Shown: positions 1 to 64,000 of the stretch, piece after piece
How positions within the stretch are numbered: the stretch's first letter is position 1
Layout: each line of letters begins with the position of its first letter
Origin: Spiroplasma endosymbiont of Agriotes lineatus
GTDB taxonomy: Bacteria > Bacillota_I > Bacilli_A > Mycoplasmatales > Nriv7
Length of the DNA stretch: 64,000 bases
NCBI RefSeq assembly: GCF_964019485.1
Contig: NZ_OZ026448.1
Span: 186,001-250,000 of the forward strand
Direction of reading: 5' to 3'
Translations under genes and position numbers: made by a program
The notes under the pieces: model-generated
What the model saw: only the letters and a program-made list of their open reading frames with translations
Database searches by the model: none
Told to the model about the DNA's origin: nothing

Positions 1-70
1 TGGGGAAGCATTTTTTTCATCAGAAAGAGAAGGGCCAGTAAGAACAAATACAGTTACTACTATAGTATAA
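1..70 (+). CDS. 3' end of a surface-protein gene (partial)
   Basis: Frame 2 is open from the window edge to a TAA at 68-70 and would encode a tail ending in TNTVTTIV. The same 3' end, including the downstream terminator, recurs near 54070-54280 after the beta-propeller-like surface protein pseudogene. I therefore infer that the window opens inside a paralogue of that gene. The copy here keeps its frame to the stop, while the one at 54 kb does not. Function unknown; only the last 22 residues or so are visible. Confidence 0.5.
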   Translation, partial: GEAFFSSEREGPVRTNTVTTIV

Positions 71-164
71 AGTTTTATAAAAACGATATTAGCTATTTAG
101 AACAATAACTTTAATTAAAACAAGCCCAACAAGTTTAAATTTCTTGTAAAAATAAAAAATATTC

Positions 165-200
165 AAACCAGTAATTAACTAAAATTACTGGTTTTTATTT
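165..200 (+). terminator. Rho-independent terminator
   Basis: An 11-bp stem AACCAGTAATT / AATTACTGGTT is followed by a T-rich run. It lies about 95 bp after the partial surface-protein gene and is repeated at 54238-54273 after its paralogue. Confidence 0.8.
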
Positions 201-280
201 TGTCAAAATATAAAAAATGAAAAAGTTGTTTAGTTGTCCAAAAGTGTTTGTTATCGTAAAAAGTCATCTTTCTTTTGGCA

Positions 281-447
281 GTTATAGTTTTTAAAATATG
301 CTATTTAGCATTTCAAAATATGACTAAAAAATGAACAATGCCAATTCAAAATTGGGGTAGTGCAATTTCACATTTAATGATAAAATTTGAAGACAGAGTG
401 AATTTAAGTTAATTACTTAGAGACACATATAATTGTACAGCCTCTAG
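281..447 (+). mobile_element. 3' remnant of an IS256-family transposase with right terminal repeat
   Basis: The sequence matches the last part of the IS256-type transposase remnant at 33655-34602, including the C-terminal motif WTMPIQNWGSAISHLMIKF and the stop. It then runs into the terminal repeat AGAGACAC...TTGTACAG, a variant of the right end seen at 60150-60172. No 5' part is present, so this is a dead fragment lying between the surface-protein gene and the prophage. Confidence 0.7.
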
Positions 448-484
448 AAAAAACCACGCTTCCTGAATAGTAAATTTTACCAGT

Positions 485-973
485 TTAATTATTTTTAAAT
501 TCAGTTTTAAATTCTAATATTTTTCATTTGGCATATCTTTCATTTTTGTCTCATTCTCGTACTTTCATTTTTATGTTTTTTAATTTTTTATTTTGATAGG
601 ATAAAAAATCTTTATTTTCTCAATATCTTGGTTCACTGTTTTTTTCTCAATTTAAATCATATTCTAATGATTTTAATATTGGTAATGTAATCTTGTCATT
701 TTTGTCAACATAAAATTCTCAATCATTAAGTTTCATTCGTGGAGGCAAGTTTTTGGGCATAAATTTATTTTCTACATTAAATTTTATTTCTCATTTTTGA
801 TTTCACTTGCTGTTGTCATCTTTTGATGATTTAAGTGTTAATTTTGATTTTTTTAAGTTTAATTCGTATGATTCATTCTCAATTGGCAATGTTGTTTTAT
901 TTTCTTTTTTAGAACACCCAACTATTGGCAATGTTGTCAGCCCCCAAAGAGCTATTATATTTAAAATTTTCAT
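485..973 (-). CDS. Plectrovirus-associated lipoprotein carrying the ORF1 N-terminal domain
   Basis: A 162-residue lipoprotein. It starts after a clear AAAGGAG ribosome-binding site and has a hydrophobic signal ending in the lipobox LPIVGC, so it should be anchored to the membrane by an acylated Cys at about residue 20. About 12 residues after the Cys, the remaining 123 residues or so are identical to residues of the upstream ORF1 protein (DNA 509-877 equals 2709-3077 with no mismatch I can see), followed by a short unique tail. It reads through several TGA codons as Trp and is intact. It is the last gene of the prophage, 49 bp after ORF1 and separated from it by an AT dinucleotide tract. A similar lipoprotein gene, broken, follows ORF1 in the prophage fragment at 54.4 kb. 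Function unknown; see findings. Confidence 0.8.
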
Positions 974-1002
974 AAATTTAACTCCTTTATTTTGTTTTTT
1001 CA

Positions 1003-1022
1003 ATATATATATATATATATAA
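1003..1022. repeat. AT dinucleotide microsatellite between ORF1 and lipoprotein
   Basis: About ten AT units sit directly downstream of the ORF1 stop and 30 bp before the lipoprotein start. The third prophage copy has a shorter tract at the same place (54805-54819). Length variation could change spacing in the leader of the lipoprotein gene. Confidence 0.75.
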
Positions 1023-3197
1023 TTATACAAAAATTCTTAATATCATTAGAAAGATGGCAAAACCAATTAAAAATTGAAAGGTATAGTAAAAAGCTGGCAC
1101 GGTTTTAAAGATCGGAAAAATGGCGGTTGAAAAGTTAACTGTTGCTTTCGCAATAATTGCTAATGGCCGTAAAATCGTAATGATTTGTGACGCTGTCAGA
1201 ATTCAGTTAATCATTTTGATACTAGCATTCTGAATGGTACAACCAATATCATTAAAGGTTGGTATTCATCGTCCAGAATATTTGCAATTTGCTGGCGGAA
1301 TTAAGTCATCTCATTCTGAGTTGGTTGAACCATCAGGTATAAAGGCTGTGGAATTAAGAACATTAAAGTCATAAATTTTAAAATTGTAATTAGAGATACC
1401 ACCCTTGTGATAAAGTGGAAAAGTTAAGGTAAAAATATTAATACCATAGCGAATATCAATATCGGTATTAAGGTAATTAATACTGTTAGCTGGTTTACTG
1501 GTCGGCAAGGTAATCAGTTTATTATCATAGGATTTAAGGACATTAAAATCAATTTGATAAATGCTATTGTTGTTTTTAATAGCATTATAATTTTTTTGGT
1601 GCGTTTTTTTATCAAAAGTAAAAAAATAACTTCTTAGTAATAATTCTGAGTTTCCTATAATATTTACTAAGTATTTTTTGGGATAAAAAGTAATTAAGGA
1701 GCGATAAAAGAAACCGATTTGAATAAAATAGTTCTTGTTATAATTATCTACGCCTTTAAAATCAATTTCAGTATGAGTGTTTTCATCCATATCAAAAGTC
1801 GCATAAAATAAACTGGCAAAAAAATTGCCAAGAATTTCGTAGATTTCATCAAAGACATTTTTGTAATCGCTGTTGTTAATACCAGGGATGTTGTTTTTAA
1901 AGTATAGGTAAATGTCATTTTTTAATTCAGGGTCGTATCTCAAAAAACTAAATCTAACATTGAGGTAATTTAAGGTACCAAAAAGATACTTAATTAGGTA
2001 ATAATCGTTAGCCTTTTTGGTGTCGTATTTTCAGATTTCGGCCTCACCATGTAGCAGTTGTAAATAATTATTTCCAGCAATTAGGGTTTTGTTAAATGCC
2101 TTAATTTTAAGGACATTATCGTTATTATCATCTTGTTTTGGAATGGTCATTTTAATTGTATTTGTTCCTTGCAATTGTGTGCTCGTTTCAATTGCGGTAA
2201 ATTTAACGGTAAATGTTCTGTCAGCGACATTGTCTGTTGTTAAATCAAAAGTAGCCCTTTCATCTAAGTAATTGTTGTCATTATCTTTAATTTCTGTATT
2301 ATAGTCGATACCTTCAATTGCATTATTTACGCCAGTAAGATTATTAATTGTTTCATTAAGTCTCTTTTTAATTTTTTTTATAACTTCAATTTTGGTTGCA
2401 TTTGTCGGGTCAATTATTTCTGAGTTTGGTAAAATAGTAGAATTTTTGTGATAAAAATAGCTTTCATTTTTAAAACCATGATTTTTAATCGTAAATTCTT
2501 TATAGTAACCTTTTTCTAAGGTGTCAATGAAATTAAATACCGGTGTTCAATAGAGATAAGAGTAATTAAATTTATCAAAATCACCACGATGAATCATTAA
2601 ATAATCAAGATTATCAATAACATCACTATAGTTATGATTACCATCAAATTTGGTGGTTTTTTCTGGTAAATCAATATCAGTCGAGGGTTTAGTTTCTGAT
2701 TGTGCGTCAAATTCTAATATTTTTCATTTGGCATATCTTTCATTTTTGTCTCATTCTCGTACTTTCATTTTTATGTTTTTTAATTTTTTATTTTGATAGG
2801 ATAAAAAATCTTTATTTTCTCAATATCTTGGTTCACTGTTTTTTTCTCAATTTAAATCATATTCTAATGATTTTAATATTGGTAATGTAATCTTGTCATT
2901 TTTGTCAACATAAAATTCTCAATCATTAAGTTTCATTCGTGGAGGCAAGTTTTTGGGCATAAATTTATTTTCTACATTAAATTTTATTTCTCATTTTTGA
3001 TTTCACTTGCTGTTGTCATCTTTTGATGATTTAAGTGTTAATTTTGATTTTTTTAAGTTTAATTCGTATGATTCATTATTTTGCCTTTTGCTTCTAATTA
3101 GTGATTGTGTTTTTGTTTTATCATTATTAATGTTTCAGGGAATGGTAAAAATGTTATTGAAACTAATAATTATCATGGTAAATATTTTCATAAACAT
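1023..3197 (-). CDS. Plectrovirus ORF1-like surface/adsorption-type protein
   Basis: A 724-residue protein encoded in one frame if TGA is Trp. Its length and position fit the large ORF1 of SpV1/SVTS2-type Spiroplasma plectroviruses, a minor virion protein thought to act in adsorption. Start: ATG after AAAAGGAGTG. The N-terminus is hydrophobic (signal-like). Residues ~40-163 are duplicated in the downstream lipoprotein. Residues ~250-365 look like a spiralin-type beta domain that is missing from the copy at 54.8-56.25 kb. The C-terminal 80 residues hold one or two membrane segments ending in LMILRIFV. This is the only full-length ORF1 in the window. Family assignment rests on size, order and topology, not on a database search. 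Confidence 0.8.
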
Positions 3198-3212
3198 TTT
3201 TATCACTCCTTT

Positions 3213-3485
3213 TTAAAATATTTTATTTCTCGTTGTTCTTTTTTCTTTAATTTTTTTAATAAGTCACTCAATACCACAATTTATAATTACCGCTATTGTC
3301 ATGCATATATCTAAATATCCTAATATCATAAGTGAAATTAATGTTTCAAATTTTTCATATAATAATTTCAAATCATTAATTTCCAATTTTAAAAATGGAA
3401 TGAAAAAGATAATAATCATAAAAATGTAAGGCAAAATTCTTCATCAATATCTTTTTAAAAAATTAATTAACTTGTTTGATTTCAT
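3213..3485 (-). CDS. Small plectrovirus membrane protein (90 aa)
   Basis: 90 residues with two predicted membrane segments (around residues 18-32 and 50-72) and a basic C-terminal tail rich in Lys and Arg. The start overlaps the end of the preceding gene by 23 bp, and the stop lies just ahead of the ORF1 ribosome-binding site, so it belongs to the phage operon. It contains two consecutive TGA (Trp) codons near the start. No family recognised beyond its position in a plectrovirus. Confidence 0.7.
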
Positions 3486-3855
3486 TTTTCAAGGCTCTTT
3501 TTGCTTTAATTTTTTGAATAATCAAGCGGATTAATTTTTCAAATTTAAGTGCAAAATATATTGCTCCGCCTCATCAAAAAACAAAAATTCCTGCTAGCAT
3601 AATACCACTATTGAATTTGCCAAAGAATTTAACCATTTGTTCATTCATAAAATTATTAAATTCATCACTTGTTCCAGTTATTCATTTAGTATTGATTGCT
3701 GTTAATACACAAAGTAATAAGCTTATAAAAATGAAAATGATACTTAATACTATTTTTAACCACTGCTTTTTAAAAGAATTTTTAATTCTTAATTTTAATG
3801 GCATCTTTTCTTTTGAATTATCTTTTTTAAATAATTTTATTAAAAGTTTTTTCAT
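3463..3855 (-). CDS. Plectrovirus membrane protein (130 aa)
   Basis: 130 residues: a basic N-terminus, one long hydrophobic segment around residues 36-55, a second around 86-102 containing WWGG, and a Lys/Arg-rich C-terminus. It starts with ATG after GGGAGAG. It overlaps the next gene and follows the 82-residue membrane protein by 22 bp. The topology suggests a role in virion assembly or extrusion through the membrane; this is inference from the phage context. Confidence 0.7.
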
Positions 3856-3877
3856 TTTAACTCTCCCTTCATATTTT

Positions 3878-4126
3878 TTATCGTCCTTTAATTACAATAA
3901 ATAAGGCAATAAGTACACAAGTAACACCAAGAATAGTAAAGATTGGGTGTTGCGAAAATGTTCGTGCCATTGGTTTAAATAGTTCTAAAATTGTTAAATT
4001 GCTAGTAATAAACTTTTGGAAATTGACAAGACCTTCGCTAATATAGTTTGTTAAAGTTTCAAAATGACTACCAGCTAATAGTCCAAGAACAGTTATTAAG
4101 ATAAAAATAATAATTAGTTTAAACAT
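3878..4126 (-). CDS. Plectrovirus small membrane protein (82 aa)
   Basis: 82 residues with an N-terminal membrane segment (residues 4-20) and a C-terminal one (61-78), separated by an amphipathic stretch. It starts 2 bp after the stop of the preceding gene (minus strand), tightly coupled within the phage operon. It could be a minor capsid or assembly protein, as small bitopic proteins of filamentous phages are; no specific match is claimed. Confidence 0.7.
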   Translation of the reverse strand: MFKLIIIFILITVLGLLAGSHFETLTNYISEGLVNFQKFITSNLTILELFKPMARTFSQHPIFTILGVTCVLIALFIVIKGR

Positions 4127-4128
4127 TT

Positions 4129-4413
4129 TTAGTTACCTTGTTTTGTTTTTATCGGTTTTACTTGTTTTTTAACTTTTCCTCAGGCACTTAAACGACCTTT
4201 ATTTTTAACTGCATATTGGCGTTGTTTTTCTAAATTAACTTGTTGACTACCAAATCCAAGAATAATTGCCATAAGAAATTCTACGGCCAGCGTTAAGAAT
4301 AGAGGAAATATTAGTTGAATATTTGTTCCCGGTACTTCAAGACTTCAAATTAAATCAAAAACTTTATAAAGCATTTGAGCGAGAAAGTCGGCCATTTTTG
4401 CGAGATTTTCCAT
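4129..4413 (-). CDS. Plectrovirus membrane protein (94 aa)
   Basis: 94 residues: a short amphipathic N-terminus, one hydrophobic segment around residues 33-53, and a strongly basic C-terminal third (KNKGR, KKQVK, PIKTK) likely facing the cytoplasm, where it could contact DNA. ATG follows the stop of the ATPase gene by 6 bp. It reads two TGA codons as Trp. Function inferred only from position between the ATPase and other membrane proteins of the phage. Confidence 0.7.
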
Positions 4414-4419
4414 TTTTTA

Positions 4420-5405
4420 TTATTCCTTTTCTTTCATTTTTCTTAAAAATTTGCTAAATTTATCCATTTTTAAGTATTCTAAGTCTTCTAAATCAATTGC
4501 TGTGTCAGTATAGTATTTGTCTTCATAGTCAGGATTAACTTTTAAATTTAAGTAATCTCTTAAAAATGCTAGGTAAAAAGAATTGTAAGTGTTAAGTGTT
4601 GGTAAAGGAATTTTTAGTTTAAAAAAATAAATATCAAGTGCAGGAATATCACGATATTTAACGCGACGACCTTTTTTACTATTTTTAGCATCAATTAAGG
4701 TGTTTCGTCAGCGTTCATATTCTTCAATACTAGTAAAGGTACCATAGATGACTTTTAAATAGGGACGAAAAATATTAACGGGTTTTTTACGAATGCCCAC
4801 AATCTCACATTATTAGCAATATCGCGAACTTTAACTCAAATATGTTTATCTCTTTGACCGCTAGCGAGAACAATATGACCAAAATGCCGTGCCAGAGCGA
4901 AATATTCTTGAATACCGGTTTCTTCGTTTTTGGTATTATTTTTTTCTCAATCAGTTCCTTCTAAAAATAAGTTGGTTTCATCTCACAAAAGTAAGGTTTT
5001 GTCTGGCAATACTGGATAATCAAAGTCTAACAAACCCATATGGCCTAAACTTAATTTTTGGGTTTCTAGTAATGGAAATGTTGATGCGATATTATATTTT
5101 TTCTTTTTTAGTAATTTTGATGCGTATACTAGAAAAGCGGTTTTTCCAGTTCCTAATGAACCAATCACAATATTTAATGGTGAGTTTTTTAAGAAGTTAA
5201 TAACTTTGTTAATTTGTGTTAAATTACCGATTTTAAAAAGAAAAATTAAAATACAACCTGCTAAAAATAAATAGCTTACAATGTTTTTAAAATAACCGTT
5301 GTAAATATATCAAATTGCTCCTCAATGTCATAAAATTAAAAATGAGGTGCGATTTAATTCAATAAAATGGTTATTTTTTTCTATTATTCATTTGCAAAAT
5401 TTCAT
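4420..5405 (-). pseudogene. Plectrovirus Zot-like assembly ATPase, frameshifted
   Basis: The protein starts with ATG at 5405, has an N-terminal membrane region (residues ~22-70) and a P-loop GSLGTGKT with a Walker B-like LLLWDE about 65 residues later. This is the layout of Zot/gpI-type ATPases that drive extrusion of filamentous phages. Reading is open until about 4805, where one base appears to be missing: the frame continues ANNVRLW to an early TAA, whereas the next frame gives the expected continuation VGIRKKPVNIFRPYLKV through to the TAA at 4420. Two lesion-free halves argue for a recent mutation or a sequencing error. If real, this prophage could not extrude virions on its own. Confidence 0.8.
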
Positions 5406-5429
5406 CTTGCACCTCACTTTATTTTTTTG

Positions 5430-5672
5430 TTAGCGTACTGCTCCAAGTAATTTTTCAAACATTTTAAAGCAAATAAAGAATATTGCCAAAATAAATGGAA
5501 AAATGAATATTCAGTAGTCAGCAAAGAAATTACCGACTTGTGGCATATTAACAGCAATAATTTCCCACATTTTAGTAAACGCTGTTATAATCGCATTCCA
5601 TAATTTAGTCATCGCGTCACTAGCTGTTATTTTTGTTACTGCTGGTGCTTCTGTTAAGAAAGTTCCAATCAT
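5430..5672 (-). CDS. Plectrovirus major coat protein (B-like)
   Basis: 80 residues: an N-terminal amphipathic half rich in Ala, Thr and Val, one membrane segment around residues 54-69 (FIFPFILAIFFICF), and a short basic C-terminus (KMFEKLLGAVR). This is the classic inovirus coat plan and matches the size and position of the plectrovirus coat gene. A strong ribosome-binding site (AAAGGGGGTGAT) precedes ATG, which fits high expression. A damaged copy lies at 7291-7496. Confidence 0.8.
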
Positions 5673-5691
5673 ATAATCACCCCCTTTCTTT

Positions 5692-5826
5692 TTAAAACAT
5701 TCATCATTTATATTCAAAGTTTTTCTTAAATTTGTTAAAACCACGATTAACCTTAACACGATTGTATTTTTTCCTAATTAATTTTGAATTTCTTTGGGAA
5801 TGCATCACAATGTAACTTCTTGACAT
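5692..5826 (-). CDS. Small basic plectrovirus protein (44 aa)
   Basis: 44 residues, very rich in Arg and Lys (RNSKLIRKKYNRVKVNRG), ending in KWWMF with two UGA Trp codons. The start overlaps the end of the preceding membrane protein gene by 0-12 bp, depending on start choice. The charge suggests binding of the circular ssDNA genome inside the particle, as small basic proteins do in other inoviruses. The second copy (7519-7653) differs in only one residue, so the protein is under constraint or very recently duplicated. Confidence 0.7.
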
Positions 5827-5837
5827 TAATTTTTTCT

Positions 5838-6068
5838 CTATCTAAATACTGATATGGTTTTCCAAAGTAGCATTAGAATAAATCACACCATAATCGCTGT
5901 TAAGAATCAAAAAGCAATGTTTGCTATTAAAAGTCAAAGTGTTTCTTGAGTTAAATCAATTTCTTTACCACCACTAATATGAGCCGGAATAACTGTAATT
6001 TGAATAAATAAATCTCAGAAAGTTTGTTTAATTTGTTCTCAATTAAATTCTTTTAAATTTACTGTCAT
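5838..6068 (-). CDS. Plectrovirus small membrane protein (76 aa)
   Basis: 76 residues with a polar N-terminal 40 residues and one strong membrane segment (LLIANIAFWFLTAIMVWFIL) near the C-terminus. It contains six TGA-coded Trp. The copy at 7665-7895 is intact and close to identical in its membrane segment but differs at several N-terminal residues (for example TVNL versus IINL). Likely a minor virion protein; function not assigned. Confidence 0.7.
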
Positions 6069-6071
6069 TTT

Positions 6072-6233
6072 TTATCTACCAAAAATCATTTTTATTGGTA
6101 AATACATAATTGAAATTAATGCGAAAAGAAAAGTGATGATAATAATTAATCCGGCAATAAACGCAACTTGTGCAGGCATTTTTTCTATCGGAACAAACAG
6201 TTCTAAGAATTCCATGATAATTTTTCAAAACAT
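6072..6233 (-). CDS. Plectrovirus small membrane protein (53 aa)
   Basis: 53 residues with one membrane segment (around residues 24-46) and an amphipathic N-terminus. Its ATG overlaps the stop of the upstream gene as TAATG, a translational-coupling arrangement. An intact second copy is at 7899-8060, with conservative differences only. Probably a minor coat or assembly protein; no specific family recognised. Confidence 0.65.
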
Positions 6234-6454
6234 TATTTTTTATCCGCGTTATTGTTTTTTGAATTAGGAGCTTTAACTCATTCTTCAAAGCGAGCAATAA
6301 ATACTTTTTCGTCTTTTGTAAAATTACCAGTATTACTTTTAATGGCATTTTTATATTTAATTCGCATTTTTATTTTGGCATAAATTTTATAAGCAAAATA
6401 TGCCAATAGCATGATGCTGATAATAATAAATATTAGTCCAATCGCAATATTCAT
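6233..6454 (-). CDS. Plectrovirus single-span membrane protein (73 aa)
   Basis: 73 residues: an N-terminal membrane anchor (residues 4-24), then a charged cytoplasmic part with the conserved stretch NFTKDEKVFIARFEEWVK. Starts after AGGAGTTTAAAA. The intact second copy at 8060-8281 keeps this stretch unchanged, so the soluble part is probably functional. Position is early in the operon, right after the gene that begins it. Confidence 0.65.
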
Positions 6455-6456
6455 TT

Positions 6457-6787
6457 TTAAACTCCTTTAAAATAGTTATAATTTATATCTTTTTTGTTGT
6501 TTTCTTTTTTGGCAATGAAGAAGCCTAATAATTCTTGTCCTTTAATTAACTTGGTTTCATTTTCTTTTTGATTAATTGAAATTACTTGATATTTACTTAC
6601 TATTTTTAATTATTCCGATGCAAATTGAATTTTCATATTTTCCTTTATAAACAAATCGTTTTGGAAACCAAATACCGATTTGTTCATTAAATCACGGAAT
6701 TTTTGGGGCTTTAATAAGCATTGCGTTTTGCGTTTCTTTTAAGAGATATTTTTTAGTATTTAAGAAAATGTTTTCAATGTTTTTCAT
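6457..6787 (-). pseudogene. First gene of the plectrovirus operon, frameshifted
   Basis: The ATG at 6787 follows GAAAGGT and opens a protein beginning MKNIENIFLNTKKYLLKE. Reading stops after 64 residues at 6593-6595. By comparison with the second copy, a 4-nt insertion near 6597 shifts the frame; past it the original frame continues to a TAA at 6457 (full length about 109 residues). The second copy is broken at a different place by a TAG. No known domain recognised; it is cytoplasmic in composition and could be a replication or ssDNA-binding protein, which is a guess from its place at the operon start. Confidence 0.65.
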
Positions 6788-6807
6788 AATAAATTACCTT
6801 TCTTATA

Positions 6808-6890
6808 GATAAACTAAGTTATATATATTAACTAAGTTAGTTAACTTAGTTTTTTAAACACTTATATATCGCAGATTTAAGTGTTTAAAA
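6808..6890 (-). promoter_or_regulatory. Palindromic region upstream of the plectrovirus operon
   Basis: Immediately upstream of the first phage gene are a perfect dyad CTAAGTTA-GT-TAACTTAG (6832-6849), a half-site AAACTAAGTT (6811-6820) and a hairpin AAACACTTA...TAAGTGTTT (6856-6886). The same set recurs in front of the second copy. Candidate operator and/or replication origin of the phage. Confidence 0.6.
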
Positions 6891-6924
6891 AACTTTGTTA
6901 GTAAATTTTGTTTTTTAATTAGAT

Positions 6925-7290
6925 AAAAATTTTAATAATTTTAAACTTAGCATACCCCTATATAGAAATTTCTACACTTTAATATCCGCATCCTACCCTT
7001 GGAACTAATTTAATAGCGTGTATATTTTTAGGAAATCCACCCATTCATTTTTTTATTGCAAAACAAAACAAATTGCTATAGCTAATAGGGTGTTATCTAT
7101 TAACTGGTAAACTTCTTTTGGTTATGGCGACCACCCACAATTTATCGTGCTTTAATACATACCAACATTATTAATTCACTTGTATTTAATTTTCAAAGAA
7201 CAAACTTTTAACACCTTATAAAATAAAAAGACAATCATTGCTGACTGTCTTAATACTTATTCAAATCTTTACCTACCTAAGAAAACTTTA
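6925..7290. repeat. Dispersed non-coding repeat S, copy 1
   Basis: A ~365-bp sequence repeated at 16003-16379 and, shortened, at 23530-23757. It has no convincing ORF. Its right end (ACTTTATGCGTCC) matches the terminal repeat of the MITE family, so it may be the filler of an ISLre2-related non-autonomous element. It separates the two plectrovirus blocks. Confidence 0.6.
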
Positions 7291-7496
7291 TGCGTCCGAA
7301 AAATGAATATTCAATAGTCAGCAAAGAAGTTACCGACTTGTGGCATATTAACAGCAATAATTTCTCACATTTTAGTAAACGCCGTTATAATTGCATTTCA
7401 CAATTTAGGCATCGCATCACTCACACTCACTAGCTGTTATTTTTTCTACTGTTGCTGGTGGTGGTGGGCGGCATTGGCCAAGAAAGTTCCAATCAT
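7291..7496 (-). pseudogene. Damaged second copy of the plectrovirus coat protein gene
   Basis: The start is conserved (MIGTF after a G-run RBS) but the reading frame breaks after about a dozen residues because of insertions around 7425-7475. The 3' end, including the membrane segment, is cut off where repeat S joins at about 7291. The C-tract in front of the start is longer than in the first copy (7-8 versus 5). Confidence 0.75.
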
Positions 7497-7518
7497 ATAA
7501 TCACCCCCCCTTTCTTAT

Positions 7519-7653
7519 TTAAAGCATTCATCATTTATATTCAAAGTTTTTCTTAAATTTGTTAAAACCACGATTAACCTTAACACGATTATATTTTTTC
7601 CTAATTAATTTTGAATTTCTTTGTGAATGCATCACAATGTAACTTCGCGACAT
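7519..7653 (-). CDS. Small basic plectrovirus protein, second copy (44 aa)
   Basis: Intact and, apart from the last residue (ML instead of MF), identical in protein to the copy at 5692-5826, although several codons differ silently. The same rich Arg/Lys content suggests ssDNA binding. It sits upstream of the broken coat gene in the same order as in the first block. Confidence 0.65.
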
Positions 7654-7664
7654 TACTTTTGTTT

Positions 7665-7895
7665 CTATCTAAATACCGATATGGTTTTTCAAAGTAGCAT
7701 TAGAATAAATCACACCATAATTGCTGTTAATAATCAAAAAGCAATGTTTGCTATTAAAAGTCAAAGCGGTACTTCGGTTAATTTAATTTCTTTACCACCA
7801 GTAATGTGTGCCGGAATAGTTGTAATTTGAATAAATAAATCTCAGAAAGTTTGTTTGATTTGTTCTCAATCAAATTCTTTTAAGTTTATTATCAT
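7665..7895 (-). CDS. Plectrovirus small membrane protein, second copy (76 aa)
   Basis: Intact homologue of 5838-6068 with the same length and membrane segment. Differences cluster in the N-terminal polar half (IINL, ITGG, KLTEVP). Silent and conservative changes outnumber damaging ones, so it either was recently functional or still is. Confidence 0.65.
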
Positions 7896-7898
7896 TTT

Positions 7899-8060
7899 TT
7901 ATCTCCCAAAAATCATTTTTATTGGTAAATACATAATTGAAATTAATGCGAAAAGAAAAGTAATGATAATAATTAATCCGGCAATAAACGAGACTTGTGC
8001 AGGCATTTTTTCCATCGAAATAAACAGTTCTAAAAATTCCATAATAATTTCTCAAAACAT
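7899..8060 (-). CDS. Plectrovirus small membrane protein, second copy (53 aa)
   Basis: Intact homologue of 6072-6233, with the TAATG overlap to the upstream gene preserved. Five or so substitutions, including VPIEK to ISMEK; the membrane segment is unchanged. Confidence 0.6.
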
Positions 8061-8281
8061 TATTTTTTATTCTCATTATTTTCTTTTGAATTAGGACCTT
8101 TAACCCATTCTTCAAAGCGAGCAATAAATACCTTTTCATCTTTTGTGAAATTACCAATATTATTTTTAATGGCATTTTTATATTTAATTCACATTTTTAT
8201 TTTGGCATAAATTTTATAAGCAAAATATGCCAATAACATTATGCAAATAATAGTAAATATTATTCCAATCGCAATATTCAT
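8060..8281 (-). CDS. Plectrovirus single-span membrane protein, second copy (73 aa)
   Basis: Intact homologue of 6233-6454. The soluble stretch NFTKDEKVFIARFEEWVK is unchanged while the membrane anchor and the C-terminal tail vary, which suggests constraint on the cytoplasmic part. Confidence 0.6.
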
Positions 8282-8283
8282 TT

Positions 8284-8610
8284 TTAAACTCCTTTAAAAT
8301 AGTTATAATTTATATCTTTTTTGTTGTTTTCTTTTTCGGCAATGAAAAAAACTAATAATTCTTGCCTCTTAATTAATTTGGTTTCTTGCTATTGTTGATT
8401 AATTGAAATTACTTGATATTCACTATTCTTGATTATTCCGATGCAAATCGAATTTTCATATTTTCCTTTATAAACAAATCGCTTTGCAAACAAAATGCCG
8501 ATTTGTTTATTAAATCACGGAATTTTTGGTGCTTTAATAAGCATTGCGTTTTGCGTTTCTTTTAAGAGATATTTTTTAGTATTTAAGAAAATGTTTTCAA
8601 TGTTTTTCAT
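8284..8610 (-). pseudogene. First plectrovirus operon gene, second copy, nonsense mutation
   Basis: Starts MKNIENIF as in the first block and reads past the site of the first copy's frameshift (NSEYQVISINQQ), but then hits a TAG at 8389-8391. Downstream the frame is open to the end (ETKLIKRQELL..., stop near 8284). Both copies of this gene are therefore inactivated, by unrelated lesions. Confidence 0.65.
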
Positions 8611-8635
8611 AGTAAATTACCTTTCTTATGAATAA

Positions 8636-8745
8636 ACTAAGTTATATTAACTAAATTTAGTTAACTTAGTTTTTTAAACACTTATATATCGCAGATTTAA
8701 GTGTTTAATAAGTTTTGTTAGTAAACTTTGTTTACTAATTAACTT
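8636..8745 (-). promoter_or_regulatory. Palindromic region upstream of second plectrovirus block
   Basis: Contains AACTAAGTTA, ACTAAATTTAGT, TAACTTAGTT and the hairpin AAACACTTA...TAAGTGTTT in the same order as 6808-6890, with the central dyad altered. A further TTAACTTAGTTT half-site lies near 8740. Conservation of the hairpin in both copies supports a functional element. Confidence 0.5.
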
Positions 8746-8979
8746 AGTTTGATTGTTTTGGAAGAAAAAAATAAATTGTATAGTTGAAAATTTGCCATAA
8801 TTAAAATTAATAAATATTTTTGGTAACATTTATTTGTTGTTCCCTTTTAAATTTTTTTGCAATAAATAGATGAGATCATATTTATTTATTGATTTTGTGT
8901 AAAACTAACATAAGTGTGTGCTTTACACAGAAAACTAAACGCGACCTATTGAACAATAAGACTTGTTTTTTAAATTTTA

Positions 8980-9006
8980 TTGTTTATTAAAAATCTTTGA
9001 TATAAT
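8980..9006 (+). promoter_or_regulatory. Possible promoter for pyk
   Basis: TTGTTT (8980) and a perfect TATAAT (9001-9006), 118 bp before the pyk start. The spacer is short (15 bp), so the -35 is uncertain. The rest of 8745-8979 shows no gene; an isolated MITE-end sequence (AAACTAAACGCGACC) lies at 8932-8946. Confidence 0.35.
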
Positions 9007-9124
9007 TAATAAAAGAAATTATTATTAAATTTACTTTCTTTACAATTAACAAATTAATTTAAAATGTTTTTTTATGTTAAAATTAAATTGTTATTTACAA
9101 AAATAGAAATGAGGATTAAAATAA

Positions 9125-10561
9125 ATGCTTTTTATAAATAAAAGAGTAAAAACCATTACTACAATTGGTCCGGCTAGTGAAACTAGAGAATTGATGCTTC
9201 GTTTAGCACAAAAGGGAGCAAATGTATATCGTTTAAACTTTTCTCATAGTGATTTTGAAGAACATGGTAAGCGCATTGAATTTGTTAAGTCTATTATTCA
9301 GCAAGTACAAAGGCCACTATCAGTAATATTAGATACTAAAGGCCCAGAAATTAGAACTCATTCTTTTAAAGGCGGAGAGGCATTAATAAGTAAAGATAGT
9401 AAGGTTATTATTTATACGAATAAAGAAATTGAAGGTACGGAAAAAGAATTTTCAATTAATTATGAAAATCTTGTTAATGATATTCAAGTTGAACAAAAAT
9501 TATTAGTAGATGATGGTAAATTGCAATTAATTGTTTTAGGGATTAATAATAAAGACAATGATAAGTCGATTATTTGTCGTGCCGTTAATACTCATCTTGT
9601 CAAAAATCATCGCGCGATTATTGTTTCGGAAATTAAACTATCATTACCCTTTATTTCTGATAAAGATCGTGCTGATCTTATTTTTGGGTGTGAGCAAAAA
9701 GTAGATTATGTAGCTGCTTCTTTTGTACATGATGCTAAAGATTTACAAGAGATGCGTCAATTGTTAGATGAAAATGGCGGTGCTGATATTAAAATCATTA
9801 CCAAAATTGAATCACGATATGCTGTTGATAATATTGATGAAATTATTGCTAATAGTGATGGTATTATGGTTGCTCGCGGTGATTTAGGTGTTGATGTGCC
9901 TTATGCTGAGGTACCTTTAATTCAAAAACATGTTATTCGTAAATGTAATAAAGCAATGGTACCAGTAATTGTTGCTACGCAAATGTTAGAATCAATGTTA
10001 TCTAATCCTTTACCAACAAGAGCTGAAGTATCAGATATTTATTGAGCTGTTGATTTAGGTGTTGATACAACAATGTTATCAGGCGAAACAGCTAATGGAG
10101 AATATCCTGAAAAATCGATTGAGGCAATGACGAGAGTAGTTAGAAAAGCAGAAATTCATTTTTGATATGAAGGTTATTTAGAAAGATTTGTTAAATGATC
10201 AACTTCACCTTTTAAAGATTTTGTTTATCAAGTCGGTAAAGAGGTTCTTGGTGAAAGAATTCAAAAACAAAAACGAATTCATCAAGTAATTGTGTTAGAT
10301 GATAGTGATCATCAATTATTAACTAAAACTTTATCTAATGCTCGTGTTCGGAGTACATTAATTCCGTTAGTTACTGATGAAAGAATTAGAAATAGTTTTG
10401 GGATTTGGTATGGTGTTTATCCGGAATTAGTTATGGATATTAATAAGGTAATTAATGATGATAGTTTATTAAACAATATTGCTAGAAAATATGGTGCTAA
10501 AACTAATGAACAAGTTTTAATTGTTAATGGTAATGAAATGAGAAAATTACAAATAAAATAA
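9125..10561 (+). CDS. pyk: Pyruvate kinase
   Basis: 478 residues. Catalyses phosphoenolpyruvate + ADP to pyruvate + ATP, the main ATP-yielding step in a fermentative mollicute. Visible motifs: N-terminal [10 protein letters not shown] and [16 protein letters not shown], the active-site lysine region [27 protein letters not shown] and ATQMLESM...PTRAEVSD, then the allosteric C-terminal domain. Length fits the family without the extra PEP-utiliser domain of bacilli. Three TGA codons are read as Trp, the first right after SDIY. ATG follows GAGGATTAAAATAA. It is monocistronic: a terminator follows immediately. Confidence 0.96.
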
Positions 10562-10581
10562 TTAATTATATTAACAGTGTT

Positions 10582-10614
10582 AAAGACGTTCAATTTACTA
10601 ATGAACGTCTTTTT
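10582..10614 (+). terminator. Terminator of pyk
   Basis: Perfect 11-bp stem AAAGACGTTCA / TGAACGTCTTT with a 9-nt loop and T-tail, 20 bp after the pyk stop. Confidence 0.9.
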
Positions 10615-10631
10615 CGCTAGAAAGGAAGGAT

Positions 10632-12563
10632 ATGTCGCCAATGGAGCAAATTGTTACTGTAAAAATTAATAATGAAGATAAATCATATCCATTAGGAATA
10701 ATGCTTAGTGATGTTTTAAAAAGTATTGATGTTGATTGGCAAGAGAATATTATTGCCGTTAAAGTTAATAATGAATGGAAAGATATTAAAACTTATGTTT
10801 TAGAAAATGATATTGTGTTAGAAATAATTACAAAAGATTTAGATGATGCATTAAAAGTACTTAATTATTCAGCGGCTATTGTTTTAGCAAAAACATTACA
10901 AACTAATTGAAAAAACTTACTAATTGCTAATATTAATGTTGGTGATGAAGATTTTTTTGTTGATTTTGATTTTCAAAAACACATTAAAGAACAAGATTTA
11001 GAGATTATTACTAAGCAAATGCAAGAATTTCTTAAAAAAGACTTAGAAATTAAATATGAGTCAAAATCACCGCGCGATTTGCAACGATTATATGAAAATA
11101 ATCCTTATTTTTTAGAACAACTTTTAACACTTAAAAATATTGTTGGTATATATACTATTGATAACAGTTCCTTCATTAATAATTTTATTGCTTTGAATAA
11201 TACTAAAATTGTTGAAAATTTTATGCTTTTATCAGTTGCTGGAGTTTATTGAAATAATGATACTAACAATAAGCAAATTCAAAGAATTTATGGTGTTTGT
11301 CATTTTTCACAAGAGAAATTAGCAAAATTGTTAGAATTAATTGCTTTAAGAAAAGAACGAGACCATCGAAAAATTGGTAAAGATTTAGAAATTTTTATGT
11401 TTGATTCATTGGCGGGTCAAGGATTACCAATTTGATTACCTAATGGAATGGTTCTTAAAAAACAATTACAAGAGTATTTGCGCTCACAAGAGTTCTTTTA
11501 TGATTATTTAGAAGTGGCGACACCAGTAATGGGGGCAATAGAATTATATTGTACTAGTGGTCATTGAGATCATTATCAACAAAATATGTTTCCGGTTATG
11601 TCATTAAATAATGAACAACTTGTGCTTCGTCCGATGTCGTGTCCACATCATTGTTTAATTTATTGTTATAAATTGCGCTCTTATCGTGATTTGCCATTAC
11701 GATTTGCTGAACACGAGTTATTATATCGTTATGAAGCTAGTGGTGCTTTAACTGGTTTAGAACGAGTTCGAACAATGGAGTTGACTGATGCTCATATTTT
11801 TTGTCGCTTTGATCAAATAAAAACTGAATTTCAAACAACATTTAAATTAATTACTGAAATATTATTAGCATTAAATATTGAAGTTGATTACTATTCATTA
11901 TCATTAAGAGATTTTCAAGATAAAAAAAGTTATTATGATAATGATGAAATGTGAATTAAAGCTGAAAAAGTTTTAAAAGAAGCCTTGGATGAATTAAAAA
12001 TTAAATATATTATAATGCTTGGTGAAGCAGCATTTTATGGTCCGAAATTAGATATTCAAATTAAAACAGTGTTAGGGCACGATATTACGGTGTCAACGAT
12101 TCAGTTGGACTTTTTACTACCAGAAAAATTTAATTTATCTTATCAAGATGAGAATGCGCAAAAAGTTCGCCCTATTATTATTCATCGTGGTTTAATTGGG
12201 ACTTATGAACGCTTTATTGCTGTCTTATTAGAACAAACAGGTGGAGTTTTACCATTATGATTAAGTCCTAAACAAATTGCTTTAATTCCTATTAAAGAAG
12301 AGTATCAAGTATATTGTTATGAATTAGAAAAACTATTTAAAACTCATAATTTACGATCATTTGTTGATGCCGGTAGTGAACGGTTAGGTTATAAAATTCG
12401 TATTGCTCAAACTAAAAAAATACCTTTCCAAATTGTTATTGGTCAAAAGGAAATTGATACTAAAAAGATTACTTATCGTCAATATGGTAAAGAAGAACAA
12501 ATAACAGTTATGATTGATGAATTTATTAATTTATGTAATGAACTAATAGTGAACAAAAAATAG
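10632..12563 (+). CDS. thrS: Threonine-tRNA ligase
   Basis: 643 residues, usual length for ThrRS with TGS, second additional, catalytic and anticodon-binding domains in that order. The catalytic core shows the Zn-binding Cys in RPMSCPHHC, motif 2 region [23 protein letters not shown] with the Zn His, and motif 3 region [18 protein letters not shown]. Six TGA codons are Trp. The usual stretch before DAHIFC (GFTQD in most ThrRS) reads MELTD here, an unusual change. ATG at 10632 is preceded by AAGGAAGG at good distance. Single gene between two terminators. Confidence 0.95.
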
Positions 12564-12660
12564 TTAATGAATGTTTGAAACCTTAAAATTTCTACTAAAT
12601 CAAACAATAATAAATTAACTGAAAAATATTATTCTTCATACTGATAATGTTAGGCAAGAT

Positions 12661-12694
12661 AAAAAGATGTTTGTGTATTACAAACATCTTTTTA
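12661..12694. terminator. Bidirectional terminator between thrS and HAD gene
   Basis: A 14-bp stem AAAAAGATGTTTGT / ACAAACATCTTTTT with A-run before and T-run after, so it can serve both convergent genes. The 97 bp between the thrS stop and this hairpin holds no recognisable gene. Confidence 0.9.
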
Positions 12695-12709
12695 TATATT
12701 TGTTTTAAG

Positions 12710-13567
12710 TTATAAGTTTAATAATTTTTCTAAATATATGCCAACACCACCTTCATCATTAGTATGTTCAGTAATATCTTTAGAAAATACTTTTAAGGTT
12801 TCTATGCCGTTTTTCATTACAATACCATAACCAACTTTGGTAATCATTTCTAAATCATTAAATTCATCACCAAAAGCAATAACATCTCTAATATCTATAT
12901 TGTAATATTGTGAAAGAATTTCAGCAGCCATTCCTTTATTAATAAATTTATTTGATAGATCTAGGACGGGGTGTTCTTTGTCATTATCATGAGTTCAAAT
13001 ATTAATTTTTAAAGTATTAGTATATTTTTCTAAACTACGAATAACTTTATCTAAATGTCGGGGACTTTTTAATTGTAAAACAATATTATTAGCAGAACCA
13101 CTTCAGTTTTCTAAAAGATTGCCAATAATAAAATTGTCAGTTGAAATATCTGTTAAATGAAAGTAGCGTTCAAAATTTTCCGTTTGTTTTAAACAAACTG
13201 CTTTGTTGTAGTATTCTACAAGACCATTATATAAAGAAGTTTTAACATCGTTTTCTTTTAAAACCGCTTTTACAGTATCATAAGAAATTGGAAATACTAA
13301 GCGTTTAAATTCTCGTAGTAACGGATCGTAAATGTGGCCGCCATTAAAATTGCAAAGTAATGTTTTTAATCCTAATTCATTATAAAAATAAATACTTCCA
13401 CGGTAAGGTCTTCCGGTAACAATACAAACAATATGACCTTGAGCAATAGTTTTTTGTAGTCCTTGAATAGTTAATGGATGCATTGTTTTTCCATTATCCA
13501 TTAATGTTGTTCCATCAAGGTCAATAAGAATTAATCTTTTTTTATCAATATGATTAAGTTTGATCAT
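12710..13567 (-). CDS. Cof-type HAD-superfamily phosphatase
   Basis: 285 residues, the length of Cof/YidA-type sugar or flavin phosphatases. HAD motifs: DLDGTT (nucleophile Asp, residue ~16), TGRPY (motif II), Lys in NKGMA (motif III) and GDEFNDLEMI (motif IV). The cap domain lies between motifs II and III (type C2). Likely a promiscuous cytosolic phosphatase of phosphosugars; substrate cannot be deduced. It starts 19 bp... after the trpS stop on the same strand with RBS AAGGAG, so trpS and this gene are probably one transcript. Confidence 0.9.
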
Positions 13568-13585
13568 TGTTTTTCTCCTTTGTTT

Positions 13586-14593
13586 TTAGTAATTAATCCC
13601 AATTTTATCTTGGATTAATTGTAATTTTTCGTGAGCGATTTTTGTTGCTTTTTCTTTTCCTTGCAATAATCAATGTTTTCATTTATTATTAGCAATAATT
13701 TCGTTATATTTTTTTTGAATAATTTCAAGTTGATGGCAAACAACTTTAGCAACTTTTTCTTTAAAAACACCATAATTTTGGCCAGAAAACTCATTTGTCG
13801 CTTCTTCAATTGTAATATTTGTAAAAGTACAGTAAATATTTAAAAGATTACTAATTCCCGGTTTATTAATTTCATCATAATAAATTTTATTTTCACTATC
13901 AGTAATGGCACTTTTAATTTTTGTGGTAACATCATTTAAATTATCTAAAAGGGAAATATAAGTTTTAGGATTTTCATGTGATTTTGACATTTTTTTTAAG
14001 GGATTTTGTAAGTTCATTATTTTTTTACCATTGGGATCAATATATGGTTCTGGGATTATAAAGATATTACCATATTTATTATTCATTCTTATCGCAATAT
14101 TTCTTGTTAATTCTAGATGTTGCCTTTGATCAATTCCCACAGGAACAATAGTAGCATCATATAGTAAAATATCAGCGGCCATTAATGCTGGATAAGTAAA
14201 TAATCCTGTTGGTATCGTTTCAGTATTATTATGTTGTTTAAATGATTGTGTTTTATCTTTAAATTGTGTCATACGATTTAGTTCTCCCATTGATGTGTGA
14301 CATAGCAAAATATGACCTAATTGGCAATGCTCTAAAATGTCAGATTGAGCAAAAATAGTAATTTTATCGGGATCTAAACCACAAGCAACATATAAGGCAA
14401 CTAAATCACGAATATTATTTTTAAGAACATCGTTGTCATGATTTTTTATTGAGACAATAGCATGTAAATTAGCAACAAAGACAAAAACATCATATTCTTC
14501 TTGTAATTTAATAAAATTTTGAATAACACCAATATAATTACCAATAGTAATTTTTCCAGTATTAGTAATACCAGACAATAAGCGTGGTTTCAA
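13586..14593 (-). CDS. trpS: Tryptophan-tRNA ligase
   Basis: 335 residues, typical TrpRS. The class I signature is TIGNYIG (HIGH-like) near residue 15-21, and the KMSKS loop is present as KKMSKSHENP around residue 203. GELNRMTQFKDK and the Trp-pocket region PVGIDQRQHLELTR are also conserved. The C-terminus contains two TGA codons (KWKHWLL) and ends IGINY. In a code-4 organism this enzyme supplies Trp-tRNA used for UGA as well. RBS AGGAGG precedes ATG. Upstream gene of an apparent trpS-HAD operon ending at 12661. Confidence 0.95.
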
Positions 14594-14685
14594 TAGTAAT
14601 TCCTCCTAAAATAAATAAATATCATTAATAATGTATCAATTTTACTATAAATAATAATAAAAAATAATATTTATATGGATTCTGG

Positions 14686-14775
14686 TCGCGTTTAGTTTTC
14701 TTAGGTATTTTAAAAAAAAAAAAATAATCATTTACTATAAATTATTTCAATATTCAAATTAAGTATATGTTTCTT
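14686..14775 (+). repeat. MITE fragment (ISLre2-related)
   Basis: Begins with the terminal sequence GGTCGCGTTTAGTTTTCTTA and continues with the first ~90 bp of the MITE found complete at 34808-35111. It is then cut by the IS-B copy. Confidence 0.75.
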
Positions 14776-15999
14776 GGAATGGCAATCCTTTTTAGGACAT
14801 TTTTTATGTAGACTGCCATTTTCTAAATTCAACGGGTGTTAAATAATTTAAGTTGCCGTGAATTTGAATATTGTTGTATCAATTAACAAAATCAAATAGT
14901 TCGCATTTTAATTGTTTTAAATTTTCAAATTTTTTACCCTTAATAAATTCTGTTTTAAAGGTTTTGTAAGTTGTTTTGGCTACAGCATTATCATAAGAAC
15001 AACCTTTATTGCTTAATGATCTTTTAATGTTAAAAGTTATTAAAATTTCATCAATGATTTTATTTTTGAACTCATTACCGTGATCGGTATGAAATAAAAT
15101 TATTTGTTTTAATGGTCGTGTTATCCTTATGAAAAGCTTGTTGAACTAGTTCAGCGATTTTGTTTGGCCTAACATTATATCCAATTACTTCGCGATTAAA
15201 CAAGTCAATTAATAAGCAAATATAATGTCATTTTCCTCCAACTTGCACATGTGTTAAATCACTAACAACAGCTTTATTTGGTTTTTATTGTTAAATTCAC
15301 GGTTTAAAACATTACTGATTTGGGCATTATTAGCTGTTGTTTTGTGATTACGATATTTTAATTTGGTGTATTTAGAAACCAAATTATTTTTGATCATAAT
15401 GCATCTGATTTTTCGCCGCGATAAGATGGTATTTTTTCTTATTAAAACGGCTTTAATTTTACGAGCCCCATAAATTTTGCGACTTTTATTAAATGCACTG
15501 ATAACTTCTTGTTCATAATTATTAACCTGCTTGTTAATACATTTATTAGGTTGATAATAATATTAATATGTTGATTTTGATAAATCCAAAATCTTACATA
15601 TTTTCCTCAATGAATATTTGTTTTTGTTGTTATTAATTATTGTTATTTTTTGGCCATTATCAGTGCCGCTTGCTTTAAAATATCTTTTTCCATTTGTAAT
15701 TGTTGGTTTTCTTTTCGTAAGTAAATTAATTCATTTTCTTCATTACTTTGATATCTTTTGCTTTAAAAGAATCATAATTATCGAATGATTTTATTCAATT
15801 ATAAATAGCAGATTTTGAAATACCCTATTCATTAATAATTTCAATAATGATTTTCCCGTTTTGATAAAGCACGACAATTTGTTTTTTAAATTCATCTGTA
15901 TATGAATTTTTGACCATTTTTATATTCCTGCTTTCTTATATAATTTTATCTTATTTTGAAAGTTCACATAAATGTGGTCCAACTTATTGTAACCTATCC
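14776..15999 (-). mobile_element. IS3-family element IS-B, copy 1, decayed
   Basis: Same organisation as the IS-A elements (orfA with HTH, orfB integrase) but clearly divergent. Ends resemble IS-A ends (GGAATGGCAATCC... and AATAAGTTGGACCACA). Both reading frames carry stops and frameshifts, for example a TAG in orfA (GAATAGGGTATTTC) shared with the copy at 32208, and indels near 15125 and 15290. Inactive. Confidence 0.85.
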
Positions 16000-16002
16000 A
16001 TA

Positions 16003-16435
16003 AAAGATTTTAATAATTTTAAACATAGCATACCCATATATAGAAATTTTTACATTTTAACATTCGCCCCCCCCGCCCTTAGAATTAATTTAATAGCGTG
16101 TATATTTTTAGGAAATCCACCCATTCATTTTTTTATTGCAAAAAGAAACAAATTGCTATAGCTAATAGGGGGGTTATCTATTAACTGGTAAACTTCTTTT
16201 GGTTATGGCGACCACCCACAATTTATCGTGCTTTAATACATACCAACATTATTAATTCACTTGTATTTAATTTTCAAAGAACAAATTTTAACACCTTATA
16301 AAATAAAAAGACAATCATTGCCGACTTCCTTAATACTTATTCAAATCTTTTACCTACCCAACAAAACTTTATGCGTCCGTAAATGATTATTTTTTCTTTT
16401 TTGAAAAATATCTAAGAAAACTAAACGCGACCTTG
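16003..16435. repeat. Dispersed repeat S, copy 2, followed by a MITE end
   Basis: Matches 6925-7290 over its length, with a C8 run near 16061-16070 and a G6 run near 16170. After the ACTTTATGCGTCC terminus a further 55 bp equals the other MITE end, finishing in CTAAACGCGACC. Mosaic of two repeat units; no gene. Confidence 0.6.
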
Positions 16436-16523
16436 TTTATATTTTCACAATTAGATGCGATTTTATTCTTTTAATTTAATTATCAGTTATAATTAGTTAA
16501 TATTGATAGAAGGGGTACTTTAA

Positions 16524-17474
16524 ATGAAAAAGCGAATTATTACTAGTGTCTTTTTAATTTCATTTGCAATTTTATATTTATTTGTTGGGGCGATATATCA
16601 AGAGTGAAAAGGTTTTAATGTTTGATATATGCCATATGCATTTTTAGTGATTAATAGTATTTTATTAGAGATTACAGTTTTTGAGGCGATGAATTTAAGG
16701 AAAAGAGAAAATTTTAATTGAATTATTAAAATTATTATTTTTGTTTTTACAATTATATTATTATGGTTTCCAATAGCAGAGAATATTAAGTATGAACCGT
16801 ATTGAAATAAGTATGATGGTTTAAGTCGTATTGAATGATGACAATCATGAATGGTATTGTTAATTTATATGATATTTTTATTAATTATTTTATTAATGGT
16901 GAAAGTTTTTAAGAAGTTTAGTGCTAATGATGCATTATTTATATTTTGTATGACACTTTATTTAGTATTTGCTTTTAAAGCAATGAATTATATTATGCTC
17001 CAACCAGGGTTTGGTTGACCAGCAGTTAGTGTAGTTTTATTAATTACTATTAGTAATGATACATTTGCTTATATTGGAGGAACATTAGTTGGCAAAAATT
17101 TTCTCGCTCCAAAAGTTAGTCCTAGTAAAACATGAGAAGGGGCGATTATTGGTATTTTAGTAACTTTGGTGCTTGTTTTAGGATATATTGCTTTATTGAC
17201 AGAGTTTACGAAGTATCAACCATTTGCTAATTTTTTTACAACGAAAACAGATGATTATAAATATGTAATTTATTTCTTGTTAATTTTATTTTTATCATTA
17301 ATAAGTCATATGGGTGATTTATTTTTTTCATTTATTAAACGGAATCATAATATAAAAGATTTTTCTAATGTTTTACCGGGTCACGGAGGATTTTTGGATC
17401 GGATTGATAGTTTGTCGTTGGTATTAATATTTACTGGTTTTTTTATGTTAATCCAGAGTTTTTCAACAATTTAA
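16524..17474 (+). CDS. cdsA: Phosphatidate cytidylyltransferase (CDP-diacylglycerol synthase)
   Basis: 316-residue polytopic membrane protein with about eight hydrophobic segments. Makes CDP-diacylglycerol from CTP and phosphatidic acid for phospholipid synthesis. The C-terminal family signature is intact: [11 protein letters not shown]...[13 protein letters not shown], with the metal-binding Asp pair. SKTWEGAI, the conserved motif before it, is also present. Nine or so TGA-coded Trp. ATG is preceded by AGAAGGGG. The gene ends 15 bp before polC, so the two are probably co-transcribed. Confidence 0.95.
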
Positions 17475-17489
17475 GTAAGGAGCAAAAGT

Positions 17490-20400
17490 ATGGAAAAGAA
17501 TTTACAACAATTATGAAAAATAATGAAGTTTTCTTTGAAAAATGACATTTTACAACAAGCAAAATTATTAAAAATAGAATTTAAGAAAAAGAATGATACG
17601 CTATATTTTGCATTGCAAATCAGCAAAATTTTACCAATTGAAATTATTAGAGAACTTGAACAATGTTTACTAAAACTTAGTTTTCGTAGTAAATTAACTT
17701 TTTTATGTGTTGATGCTAATTATGTAATGGAACAAATTGTTGATTATTGAGAATATATTAAGCAAACTAAGACGAAAAAAAAAGAGTATATTAATAGTAA
17801 TATTTCTTGTGATAATTTAGTGTTGGAAAATAATGATTTATTTATTAAAGTTCATAATGAATCACAAAGAGCATTGACTAATCAGCATTTAAAATATTAT
17901 CAGGAACGAATGCGTCGTTATGGTTTTCAAAACTTGTCATTAAAAATAAAAATTGAACAATGTGATGTTTCTATTGATCCAACAATGATACAAATTGAAG
18001 AAGAAGAACGAACAAAAGTCCAACAAAGAGAACAACAACAAGTAAAGGTTTTGTCTGCAAAAAAACGGGGGTTTAAAGGCAATTTGTCTAGTAGTAATAA
18101 TTTATTGTCGCAAGTATCGTGTAAAATTTCAGAATTGGAAGAAGATGCTCAAGGGGTTATTATTCAAGGACAAATTTTTCGTAAAAATTGTAAATTAACA
18201 AAAACTAAACGATGAATTTATTCAATATTAATTAGTGATTTTAGTGATGCGATTGCTTTACAATATTTTACAAGTGATGATATGAAAGACAAGCTTTTGG
18301 AAGAACTACAAGAAAAGGATTGAGTTGTTGTTAAAGGTGATGTGCGGTTTGATAATTTTTCTCGTGAACAAATTTTGTGAGTAAATAAAATTCAAAAGAT
18401 TGCTGATCCGCACTTACGAACTGATGATATGGTAGAAAAGCGGATTGAATTTCATTTGCATACAAAAATGAGCGCAATGGATGGTGTTACAAGTATTGAT
18501 GAATATATTAAACAAGCAAATCTTTGAAAACATTCAGCAATTGTGATTACTGATCATTTAAATGTTCAATCATTTCCTGATGCGCAAATGACCCAAAAGA
18601 AATATCCTGCTGTTAAGGTTATTTATGGTGTGGAAATGCAAATTATTGATAGTAGTGTTAAAGCGATTACTAACGCCACTAGTGATGCGATTAATGCTTG
18701 TAAGTTTGTTATTTTTGATATTGAAACAACAGGATTGTCTAGTCGTTATGATGAAATTATTGAATTTGGGGCTGTAGTTATTGATGGTCGGGGGTTACTA
18801 CGTGATAAAAGATATGATTTTTTAATCAAACCAAAAAGTAATGTTAGTGCTTTTAGTGAATCATTAACTGGGATTAGTAACGAAATGTTACAAGATAAAC
18901 CACCAATTAAAATTGTGGCTGATGAGATTAAAGAAATTTTACAAGATGCTGTTCTTGTGGCTCATAATGCATCATTTGATATTGGTTTTATTCAAGAATT
19001 GTGAAATCAAATGGGTTACGGAAAACTTACTAATCCGATTATTGATACCTTGCAATTATCACGGTTATTACAACAACAGTTACGATATCATCGTTTAGGA
19101 ACGATTGCTAGAAAATATAATATTAAGTATAATGAAGAAATTGCTCATCGTGCTGATTATGATGCTGAAATATTAGCTGATGTGTTTGCCATGATGTTAA
19201 CGAATTTAGAAGATAATTATCAAGTAAAAACATTATTAGATATTGAAAAAATTAATTATGAACCAATTTTTACCAAGTTATTTGGTAATCATGCAACAGT
19301 AATTGCTAAAAATGAGCAAGGATTGAAAGATTTGTTTTCGTTAGTTTCATTATCGCATACTAAGTACTTTTATAATAGTCCTAAAATTACGATTGCGGCA
19401 TTGCAAGAAATGCGTGCTAATGTTTTTATTGGTTCTGGTTGTGTTAATGGTCAGGTTTTTGAGTTTGCTCGTAATCGGAGCCAACAAGAATTGGAAGAAA
19501 TAATGCAATTTTATGATTATATTGAAGTGCAACCGTTAAGTGTTTATAATCATTTAGTTGAAAGTGGTGAGATGACAGTTGAGCATTTAATGCGAATTGT
19601 AAAAAATATTGTTCATACTGCAAAGAAACTTAATAAAGTGGTTATTGCTTCCTCTGATGCTCATTATTTAAATCCGCAAGATAAGATTTTTCGTGATGTA
19701 TATATTAATACTAAGGGTTTGGGAGGAAGAATGCATCCTTTATTTGACCGTAAAGGTCGTGTTAAAAATAATCCTGAACAACATTTAAGAACGACTGCTG
19801 AGATGTTAAATGAGTTTGGTTTTTTAGAAGATGAAGTTTTAATTAAGGAATTAGTTGTTACTAGTCCTAATTATTTAAATGAACAAATTTCGTGGTTGCG
19901 ACCGATTAAAGATGCTTTGTATACCCCAGTAATTGATAATGGTGATGTTAATAGCAATTTGAAAAGATTATGTTATGATAACGCGAAAAAAATTTATGGT
20001 GAAGTATTGCCAATAATGGTAGAAGAAAGGTTATCTCGGGAATTAGATGCTATTTTAAAGCATGGTTTTGGGGTTGTTTATTGAATTGCTCATTTGTTAG
20101 TTACAAGGTCATTAAATGATGGTTATTTGGTTGGTTCTCGTGGTTCTGTGGGGTCGTCATTAGTTGCGACAACGGCGAAGATTACCGAAGTAAATCCATT
20201 AGTGCCACATTATGTGTGTTCGCAATGTCAATATAGCGAATTTGTTAGTGATGAAAATATTCGTAGTGGTTATGATCTACCACCAAAAAATTGTCCGCAA
20301 TGTCGTCACCTTTTAACTGGTGATGGTCATGATATTCCGTTTGAAACTTTTTTAGGTTTTAAAGGTGATAAAGTACCAGATATTGATTTGAATTTTTCCG

Positions 20401-21848
20401 GTGAGTATCAAATGATTGCTCATAATTTTACTAAAGAGATGTTTGGTGTGAATAATGTGTTTCGTGCGGGAACAATTTCTACCGTGGCACAAAAAACAGC
20501 ATTTGGTTATGCTCGTGGTTATTTGGGAAATGTGAAAGGTAATCATTTTGTTAAAAAATCATATTTAGAATGATTAGCACAAGGTTGTGAGGGTGTTAAA
20601 CGAACAACCGGACAACATCCAGGGGGAATTATTGTTGTTCCTAAGAACTATGATGTTAATGATTTTACACCAGTAAATTTCCCGGCCGATGATATTACTT
20701 CGCAGTGAAAAACAACGCATTTTGATTTTCATGCTATTCATGATAACTTGTTAAAGTTAGATATTTTGGGACATGTTGATCCGACAGCTTTAAAAATGTT
20801 ACATGACCTTACTGGATATGATCCGCAAAATATTTTGTGTAATGATGCCGAAGTGCTTTCATTATTTAGTTCCCCAGAAATTATGAAGATTACTAGTAGT
20901 GATATTAATAACGAAAAAACTGGGGCGGTGGGTTTACCTGAGTTTGGCACTCAATTTGTTCGTAAAATGTTAGAAGAAACAAATCCGACTAGTTTTGCTG
21001 ATTTAGTACAAATTTCTGGATTATCACATGGTACTGATGTGTGAGTAAATAATGCCCAAACATTAATTACTCATCAAGATTTAAAATTAAAAGATGTTAT
21101 TGGTTGTCGTGATGATATTATGACTTATTTAATTCATCGTGAGATTCCGTCAGATATTGCTTTTAACATTATGGAAACCGTTCGTAAAGGAAAAGGTGTC
21201 ACTGATGAGCAACAAAAAATTATGATTAGTCATAATGTTCCCCAATGATATATTTCATCTTGTCAAAAAATTAAGTATATGTTTCCTAAAGCCCACGCGA
21301 CAGCTTATGTTTTAATGGCTTTGCGGATTGCTTGATATAAAATTAATTATCCGCACGAATATTATGCAACTTATTTTTCAACACGATGTGATGTTTTTGA
21401 TATTAAAACGATTGCCAAGGGGGGAAATGCTGTTTTAACAAAATTAACCGATATCTTATCACGAATGGATAATGGTTATAATGTTGTTAATAAATTAACT
21501 CAAAAGGAGAAGGATTTAGTACCAGTGTTGGAAGTAGCGTTAGAAATGTATGCTCGCAAAATTGAATTTATTGGTATTAATTTAGAATATTCTTTAGCAA
21601 CAAATTTTGTTGTTCAAGAGTTTAATGGCTTTAAAAAGATTGTTCCTCCATTATCAGCATTAGATGGTTTGGGTAGTACTGTTGCTAATTCAATTGTCGA
21701 AGCTAGAACTGAAAGAGCGATTGCTTCTTTGGAAGATTTGCAAAAAAGAACTAGTATTACTAAAACTCATTTAAAGGAATTTGAGGAGATGGGTATCCTA
21801 TCAGGTTTAGATAAATTTGATCAAATATCTTTGAACTTTTTTGAATAA
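17490..21848 (+). CDS. polC: DNA polymerase III PolC-type catalytic subunit
   Basis: 1452 residues in one uninterrupted frame; the replicative polymerase of low-GC Gram-positives. Domains in order: N-terminal region, OB fold (~240-310), PHP domain beginning [11 protein letters not shown], inserted DEDDh 3'-5' exonuclease ([19 protein letters not shown] ... HRADYDAE), second PHP half, zinc finger (YVCSQC ... PPKNCPQC), palm with catalytic [10 protein letters not shown], fingers, and a C-terminal helix-hairpin-helix region. All key residues are visible. ATG at 17490 follows AAGGAGC. No rseP or proS gene lies between cdsA and polC. Confidence 0.97.
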
Positions 21849-22006
21849 AATGTGAATTAAGTTTTATCAAAAGCAGTAATGATAATTTCAGAAAGCAAAT
21901 AAAAAGGTCATCAACTTGATGGATTAACAAGAGTTGATATAATCATTTCTTTTATTTTTTATGGGTTTATTGCATAACCATTATTGAATTAATATGAACC
22001 ATTCTT
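21849..22006. other. Intergenic region after polC
   Basis: No gene. A weak 7-bp stem ATCAACT / AGTTGAT (21910-21940) followed by a T-rich stretch might terminate polC transcripts, but I would not rely on it. Confidence 0.3.
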
Positions 22007-23229
22007 TTGATAGATTACAATAAAATAAGTTGGACCATAATTATATAGACTTCGAAATTATTAAGAAAGAAGGAATATAAAAATGGGAAATAAAACCTCA
22101 TACTCTAAAGAATTTAAAAAACAAATTGTCATGCTATACAAAAATGGCAAAAGTGTTATTAATTTAGGGAAAGAATATAATTTACCAAAACCAACTATTT
22201 ATAGTTGAGTTAAAAATTATAATAATTCTGGTTCATTTAAAGCAAAAGACAATCGCACACTAGAAGAAAATGAAATAATAACTTTACGAAAAGAACTTAA
22301 AGACTTAAAAATGGAAAATGACATTTTAAAGCAATCGACACTGATAATGGCCAAAAAATAACAATAATTAATAGCAATAAGAAAAAATATTCGATAAGAA
22401 AAATGTGTAAATTATTAAATATTTCAAAATCCAATTACTATTATCAAATTAATAAATACACAAGGAAAATAGTGAATAATTATAATCAAGAAATTATCAG
22501 TGCATTTAACGAAAGCCGCCAAGTCTATGGAGCTCGAAAAATCAAAGTATTATTAGCTCATAAAAGTATTAACCTATCTAGACGCAAAATTAGAAACATT
22601 ATGAAAAACAATAATTTGATATCAAAGTACACAAAAACAAGACTTAAATGCAAAAATATTCAAGTAAATAATGATCCAGTAAATAACATTGTAAACCGAG
22701 ACTTTAATAATAGAAAAATAAATGAAATTATCGTTAGTGACTTAACTTATATAAAAGTGGGTTTTAAATGATTTTATGTGTGTCTCCTAATTGATTTGTA
22801 TAATCGCGAGATTGTTGGTTATAGTTCCGGACCAAATAAAAATACGGAGTTGGTTTATCAAGCTATTATGCGAATTACTAGACCATTATCAAAAATTGAA
22901 ATATTTCATACCGACCGAGGTAATGAGTTTAAAAATAATATAATTGATCAATTATTATCTACATTTAAAATTCAAAGATCATTGAGTGCGAAGGGTTGTC
23001 CATATGATAATGCAGTTGCTAAAGCAACTTATAAAGTTTTTAAAACAGAATTTATTAATGGTAGAAAATTCAATGATCTTGCACAATTAGAACTTGAATT
23101 ATTTGATTACATTAATTGATACAATAATCTTGGAGTACATGGCAGGGCAGTTTAAATTATTTATCTCCAGTTACTTTCAGGAAAACAAATGTCTACATAA
23201 AAAGTGTCCTAAAAAGGGTTGCCATTCCA
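22007..23229 (+). mobile_element. IS3-family element IS-A, copy 1, inactive
   Basis: orfA (22083-22361, 92 aa, HTH plus leucine zipper) is intact. orfB, entered by -1 frameshift near 22358, has the catalytic Asp residues (SDLTYI, HTDRGN) but the third catalytic residue is changed: VAKATYK where other copies read VAEATYK (Glu to Lys). A 5-bp duplication near 23145 (GGCAGGGCAG) also truncates the C-terminus at 23155. The left end has four extra bases. Dead copy; flanks show no target duplication. Confidence 0.9.
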
Positions 23230-23529
23230 ATTCGATAATTCTGGTTCTTTTAAAGCAAAAGATATCAAAGTAATGAAGAAAATGAATTAATTTAATTACG
23301 AAAAAAAATAAAACAATTACGAATGAAAAACGATATTTTAAAGCAAGCAGCACTGATATGATAATTGGCAAAAAATAGGAATTATTAACAATAATAAAGA
23401 AAAATATTCCGTGCTAAAAATGTGTCAAATATTAAAAATAGCAAAATCAACATATTATTATCAAACTAATAATTGTGTTAAGTATTATGTTAACAATTAT
23501 GAACAAGAAGTTATCAGTGCATTTATTAG
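23230..23529 (+). mobile_element. Internal fragment of IS-B
   Basis: Corresponds to the end of orfA and the start of orfB of IS-B (AAAGCAAAAGATATC ... TTATCAGTGCATTTA). Both termini are missing. It joins directly to the right end of IS-A copy 1 and then to repeat S. Confidence 0.75.
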
Positions 23530-23757
23530 TTTGATTGTTATTTATTAACTTAACTGGTAAAAACTTCTTTTGGTTATGGCGACCACCCACAATTTATCGT
23601 GCTTTAATACATACCAACATTATTAATTCACTTGTATTTAATTTTCAAAGAACAAATTTTAACACCTTATAAAATAAAAAGACAATCATTGCTGACTGCC
23701 TTAATACTTATTCAAATCCTTTACCTACCTAACAAAAATTTATGCGCCCCCCCGCCC
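23530..23757. repeat. Dispersed repeat S, copy 3 (shortened)
   Basis: Right part of repeat S, ending AAAATTTATGCGCC and followed by a striking C-rich tract (23746-23760), unusual in this genome. Confidence 0.6.
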
Positions 23758-23774
23758 CCGCGGTTCAGGTTCGT

Positions 23775-24188
23775 TTTCATACTACTTATGAGTTTTTAAT
23801 ACAAACAATGGTATCAATTTCTATTAAAACATCTTTAGGCAATCTCGCAACTTCAACACAAACTCTAACTAGGGGGCTGGCTTTCACGCACTAAAATAAG
23901 TGGCATAAACATCGTTAATGGCTTTAAAATCATTCATATCTTTAATAAAAATACTAAATTTAACAACATCATTTTAGCGAATTACTACTAGTTTCAATAA
24001 TATTAGATTTTAAGTTTTCTAATACTTGCTTTGTTTGTTCCAAAATACCCCCAAACAATATTAGAAGTTTCAGGAACAATTGGAATTTTTCCAGAAATAA
24101 ATACAAAATTAGCTACTTGAATCGCTTGTGAATATGGTCCCCGCCGCACTAACTAGGGGCTTTATTAGTATTAATTTACTTTCATTCA
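23775..24188 (-). pseudogene. ridA: RidA/YjgF-family gene, decayed
   Basis: Translated pieces in alternating frames give [45 protein letters not shown] and EVARLPKDVLIEID, the conserved order of RidA enamine/imine deaminases (~125 aa). The reading frame is broken by small insertions. Two of these contain the same GC-rich motif CCCCTAGTTAG (near 23868 and 24150), and one is a run of G/C near 24045. Nonfunctional. Confidence 0.8.
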
Positions 24189-24257
24189 AAATAACTCCTT
24201 AAACTAATATCATTAAGTAAGTTGATTATATAATAAATTTTATCAATAATTTAACAA

Positions 24258-25196
24258 TTATAATTTAGTTTCTTTAAATTTTCCAGCAGCAATTTCTTTA
24301 TTAATTCGTTTTTTAAATACTAATAAATAAACCATTGGTAACATCACACTACCACCAATAAAATTACCTAATAATGTTGGTAACATATTCATTATTGAAA
24401 ATATTTCAAAATCTTGACCTACCCTACCATTATTTAAAAATAAACCAGTCATTCAAATATAAGCATTAGCAACAATATGTTGAAATCCAGAAATTCCAAA
24501 CGCTAAAATTACAAAGAAACATAATAATACCTTAGTTACTGAATTTTTAACAGACATATTCATTCAGAACAATCCTGCAATTAAAATATTACAATAAATG
24601 CCACTAACAAAATTTTTTAAAAAAATTGTTCAATCAAGAGTACTCGGACTTGAACCAATTTTCTTATCATAAATATACTTAAAAACATTATAAAACTCAG
24701 AATTAACTTTCATATGTCCCATTAAATAAGTTGATATCGCAACAATTAATGCTCCTAAACAATTACCAACTAATACTAAAGACAAATTTGAAACCATTCG
24801 ACACAATTTTGCTTCTCTTTTAACTATTGGTAATAAGGTCAATGAATTAGAAGTAAATAATGTTCCCCCAATAAAAATAACCATTAATATTGCTGGCGTA
24901 AAAGTTAGTCCCGTAATTAAAGAAATAACACCAGAAGGAATACCATTAGGTTTTAAATTTCCATTATTGTCTTTAATAATAAATCCTGATAAAACAACAA
25001 TAACAATAACATAGGCAAGTGCTACAAAAAAACCTGCCATAATGCCAAATAGAAATGTCTTATATCAATTTTCTCGTAATTTTTGAAAAGCATATTCAAA
25101 TACTTCAACAAATGTGTCTTCATGTGAAATATGATCTTTAATAAGGACAGCATTACTATCATCAAAACTATACAATGGTTTTTCTTTTGAACTCAT
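24258..25196 (-). CDS. Formate/nitrite transporter (FNT) family channel
   Basis: 312-residue membrane protein with six main hydrophobic segments plus the FNT re-entrant regions. The C-terminal half has GISGFQHIVANAYIW, the counterpart of the family motif with the pore His (G-x-E/Q-H-x-V-A-N), and the N-terminal half has the matching FIGGTLFTSNS. FNT channels of the FocA/NirC/HSC type export small anions such as formate or lactate with protons, which would suit a fermenting cell. Substrate unproven. ATG is preceded by AAAGGAGATCG. The N-terminal 50 residues are cytoplasmic. Single gene. Confidence 0.9.
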
Positions 25197-25417
25197 TTAT
25201 TCGATCTCCTTTGATGTTCATATTAAAAAATAAATAAATATTTTCAATTATTTATATTATGTAATAAAAGATTAAAAATTACAAGAAAAATAAAAGGTCG
25301 CGTTTAGTTTTCTTAGGTATTTTTAAAAAAAGAAAAAATAATCATTTGGATAGGCTACAATAAGTTGGACCATAATTATATAGACTTCGAAATTATTAAG
25401 AAAGAAGGAATATAAAA

Positions 25418-25696
25418 ATGGGAAATAAAACCTCATACTCTAAAGAATTTAAAAAACAAATTGTCATGCTATACAAAAATGGGAAAAGTGTTATTAATTT
25501 AGGGAGAGAATATAATTTACCAAAACCAACTATTTATAGTTGAGTTAAAAATTATAATAATTCTGGTTCATTTAAAGCAAAAGACAATCGCACACTAGAA
25601 GAAAATGAAATAATAACTTTACGAAAAGAACTTAAAGACTTAAAAATGGAAAATGACATTTTAAAGCAATCGACACTGATAATGGCCAAAAAATAA
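25418..25696 (+). CDS. IS3-family transposase OrfA (IS-A copy 2)
   Basis: 92 residues: N-terminal helix-turn-helix ([15 protein letters not shown] ... [13 protein letters not shown]) for terminal-repeat binding, then a heptad-like leucine zipper ([19 protein letters not shown]). Ends ...GCC AAAAAA TAA; the A6 run is a -1 slippage site that fuses it to OrfB. One TGA is Trp. RBS GAAGGAATATAAAA. Confidence 0.9.
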
Positions 25697-26529
25697 CAAT
25701 AATTAATAGCAATAAGAAAAAATATTCAATAAGAAAAATGTGTAAATTATTAAATATTTCAAAATCCAATTACTATTATCAAATTAATAAATACACAAGG
25801 AAAATAGTGAATAATTATAATCAAGAAATTATCAGTGCATTTAACGAAAGCCGCCAAGTCTATGGAGCCCGAAAAATCAAAGTAGTATTAGCTCATAAAA
25901 GTATTAACCTATCTAGACACAAAATTAGAAACATTATGAAAAACAATAATTTGATATCAAAGTACACAAAAACAAGACTTAAATGCAAAAATATTCAAGT
26001 AAATAATGATCCAGTAAATAACATTGTAAACCGAGACTTTAATAATAGAAAAATAAATGAAATTATCGTTAGTGACTTAACTTATATAAAAGTGGGTTTT
26101 AAATGATTTTATGTATGTCTCCTAATTGATTTGTATAATCGCGAGATTGTTGGTTATAGTTCCGGACCAAATAAAAATACGGAGTTGGTTTATCAAGCTA
26201 TTATGCGAATTACTAGACCATTATCAAAAATTGAAATATTTCATACCGACCGAGGTAATGAGTTTAAAAATAATATAATTGATCAATTATTATCTACATT
26301 TAAAATTCAAAGATCATTGAGTGCGAAGGGTTGTCCTTATGATAATGCAGTTGCTGAAGCAACTTATAAAGTTTTTAAAACAGAATTTATTAATGGTAGA
26401 AAATTCAATGATCTTGCACAATTAGAACTTGAATTATTTGATTACATTAATTGATACAATAATCTTAGAATACATGGCAGTTTAAATTATTTATCTCCAG
26501 TTACTTTTAGAAAACAAATGTCTATATAA
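25693..26529 (+). CDS. IS3-family transposase OrfB (IS-A copy 2)
   Basis: About 278 residues when entered by -1 frameshift from orfA; an internal ATG at 25738 could also start it (263 aa). HTH_21-type region, then rve integrase core with D (SDLTYI), D (HTDRGNEF) and E ([11 protein letters not shown]), followed by the conserved WYN...HGSLNYLSP end of IS3 OrfB. Two TGA codons are Trp. Confidence 0.92.
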
Positions 26530-26817
26530 AAATTGTCCTAAAAAGGGTTGCCAATCCAATTTACTATAAATTATTTCAATATGCAAATTAAGTATATATT
26601 TCTTATGTATGATTTTTGTTGTAAAAACTTATTTTAATGTTTTTTTTATAAGCATTTTTCTTAGTTTTTATAACCTTTTATTGAGATTATGTTTGTTGAT
26701 ATTAAATATTTTGTTTTATTACTTATTTTTTAAATAAAATGATAATTAAATTATCGTTGCTTTTCATTAAAAATTATTTAAATCTTTACCTATCTAACAA
26801 AACTTTATGCGTTCAAA

Positions 26818-26845
26818 TAAAAAAGCAGAATATTCTGCTTTAAAT
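26818..26845 (-). terminator. Terminator of the tRNA operon
   Basis: Perfect 20-bp palindrome AAAGCAGAATATTCTGCTTT; read on the minus strand it is followed by a T6 run, 8 bp after the last tRNA. It abuts the MITE end. Confidence 0.85.
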
Positions 26846-26852
26846 TTCTTTA

Positions 26853-26941
26853 TGGTACCTAAGGCCGGACTCGAACCGACACAAACTTTAACATTTACTG
26901 GAGCTTAAATCCAGCGTGTCTACCAATTCCACCACTTAGGC
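26853..26941 (-). tRNA. tRNA-Leu (UAA)
   Basis: 89-nt class II tRNA with long variable arm. Anticodon stem CTGGA/TCCAG encloses TTTAAGC, anticodon UAA. The acceptor GCCTAAG pairs with CTTAGGT, leaving a G1:U72 wobble; discriminator A and encoded CCA. Last gene of the cluster. Confidence 0.95.
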
Positions 26942-26950
26942 ACTAACTAA

Positions 26951-27026
26951 TGGTACCCCGTGCAAGGCTCGAACTTGCGACCCTCTGGTTAAAAGCCAGA
27001 TGCTCTACCGGCTGAGCTAACGGAGC
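26951..27026 (-). tRNA. tRNA-Lys (UUU)
   Basis: 76 nt; anticodon loop CTTTTAA, anticodon UUU. Acceptor GCTCCGT pairs with ACGGGGT (two G:U pairs including position 1:72); CCA encoded. Confidence 0.95.
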
Positions 27027-27036
27027 ACACCAAATT

Positions 27037-27111
27037 TGGCTGGGGAGGGTGGATTTGAACCACCGCATCAAGGAGTCAAAGTCCTTTGCCTTGCCACTTG
27101 GCTACACCCCA
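27037..27111 (-). tRNA. tRNA-Gln (UUG)
   Basis: 75 nt; anticodon loop CTTTGAC, anticodon UUG. Acceptor TGGGGTG against CTCCCCA pairs except for a T6:T67 mismatch; CCA encoded, discriminator G. Confidence 0.93.
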
Positions 27112-27117
27112 ACATTA

Positions 27118-27201
27118 TGGTGGAGGGAGAGGGATTCGAACCCCCGAACCCTAAGGAGTTGGTTTACAGCCAACCGTGTTAAGCCACTTCACTATCCCTC
27201 C
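27118..27201 (-). tRNA. tRNA-Tyr (GUA)
   Basis: 84-nt class II tRNA; anticodon stem GTTGG/CCAAC encloses CTGTAAA, anticodon GUA. Acceptor GGAGGGA pairs with TCCCTCC; CCA encoded. Confidence 0.95.
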
Positions 27202-27211
27202 AAATAATTTA

Positions 27212-27287
27212 TGGTGCTGGCTATAGGAATTGAACCTACGACCTACCGCTTACAAGGCGGCTGCTCTGCCTGCTGAGCTAAGCCAGC
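27212..27287 (-). tRNA. tRNA-Thr (UGU)
   Basis: 76 nt; anticodon loop CTTGTAA, anticodon UGU. Acceptor GCTGGCT/AGCCAGC fully paired; CCA encoded. Confidence 0.95.
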
Positions 27288-27290
27288 GAA

Positions 27291-27366
27291 TGGTGGGTTG
27301 TGACGGGATTGAACCGCCGACCGCTCGCTTGTAAGGCGAGTGCTCTCCCGGCTGAGCTAACAACCC
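27291..27366 (-). tRNA. tRNA-Val (UAC)
   Basis: 76 nt; anticodon stem CTCGC/GCGAG encloses CTTACAA, anticodon UAC. Acceptor GGGTTGT/ACAACCC; CCA encoded. First gene of the six-tRNA operon Val-Thr-Tyr-Gln-Lys-Leu. Confidence 0.95.
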
Positions 27367-27495
27367 ATTCAATTTAGGACTTTATAATAATATAAAAAAA
27401 CATTCTCATTGTCAATTATTTTATCTTTAAAAATCCTAAATATAATAATAACTTTAAAGTATTAATTATTTAAAAATTAAATAATCCTCTAATTA

Positions 27496-28776
27496 TTAAC
27501 TCTTACCTAATAACTTAAACATTTTTTTCTTATATACTTCAACACCCGGTTGATTAAAAGGATTAACTTCTAGTAAATAAGCACTCATTGCACAAGCTTT
27601 AAAGAAAAAGTACACTAAGTAACCAAACATTATTTCATCCATTGTTTCTAACTCTAAAATAATATTAGGAACTTTCCCTTCATTACTATGCGCATCAATT
27701 GTTCCTTCTAAAGCTAAAGCATTAATTTGATGTAAAGAATAATTAGTTAAATAATTTAATTGATCTACATCATCACTATTAGTGGCAATTTTAACATCTA
27801 AAGGTGGTTTTTTAACTTGTAAAACTGTTTCAAATAAAACTTTACTTCCCTCTTGAATAAATTGTCCTAAGGAATGTAAATCAGTAGAAAAATTAACACT
27901 AGCAGGTAAAACTCCTTTACCATCTTTCCCTTCTGATTCACCAAATAACTGTTTTCATCATTCAGCCAAACTAGACATCTGACTTTCATAATTAACTAGC
28001 ATTTCTACAGGATATTGCTTTTCTTGATGTAATATTGTTCGCACCACAGCATATTTATATGCTTGATTTTCTAAGGTATCATTATTCAAATCTGCATATG
28101 CCTGATTAGCTCCCAGCATAACCTTATCAATATCAATTCCTGCCATTGCCATTACAAAAATACCAACAGGCGTTAATACTGAAAATCTACCACCAATATC
28201 ATCAGGAATAACTAAAGTTTCATAACCTTCTTTATTTGCTAAGTTTTTTAAAATCCCATTTTTAGTATCAGTAGTGGCAATAATCCTTGTTTTAGCAATT
28301 GCTTTACCTTTTTGTTTCTCTAATAAATCTCTAAAAAGACGAAAAGCAATCGCTGGTTCGGTTGTACTTCCTGATTTAGAAATAACATTAATAGCAAATT
28401 CCTTATCTTTAACATATTCTAAAATTTGATTAGTATATGATGATGATAATGTATTACCAACAAATATTATTTCTAATGAATCTTGAGAATATAATCCTTT
28501 AATCATATCAATAGCTGCTTTAGCGCCTAAATAAGAGCCACCAATTCCAATAACAATCAAAACTTTAATTTCAGGAATTAATCGTTTAGCAATAATTTTC
28601 ATTGCTTCTCATTCAGTTTTATTATAATTTTTTGGTAAATCTACTCAACCTAAAAAATTACTGCCAAGACCTTTTCTTTCAGTAATCATTGTTTTATGAA
28701 TTGAATGAATTTTATCTTGATATTTATTAAGTTCTTGAATTGTTAAATGTGTATAACTAATACTTGTTTTAATCAT
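27496..28776 (-). CDS. pgi: Glucose-6-phosphate isomerase
   Basis: 426 residues, the short form found in low-GC Gram-positives and mollicutes. Interconverts glucose-6-phosphate and fructose-6-phosphate. Sugar-phosphate-binding signatures: [45 protein letters not shown] and, near the C-terminus, [13 protein letters not shown] with the catalytic Lys. TGA codons include WW in SLAEWWKQLFG. Start ATG lies 3 bp after the stop of the S1-domain gene, so the two are translated from one mRNA. Confidence 0.96.
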
Positions 28777-28779
28777 ATA

Positions 28780-29184
28780 TTATTCGTCACTTTCACTAAT
28801 TTGTTCACTACTATTAATTCACTGCGATAAGTTATTAGATAAATCTTCAAATCCTGATCCTGATTCTTTAATATGTAAAGACCCACGATTTTGTTCTTCT
28901 TTATAAAGTGATTTATGACTTAAACTTAGTTGCTTTTTATCAACATCAAAATTTAACACTTCTAAACGATAAACTTTATCAACTTCTGCAAATTCATTAA
29001 TATCTTTAACATATCCATCAGAAAACTGACTAATATGACACATCCCAGTTACTCGCTCTGGTTTTGACTGTAAAGAAGTGCTGTTTTCAATAACATTATC
29101 AACGATGTTTTCAATAACATAAAACACACCTCATGATAAAACAGCAGTACATTTTGCTTCAACAATGTCACCTTTTTTATACAT
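28780..29184 (-). CDS. S1-domain RNA-binding protein
   Basis: 134 residues: one S1 domain over residues 1-85 (GDIVEAKCTAVLSWGVFYV ... GMCHISQFSDGYVKDINEF ... VLNFDVDKKQLSLSHK) followed by a polar, low-complexity tail. Resembles the general-stress/ribosome-associated small S1 proteins (YugI/CvfD group) often found next to pgi in Firmicutes. Probably binds RNA on the ribosome. RBS AAAGGAGAG precedes ATG. Confidence 0.85.
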
Positions 29185-29318
29185 AAAATCTCTCCTTTGA
29201 TTTCAGTAAATATTTTCACATATTCACATGATACCTAATTATAACATTGAGAAAAATAAATATTCATTTTTATTTGCAAAAAATTTACTTTTTATAAAAA
29301 ATATAAATACTTTAAAAA

Positions 29319-29882
29319 TTAAAATCTTTCAATTCCAATTTCAGTTATTGCTTGATGCATTAAAATATCATTTTTATCAACTGTTATTTTTTCTATAGTT
29401 TTTTGTCAACTATAACCAATTCCAATAATTAGATTTTTAAAATTTACTAAAGTCCGGTCATAATATCCTTTCCCATAACCAATCCTAGTACCGATACTAT
29501 CGTACGCTAAAAATGGCAAGAAACAAATATTAATTTCCGAAGTCATTAACATTTTACATTGCAAATTAGGTTGCAAAATATTGCAATCATTATCAATTAC
29601 TAAATCATCAAAACTAGTAATTTGATAAAATAATAAAGAATTATCATCTTGCATTCTTGGTAATCCAACAATCTTGTCATTATTAAAACAAAAACTAATT
29701 AAAGGATTAACATTAATTTCTCCCCTAATAGGTGAAAATAATCCAATTATTTTTGCTTTTTGAAAATCGTCATTATCAATAGTAAAATTAATAATTTTCT
29801 GATCATATTGCTCTTTATCACCTTTTACCATTGCTAATCTTACTTTTAAAGATGATTTTCGTAATAAATGTTTATTAAACAT
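29319..29882 (-). CDS. 5-formyltetrahydrofolate cyclo-ligase family protein
   Basis: 187 residues, standard length. Converts 5-formyl-THF to 5,10-methenyl-THF with ATP. The family shows an N-terminal basic region (RKSSLKVRLAMVKGDKEQYD), FSPIRGEINVNPLI in the middle and the C-terminal ATP/folate motif FLAYDSIGTRIGYGKGYYDR. Starts 23 bp after the sufU-like gene stop on the same strand with RBS AGGAGG, so it may share its transcript. Confidence 0.92.
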
Positions 29883-29904
29883 TCAAGCACCTCCTTATAA
29901 TTTA

Positions 29905-30318
29905 TTATAACATTATTAAAAAACCAGTACTTGCCAATAATGAACACCGCTTACGATTTGGTTGTTTTTTAGTATGAGTAAATACAATTAAGTCTTCTAA
30001 AATAACACTATCATAATCTTTAACATTAATCATTAATAAATAATTATTTAAAATTGCTATTGCTTGATGTTTTGATTTATTAGTAATGGTTTGACAAATC
30101 AAGTCAGCACTAGAAGTTGCAATTGCACAAGCATAACCCATAAAACGAGCCGAAACAATAACATCATTGATAACTACTAACTGTAAATTTAACTGATCAG
30201 CACAACTCAAATTCGGTTGCAATCGTTCAATTGCTTGGTTATGTTCAATAAAACCTTGATATTGAGGATTTTGATAATGATTAATAATTATCTTTCTTCA
30301 TTCATTATAAGAAATCAT
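29905..30318 (-). CDS. sufU: SufU-type Fe-S cluster assembly sulfurtransferase
   Basis: 137 residues of the IscU/SufU fold. Three ligand Cys and the Asp are in place: NLSCADQL, GYACAIATSSADL and RKRCSLLASTGF. Spacing between the second and third Cys fits SufU, the Zn-dependent partner that accepts sulfur from SufS. The start overlaps the sufS end by 14 bp, which supports translational coupling. No sufB/C/D or sufT is seen in the window, consistent with the reduced SufS-SufU system of mollicutes. A TGA (NEWRK) is Trp. Confidence 0.92.
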
Positions 30319-31525
30319 CAATAAAATTACCTCCTGTTTTTAATGCAATAATTAATTTATCAACATCTTCTTCAGTATTATAAATATAAAAACTAGCTCT
30401 TAATGAACTTTTAACACCAAGTACATGATCAATTAAAGTAGCACAATGAATACCACTACGAAGACAAATATTATGATTATTAGCCAAATTAACTGATACA
30501 TCGTGGGCAGCAACATTATTAACATTAAAAACTAAAATGCCACTTTTAGCATTAGGATTATAAATTGTTACATCTAAATTTTCCCTTCGTATTTCATTAA
30601 CAGCATAATCTTTTAAACTAGTAATATAATTATGAATTGTTTCTAAACCAATATTTTGTAAATACTTAATCGCTTCTTGCAAACCAAAAATACCAGCAAC
30701 ATTTTGCGTTCCTGATTCAAAACTCATATATCCTTGTAGTAAAGAATATGTTCCATTCTCATTAATAGTAGCATTATTACCACCACCTAATAACATTGGT
30801 GCTAATTTAGATAACATTATATTTTTTCCTCATAAAACACCAATACCCGTTGGCCCTAAAATCTTATGACCAGAAAATACTAAAAAATCAATATCTCAAT
30901 CTTGAACATCAGTTTTAATGTGACCAACTGATTGAGCACCATCAATAATAACAATAATATTAGAATTATATTGTTTAATTGCTTGACAAATCGCTTTAGT
31001 ATCATTAACAGTTCCTAAAACATTACTTATATTTGCAAAACTAACAATTTTAGTTTTCGGTGTTAATAATTTTTTAATATTATTAATAGTAATCGTTAAA
31101 TTTTCCAAACCAATATATTTAATCTTTGCTTGTTTGGTTTTTGCTAAACGATACCAAGGTAATAAATTAGAACTATGTTCAGCCATTGTTAATAAAATCT
31201 CATCATCCTTAGAAATTAATGCTTCTAATCCTAATGCCAATTGATTTAATCCAAAAGTAGCTGAAGAAATAAAGATAATCTCACTATCCTTACCATTAAT
31301 AAATTTAGCAACTAGTTTACGAATTTTTTGAATATTCTCATTACAATCATGCGCTAGTAAAAAATCAGTATTATGAGGATTAGTAGAATATTTTAAATAA
31401 TAATTAATAATATTATCAATAACACATTGTGGTTTTAAACTAGTAGCACTATTATCTAAATAAACAATATTTTTATTTTTCTGAAAAAAGGGAAAATCTT
31501 TCTTAATATTTTTTATATCTGTCAT
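30305..31525 (-). CDS. sufS: Cysteine desulfurase, SufS/CsdA type
   Basis: 406 residues, PLP-dependent class V aminotransferase fold. PLP Lys in FSGHKILGPTGIGVLWG, the cofactor His/Asp in AEHSSNLLPW and VIIDGAQSVGH, and the mobile active-site Cys in RSGIHCA, short-loop type II as in SufS. Mobilises sulfur from cysteine for Fe-S clusters and tRNA thiolation through SufU. N-terminal YLDNSATSLKP is typical. Upstream gene of sufS-sufU-cyclo-ligase. The 165 bp upstream of the start contains no gene. Confidence 0.95.
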
Positions 31526-31693
31526 TAATTAATTTCTTTCTTTCTATCTTTAACTATTTTAATAATTAATTTAATTATTCTCTATCTACAAATGTTAGAT
31601 ATAAGAATTTTCAATAACTTTTAGAAATTATTATTTAATTAACTACTAGTAAATTTTACTTAATTTAGGCGATAATTGCTATTCTCAACACAA

Positions 31694-31860
31694 AGGGCAA
31701 AGGGCAGCGTTTATTTTTCTTAGGTATTGTTTTGAAGAAGTAAAACAAACAGCTAATTATATTATTTAATTACTAAACTAACCCCGCCTTCCTTGTTATT
31801 TTAATTTTTATTCGCTGCCATTTTATCATATTATTGAGTTTTAGACAAGCTCGCGTTTCC
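31694..31860 (+). repeat. End fragment of the ISLre2-type element
   Basis: GCGTTTATTTTTCTTAGGTATTG and the following ~150 bp match the transposase-3' end of the elements at 37043 and 50921. No transposase coding sequence remains. Confidence 0.7.
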
Positions 31861-31865
31861 TTGGG

Positions 31866-32098
31866 GGCGCATAAATTTTTGTTAGGCGGGAAAAGATTTA
31901 AATAATTTTGAAAGAAAAGCAACTAAAAATTGATTATCTTTTTATTTGAAAAATAAGTAATAAAACAAAATATTTAATATTAACAAACATAATTTCAATA
32001 AAAAGATTATAAAAACTAAGGAAAACGTTTATAAAAACAACATTAAAATAAATTTTTACAACAAAAATCATACATAAGAAATATATTTTAATTTTGTC
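31866..32098 (-). repeat. Truncated MITE
   Basis: Starts with GCGCATAAATTTTTGTTAGG and follows the MITE in reverse orientation until ...AAATATATTTTAATTTTG, lacking the last ~70 bp. The stretch 32099-32207 has no gene; a short hairpin-like CCCT...AGGG with T-run lies near 32166-32190. Confidence 0.7.
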
Positions 32099-32207
32099 GA
32101 AAACTCTTGATATTTCAATAAAACCTTGATTTTGCTGGGTTTTTAGTAAAATTGTGTTTTTACAAATCCCTATATTTAATAAGGGTTTTTTACTCCATCA
32201 ATACTTA

Positions 32208-33436
32208 TTGAAATGGCAACCCTTTTTAGGACAATTTTTATGTAGACTGTCATTTTCTCTAAATTCAACTGGTGTTAAATAATTTAAGCTGCCGTGAATT
32301 CGAATATTGTTGTATCAATTAACAAAATCAAATAGTTCGTATTTTAATTGTGTTAAGTTTGTAAATTTTTTACCCCTAATAAATTCCGTTTTAAAAGTTT
32401 TGTAAGTTGTTTCAACCGCAGCATTATCACAAGGACAGCTTTTGTTGCTTAATGATCTTTTAATGTTAAAGGTTATTAAAATTTCATCAATGATTTTATT
32501 TTTGAACTCATTACCACGATCGGTATGAAATAAAGTTATTTGCTTTAATGGTCGTGTTATTTTATGAAAAGCTTGTTGAACTAGTTCAGCGGTTTTGTTT
32601 GGCCCAGCACTATAGCCGATTGCTTAACGATTAAACAAGTCAATTAATAAGCAAATATAATGTCATTTTTCTCCAACTTGTACATGTGTTAAATCATTAA
32701 CAACAACTTTATTAGGTTTTTTATCATTAAATTTACGATTTAAAACATTAATGATTTGGGCATTATTAGCTGTTATTTTGTGATTACGATATTTTAATTT
32801 GGTGTATTTAGAAACCAAATTATTTTTGATCATAATGCATCTGATTTTTCGCCGCTATAAGATGATATCTTTTCTTATTAAAACAGCTTTAATTTTACGA
32901 GCCCCATAAATTTTGCGATTTTTATTAAACGCACCGATAACTTCTTGTTCATGATTATTAAATTGCTTGTTAGTGCATTTATTAGTTTGATAATAATACA
33001 ATAATACGTTGATTTTGATAAACCCAAAATCTTACATATTTTCCTCACTGAATATTTGTTTTTGTTGTTATTAATTATTGTTATTTTTTGGCCATTATCA
33101 GTGCCGCTTGCTTTAAAATATCGTTTTCCATTCGTAATTGTTTTAATTCTTTTTGTAAGTAAATTAATTCATTTTCTTCATTACTTTGATATCTTTTGCT
33201 TTAAAAGAACCAAAATTATCGAATGATTTTATTCAATTATAAATAGCAGATTTTGAAATACCCTATTCATTAATAATTTCAATAATGATTTTCCCGCTTT
33301 GATAAAGCATGACAATTTGTTTTTTAAATTCATCTGTATATGAATTTTTGCCCATTTTTTTATATTCCTACTTTCTTAATAATTTTATTTTATTTGAAAG
33401 TCCACATAAATATGGTCCATCTTATTGCAATCTATC
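32208..33436 (-). mobile_element. IS3-family element IS-B, copy 2, decayed
   Basis: About 1.23 kb, IS3 layout, related to but distinct from IS-A. orfA starts near 33355 ([18 protein letters not shown]) but carries the TAG also seen in copy 1 and a frameshift near 33190. orfB has a TAA (CGT TAA) at about 32627 in place of the conserved NREVIGY region. Inactive. Confidence 0.85.
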
Positions 33437-33655
33437 TATATTTCTTATGTATGATTTTTGTTGTAAAAACTTATTTTAATGTTGTTTTTATAAGCGTTTT
33501 CCTTAGTTTTTATAACCTTTTATTAAGATTATGTTTGTTGATATTAAATATTTTTTTTATTACTTATTTTTTAAATAAAATGATAATTAAATTGTTGTTG
33601 ATTGTCATTAAAAATTATTTAAATCTTTTCCTATCTAACAAAACTTTATGCGTCC
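33437..33655 (+). repeat. MITE right part
   Basis: From TATTTCTTATGTATG to ACTTTATGCGTCC, the right three quarters of the MITE, joined on the left to IS-B copy 2 and on the right to IS256 transposase sequence. It interrupts that transposase gene, so its 5' part is missing here. Confidence 0.75.
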
Positions 33656-34642
33656 ATCGAAATAGTACTTTTAAACCAGTAATTATTCCAAAAAGACAAA
33701 GAAAATTTGATAACTTTGATCAAAAAGTAATTTCTTTATATGCAAGAGGAATGACAATTTCTGATATCAAAGCACAATTGCAAGAATTCTATCACGGAGC
33801 AGAAATTTCAGAAAGTTTAATTAGTCAAATAACTGATGATGTTATTGAAGAAGTTAAAATGTGACAAACTAAACCTTTATAGAAGATTTATCCGATTGTT
33901 TATTTTGATTGTATTGTTGTTAAAGTAAAGCAAGATAAACGAATAATAAATAAAGCAGTTTATCTTACCTTAGGAATTAATATAAATAGCTTAAAAGATA
34001 TTTTAGGAATGTGAATTAGTGAGAATGAGGGAGCCAAATTTTGACTGAATAATCTTATGGAAATGAAAAACCGCGGATTACAAGATATTCTTGTTGCTTG
34101 TAGTGATAATTTAACAGGAATGTCTGATGCAATAGAAGTTGTTTTTTCAAAAACACAACATCAATTATGTATTGTTCATCAAATTCGTTCCTTACAAAGA
34201 CCGTAAACTGGTAGCTAATGATTTAAAATCAATTTATACAACAATTAATGAAGATACAGCCTTACTTGCTTTAGACAATTTTGCTGAAAAGTGAGATAAA
34301 AAATACCCCCAAATTGCTAAATCATGAAAAAATAACTGAGATAATTTAATAATTTTTCTTGAATATCCTCAAGAATTTAGAATAATTATTTATACAACTA
34401 ATGCAATAGAGTCTGTTAATAGTCAATTAAGAAAAGTCGTTAAAAATAAAAAGATTTTTCCTAATGATTTATCAGTTTTTAAAATATTTTATTTGGCATT
34501 TCAAAATATGACTAAAAAATGAACAATGCCAATTCAAAATTGGGGTAGTGCAATTTCACATTTAATGATAAAATTTGAGGACAGAGTGAATTTAAGTTAA
34601 TTACTTAGAGACACAGTTAATTGTACAATCCCAATAATTTTA
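33656..34642 (+). pseudogene. IS256-family (mutator-type) transposase, 5'-truncated
   Basis: Translated segments show the Transposase_mut core: QKVISLYARGMTISDIKAQL, VYFDCIVVKVKQD (catalytic Asp), ACSDNLTGMSDAIE (second Asp), IVHQIRSLQR, and TTNAIESVNSQLRKV with the catalytic Glu, ending FEDRVNLS at 34602. A TAG at ~33883 and a frameshift at ~34204 inactivate it. The right terminal repeat AGAGACACAGTTAATTGTACA follows (34610-34632). Confidence 0.9.
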
Positions 34643-35603
34643 ATTGCTCTATATCTTGTAATTCTTTTTGAGAAACTGTTGCTCAAGCATGACAAAAAGG
34701 CATTATAACTAAAGATAACAATTCTAACTTATTATAATTTATTTCTTCTAAATTAGAGTTATAAATTTCTTTTTTGATTGTGTATATTAACGAATTAACC
34801 GCAACACGGACGCATAAAGTTTTGTTAGGTAGGAAAAGGTTTAAATAATTTTTAATAAAAAGCAACGACAATTTAATTATCATTTTATTTAAAAAATAAG
34901 TAATAAAACAAAATATTTAATATCAACAAACGTAATCTCAATAAAAGGTTATAAAACCTAAAGAAAACGTTTATAAAAACAACATCAAAATAAGTTTTTA
35001 CAACAAAAATCATACATAAGAAATATATACTTAATTTGAATATTGAAATAATTTATAGTAAATGATTATTTTTTCTTTTTTAAAAAATACCTAAGAAAAC
35101 TAAACGCGACCCCGCAACACTTGTTGCCAACTCATTAATTGGCGGATATAGTAACTTTTTCTGCCAACTAATAACAAATTTATATGGTCGTGTAAAAAAA
35201 TAACCTCATCATTAGCAAGAGAAATATTTTTACTCATTACAATCAAATTCCTAATATTTTCATTAGTAACCCGTAACCCGGTGTTGTTTTTTATTAATTT
35301 CAATTATTGCTTGCCCTTGATGAATAGTTAAATAATTTTACTTACTAAATTCAAAGCCACGCGCTTAATTTGAATTGCTAATTGCAGATTAGCATTTTTA
35401 ACCATCAATCATATTAATAAAATTTACCAACAACTTTAGATTCTGGGTTCTAATACAACACCATTCTCACAAAAATTACCATTTTGGATATGATTAAACA
35501 AAAAATTAAGCTGTGATTTATGATAACTAAAAATCATAAATTTAATTCATTTAGTATCTATTTCAATAACTGCATAAAGCTCTTGATTAATCACTAACAA
35601 TAA
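34641..35603 (-). pseudogene. Probable ftsA-like cell-division gene, decayed and split by a MITE
   Basis: It follows rsmH by 6 bp on the same strand, the dcw position of ftsA. The N-terminal piece reads NQELYAVIEIDTKWIKFMIF ... GNFCENGVV, resembling the actin-fold phosphate-1 start of FtsA (AVxDIGTxxIK...GxxxGVV). Frameshifts follow near 35440 and 35340. After the MITE the frame resumes with SVAVNSLIYTIKKEI. Identity is moderate: I see no intact ATPase motifs beyond the first. No ftsZ lies downstream; IS256 debris replaces it. Confidence 0.45.
34808..35111 (-). mobile_element. Complete 304-bp MITE with 9-bp target duplication
   Basis: Terminal inverted repeats GGACGCATAAAGTTTTGTTA and GGTCGCGTTTAGTTTTCTTA (opposite strands), flanked on both sides by CCGCAACAC (34799-34807 and 35112-35120). 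No ORF spans it. One terminus equals the end of the ISLre2-type elements in this window, and ISLre2 elements produce 9-bp duplications, so they are the likely drivers. Confidence 0.92.
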
Positions 35604-35609
35604 CCTTCC

Positions 35610-36542
35610 TTAAAATTTTCTGATTGCTCTTAATTTAGCACTACGAGCACGAGAATTTTCTTGAATTTCTTGCTCACAAGGAGAAACAACTTTTTTAGTT
35701 AATAATTCAAAATTAGGTTCCCGTTTGATTGGCATTGGTAATTTAGATAATAATGGATCAAATTTAGGAACTACCTGTTCTTTAAACAATGTTTTAACAA
35801 TCCGATCTTCCAAAGAGTGAAAACTAATAACCACAAGCACCCCTTCTGATTTTAATAGTTGCAAAGATTGCTTTAATGAAACTCGCAAACTATTTAATTC
35901 ATCATTAACGGCAATTCTTAATGCTTGAAATGTCTTTCTGGCTGGATGATGTTTAGACTTTTTTAAAATTTTCATTGGTAGTGCGCTCTTAACAATATCA
36001 ACAAGTTGTAATGTCGTTATAATTTTACTATTTTCACGATATTTTAAAATAGCTCTTGCTATTGTTCTTGCAAACTTTTCTTCACCATAAATTCATAAAA
36101 TATTAACAATATCTTTAAAACTTCAATTATTAACAATAACTTCTGCCGATAGCGTTTGTTTTTGATCCATTCTCATATCTAAAGGACCATCTTGATGATA
36201 ACTAAATCCTCGCCCCGCTTCATCTAATTGTGGTGATGACACTCCTAAATCATAAATAATACCATCAACTTGTAAAATATTTCTTAATTGTAATTCTTTC
36301 TTTAAATAACGAAAATTAGTGGCAATAATTTCATAATTATGAAATTTATTTAATATTACTTTAGCATCAATAATTGCTTGTTTATCTTGTTCTAAACAAT
36401 ATAATTTTCCAGTTGTTAACTTTTCTAAAATTTTCTCACTATGTCCCGCCCTTCCTAAAGTACAATCCACATAAATACCATAAGATTTAATATTTAATAA
36501 CTCTAATGTTTCTGACAATAAAACTGGTTTATGTTTTAACAT
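35610..36542 (-). CDS. rsmH: 16S rRNA (cytosine1402-N4)-methyltransferase
   Basis: 310 residues; SAM-dependent RsmH/MraW, modifies C1402 in the ribosomal P site. Motifs: HKPVLLSETLELL, YVDCTLGRAGHSEKIL (SAM-binding), GIIYDLGVSSPQLD, GRGFSYHQDGPLDMRMD, and C-terminal FHSLEDRIVK. Three TGA codons are Trp. The only intact gene of the dcw cluster here; its start overlaps the mraZ remnant stop as TAATG. The intact core next to broken neighbours suggests it is kept for ribosome function rather than division. Confidence 0.95.
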
Positions 36543-36907
36543 TAATTTTTCTCCTCAATATTCATTACTAAATTTTGAGCAGATTGTTCTAAATTATTTT
36601 CATCATTTACTAAATAATTTTCTCACACTTTAATGTCTCAAATTTCTATTTTATTAGCAAGTCCAATAATCATAACTTCCTTATTAATATTAGCCAATAT
36701 TAATAAACTTGACGAAATATTAATTTTTTCTACCTTATCAATATTAATTTCTAAAGAATTAGCAAAAATTTGTCATTGTAAGATGCGACTATCCTTTAAA
36801 CCTTCTGAACTTAATAAAATTTGCTCTTGTCATTTAATAAACACACATCACATGCTCTTAATACTAAACAACCATCAAATTCCCTCAGAAATGACTACTT
36901 GTTTCAC
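36542..36907 (-). pseudogene. mraZ: mraZ, 5'-decayed
   Basis: The C-terminal two thirds reads in frame (WQEQILLSSEGLKDSRILQW ... NKEVMIIGLANKIEIWDIKVW), matching the second SpoVT-AbrB-like repeat of MraZ, and stops in TAATG overlap with rsmH. Upstream a frameshift near 36840 separates GCLVLRACDVCL, and the N-terminal ~45 residues and start are missing, replaced by unrelated GC-rich sequence. The transcriptional regulator of the dcw operon is probably lost. Confidence 0.75.
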
Positions 36908-37042
36908 CTAGTCTCTGGTGCGAAAGCGTGTTGCAGTTGCAGAGGGGAACTATAATTCTGCTTTTATCATCAAGACTATGTTTAAATTGTCCTAACAGCA
37001 GCATATTATAACCCCCCACTAGCTAACACACCCATTATCTAA
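36908..37042. other. Unassigned 135-bp stretch, GC-richer than surroundings
   Basis: No gene or repeat recognised. Contains a C6 run with CACTAGCTAAC (37014-37027), resembling the micro-insertions in the ridA pseudogene. Confidence 0.3.
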
Positions 37043-37123
37043 GGTCGCGTTTAGTTTTCTTAGGTATTGCTTTGAAGAAATAAAACAATCAGCTAATTAT
37101 ATTATTTAATCACTAAATTAACC

Positions 37124-38344
37124 TGGATTGGCAACCCTTTTTAGGATAATTTTTATATAGACATTTGTTTTCTAAAAGTAACTGGAGATAAATAATTTAA
37201 ACTGCCATGTATTCTAAGATTATTGTATCAATTAATGTAATCAAATAATTCAAGTTCTAATTGTGCAAGATCATTGAATTTTCTACCATTAATAAAATTC
37301 TGTTTTAAAAACTTTATAAGTTGCTTCAGCAACTGCATTATCATATGGACAACCCTTCGCACTCAATGATCTTTGAATTTTAAATGTAGATAATAATTGA
37401 TCAATTATATTATTTTTAAACTCATTACCTCGGTCGGTATGAAATATTTCAATTTTTGATAATGGTCTGGTCTAGTAATTCGCATAATAGCTTGATAAAC
37501 CAACTCCGTATTTTTATTTAGTCCGCAACTATAACCAACAATCTCGCGATTATACAAATCAATTAGGAGACACACATAAAATCATTTAAAACCTACTTTA
37601 TATAAGTTAAGTCACTAACGATAATTTCATTTATTTTTCTATTATTAAAGTCTCGGTTTACAATGTTATTTACTGGATCATTATTTACTTGAATATTTTT
37701 GCATTTAAGTCTTGTTTTTGTGTACTTTGATATCAAATTATTGTTTTTCATAATATTTCTAATTTTGTGTCTAGATAGGTTAATACTTTTATGAGCTAAT
37801 ACTACTTTGATTTTTCGAGCTTCATAGACTTGGCGGCTTTCGTTAAATGCACTGATAATTTCTTGATTATAATTATTCACTATTTTCCTTGTGTATTTAT
37901 TAATTTGATAATAGTAATTGGATTTTGAAATATTTAATAATTTACACATTTTTCTTATCGAATATTTTTTCTTATTGCTATTAATTATTGTTATTTTTTG
38001 GCCATTATCAGTGCGGCTTGCTTTAAAATATCGTTTTCCATTCGTAATTGTTTTAATTCTTTTCGTAAGTAAATTAATTCATTTTCTTCTAGTGCGCGAT
38101 TGTCTTTTGCTTTAAATGAACCAGAATTATTATAATTTTTAACTCAACTATAAATAGTTGGTTTTGGTAAATTATATTCTTTCCCTAAATTAATAACATT
38201 TTTGCCATTTTTGTATAGCATGACAATTTGTTTTTTAAATTCTTCATAGTATGAGGTTTTATTTCCCATTTTTATATTCCTTCTTTCTTAATAATTTCGA
38301 AGTCTATATAATAATTATGGTCCAACCTTATTGTAAACCATCCA
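37124..38344 (-). mobile_element. IS3-family element IS-A, copy 3, inactive
   Basis: 1221 bp flanked by ACC on both sides (37121-37123, 38345-38347), a clean 3-bp target duplication inside the ISLre2-type element. orfB has a 1-nt deletion near 37597 (ATAAAGTAGG), a 5-bp duplication near 37474 and an extra T near 37303, so it cannot be translated. orfA (start 38269) appears open. Confidence 0.9.
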
Positions 38345-38469
38345 ACCCCACCTTTCTTGTTATTGTCATTTTTATTCATTACCATTGTATCATATTATTG
38401 AATTTTTACACAATAAAAATTATTAATATTATTAAATTTCCACTAATATATATTAATTTATATTTTTAC

Positions 38470-39866
38470 TTACTTAAATCTATTATATTTATTTGTTACA
38501 GCATTACCTTTATAATTAATTCAACTATCATCATTTTTCTTATTATATTTATTTCATAATGAATTTTTATATATTTCTTTTCTGATTTCTATTTCTGAAT
38601 TAATATTTTCATTAATGTAATGTAATACATTTAATTTGTTTAAATTTGCCATTCTTAAATGTAATAGGTTATTCAAATTCTTATGATGATATATTTTTGC
38701 TCTATATCCTACCTAATTGTTGTTTTACTAAATGCGATACATCGCTTTCAATGCCACAATCGATATTTCATTCTAAATTTTGATGATGAATACTGTGCTT
38801 ATTGTTTTTGAAATAATTACTCGCCTTTCTTAAATTTGTTTTAATATCTTTATTTAATTCATTTTTAACAACATTACGAATAATTTTGATTAATTCTTGA
38901 TGATTTCCGTCCTTATATAATTTAATTCAACTATTTAGTGCTACTTTACGATTTTCAAAAACAATATTAAATATAAATATCGTTTGTTTTAATTTTTTAA
39001 TAGTGTGATAACCATCTAAAATATATCTAACATTACCAAAACTATTGACAATTTCTCTAATTCAAGCATCACCATCGCCGCAAACAATTATTCTGTCATA
39101 ATTGATATTCAAATAATCTTTTTGTAATTCTTTAATTAATAAATCACGATAATCCATCGTATTTATTCGTTTACCAACTTTTAACATTAGAAAATAACCT
39201 CGTTTGTTTTCTAATTCTCTACGAGCATTTTTGTAATTTTTTTCTTTATGTCCGGTATGAAAAGTAACCAAACGAATTCTTTGGTTTTTTGTTTATAACT
39301 TTCTGATCTAATGTCGCTAAAAATTTTTCATCTAGTTGAATATATAAATTCTTATTTTTGATATCAACTATATTTTTAGTTTCTTTTTCTGCTAGTTGAA
39401 AATATTCAGCAATATCATATTTATTTAAAATACTTGAAATACTAGCTTTTGAAATATAACAATGATTTAGAGCATCTAAAACATCGCGATAGCGTTTACC
39501 ATCACTCAAAAAACTTAAAACTTTAAATTGAACATCAAAATAAATGCGTTGTTTAGGCAATAAACCAATTTCTTTATCTAATAAACATACATATTTAAAT
39601 TTCCCTAATTTTTGATTTCAATATTTATATCGGCGTCGCTTAAAAACAACTTCACCAAAAATTGTAGTAATTGTTCTTCAAGCAAAATGAACTACTTTAT
39701 AACCTTGTTTTAACCGATAATGATATTTATATAAGTATTCATCTAATTTTTCATATTCATTAGCTAATTGTTCACATTTGTTGGTGTACATATTTTTATG
39801 GATTGTAAATAAACTAAATCAATGTTTGTTTTCTACGGTTTTTACGTTATTATTAATTTTTAACAT
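38470..39866 (-). pseudogene. ISLre2-type (UPF0236) transposase, copy 1
   Basis: Original product about 460 residues. N-terminal MLKINNNVKTVENKHW, the conserved RRYKYWNQKL region, YIQLDEKFLATLDQK (first acidic residue), DRIIVCGDGDAWIREI (CGDGD, hallmark of UPF0236) and DGYHTIKKLKQ. A 4-nt insertion near 39288 and a small duplication near 38716 break the frame. Both differ from the lesion in copy 2. Confidence 0.85.
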
Positions 39867-40111
39867 AAAAAAAATCGCCTTTCTTGGTAGAATAATTTTA
39901 ACAAAGTTAAATTTCGTTAGTTTATTTTTTCTGTTTTAATGATAATTTTTTTTAGAATTAGTATTCAATATCCTGAAAAAATGATAGAAATTCTTATTTA
40001 ATAAGTTATAATCAACTTGTATTAATTTAGACTGTACAAGTTTGAGAAAGGGCGTTGATTGTTCGGTAAATTCTATTAATTAGTAAAAATTAACGAAAAG
40101 GATTTGATTAA

Positions 40112-40485
40112 TATGAAAAAATTACTTAGTTTATTAAGTACAATAACAATAGCAAGTAGTGAGTGGAATAATGGGGGTTGTTGGTAATTCACCCGCCCAG
40201 ACACAAGAACAAACTATTAATAATTAAGAAAATATAAATCATAAAAAAACAAAAACGAAATAATAATGAAAATAATAAAATTAGTAAAACAAAAATTGTT
40301 ATTCATACCAACAAAGGAATTCGCTCTTCGGGTATTATTTTCAATAATAAACTTTATTTTGGTTCAGGAGATAATAATGTTTATGAGTATGATCCGACAC
40401 CGACAACGGGACAACAAAAAATTGTTATTACAACAAATGGATGAAATGAATCTGCAGGAGTAGTATTAAATAATAAATTATATAT
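40112..40485 (+). pseudogene. Beta-propeller-like surface protein, 5' fragment
   Basis: Begins like the gene at 52744 (MKKLLSLLSTITI) after the same promoter region, but frameshifts follow within 25 codons. Repeats of the type GIIFNNKLYFGSGDNNVYEYD can still be read. IS-A copy 4 cuts it at 40486, and no continuation is found on the other side. Confidence 0.75.
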
Positions 40486-41702
40486 TGGATAGTTTACAAT
40501 AAGTTGGACCATAATTATTATATAGACTTCGAAATTATTAAGAAAGAAGGAATATAAAAATGGGAAATAAAACCTCATACTCTGAAGAATTTAAAAAACA
40601 AATTGTCATGCTATACAAAAATGGCAAAAATGTTATTAATTTAGGGAAAGAATATAATTTACCAAAACCAACTATTTATAGTTGAGTTAAAAATTATAAT
40701 AATTCTGGTTCATTTAAAGCAAAAGACAATCGCGCACTAGAAGAAAATGAAATAATAACTTTACGAAAAGAACTTAAAGACTTAAAAATGGAAAATGACA
40801 TTTTAAAGCAAGCCGCACTGATAATGGCCAAAAAATAACAATAATTAATAGCAATAAGAAAAAATATTCGATAAGAAAAATGTGTAAATTATTAAATATT
40901 TCAAAATCCAATTACTATTATCAAATTAATAAATACACAAGGAAAATAGTGAATAATTATAATCAAGAAATTATCGGTGCATTTAACGAAATCCACCAAG
41001 TCTATGGAGCTCGAAAAATCAAAGTAGTATTAGCTCATAAAAGTATTAACCTATCTAGACACAAAATTAGAAACATTATGAAAAACAATAATTTGATATC
41101 AAAGTACACAAAAACAAGACTTAAATGCAAAAATATTCAAGTAAATAATGATCCAGTAAATAACATTGTAAACCGAGACTTTAATAATAGAAAAATAAAT
41201 GAAATTATCGTTAGTGACTTAACTTATATAAAAGTGTGGGTTTTAAATGATTTTATGTATGTCTCCTAATTGATTTGTATAATCGCGAGATTGTTGGTTA
41301 TAGTTCCGGACCAAATAAAAATACGGAGTTGGTTTATCAAGCTATTATGCGAATTATTAGACCATTATCAAAAATTGAAATATTTCATACCGACCGAGGT
41401 AATGAGTTTAAAAATAATATAATTGATCAATTATTATCTACATTTAAAATTCAAAGATCATTAAGCAATAAAGGTTGTCCTTATGATAATGCAGTTGTTG
41501 AAGCAACTTATAAAGTTTTTAAAACAGAATTTATTAATGGTAGAAAATTCAATGATCTTGCACAATTAGAACTTGAATTATTTGATTACATTAATTGATA
41601 CAATAATCTTAGAATACATGGCAGTTTAAATTATTTATCTCCAGTTACTTTTAGAAAACAAATGTCTATATAAAAATTGTCCTAAAAAGGGTTGTCAATC
41701 CA
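40486..41702 (+). mobile_element. IS3-family element IS-A, copy 4, inactive
   Basis: orfA (40560-40838) is open. orfB has a 2-nt insertion near 41236 (AAAGTGTGGG), ending the product at [12 protein letters not shown]; a second segment from 41275 still shows HTDRGN and VEATYK. Flanks differ (TAT left, GGT right): left is the surface-protein gene, right is the tail of an ISLre2-type element, so this copy marks a recombination junction. Confidence 0.9.
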
Positions 41703-41951
41703 GGTAATGCTGTAACAAATAAATATAATAGATTTAAGTAAGTAAAAATATAAATTAATATATATTAGTGGAAATTTAATAAAATTAATAATTTTTTATT
41801 GTGTAAAAATTCAATAATATGATAAAACGAAAACGAATAAAAATGACAATAATAAGGAAGGGGTGGTTAGTTTAGTAATTAAATAATATAATTAGAATTA
41901 GCTGATTGTTTTATTTCTTCAAAGCAATACCTAAGAAAACTAAACGCGACC
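41703..41951 (+). repeat. Tail of an ISLre2-type element, opposite orientation
   Basis: Matches the transposase-3' end of the copies at 37043 and 50921 as a reverse complement, ending AAACTAAACGCGACC at 41951. No transposase is left. Confidence 0.8.
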
Positions 41952-42082
41952 TTAATAAAATATTAGATTAATATAAAATAATAAATAGGTTAAACTTATA
42001 ACCCCCTTAATTAATAACCTTAATTTTATTATAACATAAGGAAATTTACTAGAATGATGTTTTATTATATTTCAATCTAAAA

Positions 42083-42117
42083 AATGTAACTAAATATATT
42101 TAGTTACATTTTTAAAA
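42083..42117 (-). terminator. Terminator of the ABC transporter operon
   Basis: Perfect dyad AAAAATGTAACTAAA/TTTAGTTACATTTTT, 27 bp after the last stop; T-run on the minus strand. The sequence 41952-42082 holds no gene. Confidence 0.85.
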
Positions 42118-42143
42118 TATCTTAATAAAAAATATTTAAAACC

Positions 42144-43793
42144 TTATTGTTCAATAATAAAATCATGAATCCCGTCATCTTTAATTTGCCTTTTAAGAAT
42201 ATTTAAAAATTCTTTCTCACTTAATAATCTTCCGGGATATGACGCATTTAATAAATCTTGATGAAAAATATTTAATGACTTTAATGCAGTTTGACGAAAT
42301 ATTGCTCCTCACTGCGTTAATGGTAGCGAGGCGGTTGTTATTTTCTTTGAATTCATCAATTCTCATACTTGTGCAATAACCTGTAAATAAGATTCTGGCG
42401 GAGCATCATGTAATTTTTGACCATAAGAAGAGCCGGCTTCATAGGAAGTTTTATTAATCGGCCAATATCCTGAATCAAAAGCATAAACTTCATTAGCTTC
42501 TTGTGATGTTACATATTTAATAAATGCTTCGGAAATTTTATCTTTAATCGGGTCATTCATCTTAAACATGGCAATTCCCGGACCTTGTTGAATAACATAC
42601 TTACCACCAGTAGAAAACGGTAATGGTAATGCTCAAATATCCTCAGGTTTAAGTCGCTTTTCCTGTAACAAAAACTGAACTCCTGATGTTGAACCAGTAC
42701 CGATTAAAGTTTTAGATTGATTAAATAAGATACTAGCAAATGTCCCCTGTGGTGATGTTGCTGTTGGTGATTTAACATGCAATCCTGTATTGCGCTTAAT
42801 ATCATTAGACGTGCGATTGGCTAAATCTTTTAACTTTTGAAGATCGCTTAAATATTTCTGCAATATTTCAAAAGACTTTCCTTTTAAGTTTAAAACGAAT
42901 TTACCACCACTATTTTCACGATAAAGAAATTCATTAGTTTTTGTTTCAGAATTTAATGCCTCATTATTAGCATATTGCGCATATAATCCATTAAGTAAAT
43001 CATCCATTGCTACTGCATATACTTCATTAAGATTCTTTAAATTAGCTAAATTTTTTAATAAATGACTAGTTACTTGCAATAAACTAAGATAACTACTTCA
43101 AGTAATAATTCCTGCTTTCATTGTTTCAAGAGAATTTCACTCTTTTAAAACATTAAGTTGGTCTTGAAATTTACTTCAATTAATACTTTTATTAACTTTT
43201 CATTTTCCATTCATTCCTTGATAATTAATTAAATTATCTCCAAGTGGTAATAATAAATTTGCTTGGGGAGTTAAACCATCAACTTTAGCAAATACTTCTA
43301 ACAATAATTTCTTATTAATAAACATTAAATCTAATGATTTTCCAATGGGAACTGTATATTGTTTATCCTTATACATTGTTTCTTGTCAATAAGAATCAAT
43401 AATGCTTGGTTTATCAATAAAAGAACTAAGATCGGGAATCTTAACATCAACTAACTGTTCTTGTAAAGTTTTAGAGTATTTAACAACCTCATCAGTATAA
43501 CTAGTAAACAAATTAGGTAATTTTCTCACACCATAATAACCAGCATTAACTTCCTTCTCAACACCATTATTTTGAACAAATTTTAAAATTATTTTGCGAT
43601 GATCAAATTCCGAGTTATTAACATTGTCGGCATTAAAATTATTAATAATCTTTTCTAAAGCATTTCATTGAAATTGACCTTTTTTAAAATAAGTTGTCAT
43701 AATGACATTTCGTTCCGAATGACTACAAGCAAAAATTGTTAAAATCGAACCTAATCAAATTGTTGCTGTTAACATTGCCTTAATTTTTTTCAT
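42144..43793 (-). CDS. Sugar/glycerol-phosphate ABC transporter substrate-binding lipoprotein
   Basis: 549 residues. N-terminal signal with lipobox LTIFAC (Cys at ~23), so membrane-anchored. The fold is extracellular solute-binding family 1: DLMFINKKLL near residue 150, TSGVQFLLQEK, GIAMFKMNDPIKDKISEAFIKYVTS, and a C-terminal GAIFRQTALKSLN. About 100 residues longer than bacterial UgpB. It is the last gene of an ATPase-permease-permease-binding protein operon. The substrate cannot be read from sequence; UgpB-type context suggests glycerol phosphates, glycerophosphodiesters or an oligosaccharide. Confidence 0.88.
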
Positions 43794-43819
43794 TAATTGT
43801 TATTCCTTCCTGCTAAATC

Positions 43820-44830
43820 CTAGCCCTTAGTTCCACTACCATCTTTTGTAACACTATTAATAATGCGTTTCTTGGTAAGTAAATATAAAACAATCATCGG
43901 CAAAATAGAAATAACAGCAGACGCCATTTTTAAATGTTGTGGATCTCTTAGCATACTTGGATTATTAGGTCCTGGTTCTGTTACTTGAATTAATTCTCAT
44001 AATAACATTGGTAAAGTTGCTCATTTTGAATCAGCATCTAAAACTGTTACTGGTCATAATACTGCATTCCAACTAGCAATAAAAGATATTAATCCCGCTG
44101 TTCATAATACTGGTTGAACTAATGGCAATGCTACTTTTCAAAAGAATTTAAAAGTTGATAACCCATCAATCTTACTAGCACTAACAATTGATTTCGGAAT
44201 ACCTTCAAATGCTTGGCGTAACATAAAAATTGTAAAAGCCGAAGCAATAAATGGAATTACTAATGCTTCTGCGGTATCATCTCATACAATTCGCAAAATT
44301 AGCAAATATTGCCCAATCATAATCGCTTCCCCGGGAATCATTAGTGTTGATAACAACAAAATAAATATTGCTTCTCGAAACTTTGTCTGATAATGTGCTA
44401 AAGCAAATCCCGCTAAAGCACAAATAAATAATTTAAATATTGTGGAAAGAAATGCTACTAAAAATGAATTAAATAAATACTTGCCAACATTAATTTGTGA
44501 ATTTTCTAAAAGATATGTATACCACTTAAAAGTTCAAATTTCGGGTCATAATCCTTGCGGCTTAGTTGGATCTAAATCATCATCAGTTTTAAATGAAGTA
44601 ATAATCATTCAGTAAAATGGAAAAACAACAATAATAGCCATAACTAATAAAAATAAGAACCGAATTGCAATGCTAATTCATTTTTTTCAACCTTTATTTC
44701 CGGCCATTTGTTGTGTAAAATTAGTTTTGCGCACAACATTTTGGTGACTGACTCAAGTTTTAAATCACAAACCAATTTTATTGCAATGCATCTTTAACAA
44801 TTCATTAATTTTCTTGCCGAAATTATTCAT
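43820..44830 (-). CDS. ABC transporter permease (UgpE/MalG type)
   Basis: 336 residues with six membrane segments after a ~55-residue cytoplasmic N-terminal extension not usual in UgpE. The EAA loop that docks the ATPase is ASKIDGLSTFKFFWKVALPLVQP. WMIITSFKT and IASWNAVLWPVTV are typical of the family. It ends 26 bp before the binding-protein start. ATG follows GGAG; the gap to the preceding permease is 12 bp. Confidence 0.9.
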
Positions 44831-44842
44831 CAATAAAATCTC

Positions 44843-45811
44843 CTAACTATATTTTCTTGATAATTGTTTACTAATAATTCGCGTTACAATTGTAATTAAT
44901 AAAATAATTATCATTAAGATTATTGAAGCTGCTGCTGCTTCATTGTAACTAGCATTCATTCGGCGTTGAAAAATTCAAAAAACAACTGTTTGAATCTGAT
45001 AAGTAGATGCTTGAATATAATTAGCATATAATCCTAAAGGAAATATTTTAAAAGAATCAATTAACCCAATAGTAAATAAGTAAATTAACATCGGAATAAC
45101 TAAAGGTATCGTCACTTTAAATAACTGCTTAATTTTACTTATCCCATCAATAGCGGCAGCTTGATAATATTGATTATTTATTTTTAATAACGCTGTTGTT
45201 AGCATAATGATATTAAAAGGTAATGATTTTCATATTCCATAAATAATTAAAACTAAAATTGCATAATTAGCATCATTTAATCAAGGTCGTTTTTCCAAAT
45301 AAAAAAGAACAAACAAAGTATTCATAACTCCTTCAGGACTAAAAATAAAAGCAAAAGTCATAGTAACAGCCATTGCACTAGTAACATATGGCAAAAAGAA
45401 AATACCTTGCAAAAAATTAAAAATTCATTTTGACATAATGCCAGTTAACAACTTAGCAACTATCAATGAAATAATTAATGATAAAGGTACAACTGCTGTT
45501 GAATAAATTAAGGAATTTTTTAAAGCAATTTGAAATTCATGATTTTTTCATACTAATTCAAAATGCTTTCATGAAAATTTAAAATCAATTTCCGGACCAC
45601 CATTAACAGCTGTTCTAGCAACAATAAAAATTGGATAAAACATAAATATTCCTAATAATGTTAATGCTGGCGTTAACCAAATTAATGAAATAAGAGTACT
45701 ATCGCGTTTTTGAGCATTATTAGGTTTTTTGTAATATCGCTTTAAATAATTAAAAAAATTTTGTGAAGATTTTGTTTGTAAAGATTTTTCAATCGGTTTT
45801 TTACTAGCCAT
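44843..45811 (-). CDS. ABC transporter permease (UgpA/MalF type)
   Basis: 322 residues, six membrane segments, preceded by a basic N-terminal tail. LTPALTLLGIFMFYPI marks the first span, and the EAA loop reads AAAIDGISKIKQLFKVTIPLVIP. Its ATG overlaps the stop of the ATPase gene (TAATG). Pairs with the UgpE-type permease to form the channel. Confidence 0.9.
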
Positions 45812-47733
45812 TAAACAACCTCTACAGTTAATTCAGTTTCTGGATCAAATAAAAAAATCGTCTTTTTAACAAAATTAATTTTTACCTTTTCACCGTGTTC
45901 ATAAAACTTATCTTCATCCATATCACAAACTGTTTTAACATATTCATTATTTCTAATCTTAATAGTTACAAAGGCGCTCCGACCTAATTCTTCAAACAAA
46001 GAAATTTCACCAATTAAAGGTTTTTTATTAACAAACTTAGTATTTAATGAATCACTATTTAATTTTAAATCTTCAGGGCGAATACCAATAGTAATATAGC
46101 CAGGTTTAGCTTTTATGGCTTTACCAATTTTAATCTCATCAATTCAAATATTATGTTGTTTATCAATTATCCCATTAAAAAAATTCATTGTGGGATTGCC
46201 AATAAATTGTGCAACAAATTTATTAACTGGTTGATTATACACTTCATGTGGTGTTCCAACTTGTTGTAATACCCCTTGCTTCATAATATAAATATAATCA
46301 GATATTGACATTGCTTCTTCTTGATCGTGAGTTACAAAAATTGCTGTAATTTGTGATTTTTGTTGAAAACGCCGAATTCACTCTCTTGTTGTTACTCTTA
46401 ACTTGGCATCTAGATTAGATAACGGTTCATCTAACAATAAAATATCTGGAGCTTTAACAATTGCTCTCGCGATCGCCACTCTTTGCTGTTGACCACCAGA
46501 TAAATTACCTGGTCGTTTCTTTAATTGATTAGTAATTTCTACTTGCTGAGCAACAAGATTAACACTTTTACTAACTTCTTTTCTAAATGAAGTTAATTGT
46601 TGCTTTAATGCTTGTAATTCGTTATTTAATTGCTCATCAGTTTTCATTGTTATTAATGCTGGTAATAACTGATAATATTCATTAGCAATTGCTGTTAATT
46701 TTATTAACATAACATCATAAGCCGCTAATAAATTATTACCAATTTTCTTTTGATACTTATCAAGCCCCTTTTGTTCTTCTTTATCTCATAATTGTTGATG
46801 TTTCTTAAAAAAATTCACATACTTACTATGAATCAAACTATATTGTAAAGTGTGATCTTTTTTCTGTTGCTGTTTAAAATTTTTAACTAATTCATTATAT
46901 GCTTTTTGATGATCTTTCATTACAATTTTTAAAGCATTTAACTTATTTTTAGCAGAATTTAAATAATTATATTTCATTTGTAGTAAAAACTTATCAATTG
47001 CAAAATTAATTTCTCTAGTTTTAAAATTCTTATTTGTTGTTTTAAAACTACTTAAATTATTATTAATAGTTATTTTTAACTGTGAAATATTATGATAAAT
47101 TAAATTTAAAAAATCACAATATTTAATATGAACGGCTAATCTTGATTGATCATATCACTGACTATGAATCCGATTACGAAATGTTTCTAAATGCTTTTCA
47201 TTATAAATTATTGCAGCTTCACGCTTATGAAATTTAAAAATATCTGCTAAATAATTAACAATCATTTCATTAACTAACTTATCATAAGTTTCTAAATACT
47301 CAGAAAGTAATATTGCAATTTGATTTTTAAATCTTTGTTTTTCAACATTTAAACCACTATCTTGCAAATCTTTAATTAATAACCGAATATTAGTATTACT
47401 GTTTTTAACAGTTCGTTTAAATTTTTTATCTTGATATAAAGGCAAAGCAATATTTTTAAAAACATTTAAATGCGGATATAAAGCATAATTTTGGAATATT
47501 AAACCAATATTACGATTTTGCGGTGACCGTTTAGTTACATCTTTATCATTAAAAATAATTTGTCCCTGATTAACTTGCAATAATCCCGCAATCGCATAAA
47601 GCGTTGTTGATTTTCCGCAACCAGATGGTCCTAACAAAGTAACTAATTGTCCTGTTTTCACATACATATTAAAATTATTGATCGCTAATGTTTCACCATA
47701 ATCAATACTAATATTTTTTAAAATAACACCCAT
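45811..47733 (-). CDS. ABC transporter ATP-binding protein (UgpC/MsmK type) with a large internal insertion
   Basis: 640 residues against ~370 in typical UgpC/MalK. Walker [10 protein letters not shown] (~residue 36), Q-loop [14 protein letters not shown], then an extra ~260 residues (about 105-365) rich in Lys, Asn and Leu with coiled-coil character, before the signature [15 protein letters not shown], Walker [13 protein letters not shown] and H-loop VTHDQEEA. The C-terminal ~170 residues form the regulatory MalK-type OB region (TIGIRPEDL). UgpC of other mollicutes is also enlarged in this place, so the insertion is probably native. First gene of the operon. Confidence 0.93.
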
Positions 47734-47825
47734 TTAAAACTCCCTGAAATATTAATTTCCATAAGCAATTATATTAGAAAATAACAATTTTTAAAAGGAT
47801 TTATAAAATTATTTAAAAAAAAGAA

Positions 47826-47857
47826 AAATACATTTACATTTGTAAATGTATTTCAAA
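47826..47857 (-). terminator. Terminator downstream of spiralin-like pseudogene
   Basis: Stem AAATACATTTACA/TGTAAATGTATTT with 4-nt loop; T-rich tail on the minus strand. The ABC operon promoter must lie in the remaining 47734-47825. Confidence 0.8.
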
Positions 47858-47884
47858 ATTAATATGATTAAGATTTAAATATTA

Positions 47885-48290
47885 TTAACGACTAAAAATC
47901 CAACTTACTACTTTTTTAGTAAAATTATATTTAACTGTTTTGGATGCTGTTCCTTTTCCTTCTAACGCCTTAATAGTAATATCTACAGTGACAGTATTAC
48001 CAGTTACATCAATTTCTCCAGGATCAACAAAATCAATCTGCGACACCGCCTCATCAATTCTTAATCCTAACTTATTCAATATATATCATATGTAATTAGA
48101 CCAATAAAATCATGAACATATCACCATTTCTCATGAACATCTTTTATTTCTACAGTAGTATCTGGCAACGCATTAATGCGAGCATCAACTTTTTAAACTA
48201 CAAGATGCCGTCGGCATTACTGTCACCAATGTCATGGGGGTTAATGTTAAGGTCGCTAAAAATGCTATAAAACTTTTTTTAATATTTAAT
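47885..48290 (-). pseudogene. Spiralin-like lipoprotein, decayed
   Basis: A signal region (KKSFIAFLATLTLTPM ... TASCS) is preceded by ATT where ATG is expected. After a frameshift the frame continues DARINALPDTTVEIKDVHEKW, and after another the C-terminal piece NKLGLRIDEAVSQIDFVDPG ... VDITIKALEGKG shows the beta-rich pattern of spiralin domains. Paralogue of the gene at 49350. Confidence 0.65.
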
Positions 48291-48390
48291 TCTTCTTTTC
48301 ATGTATTGTTTGTTATATAAGTTATATTACTGGGAAATCACTAATTTTACAAGATATTAGTTAAAAAGAATTGTTTATCTGCTTTCATTA

Positions 48391-49305
48391 GACTTGGTAC
48401 ATAACTATAACTAGAAATAGCTTAATTCAAAATTATATATTTTTGAAATTAAGTTAAATCGTAATCCAAAACTTCTAATCTTATTGCGATGATAATGCGA
48501 TAAACTAGTATTTTAAATCTTTTTAATCTAGCAAAAACATGCTCAATGGCAATTCTAATTTTACTTAAAAAATTTTTATATTCCTTTTTATCTGGATTTA
48601 AAGGATTATTTTTACTATTTTTAATTGGCAATAATTTATTTTTATGAATATTTTGCAAACCTTGATATGCTGAATCAGCAACTAATTCTATTTTTGGATT
48701 TATAAGTGTATTTGATTTTAAAAATAACTTATAATCATAAATATTGCCATAACAAAAATCTACTGAAATAATTTTATTGCTAAATAAATCAATAATTATT
48801 TGCGATTTTAATGAATGTTGCCTTTTCTTACCAGAAAATAATAATTTTAGTTTTTTTTAATTCTTTCAACTGAAATTTCTGTAGCATCAATTGCTAATAA
48901 ATTATTAGTAGTACCCTTATTTTCCAACAATATCCTTTTGCCAGGTATATGAAAGTGACTATTTTTTATTAAAGTATTTTCAAATCAAAAGATATTACGA
49001 ATACAACTAACATGACTAATATTATATTTTTTTGCAATAAAACGATATGTAATATATTCTTTTCATTATTCTAAAGTCATAAGTAATCTTTGCTCTATTG
49101 ATAATTTATTTGGTTTGACACCAATTTGTTTTTGTTTAGTTTCAACTTCTTTTAAAATTTCTGCCATTTTCATAAAGGTTTTATATTTTATGCCTATTAA
49201 ACTATAAAATTAATTTTCGTCTTTGTATTTATCTAACATTTACCCTTCATATAGGAAATAATATTATCAAAATAGTAGATAAAATTAAAGGTTATGTACC
49301 AAGTC
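48391..49305 (-). mobile_element. IS5-like element with broken transposase
   Basis: 915 bp with terminal inverted repeats GACTTGGTACATAAC, flanked by TA on both sides. Transposase (minus strand) shows a helix-turn-helix region (YITYRFIAKKYNISHVSCI), LLAIDATEISVER with the first Asp, VADSAYQGLQ with the second, and IRIAIEHVFARLKRFK with the Glu, a DDE_4/IS5-type order. A TAA after MTLE, a frameshift near 48857 and another at the C-terminus inactivate it. Confidence 0.85.
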
Positions 49306-49347
49306 TATTGTAAAAATATATTTAACTTCTTTTTTTTCTTTTTATTT

Positions 49348-49690
49348 GGGCATTGCTCGCACAGTAATTATTAACTCGACAACATTATAGTATGTATAAA
49401 ACTGAAAACTTTCATCAAAGTTTGAATTAACTTTCGCTTTATTTAAATCCATTCAAAGTCTTTCTATCAAATCCATAACGGCATACAATTGCAAACCAAA
49501 AAAATTTCACTTAGCTGGAGGAATATCTTTAATTTCCACAGTATCTGGCAAACTACTAATTCGACTATCTAAACTTCCTGACTTTTTCATCTCAATAATG
49601 CCACAACTACTAAGCGGCATCACAATAAACTAGTGGTGTTAATGTCAAACTTGTTAAAAACGGTATAAGTCAAGTCACTTCATAAATAAT
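49348..49690 (-). pseudogene. Lipoprotein paralogue of 47885-48290, 5'-frameshifted
   Basis: The reading frame MPLSSCG...LDSRISSLPDTVEIKDIPPAKW is parallel to the paralogue (DARINALPDTTVEIKDVHEKW) and runs to a TAA at 49348. An extra T near 49632 separates the signal sequence (LTSLTLTPLV) from the lipobox. The C-terminal half differs from the paralogue. Possibly recently inactivated. Confidence 0.55.
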
Positions 49691-49782
49691 TAATCCCTCT
49701 TTCTAAGTTTTTTTATATAAATATTTTACTAACAAATATTAGTTTTTCAAGGAATTTAATTAATAAATAATTTTTATAAAAA

Positions 49783-49816
49783 AATACACTTACAACTGTA
49801 AGTGTATTTTTTTATA
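49783..49816 (-). terminator. Terminator of spiralin-like gene
   Basis: Stem AAAATACACTTACA/TGTAAGTGTATTTT with 3-nt loop and T-run on the minus strand, 36 bp after the stop. Confidence 0.9.
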
Positions 49817-49851
49817 ATAAGAATTATCGCTTTTTATAAATTACGATATTA

Positions 49852-50268
49852 CTATTCTTCTGCTTGATTAACTTTAATTGTAAATTCTTTCAAAAATGTT
49901 CCATCAGCAGCAGCTTTTGCTTTTACAGTAAATTTAACTTCAGCACTGTTGCTTGCTCCGGGGGCTTTTGGAATTGTTCCAACTAATGCTACCACAACCT
50001 CTTTAGCGTTGGAATCCACACCTTTAATTTTAGTATTAACTTTTGTCTGAATCAATTCAAGAACACTCTTATCAGTTCATCCTTTTGCGTTATTAACTGT
50101 TAAAGCATCACCCTCTTCAATCGTAATCTTATCAATTGCTTTATCGGTATCAGTAACATTAACTGTAGTTTCTGCGTCTTTTTTTGCGCCACAACCAATA
50201 ATTGGTAATGCTATGATAGCAGGAAATCCTGCTAAAGCTGTTATTAATCTTAATCCTGATAATTTCAT
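49852..50268 (-). CDS. Spiralin-like surface lipoprotein
   Basis: 138 residues, intact. Signal peptide with lipobox LPIIGCGAKK (Cys at residue 26), so a membrane-anchored surface lipoprotein. The mature part is one domain: a helix-like KSVLELIQTKVNTKIKG followed by beta-rich EVVVALVGTI ... AEVKFTVKAKA ... EFTIKVNQ, the pattern of a single spiralin repeat (spiralin itself has two). Composition is rich in Ala, Thr, Val, Lys and poor in aromatics, also spiralin-like. Strong RBS AAAGGGAG. Likely an abundant surface protein; role in insect association is speculation. Confidence 0.75.
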
Positions 50269-50387
50269 ATTTAATTCTCCCTTTTCATTTATTTTACTAT
50301 ATATATCATTTTACTTTGAAATTTTATTTTTACAATAACTTCTTTGGTTATTTTTATACAAAATAAATATTTAATTTCCAAATGCTA

Positions 50388-50443
50388 ATTTATTAAATTA
50401 ACCCATCACCTCCACCAAGAGTTAAAACTCTGGGTTAATTATA
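50388..50443 (-). promoter_or_regulatory. Extended -10 promoter and structured leader ahead of the spiralin-like gene
   Basis: TGCTATAAT (minus strand, -10 at 50443-50438) is followed at once by AATTAACCC, a 6-bp hairpin AGAGTT-TT-AACTCT, a loop TGGTGGAGGTGAT, and GGGTTAATT closing the first arm. The loop contains GGAGGTGAT, a full Shine-Dalgarno match without a gene behind it. Could alternatively be a decayed terminator of hpf. Confidence 0.45.
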
Positions 50444-50492
50444 GCAATAAATTCTTAAAATAAAAGATATTTTATCTAATTTAATAATGGCA

Positions 50493-50855
50493 TTAGACAT
50501 CCTCATCTAATGTTAAGTCAAGAGGAAATTCTACTTTCGTAAATTTTTCTTTACCGCGCGGAATTCAACGGTCTTTCATTCTTCGTAATTGTTCTTCTAA
50601 CTTATGACGCACTTCATCAACGGCAGCGTACAAATCAATATGCCGGGCTTCGGCTTGTAAATGATTACTCTTTCCTTTTAAATCAAGAACAACACGAACA
50701 CGACTTAAATTTTCTTTATAAGTTCTTACTTCAACATGAATTGAATCATCAAGATTAATAATTTTATACTTACTAATTTTTTCTAAACTATTAATAATGC
50801 GTTTACGAATCGCCTCAGTTACTTCAATATTTTTACCGCGAATAACGAATTGCAT
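50493..50855 (-). CDS. hpf: Ribosome hibernation promoting factor family protein
   Basis: 120 residues, short HPF/YfiA type. N-terminal MQFVIRGKNIEVTEAIRKRI and the beta-alpha-beta fold with VEVRTYKENLSRVRVVLDLKG and HIDLYAAVDEVRHKLEEQLRR are all typical; the tail is acidic. Binds the 30S decoding region and stabilises idle ribosomes. One TGA (DRWIPRG) is Trp. RBS AAGGAGG. The C-terminal dimerisation domain of long HPF is absent. Confidence 0.92.
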
Positions 50856-50920
50856 TTGATAAACCTCCTTAATTATATTATATTATTTTTTTATTGAAAA
50901 AAATATCTAAATCTTATTTT

Positions 50921-52620
50921 GGTCGCGTTTAGTTTTCTTGGGTATTGCTTTGAAGAAGTAAAACAATCAGCTAATTATATTATTTAATCACCAAACTAAC
51001 CCTGCCTTTCTTGTTGTTGTCATTTTCATTCTTTTTCATTTTATCATATTATTGAATTTTTACACAATAAAAAATTATTAATTTTATTAAATTTTAACTA
51101 ATATTTTTACTTACTTAAATGTAATATATTTATTTGTATATACAATGTTGCCTTTGCTGATTCAACTATCATCATTTTTCTTATTATATTTATTTCATAA
51201 TGAAGTTTTATATATTTCTTTTCTGATTTTTATTTCTGAATTAATATTTTCATTAATGTAATGTAATACATTTAATTTGTTTAAATTTGCCATTCTTAAA
51301 TGTAATAGGTTATTTAAATTCTTATGATGATATATTTTTGCTCCATATCCTAATTGTTGTTTTACTAAATGCGATACATCACTTTCAATGCTACAACCGA
51401 TATTTCATTCTAAATTTTGATGATGAATACCTTGCTTATTATTATTGAAATAATTACTCGCCTTTCTTAAATTTGTTTTAATATCTTTATTTAATTCATT
51501 TTTAACAATATTACGAATAATTTTGATTAATTCTTGATGATTTCCGTCCTTATATAATTTAATTCAACTATTTAGTGCTACTTTACGATTTTCAAAAACA
51601 ATATTAAATATAAATATCGTTTGTTTTAATTTTTTAATAGTGTGATAACCATCTAAAATATATCTAACATTACCAAAACTATTGACAATTTCTCTAATTC
51701 AAGCATCACCATCGCCGCAAACAATTATTCTGTCATAATTGATATTCAAATAATCTTTTTGTAATTCTTTAATTAATAAATCACGATAATCCATCGTATT
51801 TATTCGTTTACCAACTTTTAACATTAGAAAATAACCTCGTTTGTTTTCTAATTCTCTACGAGCATTTTTGTAATTTTTTTCTTTATGTCTGGTATGAAAA
51901 GTAACTAAACGAATTCTTTGGTCTTGTTTAACTTTCTGATCTAATGTCGCTAAAAATTTTTCATCTAGTTGAATATATAAATTCTTATTTTTGATATCAA
52001 CTATATTTTTAGTTTCTTTTTCTGCTAGTTGAAAATATTCAGCAATATCATATTTATTTAAAATATTTGAAATACTACCTTTTGAAATATAACAATGATT
52101 TAGAGCATCTAAAATATCGCGATAGCGTTTACCATCACCCAAAAGACTTAAAACTTTAAATTGAACATCAAAATAAATGCGTTGTTTAGGCAATAAACCA
52201 ATTTTCTTTATCTAATAAACATACATATTCAAATTTACCTGATTTTTGATTTCAATATTTATATTGGCGTCGTTTAAAAACAACTTCACCAAAAATTGTA
52301 ATAATTGTTCTTGATGCAAAATGAACTACTTTATAACCTTGTTTTAAGCGATAATGATATTTATATAAGTACTCATCTAATTTTTCATATTCGTTGGCTA
52401 ATTGTTCACATTTATTGGTGTACATATTTTTATGGGTTGTAAATAGACTTAATCAATGCTTGTTTTCTATAGTTTTTAAATTATTTTTAATTTCTAACAT
52501 AAAAAATCGCCTTTCTTGGTAGTGATTTTAACAAAGTTAAATTTCGTTAGTTTATTTTTCTGTTTTAATGATAATTTTTTTTAGAATTAGTATTTAATAA
52601 CCTGAAAAAATGATAAAAAT
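50921..52620 (-). mobile_element. ISLre2/UPF0236-type element, copy 2
   Basis: Left terminus GGTCGCGTTTAGTTTTCTTG at 50921; the transposase lies at 51111-52500. The 9 bp before it, TCTTATTTT, recur at 52621-52629, which could mark a 9-bp duplication and thus the right end, but similarity with copy 1 extends beyond this point, so the boundary is tentative. Confidence 0.6.
51111..52500 (-). pseudogene. ISLre2-type (UPF0236) transposase, copy 2, frameshifted
   Basis: About 460 codons. Apart from one extra A near 52203 (KENWFIA instead of KEIGLLPKQR) the frame is open from ATG 52500 to TAA 51111, with DEKFLATLDQKVKQDQRIRL, CGDGDAWIREI, DGYHTIKKLKQ and HHQNLEWNIGCSIESDVSH. Four or more TGA codons are Trp. 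A single-base lesion makes this the least damaged copy in the window. Confidence 0.85.
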
Positions 52621-52743
52621 TCTTATTTTAATAAGTTATAATCAATTTATATTATAATTAGACTCTAAAAATTTAAGGAAGGATGTTGATTGTTTGGTAA
52701 ATTTTATTAATTAGTAAAAATTCACGAAAGGGATTTAATTAAT

Positions 52744-54108
52744 ATGAAAAAATTACTTAGTTTATTAAGTACAATAACAATATCAAGTGGTGGAATAGCG
52801 GGAATCGTTGCCAATAATCCTTATCAAAAACAAGAGCAATTAGAAAATATAAATGATAAAAGACAAAAACGAAGCAATAATGAAAATATAAATAGAGCAA
52901 AAATTGTTATTACAGCAAAAGAGCAAATTGAATCTTCTGGTGTAGTATTTAATAATAAACTATATTTTGGTTCGTCAGATAACAATGTTTATGAATATGA
53001 TCCGGCCACAGAACAACAAAAAATTGTTATTAAAACAAATGGAGAAGTTATATCTTCTGGTGTGGTTTTAAACAACAAATTATATGTTGGCTCATGAGAT
53101 AAAAATGTTTATGAATATAGTCAGTATAATTTAAATTCAAATTTGGGACAAATTAATAATAATTCTGATAATGTGCAATTTTAAGTGAATTAAATTATCT
53201 AAATCCTAATTTAGATATTTCGCAATTAGAAATAATTAATAAAACAAATATATCAACCACAATTAAAGCAAAAAATAATAGTAATAATTATTTTGGTGAA
53301 GTTACTGTTAATTATAAAATTAAAAATAAAAATGAAATTAATGTTATTAATTTAAATGAATTAATTAAAAGAGCAGTATTTTTTAAGTTTCGTGATGAAA
53401 ACCCTAATTTAAAATTTAAGAAAATAAATTATATTGATACTAATAATTTAAATTTTTCAGATATTGAAATAACAAAAAAAGAACATACATTTTTATGATC
53501 TAATGTTCCTAAAAATGTATGTTCTGATAGAGAAATTATCAATAAAACTCCAAATACAAGATCATTTAATGTACCTGCTTGTGAATATAATTCAAAATCA
53601 AAATTAGTATTTCAAATTACAACAGGATTAACTAAAACAAAACAAGAAAATAAATTAAATGGTTGAAACATAAATGCTGATGATGAAATGAAATTAACAG
53701 ATTTTACAAATATAAATAATAAAAATTCTGAAATCATTAATGTATTATCAAATGAATTTGATTTATCAAACACAAATAAACAAGAACAAGAAATGATTTT
53801 AAGTATTTTTAAGGAACCCGCTGATAAATTTGAACTTAATCTCAATGAAAAATTAAAAATTACTTATCCAGTAAGAATAATTACATCTAAAGTTATATTA
53901 AATTTAAAACAAAAAATTACAGGAAATATTACTGCCAAAATAATTAATGATAACAATAAATAACAAATAGTTACATTATCAATTACAGAAGTAATACAAA
54001 TTTTACAAAAATATAGTTTATTACCCAATGAAATTACTATAGATAAAAACAATGATAAAATAACATTTAACGGTGGGGCATTTTTTCATCAGAGAGAGAA
54101 GGGCCAGT
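52744..54108 (+). pseudogene. Beta-propeller-like secreted/surface protein, broken
   Basis: Open from ATG 52744 to TAA 53184 (146 aa): signal peptide without an obvious lipobox, then PQQ/WD-like blades SSGVVFNNKLYFGSSDNNVYEYD and SSGVVLNNKLYVGSWDKNVYEY. A 1-nt shift at ~53180 opens a second frame to 53963 (SELNYLNPNLDISQLEIINKT ... FKEPADKFELNLNEKLK), then an in-frame TAA and a further stretch to ~54108. The intact ancestor was about 450 residues. A divergent ISLre2-type transposase lies 240 bp upstream, exactly as at 40112. Function unknown. Confidence 0.7.
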
Positions 54109-54237
54109 AAAAACAAATACAGTTACTACTATAGTATAATGTTTTATAAAAACGATATTAGCTATTTAGAACAATAACTTTAATTGAAACAAGCACAACA
54201 ATTTAATCTCTTGTGATAAAATAAGAAAAATATTCGA

Positions 54238-54273
54238 ACCAGTAATTTAATTAAATTACTGGTTTTTATTTTG
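54238..54273 (+). terminator. Terminator of the beta-propeller gene
   Basis: Stem ACCAGTAATTTA/TAAATTACTGGT with T-rich tail, homologous to 165-200. Confidence 0.85.
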
Positions 54274-54374
54274 TCAAAATAGAAAAAATGAAAAAGTTGT
54301 TTAAAAATATTATCGTCATAGAATACTATCTTAAAAAGGTGGTATTTTAACAGTTTTTTAATTTAGTTATTAAG

Positions 54375-54775
54375 GATTTTCAATTTCAATTTCAAAATTA
54401 TTTGTACATATTAAACTATAATCTGTTGTATTATCATCTTATTTGTAGTCATTTAAAATTTGTGCCTTGTGCTTTAATTGTTATTTTTTTATTAATTACT
54501 CATTCTCTCTTTCCTGCTTTGGTTTCATATGTAGTTATTAATTGTCTTATTTCATCTTGTTTATTTTTATTACTAGAGAATTCTGATTGTATAAATTTGA
54601 AAGTAAAATCGTTTAATTTTTTAAATTCTGGTAATTTTTCATTTAGATTGATATTATCTTCTTTCTTTATTACTATCTTTATTTTTTTGTTTTACTGGTT
54701 CATTTATTTTTTTAGAACAGCCGATTATTGGTAGTGTTATTAACCCTAAAACAGCGGTTATATTTAAAAATTTCA
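54375..54775 (-). pseudogene. Plectrovirus lipoprotein (downstream of ORF1), third copy, broken
   Basis: Start after AAAGGAGT; signal and lipobox LPIIGCSKK are like the gene at 485-973. A frameshift at ~54661 stops it after 37 residues; in the other frame it continues DNINLNEKLPEFKKLNDFTF ... KITIKAQG, and after a further lesion (ATAAGATGAT versus ACAAGATGAT) TTDYSLICTNNFEIEI. The last ~20 residues match ORF1 of the same fragment, not the lipoprotein of the first prophage. Confidence 0.75.
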
Positions 54776-54820
54776 TAAAATTAACTCCTTTATTTTATTT
54801 TTTCAATATATATATATATA

Positions 54821-56254
54821 CATTATACAAAAATTCTTAATATCATTAGAAAAATGGCAAAAACGATTAAAAATTGAAAGGTATAGTAAAAGGCGGGTAC
54901 TGTTTTAAAAATTGGGAAAATTGCGGTTGAAAAGTTAACTGTCGCTTTGGCAATAATTGCTAATGTTCGTAAAATTGTAATGATTTGCGAAGCCGTTAGC
55001 ATTCAATTAATCATTTTGATACAAGCATTTTGAATGGCACAGCCAATGTCATTAAAAGTAGGGATTCATCGTCCAGAATATTTACAATTTGCTGGCGGGA
55101 TTATGTCATCTCATTCCGAGCTGGTTGAACCATCAGGTATAAACGCTGTGGAGTTAAGAACATTAAAGTCATAAATTTTAAAATTATAATTAGAGGTATT
55201 TGTTTTATGATACAAAGAAAAAGTTAAGGTAAAAATATTAATGCCATAGCGAATATCAATGTCCGTATTGAAGTAATTAATGCTGTTAGCAGTCTTGCTG
55301 GTTGGCAAGGTAATCAGTTTATTGTCGTAAGATTTAAGAACATTAAATTCAATTTGATAGATACTGTTATTATTTTTAATAGCATTAAAATTTTCTTGGT
55401 GCGTTTTTTATCAAAAGTAAAAAAATAACTTCTTAGTAATAATTCTAAGTCTCCTATAATATTTACTAAGTATTTTTTGGGATAAAAAGTAATTAACGAA
55501 CGATAAAAGAAACCAATTTGAATAAAATAGTTCTTGTTATAATTAACTACGCCTTTAAAATCAATTTCGGTATGAGTTTTTTCGTCCATATCAAAAGTCG
55601 CATAAAATAAACTGGAAAAGAAATTGCCAAGAATTTCATAGATTTCGTCAAAAACATTTTTGTACTAGCTGTTGTTATACTAGGAATGTTGTTTTTAAAA
55701 TAAAGGTAAATGTCATTTTTTAATTCAGGATCGTATCTCAAAAAACTAAATTTAACATTAAGATAATTTAAGGCACCAAAAAGATACTTAATTAAGTAAT
55801 AATCGTTAGCATTTGTAGTGTCATATTTTCAGATTTCACTTTCATCGTGTAATAATTGTAAATAGTTATTGCCCGCAATTAAGGTTTTATTAAAAGCTTT
55901 AATTTTCAAAATATTTGTTTTAATTTCATCTTTACTACTAGAAGTTTTGTGATAAAAATAGCTTTCGTTTTTAAAACCATGATTTTTAATGGTAAATTCT
56001 TTTTAATACCCTTTTTCTAAAGTATTAATGAAATTAAATACTGCTGTTCAATAAAGATAAGAGTAATTAAATTTATCAAAATCACCACGATGAATCATTA
56101 AATAATCAAGGTTATCAATAACATCGCTGTATTTGTGATTACCGTCAAAGTTAATAGTTGTTTCTGGTAAGTCAATATCAGTGCTATCTTTTTTAATTTC
56201 AATTTCAAAATCATTTGTACATATTAAACTATAATCTGTTGTATTATCATCTTG
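54821..56254 (-). pseudogene. Plectrovirus ORF1, third copy, 5'-truncated by IS-A
   Basis: Homologous to ORF1 at 1023-3197 from its TTDYSLICTND region to the C-terminal membrane segments (LMILRIFV). The N-terminus is cut by IS-A copy 5. Frameshifts at ~55405, ~55670 and ~55995. Relative to the first copy it lacks about 110 codons (2110-2445 there): YFYHKTSSSKDE is joined almost directly to ILKIKAFNKTLIAGNN. Confidence 0.85.
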
Positions 56255-57466
56255 TGGATAGACTACAATAAGTTGGACCATAATTATATAGACTTCGAAA
56301 TTATTAATAAAGAAGGAATATAAAAATGGGAAATAAAACCTCATACTCTGAAGAATTTAAAAAATAAATTGTCATGCTATACAAAAATGGCAAAAGTGTT
56401 ATTAATTTAGGGAAAGAATATAATTTACCAAAACCAACTATTTATAGTTGAGTTAAAAATTATAATAATTCTGGTTCATTTAAAGCAAAAGACAATCGCA
56501 AACTAGAAGAAAATGAAATAATAACTTTACGAAAAGAACTTAAAGACTTAAAAATGGAAAATGACATTTTAAAGCAATTCGCACTGATAATGGCCAAAAA
56601 ATAACAATAATTAATAGCAATAAGAAAAAATATTCGATAAGAAAAATGTGTAAATTATTAAATATTTCAAAATCCAATTACTATTATCAAATTAATAAAT
56701 ACACAAGGAAAATAGTGAATAATTATAATCAAGAAATTATCAGTGCATTTAACGCAAGCCACCAAGTCTATGGAGCCCGAAAAATCAAAGTAGTATTAGC
56801 TCATAAAAGTATTAACCTATCTAGACATAAAATTAGAAATATTATAAAAAACAATAATTTGATATCAAAGTACACAAAAACAAGACTTAAATGCAAAAAT
56901 ATTCAAGTAAATAATGATCCAGTAAATAACATTGTAAACCGAGACTTTAATAATAGAAAAATAAATGAAACCATCGTTAGTGACTTGACTTATATAAAAG
57001 TGGGTTTTAAATGATTTTATGTGTGTCTCCTAATTGATTTGTATAATCGCGAGATTGTTGGTTATAGTTCCGGACCAAATAAAAATACGGAGTTGGTTTA
57101 TCAAGCTATTATGCGAATTACTAGACCATTATCAAAAATTGAAATATTTCATACCGACCGAGGTAATGAGTTTAAAAATAATATAATTGATCAATTATTA
57201 TCTACATTTAAAATTCAAAGATCATTGAGTGCGAAGGGTTGTCCATATGATAATGCAGTTGCTGAAGCAACTTATAAAGTTTTTAAAACAGAATTTATTA
57301 ATGGTAGAAAATTCAATGATCTTGCACAATTAGAACTTGAATTATTTGATTACATTAATTGATACAATAATCTTAGAATACATGGCAGTTTAAATTATTT
57401 ATCTCCAGTTACTTTTAGAAAACAAATGTCTATATAAAAATTGTCCTAAAAAGGGTTGCCAATCCA
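56255..57466 (+). mobile_element. IS3-family element IS-A, copy 5, orfA broken
   Basis: Full length with both ends. orfA (from 56326) has a TAA in place of CAA at codon 14 (56365-56367). orfB is open and has the complete triad, so it could still be made from its internal start. Flanks TTG and ATG do not match, and the two sides belong to different genes (phage ORF1 and an acid phosphatase), so a rearrangement has occurred here. Confidence 0.88.
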
Positions 57467-57695
57467 ATGATTTTTTTTACTTCTAATCATTTACAAAATA
57501 AGCATTTAGAAGATACAAAAAAGAATTTAATCAATGAAGGTTTTCATGAAGAATTATTAAATGATGCTTTGTAATGAATGGATGGTAAGAAATTAAAAGT
57601 AAATAGGGTTCTTTTTTAAAAAAAAATAAGATTGTTATGAATATATTAATAATAATAAATTATCTATTTTAGGAAAAAAAGTTAATAGACTAGTG

Positions 57696-57999
57696 GGGCG
57701 CATAAAGTTTTGTTAGGTGGAAAAATATTTGATTAATTTTGAAAGAAAAGTAACTACAATTTAATTATCGTTTTATTTGAAAAATAAGTAATAAAACAAA
57801 ATATTTAATATTAACAAACATAATCTTAATAAAAGGTTATAAAAACTAAGTAAAATGCTTATAAAAACAACATTAAAATAATTTTTTACAACAAAAATCA
57901 TACGTAAGAAATATATACTTAATTTGCATATTGAAATAATTTATAGTAAATGATTATTTTTTCTTTTTTAAAAAATACCTAAGAAAACTAAACGCGACC
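57696..57999 (-). mobile_element. Complete 304-bp MITE, second full copy
   Basis: Ends GGGCGCATAAAGTTTTGTTA and ...AAACTAAACGCGACC; same length and interior as 34808-35111. Flanking 9-mers AGACTAGTG and GACTTAGTA are not identical, perhaps because the IS5-like MITE inserted next to it or because of mutation. Confidence 0.85.
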
Positions 58000-58145
58000 G
58001 ACTTAGTACATAACCTTTAATTTTATCTACTATTTTGATAATATTATTTTTTAAGTGAAACACAAATGTTAAATAAATACAAATATAAAAATTAATTTTA
58101 TAGTCTAGTAGGCATAAAATGCTATAGTTATGTACCAACCAAGTC
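58000..58145. mobile_element. IS5-like MITE, ~146 bp
   Basis: Both ends match those of the IS element at 48391-49305 (GACTTAGTACATAACC ... TATGTACC...AAGTC), and the interior equals its left ~100 bp, without transposase. Abuts the preceding MITE with no spacer. Confidence 0.8.
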
Positions 58146-58446
58146 TAATGTAAGAATAATGATGGTAATAGGTGATAATATTAATGACTTTAATTCTAAT
58201 TTTACTAATAATAAAGGAATTGCTTATCGTGAAAACTATATGGAAAATAATAATATTCAAAAGCTTTTTAGTGAATCAGCGATGGCAATTCGTTTTAGTA
58301 AGGAAAATGATAAGATCATAAAATATTATGCTAATTGTGGTCAATCAGTTGATACCTTGCTTTTAGAAAAAAAGCAGATTCAGGAAATTATTATTGAAAA
58401 TATTTGTTGGTATAAATCTTATTCACTTATTGGTGGTAGGTGGTAA

Positions 58447-58716
58447 TGCAATGTATAGGAGCCGAAATAGTGCTTTTAAGAAGAAATATTTTGAACAACG
58501 CGGGGCACGCACCACTGCGCCTCTATATGAAACAAGCAATTAGATAATATTTACAAAAGTTTATTTCCTGGGATTAGAAACTAAATAATAATTTTGGATT
58601 TTTTGTTCATAAATTGGCAACTTTGCCATTAATATTTTAAATATAATATGATTATGAAAGTGTTTACACTTTTGTAGTGAAATTAAAAGATAAGTATTTG
58701 GAAAGGGACAATAAGA
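58447..58716. other. Intergenic stretch before the deoxyribosyltransferase gene
   Basis: No gene. GC-rich patch CGCGGGGCACGCACCACTGC at 58499-58518 is out of character for the genome. A TATAAT (58642-58647) lies 70 bp before the next gene but lacks a well-spaced -35. Confidence 0.3.
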
Positions 58717-59205
58717 ATGAAAAAAATATTTGTTTATAATGCGGGACCATTATTTAGTGAAGCAGAACAAAATCAAAGAAAATTAGAAGGAATAAATTTA
58801 AGAAAACAATTAGGTGATAATTTTGAAATTTTAAATCCGATTGAGTTTAGTTTTAATAATGAAAATGCTACGCCAAAAAATAAAGAGATATTTAAAAAAG
58901 ATTATGAAGAAATTAAAAAATCAAAATATGTAATATTTGATATTGACGGTCGTGATAGTGGAACATATATGGAATATGGTTTTGCCTTTGAACAATGTTT
59001 GAAGGAAGAAAAATATTTAATATGTGTTTATAGTGATTTTAGATTGTATCAATCAAATATTGATGTTGCTGAAATTCCTGGGTATGGTATTAATGAGATG
59101 ATATCAGGTAGTTTACAATACAATGATATTATTAAAAAGAAAATTTTTAAGGTTAAAAATTATCAAGAAGCAATTAAAAAAATTAAAGAAATTGAAGGAA
59201 TTTAA
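58717..59205 (+). CDS. Nucleoside 2-deoxyribosyltransferase family protein
   Basis: 162 residues, standard length. Transfers deoxyribose between bases in salvage. Motifs: N-terminal VYNAGPLFSEAE, FKKDYEEIKKSKYVIFDIDG (conserved Asp) and GRDSGTYMEYGFAFE with the catalytic Glu. C-terminal NEMISGSLQYNDI contains the Asn that reaches the neighbouring subunit. RBS GGAAAGGGA. With deoD nearby it would feed purine salvage; the two are separated by IS256 debris. Confidence 0.9.
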   Translation: MKKIFVYNAGPLFSEAEQNQRKLEGINLRKQLGDNFEILNPIEFSFNNENATPKNKEIFKKDYEEIKKSKYVIFDIDGRDSGTYMEYGFAFEQCLKEEKYLICVYSDFRLYQSNIDVAEIPGYGINEMISGSLQYNDIIKKKIFKVKNYQEAIKKIKEIEGI

Positions 59206-59249
59206 AAATATTAATTCTTTTTACAAATGAATAAGCAAATTTCAAGAAT

Positions 59250-59977
59250 TGAGCCTGTCCAAAATTCTGTGTTTCGATAATTCATTCTGAATTATACTTA
59301 AAAGAAGAAGAACAGAAAATGACAAAAAAAGTAAAAAAACCTGATGCAATTAATAAAGTTGTTGATTATTTTTTAGAAAATATTGATAATCCACAAGATT
59401 TATTTAAAGGCAAGACTATTTTTCAGGAATTTACCAAAAAATTAACTGAACGAATGTTAAATACGAAAATTAAAGATTATCCTGAAACTAATGAGAATCA
59501 TAATAAAAGAAATGGCAGAACACAAAAAACCATTATTATAAAAATGGTTCAATTGCAACTGATGTACCAAGAGATCGAAATAGTACTTTTGAACCAGTAA
59601 TTATTCTGAAAAGACAAAGAAGATTTGATAATTTTGATCAAAAAGTAATTTCCTTATATGCAAAAGGAATGACAATTTCTGATATCAAAGCACAATTGCA
59701 AGAATTCTATCACGGAGCAGAAGTTTCAGAAAGTTTAATTATTCAAATAACTAATGATATTATTGAAGAAGTTAAAATGTGACAAATTAAACATTTAGAG
59801 AAGATTTATCCGATTGTTTATTTTGATTGTATTGCTTTTTAAAGTAAAGCAAGATAAACGAATAATAAATAAAGCAGTTTATCTTGTGCCTTAGGAATTA
59901 ATATAAATGGCTTAAAAGATATTTTAGGAATGTAAATTAGTGGAGAGAGAATGAAGGAGCCAAATATTTTATTTTGG
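59250..59977 (+). pseudogene. IS256-family transposase, 5' portion, frameshifted
   Basis: Left terminal repeat GAGCCTGTCCAAAATTCTGT at 59250; ATG at 59319 gives VKKPDAINKVVDYFLENIDN ... AETNENHNKRNGRTQKT. A 1-nt change near 59545 shifts the frame; the rest reads GSIATDVPRDRNSTFEPVI and ARGMTISDIKAQL-like sequence to VYFDCIAF, where another shift ends it. The 3' half is missing. Confidence 0.85.
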
Positions 59978-60172
59978 AGCCTGTCCAAAATTCTGTGTCT
60001 TGACAATTCATTCTGAATTCTATTCAGAAGAAGTAGAACAAAAAATTATAAAAAAGCAAAAACCCCCTGATAAAATTGATAAAGTTACTGATTATTTTTT
60101 AGAAGTAAAATTTGAAGACAAAGCAGAGTGAATTTAAGTTAATTATTTAGAGACACAGTTAATTGGACAGTC
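59978..60172 (+). mobile_element. Internally deleted IS256 derivative (~195 bp)
   Basis: A second left end (GAGCCTGTCCAAAATTCTGT) plus the first ~40 codons of the transposase, fused directly to the last ~15 codons (KFEDKAEWI) and the right end TAGAGACACAGTTAATTGGACAGTCC. Both terminal repeats are present, so it could be moved in trans. Confidence 0.75.
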
Positions 60173-60179
60173 CCTAAAA

Positions 60180-60262
60180 TTTTGCACATTGAAATGATTT
60201 ATAGTAAATGATTATTTTTTCTTTTTTAAAAAATACCTAAGAAAACTAACTAAACACGACCG
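60180..60262 (-). repeat. MITE end fragment
   Basis: ~80 bp of the MITE (ATTTATAGTAAATGATTATT ... CTAAGAAAACTAACTAAACACGACC) with a 4-bp duplication (AACT) near the end. Located just before deoD. Confidence 0.65.
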
Positions 60263-60337
60263 TTAATCTTTGATAAATAATTATTAATTTTAAAAAATGG
60301 TATAATAACGATATTAAAATATAAAGGGGGTAAAAGA

Positions 60338-61063
60338 ATGACGCCACATATTAGTGCTAAAAAAGAGGACATTGCAACAATAGTTTTAATGCCAGGAGAT
60401 CCAATTAGAGCAAAATATATTGCAACAAATTATTTGCAAGATGTACAATTAGTAAATAGTGTTCGTAATATGTTAATGTTTACAGGGATGTATGAAGAGA
60501 AAAGAATAACTATTGCTGGTAGCGGGATGGGTTGTCCTTCAATTGGCATTTACTCATATGAATTATTTAAATTTTATGATGTTGATGTAATTATTAGAAT
60601 TGGAAGCGCAGGCGCATATGACGAAAAGTTAAAACTGTATGATGTTATTAATGTAAGTTCGGTGTATGGTGAAAATAATTATGCTAAGATTGTTGGAGCA
60701 ACAGATGATGATACTATCGAAACTAATCCTAATATTTATGAATTAATTAATAAAACAGCAAGCGATAAAAATATTAACATCATATCTGGAAGGGTGCATT
60801 GTTCTGATGTTTTTTATCGTAAAAATTTTGAAGAATATAAAAGATTTTTAAGTGAAAAACAAACTATTGCTGTAGAAATGGAAGCTTTTGCATTATTTGC
60901 TAATGCAAAAGTGTTAAATAAGCAAGTGGGATGTATTTTAACTGTATCTGATTCATTAGTAACAAAAGAAGCTACTACGAGTGAAAAACGCGAACAATCA
61001 TTTGATAAGATGATGATATTAGCTTTAAAAACAGCAGTTAATTTTTATAAACAAGGTGTTTAA
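60338..61063 (+). CDS. deoD: Purine-nucleoside phosphorylase, DeoD type
   Basis: 241 residues, hexameric low-specificity PNP family. Phosphorolysis of purine (deoxy)nucleosides for salvage. Motifs: TPHISAKKEDIATIVLMPGDP (phosphate site), GSGMGCPSIGIYSYEL, IIRIGSAGAYDE, and EMEAFALFANAK with base/ribose-binding residues; TVSDSLVTKE contains the catalytic Asp. Strong RBS AAAGGGGGT. Uninterrupted and without TGA codons. Confidence 0.96.
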   Translation: MTPHISAKKEDIATIVLMPGDPIRAKYIATNYLQDVQLVNSVRNMLMFTGMYEEKRITIAGSGMGCPSIGIYSYELFKFYDVDVIIRIGSAGAYDEKLKLYDVINVSSVYGENNYAKIVGATDDDTIETNPNIYELINKTASDKNINIISGRVHCSDVFYRKNFEEYKRFLSEKQTIAVEMEAFALFANAKVLNKQVGCILTVSDSLVTKEATTSEKREQSFDKMMILALKTAVNFYKQGV

Positions 61064-61067
61064 AGAA

Positions 61068-61942
61068 AAAGGGAAATTTTTACAAAAAGAGTTTATCAAG
61101 CTAATAGATAAAAATAGTATTGATAGTTTTTTAATTTTAGTTAAAACCAATGTTTCTATTGATCAAATTGTTAAGACTTTTGTTAAAAAATAGATAAACA
61201 AACTTTGCATAAAATTAAATGACTTTATATTTCAGAACATAAAATTAATGATGAATCTTATTTAACTATTGCTTTAAATGAGTTTACTTTTGATGTTATT
61301 AAAAAGTTAAAAAAGTGTGATTGGATTTTAGTTCATAAATATATTTTAAAAGATAAATTCCATAATGAAAATTATAAGGTTGTTAGTTATGAAATGGGAT
61401 TTTATAAATATAAATTAATTAATACCGTGTATCATTGTCAGTGTTTAGATGGGCAAACTTCAATTGATAGTAATTTATGAAAAATATTAAGTGAAAAAAA
61501 GTAACAAATTTTGATTGAATTTTTAGTTGCTTTACGAAAAAAAAGAAAAATGGATTTTTTCATTTTAAATGATATTTTTAGTAATACAATAGAAAAGGAA
61601 ATTGCTAATCAAGTTTGTGAACAGGCTAATAGTTGTTATAAGAAACATTATCAGTTATTACAAATTGGGCAAGATATTATTGCTTGCTTAGGTAGGGATA
61701 GGGAGATTAAAAAATATTATTGATTTTTATATTGAGAATGGCAGTATTTTAATTTTGTTTTGAAAGATAATGAAATTATTAATGAAAAAGTATTAAATGA
61801 ATTAGAAATTATTAAAAAAACAAAAACTAAGATCAAAAATCTTACAAGTCTTTTTATAAATCATGGCATGGAAGTGCTTTATCAAATAATGAAAAGGATT
61901 GTTCGCGATAATCCGTGTTCATTATATGTGAGTTCAGGATAA
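61068..61942 (+). pseudogene. Unrecognised gene with frameshift and stop
   Basis: Directly after deoD. Pieces: FLQKEFIKLIDKNSIDSFLI (stop ~61192), then in another frame DKQTLHKIKWLYISEHKIND ... CDWILVHKYILKDKF ... YHCQCLDGQTSIDSNLWKIL up to a TAA at 61502, and beyond this in the same frame ILIEFLVALRKKRKMDFFIL ... FINHGMEVLYQIMKRIV to 61942. The three parts look like one protein of ~290 residues, Lys/Ile rich, without membrane segments. I recognise no family. The last part (61511-61942, possible TTG start, 143 aa) may still be expressed. Confidence 0.45.
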
Positions 61943-61957
61943 TAGATAGATAGATAG

Positions 61958-61992
61958 TAAAAATCATTCTAATATGAGAATGATTTTTATTT
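61958..61992. terminator. Bidirectional terminator between unknown gene and tsaD
   Basis: Stem AAAAATCATTCT/AGAATGATTTTT with 6-nt loop; A/T runs on both sides. Overlaps the tsaD stop by a few bases. Confidence 0.85.
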
Positions 61993-62949
61993 TTTAGGAA
62001 CTTCTTTTAAACGATTATTAATTATTTGTCAAGTTAATCTTGCGATCATCGCAGCATTATCAGTACAGTATTTGTTATCAGGAAGAACTACTGTGGTATT
62101 TTTTGTTGCTAAGTTTTCAATCTTAGTTCGTAAGACACTATTAGCAGCAACGCCGCCGACCATCGTTATCATTTTTGGATGATATTTTTTTATTGCCATT
62201 GTTAATTTTTTAATTAAAATATTAGTTGCTTGTTCTTGAAAAGAACAAGCAATATCTTCTTTTCTAAATTTTAATTGGCGAGCGTTCAATTTTATAATTA
62301 AATTTGCTACTGCAGATTTCAAACCACTAAATGAAAAGTCAAAACTGTTATCATTTTTCCCTAATGGAAGTTCAAAAATATTTTGTCCTTTTTTTGCTAT
62401 TTTATCAATTATTGGTCCACCCGGATATTCAAGTTCTAACAATCTTGCTACTTTATCATAAGCTTCACCGACAGCATCATCATAAGTTTCTCCTAAAATA
62501 TGAAAATCAAGATGTTTTTTCATTAAAACTAATTGGGTATGGCCGCCGGATACTACTAAGATTATTAAGGGAAACTTAAATTCATTATTAATGGCAGCAC
62601 TATAAATATGACCTTCAATGTGATTACAAGCAATGAGTGGTTTTTTTAACATTAATGATATTGTTTGGGCACAAACTTTACCGATGTGAAGCGAACCACT
62701 TAATCCGGGATGATCAGTGTAACCAATGTAGTCAATATCATGATATTGTATTTGTGCTTGTTTAATTGCTTCTTTTAAAACATAACTAATTTTTGAAATA
62801 TGAAGTCTTGAAGCAATTTCAGGAACAACTCCGCCATATTGTTGGTGTTTAGCTATTTGTGAGAAAATAATATTGCTTTTAACTTTCTTATCTTTATATA
62901 TTGATATTGATGTTTCATCACAACTTGTTTCAATGGCTAAGATGGTCAT
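61987..62949 (-). CDS. tsaD: tRNA N6-adenosine threonylcarbamoyltransferase
   Basis: 320 residues, usual TsaD/Kae1/Gcp length. Forms t6A37 in ANN-decoding tRNAs. ASKHA fold motifs: LAIETSCDETSIS, Fe-binding HIEGH (~residue 111), VVSGGHTQLV, GEAYDKVARLL, FSFSGLKSAV, and MVGGVAANS with the last metal ligand in CTDNAAMIA. The usual GPGLxGSL reads DHPGLSGSL. RBS AAGGAG. Ends with its stop inside the terminator hairpin. Confidence 0.95.
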
Positions 62950-62961
62950 ATTTTTTTCTCC

Positions 62962-63065
62962 TTAATTAATAACAATAATTGAATTACTTATTTCGTTAAT
63001 ATTGGGTAATGATTTATTGTTTGTAATAAATATATCATATTCCTTTAAATTCGCATATTTAATAA
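62962..63065 (-). pseudogene. 3' fragment of an unidentified gene upstream of tsaD
   Basis: Open frame ...KYANLKEYDIFITNNKSLPN...NSIIVIN ending in TAA just before the tsaD RBS. Its 5' part is replaced by MITE sequence. The position suggests a tsaB- or rimI-type gene, but the residues are not diagnostic. Confidence 0.35.
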
Positions 63066-63112
63066 GAGCGCATAAAGTTTTGTTAGGTAGGTAAAGATTT
63101 AAATAGTTTTAA
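63066..63112 (-). repeat. MITE end fragment
   Basis: GCGCATAAAGTTTTGTTAGG and ~30 bp more of the MITE left end, directly followed by the 67-bp palindrome. Confidence 0.65.
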
Positions 63113-63114
63113 AA

Positions 63115-63181
63115 GGTCGCGTTTATTTTTCTTAGTTATTTTTTCTTTTTTTAAAAATAACTAAGAAAAATAAACGCGACC
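63115..63181. repeat. 67-bp perfect palindrome made of two MITE ends
   Basis: Arms of 29 bp without mismatch (63115-63143 and 63153-63181), each beginning GGTCGCGTTTATTTTTCTTA, and a 9-nt centre. Equivalent to two copies of the same ISLre2/MITE terminus head to head. Confidence 0.9.
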
Positions 63182-63322
63182 ACTTGTACATAACCTTTAA
63201 TTTTATCTACTATTTTGATAATATTATTTTTTAAGCGAAGTACAAACGTTAGATAAATACAAAGATAAAAATGAATTTTATAGTTTAAGTAGGCATAAAA
63301 TGTTATGGTTATGTACCAAGTC
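63182..63322. mobile_element. IS5-like MITE, ~141 bp
   Basis: Same as 58000-58145 (ACTTGTACATAACC ... GGTTATGTACCAAGTC), again abutting an ISLre2-type terminus on its left. Confidence 0.8.
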
Positions 63323-63337
63323 TATTAAATTAAACAA

Positions 63338-63369
63338 AAAGCTGGTAACTCAATTACCAGCTTTTTAAT
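63338..63369 (-). terminator. Terminator downstream of trmL
   Basis: Stem AAAAAGCTGGTAA/TTACCAGCTTTTT with 5-nt loop, overlapping the trmL stop. Confidence 0.9.
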
Positions 63370-63887
63370 TTTGTAAATAATCTTTACCTTTTTGAATTTC
63401 ATTTAAAGATAAATCTAAATAATCTAATTGCTGTAAAACCTCATAACTTACAGCACAAACAACATTGGCGACATTAAGACTGCGAATATTAATTACTTCA
63501 TTGGTAAACCCGAAAACATTGATTCAAATGCTCTTGTAATATCGTTTTTGGAATACCAGACGATTCTTTACCGAATACTAAATATATTGGTGTTTCACTT
63601 TTTGTAAAATCAATAGCACTAGGTGGTTTTTGACCATATCTTGTGGAAAAAAATAAGTTAGAATTAGGATTTTTACTAAGAAAACTATTTCAATCTTCAT
63701 AACTTTCATATTGTAAAAATTCAAAATAGTTAGCAGATGACCGAATAATAAAACGATCATCTAAAAAGAACCCTAATGGTTCAATTAAATGCAGTTTGGC
63801 ATTAATAGCAACACAAGTTCGCATAACAGAACCAACATTACCAGCAATTTCTGGTTCATATAAAACAATGTTAATTTTAGTATTCAT
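63365..63887 (-). pseudogene. trmL: tRNA (cytidine/uridine-2'-O)-methyltransferase TrmL, frameshifted
   Basis: About 172 codons, SPOUT family. INIVLYEPEIAGNVGSVMRTC, the family start, EPLGFFLDD, and VFGKESSGIPK are intact. Near 63512 the frame shifts by one base: one frame ends NQCFRVYQWSN, while the other continues TNEVINIRSLNVANVVCAVSYE (SAM-knot motif) to 63365. Would methylate the wobble position of tRNA-Leu. Whether the single lesion is real needs reads. Confidence 0.85.
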
Positions 63888-64000
63888 TATTATCTTCCTT
63901 ACTTATTCAATTAACCATCTTTTGTATTGCTATCGCACGATGTGATATTTGATTTTTTTCTTGTGCTGTTATTTCACCTAGCGTTTTTTTATATTCTGGT
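63877..64000 (-). CDS. RdgB/HAM1-type non-canonical purine NTP pyrophosphatase, 3' part
   Basis: Only the C-terminal ~40 residues are in the window: KKTLGEITAQEKNQISHRAI, matching the family motif TxAELxxEEKNxISHRxxA with the base-binding SHR. The end overlaps the trmL start by 11 bp, so the two are translationally coupled. Hydrolyses ITP/XTP to protect DNA and RNA. Confidence 0.85.

Follow-up and report, generated by a model that had tools for sequence, protein, structure and literature searches.

Introduction

SpV1-type phages fill and reshape the genomes of Spiroplasma, and no function is known for most of their genes, including exclusion factors. A damaged prophage in the Spiroplasma endosymbiont of Agriotes lineatus raises a question about one such gene: why should the end of a small lipoprotein gene be repeated in the neighbouring ORF1 of the same phage? 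The locus lies at 54.4-56.25 kb of the 64,000-nt stretch analysed here (positions 186,001 to 250,000 of contig NZ_OZ026448.1; hereafter the window). A preliminary description had proposed that the two genes share a domain that differs between phages and is matched in cis, the pattern expected of a coupled specificity pair or of recurrent conversion between them. Here we examine this proposal across related phages and prophages, and consider what a second copy of the domain may do.

Results

Phage setting

The window comes from a Spiroplasma genome of 1.24 Mb in a single contig. This genome must be translated in code 4, and the window is crowded with plectrovirus prophages and their remnants. 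Its left end holds a reference prophage, all on the minus strand, with small membrane ORFs, ORF1 and then the lipoprotein gene, and with an assembly ATPase of SpV1 type (Table 1). The ATPase is related to SpV1 ORF2 (PHROG 11343 at 1e-30; tblastn matches in R8A2B, C74, SkV1, SVTS2 and SVGII3) and is all that ties the window's lineage (lineage A) to SpV1: ORF1 (P0001) had no match among phage records by DNA or protein (tblastn) or in IMG/VR, and neither ORF1 nor the lipoprotein gave a significant family in Pfam or PHROGs. The layout is Plectroviridae-like, with ORF1 following the small membrane ORFs and carrying, as read by eye, a signal peptide and a C-terminal hydrophobic segment. From this synteny and from ICTV naming, in which the SVTS2 homologue g1 is the adhesion protein CoaA (PMC8295915), we infer that ORF1 is the adhesion protein.

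Several features of the surroundings are recorded here in their own right. The ATPase of the reference prophage is split into two overlapping frames (window 4423-4800 and 4758-5405), so that this copy may be broken. Adjoining the window's left edge, beyond the lipoprotein gene, a 120-nt tandem repeat (L086:16106-17024) encodes a repeated YDPATGQQ motif, beta-propeller-like by eye, and SVGII3 has a propeller-like repeat gene after ORF1 (L159:6666-7634). A partial tandem duplication at G000:C1:299064-304585 has left two near-identical ORF1 copies 3.6 kb apart, with no lipoprotein gene found between them.

Table 1. Positions of the reference prophage and of the damaged locus in the window
Feature	Position	Strand	Basis
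Lipoprotein P0002, reference prophage; 162 aa, intact, lipobox LPIVGC	485..973	-	code 4 translation
Variable domain, lipoprotein copy, reference prophage	509..877	-	369 nt at 100% to 2709-3077
Spacer between ORF1 and lipoprotein, reference prophage; (TA)n run of variable length and AGGAG ribosome site	974..1022	-	by-eye comparison, 34 loci
ORF1 P0001, reference prophage, intact; signal peptide, variable N domain, conserved body, C-terminal hydrophobic segment	1023..3197	-	translation; body alignment
Variable domain, ORF1 copy, reference prophage	2709..3077	-	369 nt at 100% to 509-877
Lipoprotein gene of the fragment; lipobox leader MKFLNITAVLGLITLPIIGC and variable domain, frameshifted	54370..54776	-	three-frame translation; intact allele in L261-L265
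Shared domain part, lipoprotein copy TTDYSLICTNNFEIEI	54377..54440	-	direct repeat, 62/64 nt
ORF1 (inferred adhesion protein) of the fragment, truncated and frameshifted	54823..56253	-	ORF pieces match ORF1 body
Shared domain part, ORF1 copy TTDYSLICTNDFEIEI, cut by insertion sequence	56190..56253	-	direct repeat, 62/64 nt
Insertion sequence interrupting ORF1 (outer end unmapped)	56254..57437	+	transposase ORFs 56374-56604, 56646-57437; Pfam rve, rve_2, HTH_21, HTH_Tnp_1

The damaged locus and its intact allele

The repeat noticed in the fragment, put at about one mismatch in 57, is real: the two copies are direct repeats that differ at two positions over 64 nt and, in code 4, read alike except for N or D at one residue (TTDYSLICTN[N/D]FEIEI). 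Neither resembles the pair of the reference prophage, which has KWKILEF at this position and whose own two domains are identical throughout, so that the shared domain does differ between phages while agreeing in cis. Since the lipoprotein is frameshifted and ORF1 is cut by an insertion sequence, the fragment tests only these 64 nt and could not alone carry the claim of cis matching. In the counts given below, its own cis match (C240) rests on this 64-nt stub and was let in by a special rule.

Within the window's own genome we could not find the missing allele; across the genus, the search located it in one sister species (G004) and nowhere else. Five prophages there (L261-L265) carry it with both ORF1 and the lipoprotein open, and with cis domains that are 94.4-94.7% identical over 374-393 nt, the full domain length. 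The N-terminus that the fragment's ORF1 has lost can thus be read from these relatives, and it matches the lipoprotein. In all five, the domain ends in TTDYSLICTNDFEIEI in ORF1 and in TTDYSLICTNNFEIEI in the lipoprotein, the same N/D difference as in the window, and this difference therefore belongs to the gene and is probably older than the species split.

Cis matching in the window's lineage

Both domains could be compared at 17 loci of the window's genome, 18 of the Spiroplasma symbiont of Nebria riversi and 41 of three further genomes of the genus (G002-G004), with domain types set by DNA clustering (about 20 types in this lineage). Types matched in cis at 14/17, 16/18 and 38/41 loci, respectively, where 2.6, 2.4 and 4.4 matches were expected, or at 68 of the 76 loci of the five species pooled. 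When identical type pairs were collapsed, 13/18 still matched in the first two genomes (1.2 expected) and 13/16 in the other three (1.0 expected). Chance matching of alleles is ruled out by permutation, with duplicates collapsed as well. Amino-acid identity across the lineage has a median of 91% within pairs vs 15% between pairs.

Where both genes are intact, the match is complete (6/6 loci in the first two genomes, 36/36 in G002-G004), and no mismatched locus of the first two genomes has both genes intact. Two of the three mismatches in the last three genomes share a stretch of 111-113 nt in cis and have short lipoprotein frames; these loci thus look truncated.

SpV1-type phages and a third lineage

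In the S. citri and S. kunkelii phages R8A2B, C74 and SkV1, a lipoprotein frame that has not been annotated runs antisense to ORF1 and lies just past the ORF1 3' end. Its mature part is a copy of an internal, variable ORF1 segment (in SkV1, 96% identical over 300 nt; in C74, whose lipoprotein is frameshifted, 94-98%). The gene is absent from all three RefSeq records and appears to have been overlooked: the inverted repeat regions annotated in C74 (NC_003793) and SkV1 (NC_009987) are the shared domain of ORF1 and of the antisense lipoprotein, and only the repeats were annotated. Among SpV1-type phages and related prophages in four other genomes, 28 of 32 loci matched (1.4 expected), or 21 of 25 after collapsing. 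With such an excess over chance in both lineages, the proposed coupled specificity pair is supported.

The case that would have refuted it, an intact relative with unrelated domains, does not occur among the both-intact loci of the window's lineage but does occur here: the viable isolate R8A2B and the prophage L229 have intact, mismatched pairs. Matching is therefore a strong rule and not a requirement. As the ORF1 type of R8A2B is matched at 98% by the lipoprotein at L214, R8A2B looks like a recombinant. No lipoprotein copy of the domain was seen in SVTS2 or SVGII3.

A third lineage, of distant ORF1 relatives in the window's genome, was examined at 9 loci. Seven of them have direct repeats, 170-320 nt long and separated by about 1.9 kb, and a lipobox leader stands ahead of the downstream copy where this is readable. 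Since these loci were picked for having repeats, they establish recurrence and not a rate. The domain-sharing arrangement thus recurs in three phage lineages and in two gene orientations, direct and inverted. As a separate observation, the third-lineage domain at L083 is 35% identical to the type carried by two of the lineage A prophages that lack an ORF1 body (near 594k and 1112k; see below), a sign that domains have been exchanged between lineages or share an origin.

The lipoprotein as a gene

Lipoboxes (LPIVGC, LPIIGC, SLIAC, TFAC) are present in many loci, as read by eye without a lipobox predictor. Both lineages conserve the leader with its lipobox, the ribosome site and the region upstream, the inverted lineage included, in which the lipoprotein needs its own promoter. 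A (TA)n run of variable length separates the ORF1 stop from the lipoprotein ribosome site in lineage A (in the window, also at 54777-54822); its length might switch lipoprotein expression. The window's genome also encodes a 743-aa secreted protein (L105:5919-8147; G000:C1:758918-761149) that carries the phage variable domain behind a different leader and has a weak Pfam spiralin-domain match (7e-5, just under the cut-off). Judged by its sequence, the phage domain seems to have moved here into a host-like surface protein.

Variability and predicted fold of the domain

The ORF1 proteins of R8A2B, C74 and SkV1 are 15-25% identical in the segment core and mostly 75-100% elsewhere; for the window's lineage, comparisons between types give mostly 5-30% in the N domain and about 75-100% in the body, where a separate indel also depresses some blocks. 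Such localized hypervariability is as expected for a putative specificity domain. A predicted model of one domain type is confident (pLDDT 90) and finds only weak OB-like matches (best Z 5.6, most at Z 5 or less); it had no Foldseek match under 0.001, and PDB searches by sequence and by fold gave nothing convincing. The type 0 model (pLDDT 72) was left out of the fold search, and a profile comparison of two domain groups, on thin alignments, found no homology. A confidently modelled, weakly OB-like domain is compatible with binding and is no proof of it.

Concerted evolution and recombination between the copies

For types present in two species, we counted sites at which one phage's two copies agree with each other and differ from both copies of the other phage, against sites shared by gene. 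In the clearest comparisons, cis-shared sites outnumber gene-shared ones by 23-24 to 1 in one domain type, by 11 to 0 in a second and by 5-10 to 0. Substitutions between species are thus shared in cis, and the two copies evolve in concert, by conversion or by joint replacement, which supports the recurrent conversion first proposed. Within one species the pattern is mixed, with some sites of types 2, 4 and 6 shared by gene and not in cis. These sites, together with the N/D difference conserved between species, rule out complete homogenisation.

Recombination between the repeats can also be destructive. Eight prophages (G000:C1 near 535k, 594k, 654k, 722k, 1063k, 1102k, 1112k and 1147k) have lost the ORF1 body and are reduced to ORF1 leader, domain and, where recognisable, lipoprotein tail; D255 is the reciprocal product. 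The domain frames of these solo prophages are open in 7/8, a proportion too little different from that of other copies to claim selection.

Discussion

We lean slightly towards the view that the lipoprotein occupies the receptor of its own phage and excludes phages of the same type, that is, superinfection exclusion, a proposal made without expression, binding or infection data. The lipoprotein would be a membrane-anchored, phage-encoded copy of the receptor-binding domain of ORF1/CoaA; on the surface of the wall-less host cell it would occupy the receptor that the domain recognises, so that the phage's own extruded progeny could not re-adsorb and other phages of the same adsorption type would be blocked. 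Different domain types would bind different receptors, or different forms of a receptor. A lipoprotein would then be useful only if matched to its own phage's ORF1, and selection and gene conversion would keep the copies alike while types swap between phages. Receptor occupancy would call for just such a protein, with the variable domain anchored at the surface and tracking the adhesin allele of the same phage.

Three steps of this reading are nonetheless inferences: the domain is taken to bind a receptor, resident cells to display the lipoprotein, and the lipoprotein to keep out matched phages. The sequence evidence for immunity of the pIII type amounts to a shared domain and an export leader; surface display has not been observed. 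In favour of exclusion, integrated SVTS2 DNA has been associated with resistance of S. citri to SVTS2 (Sha 1995, as reported in PMC8140453), although SVTS2 itself showed no lipoprotein copy. Against exclusion stand the intact mismatched pairs of R8A2B and L229 and the absence of a copy from SVTS2 and SVGII3. One genome, moreover, holds several prophages of one domain type, which counts against exclusion unless these arose by multiplication within the cell. Further points against it are that the adhesion role of ORF1 rests on synteny and ICTV naming, that the ATPase alone ties lineage A to SpV1, and that the matches from the fold search were weak.

Cis matching and concerted evolution would fit any homotypic function, and export signals occur on both ORF1 and the lipoprotein. 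The domain could make contact with another copy of itself or with a shared partner, within the virion or during assembly, and the lipoprotein could hold or release ORF1 at the membrane during extrusion; matching would then serve this homotypic contact and not exclusion. We regard such a role as unlikely, if the most serious of the alternatives: R8A2B is viable with a mismatched pair, SVTS2 and SVGII3 do without the copy, and no part of ORF1 is less conserved than this domain, which would be unusual for an assembly contact.

It is harder still to believe that the pair is a neutral by-product, a duplicated segment homogenised by recombination between nearby repeats and moved as one by linkage. 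The solo prophages and their reciprocal product show that the repeats recombine, and the mismatched loci resemble recombinants; however, the layout recurs in three lineages, direct or inverted, lipobox and ribosome sites are kept in the leaders, and both frames are open at 36 loci; pN/pS between cis copies is 0.59.

We give slightly less credence again to lysogenic conversion, in which the lipoprotein would be a surface adhesin serving the bacterium in its arthropod host with a borrowed phage domain. The spiralin-like secreted protein of the window's genome shows the domain in just such company, but an adhesin role gives no reason why lipoprotein and ORF1 alleles of one phage should correspond time after time. 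Least credible is a cassette store that feeds alternative domain sequences to ORF1 for host-range change, since, widely as types are shared and swapped between phages and perhaps across lineages, a donor should differ from the expressed copy, whereas the copies match (at least 80% amino-acid identity in 88% of cis pairs in lineage A and 81% in lineage B).

If receptor occupancy is true, each domain type is a superinfection group readable from sequence, the receptor-binding segment of ORF1 is narrowed to about 100-140 residues, and the lipoprotein can be used directly to search for the still unknown receptors of Spiroplasma. The broader claim, which we consider evenly poised, is of a dedicated receptor-interference gene: a lipid-anchored copy of a hypervariable domain, kept in register by conversion and selection, that defines such groups and arose or was rebuilt in at least three lineages.

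Receptor denial by resident viral genes has several precedents. Phage T5 encodes a lipoprotein, Llp, that blocks its receptor, and Cor of phi80 and N15 is a receptor-blocking phage protein (PMC11436027). The Spiroplasma lipoprotein resembles these as a small phage-encoded surface protein thought to deny a receptor. To our knowledge, Llp and Cor-type proteins are not copies of their own phage's adhesin domain, as the Spiroplasma lipoprotein is. Endogenous retroviral Env proteins (Fv4, suppressyn) interfere at the receptor with viruses of the same receptor class. Here too a resident viral gene would make the receptor-binding part and block entry of its class, and receptor occupancy, if true, would be a phage parallel to Env interference, in a prokaryotic host, with an ssDNA phage and through a dedicated second phage gene in place of a leftover envelope gene. 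The filamentous phage Ff, of the same virus order (Tubulavirales), offers a further likeness. Its resident pIII saturates TolA and confers superinfection immunity (PMC7070036, citing Boeke 1982 and Riechmann and Holliger 1997), and in both cases the resident cell would make an adsorption-protein domain that blocks the receptor. The Spiroplasma phages differ from Ff in using a separate gene, a lipid anchor and the variable domain only, which co-evolves with the adhesin.
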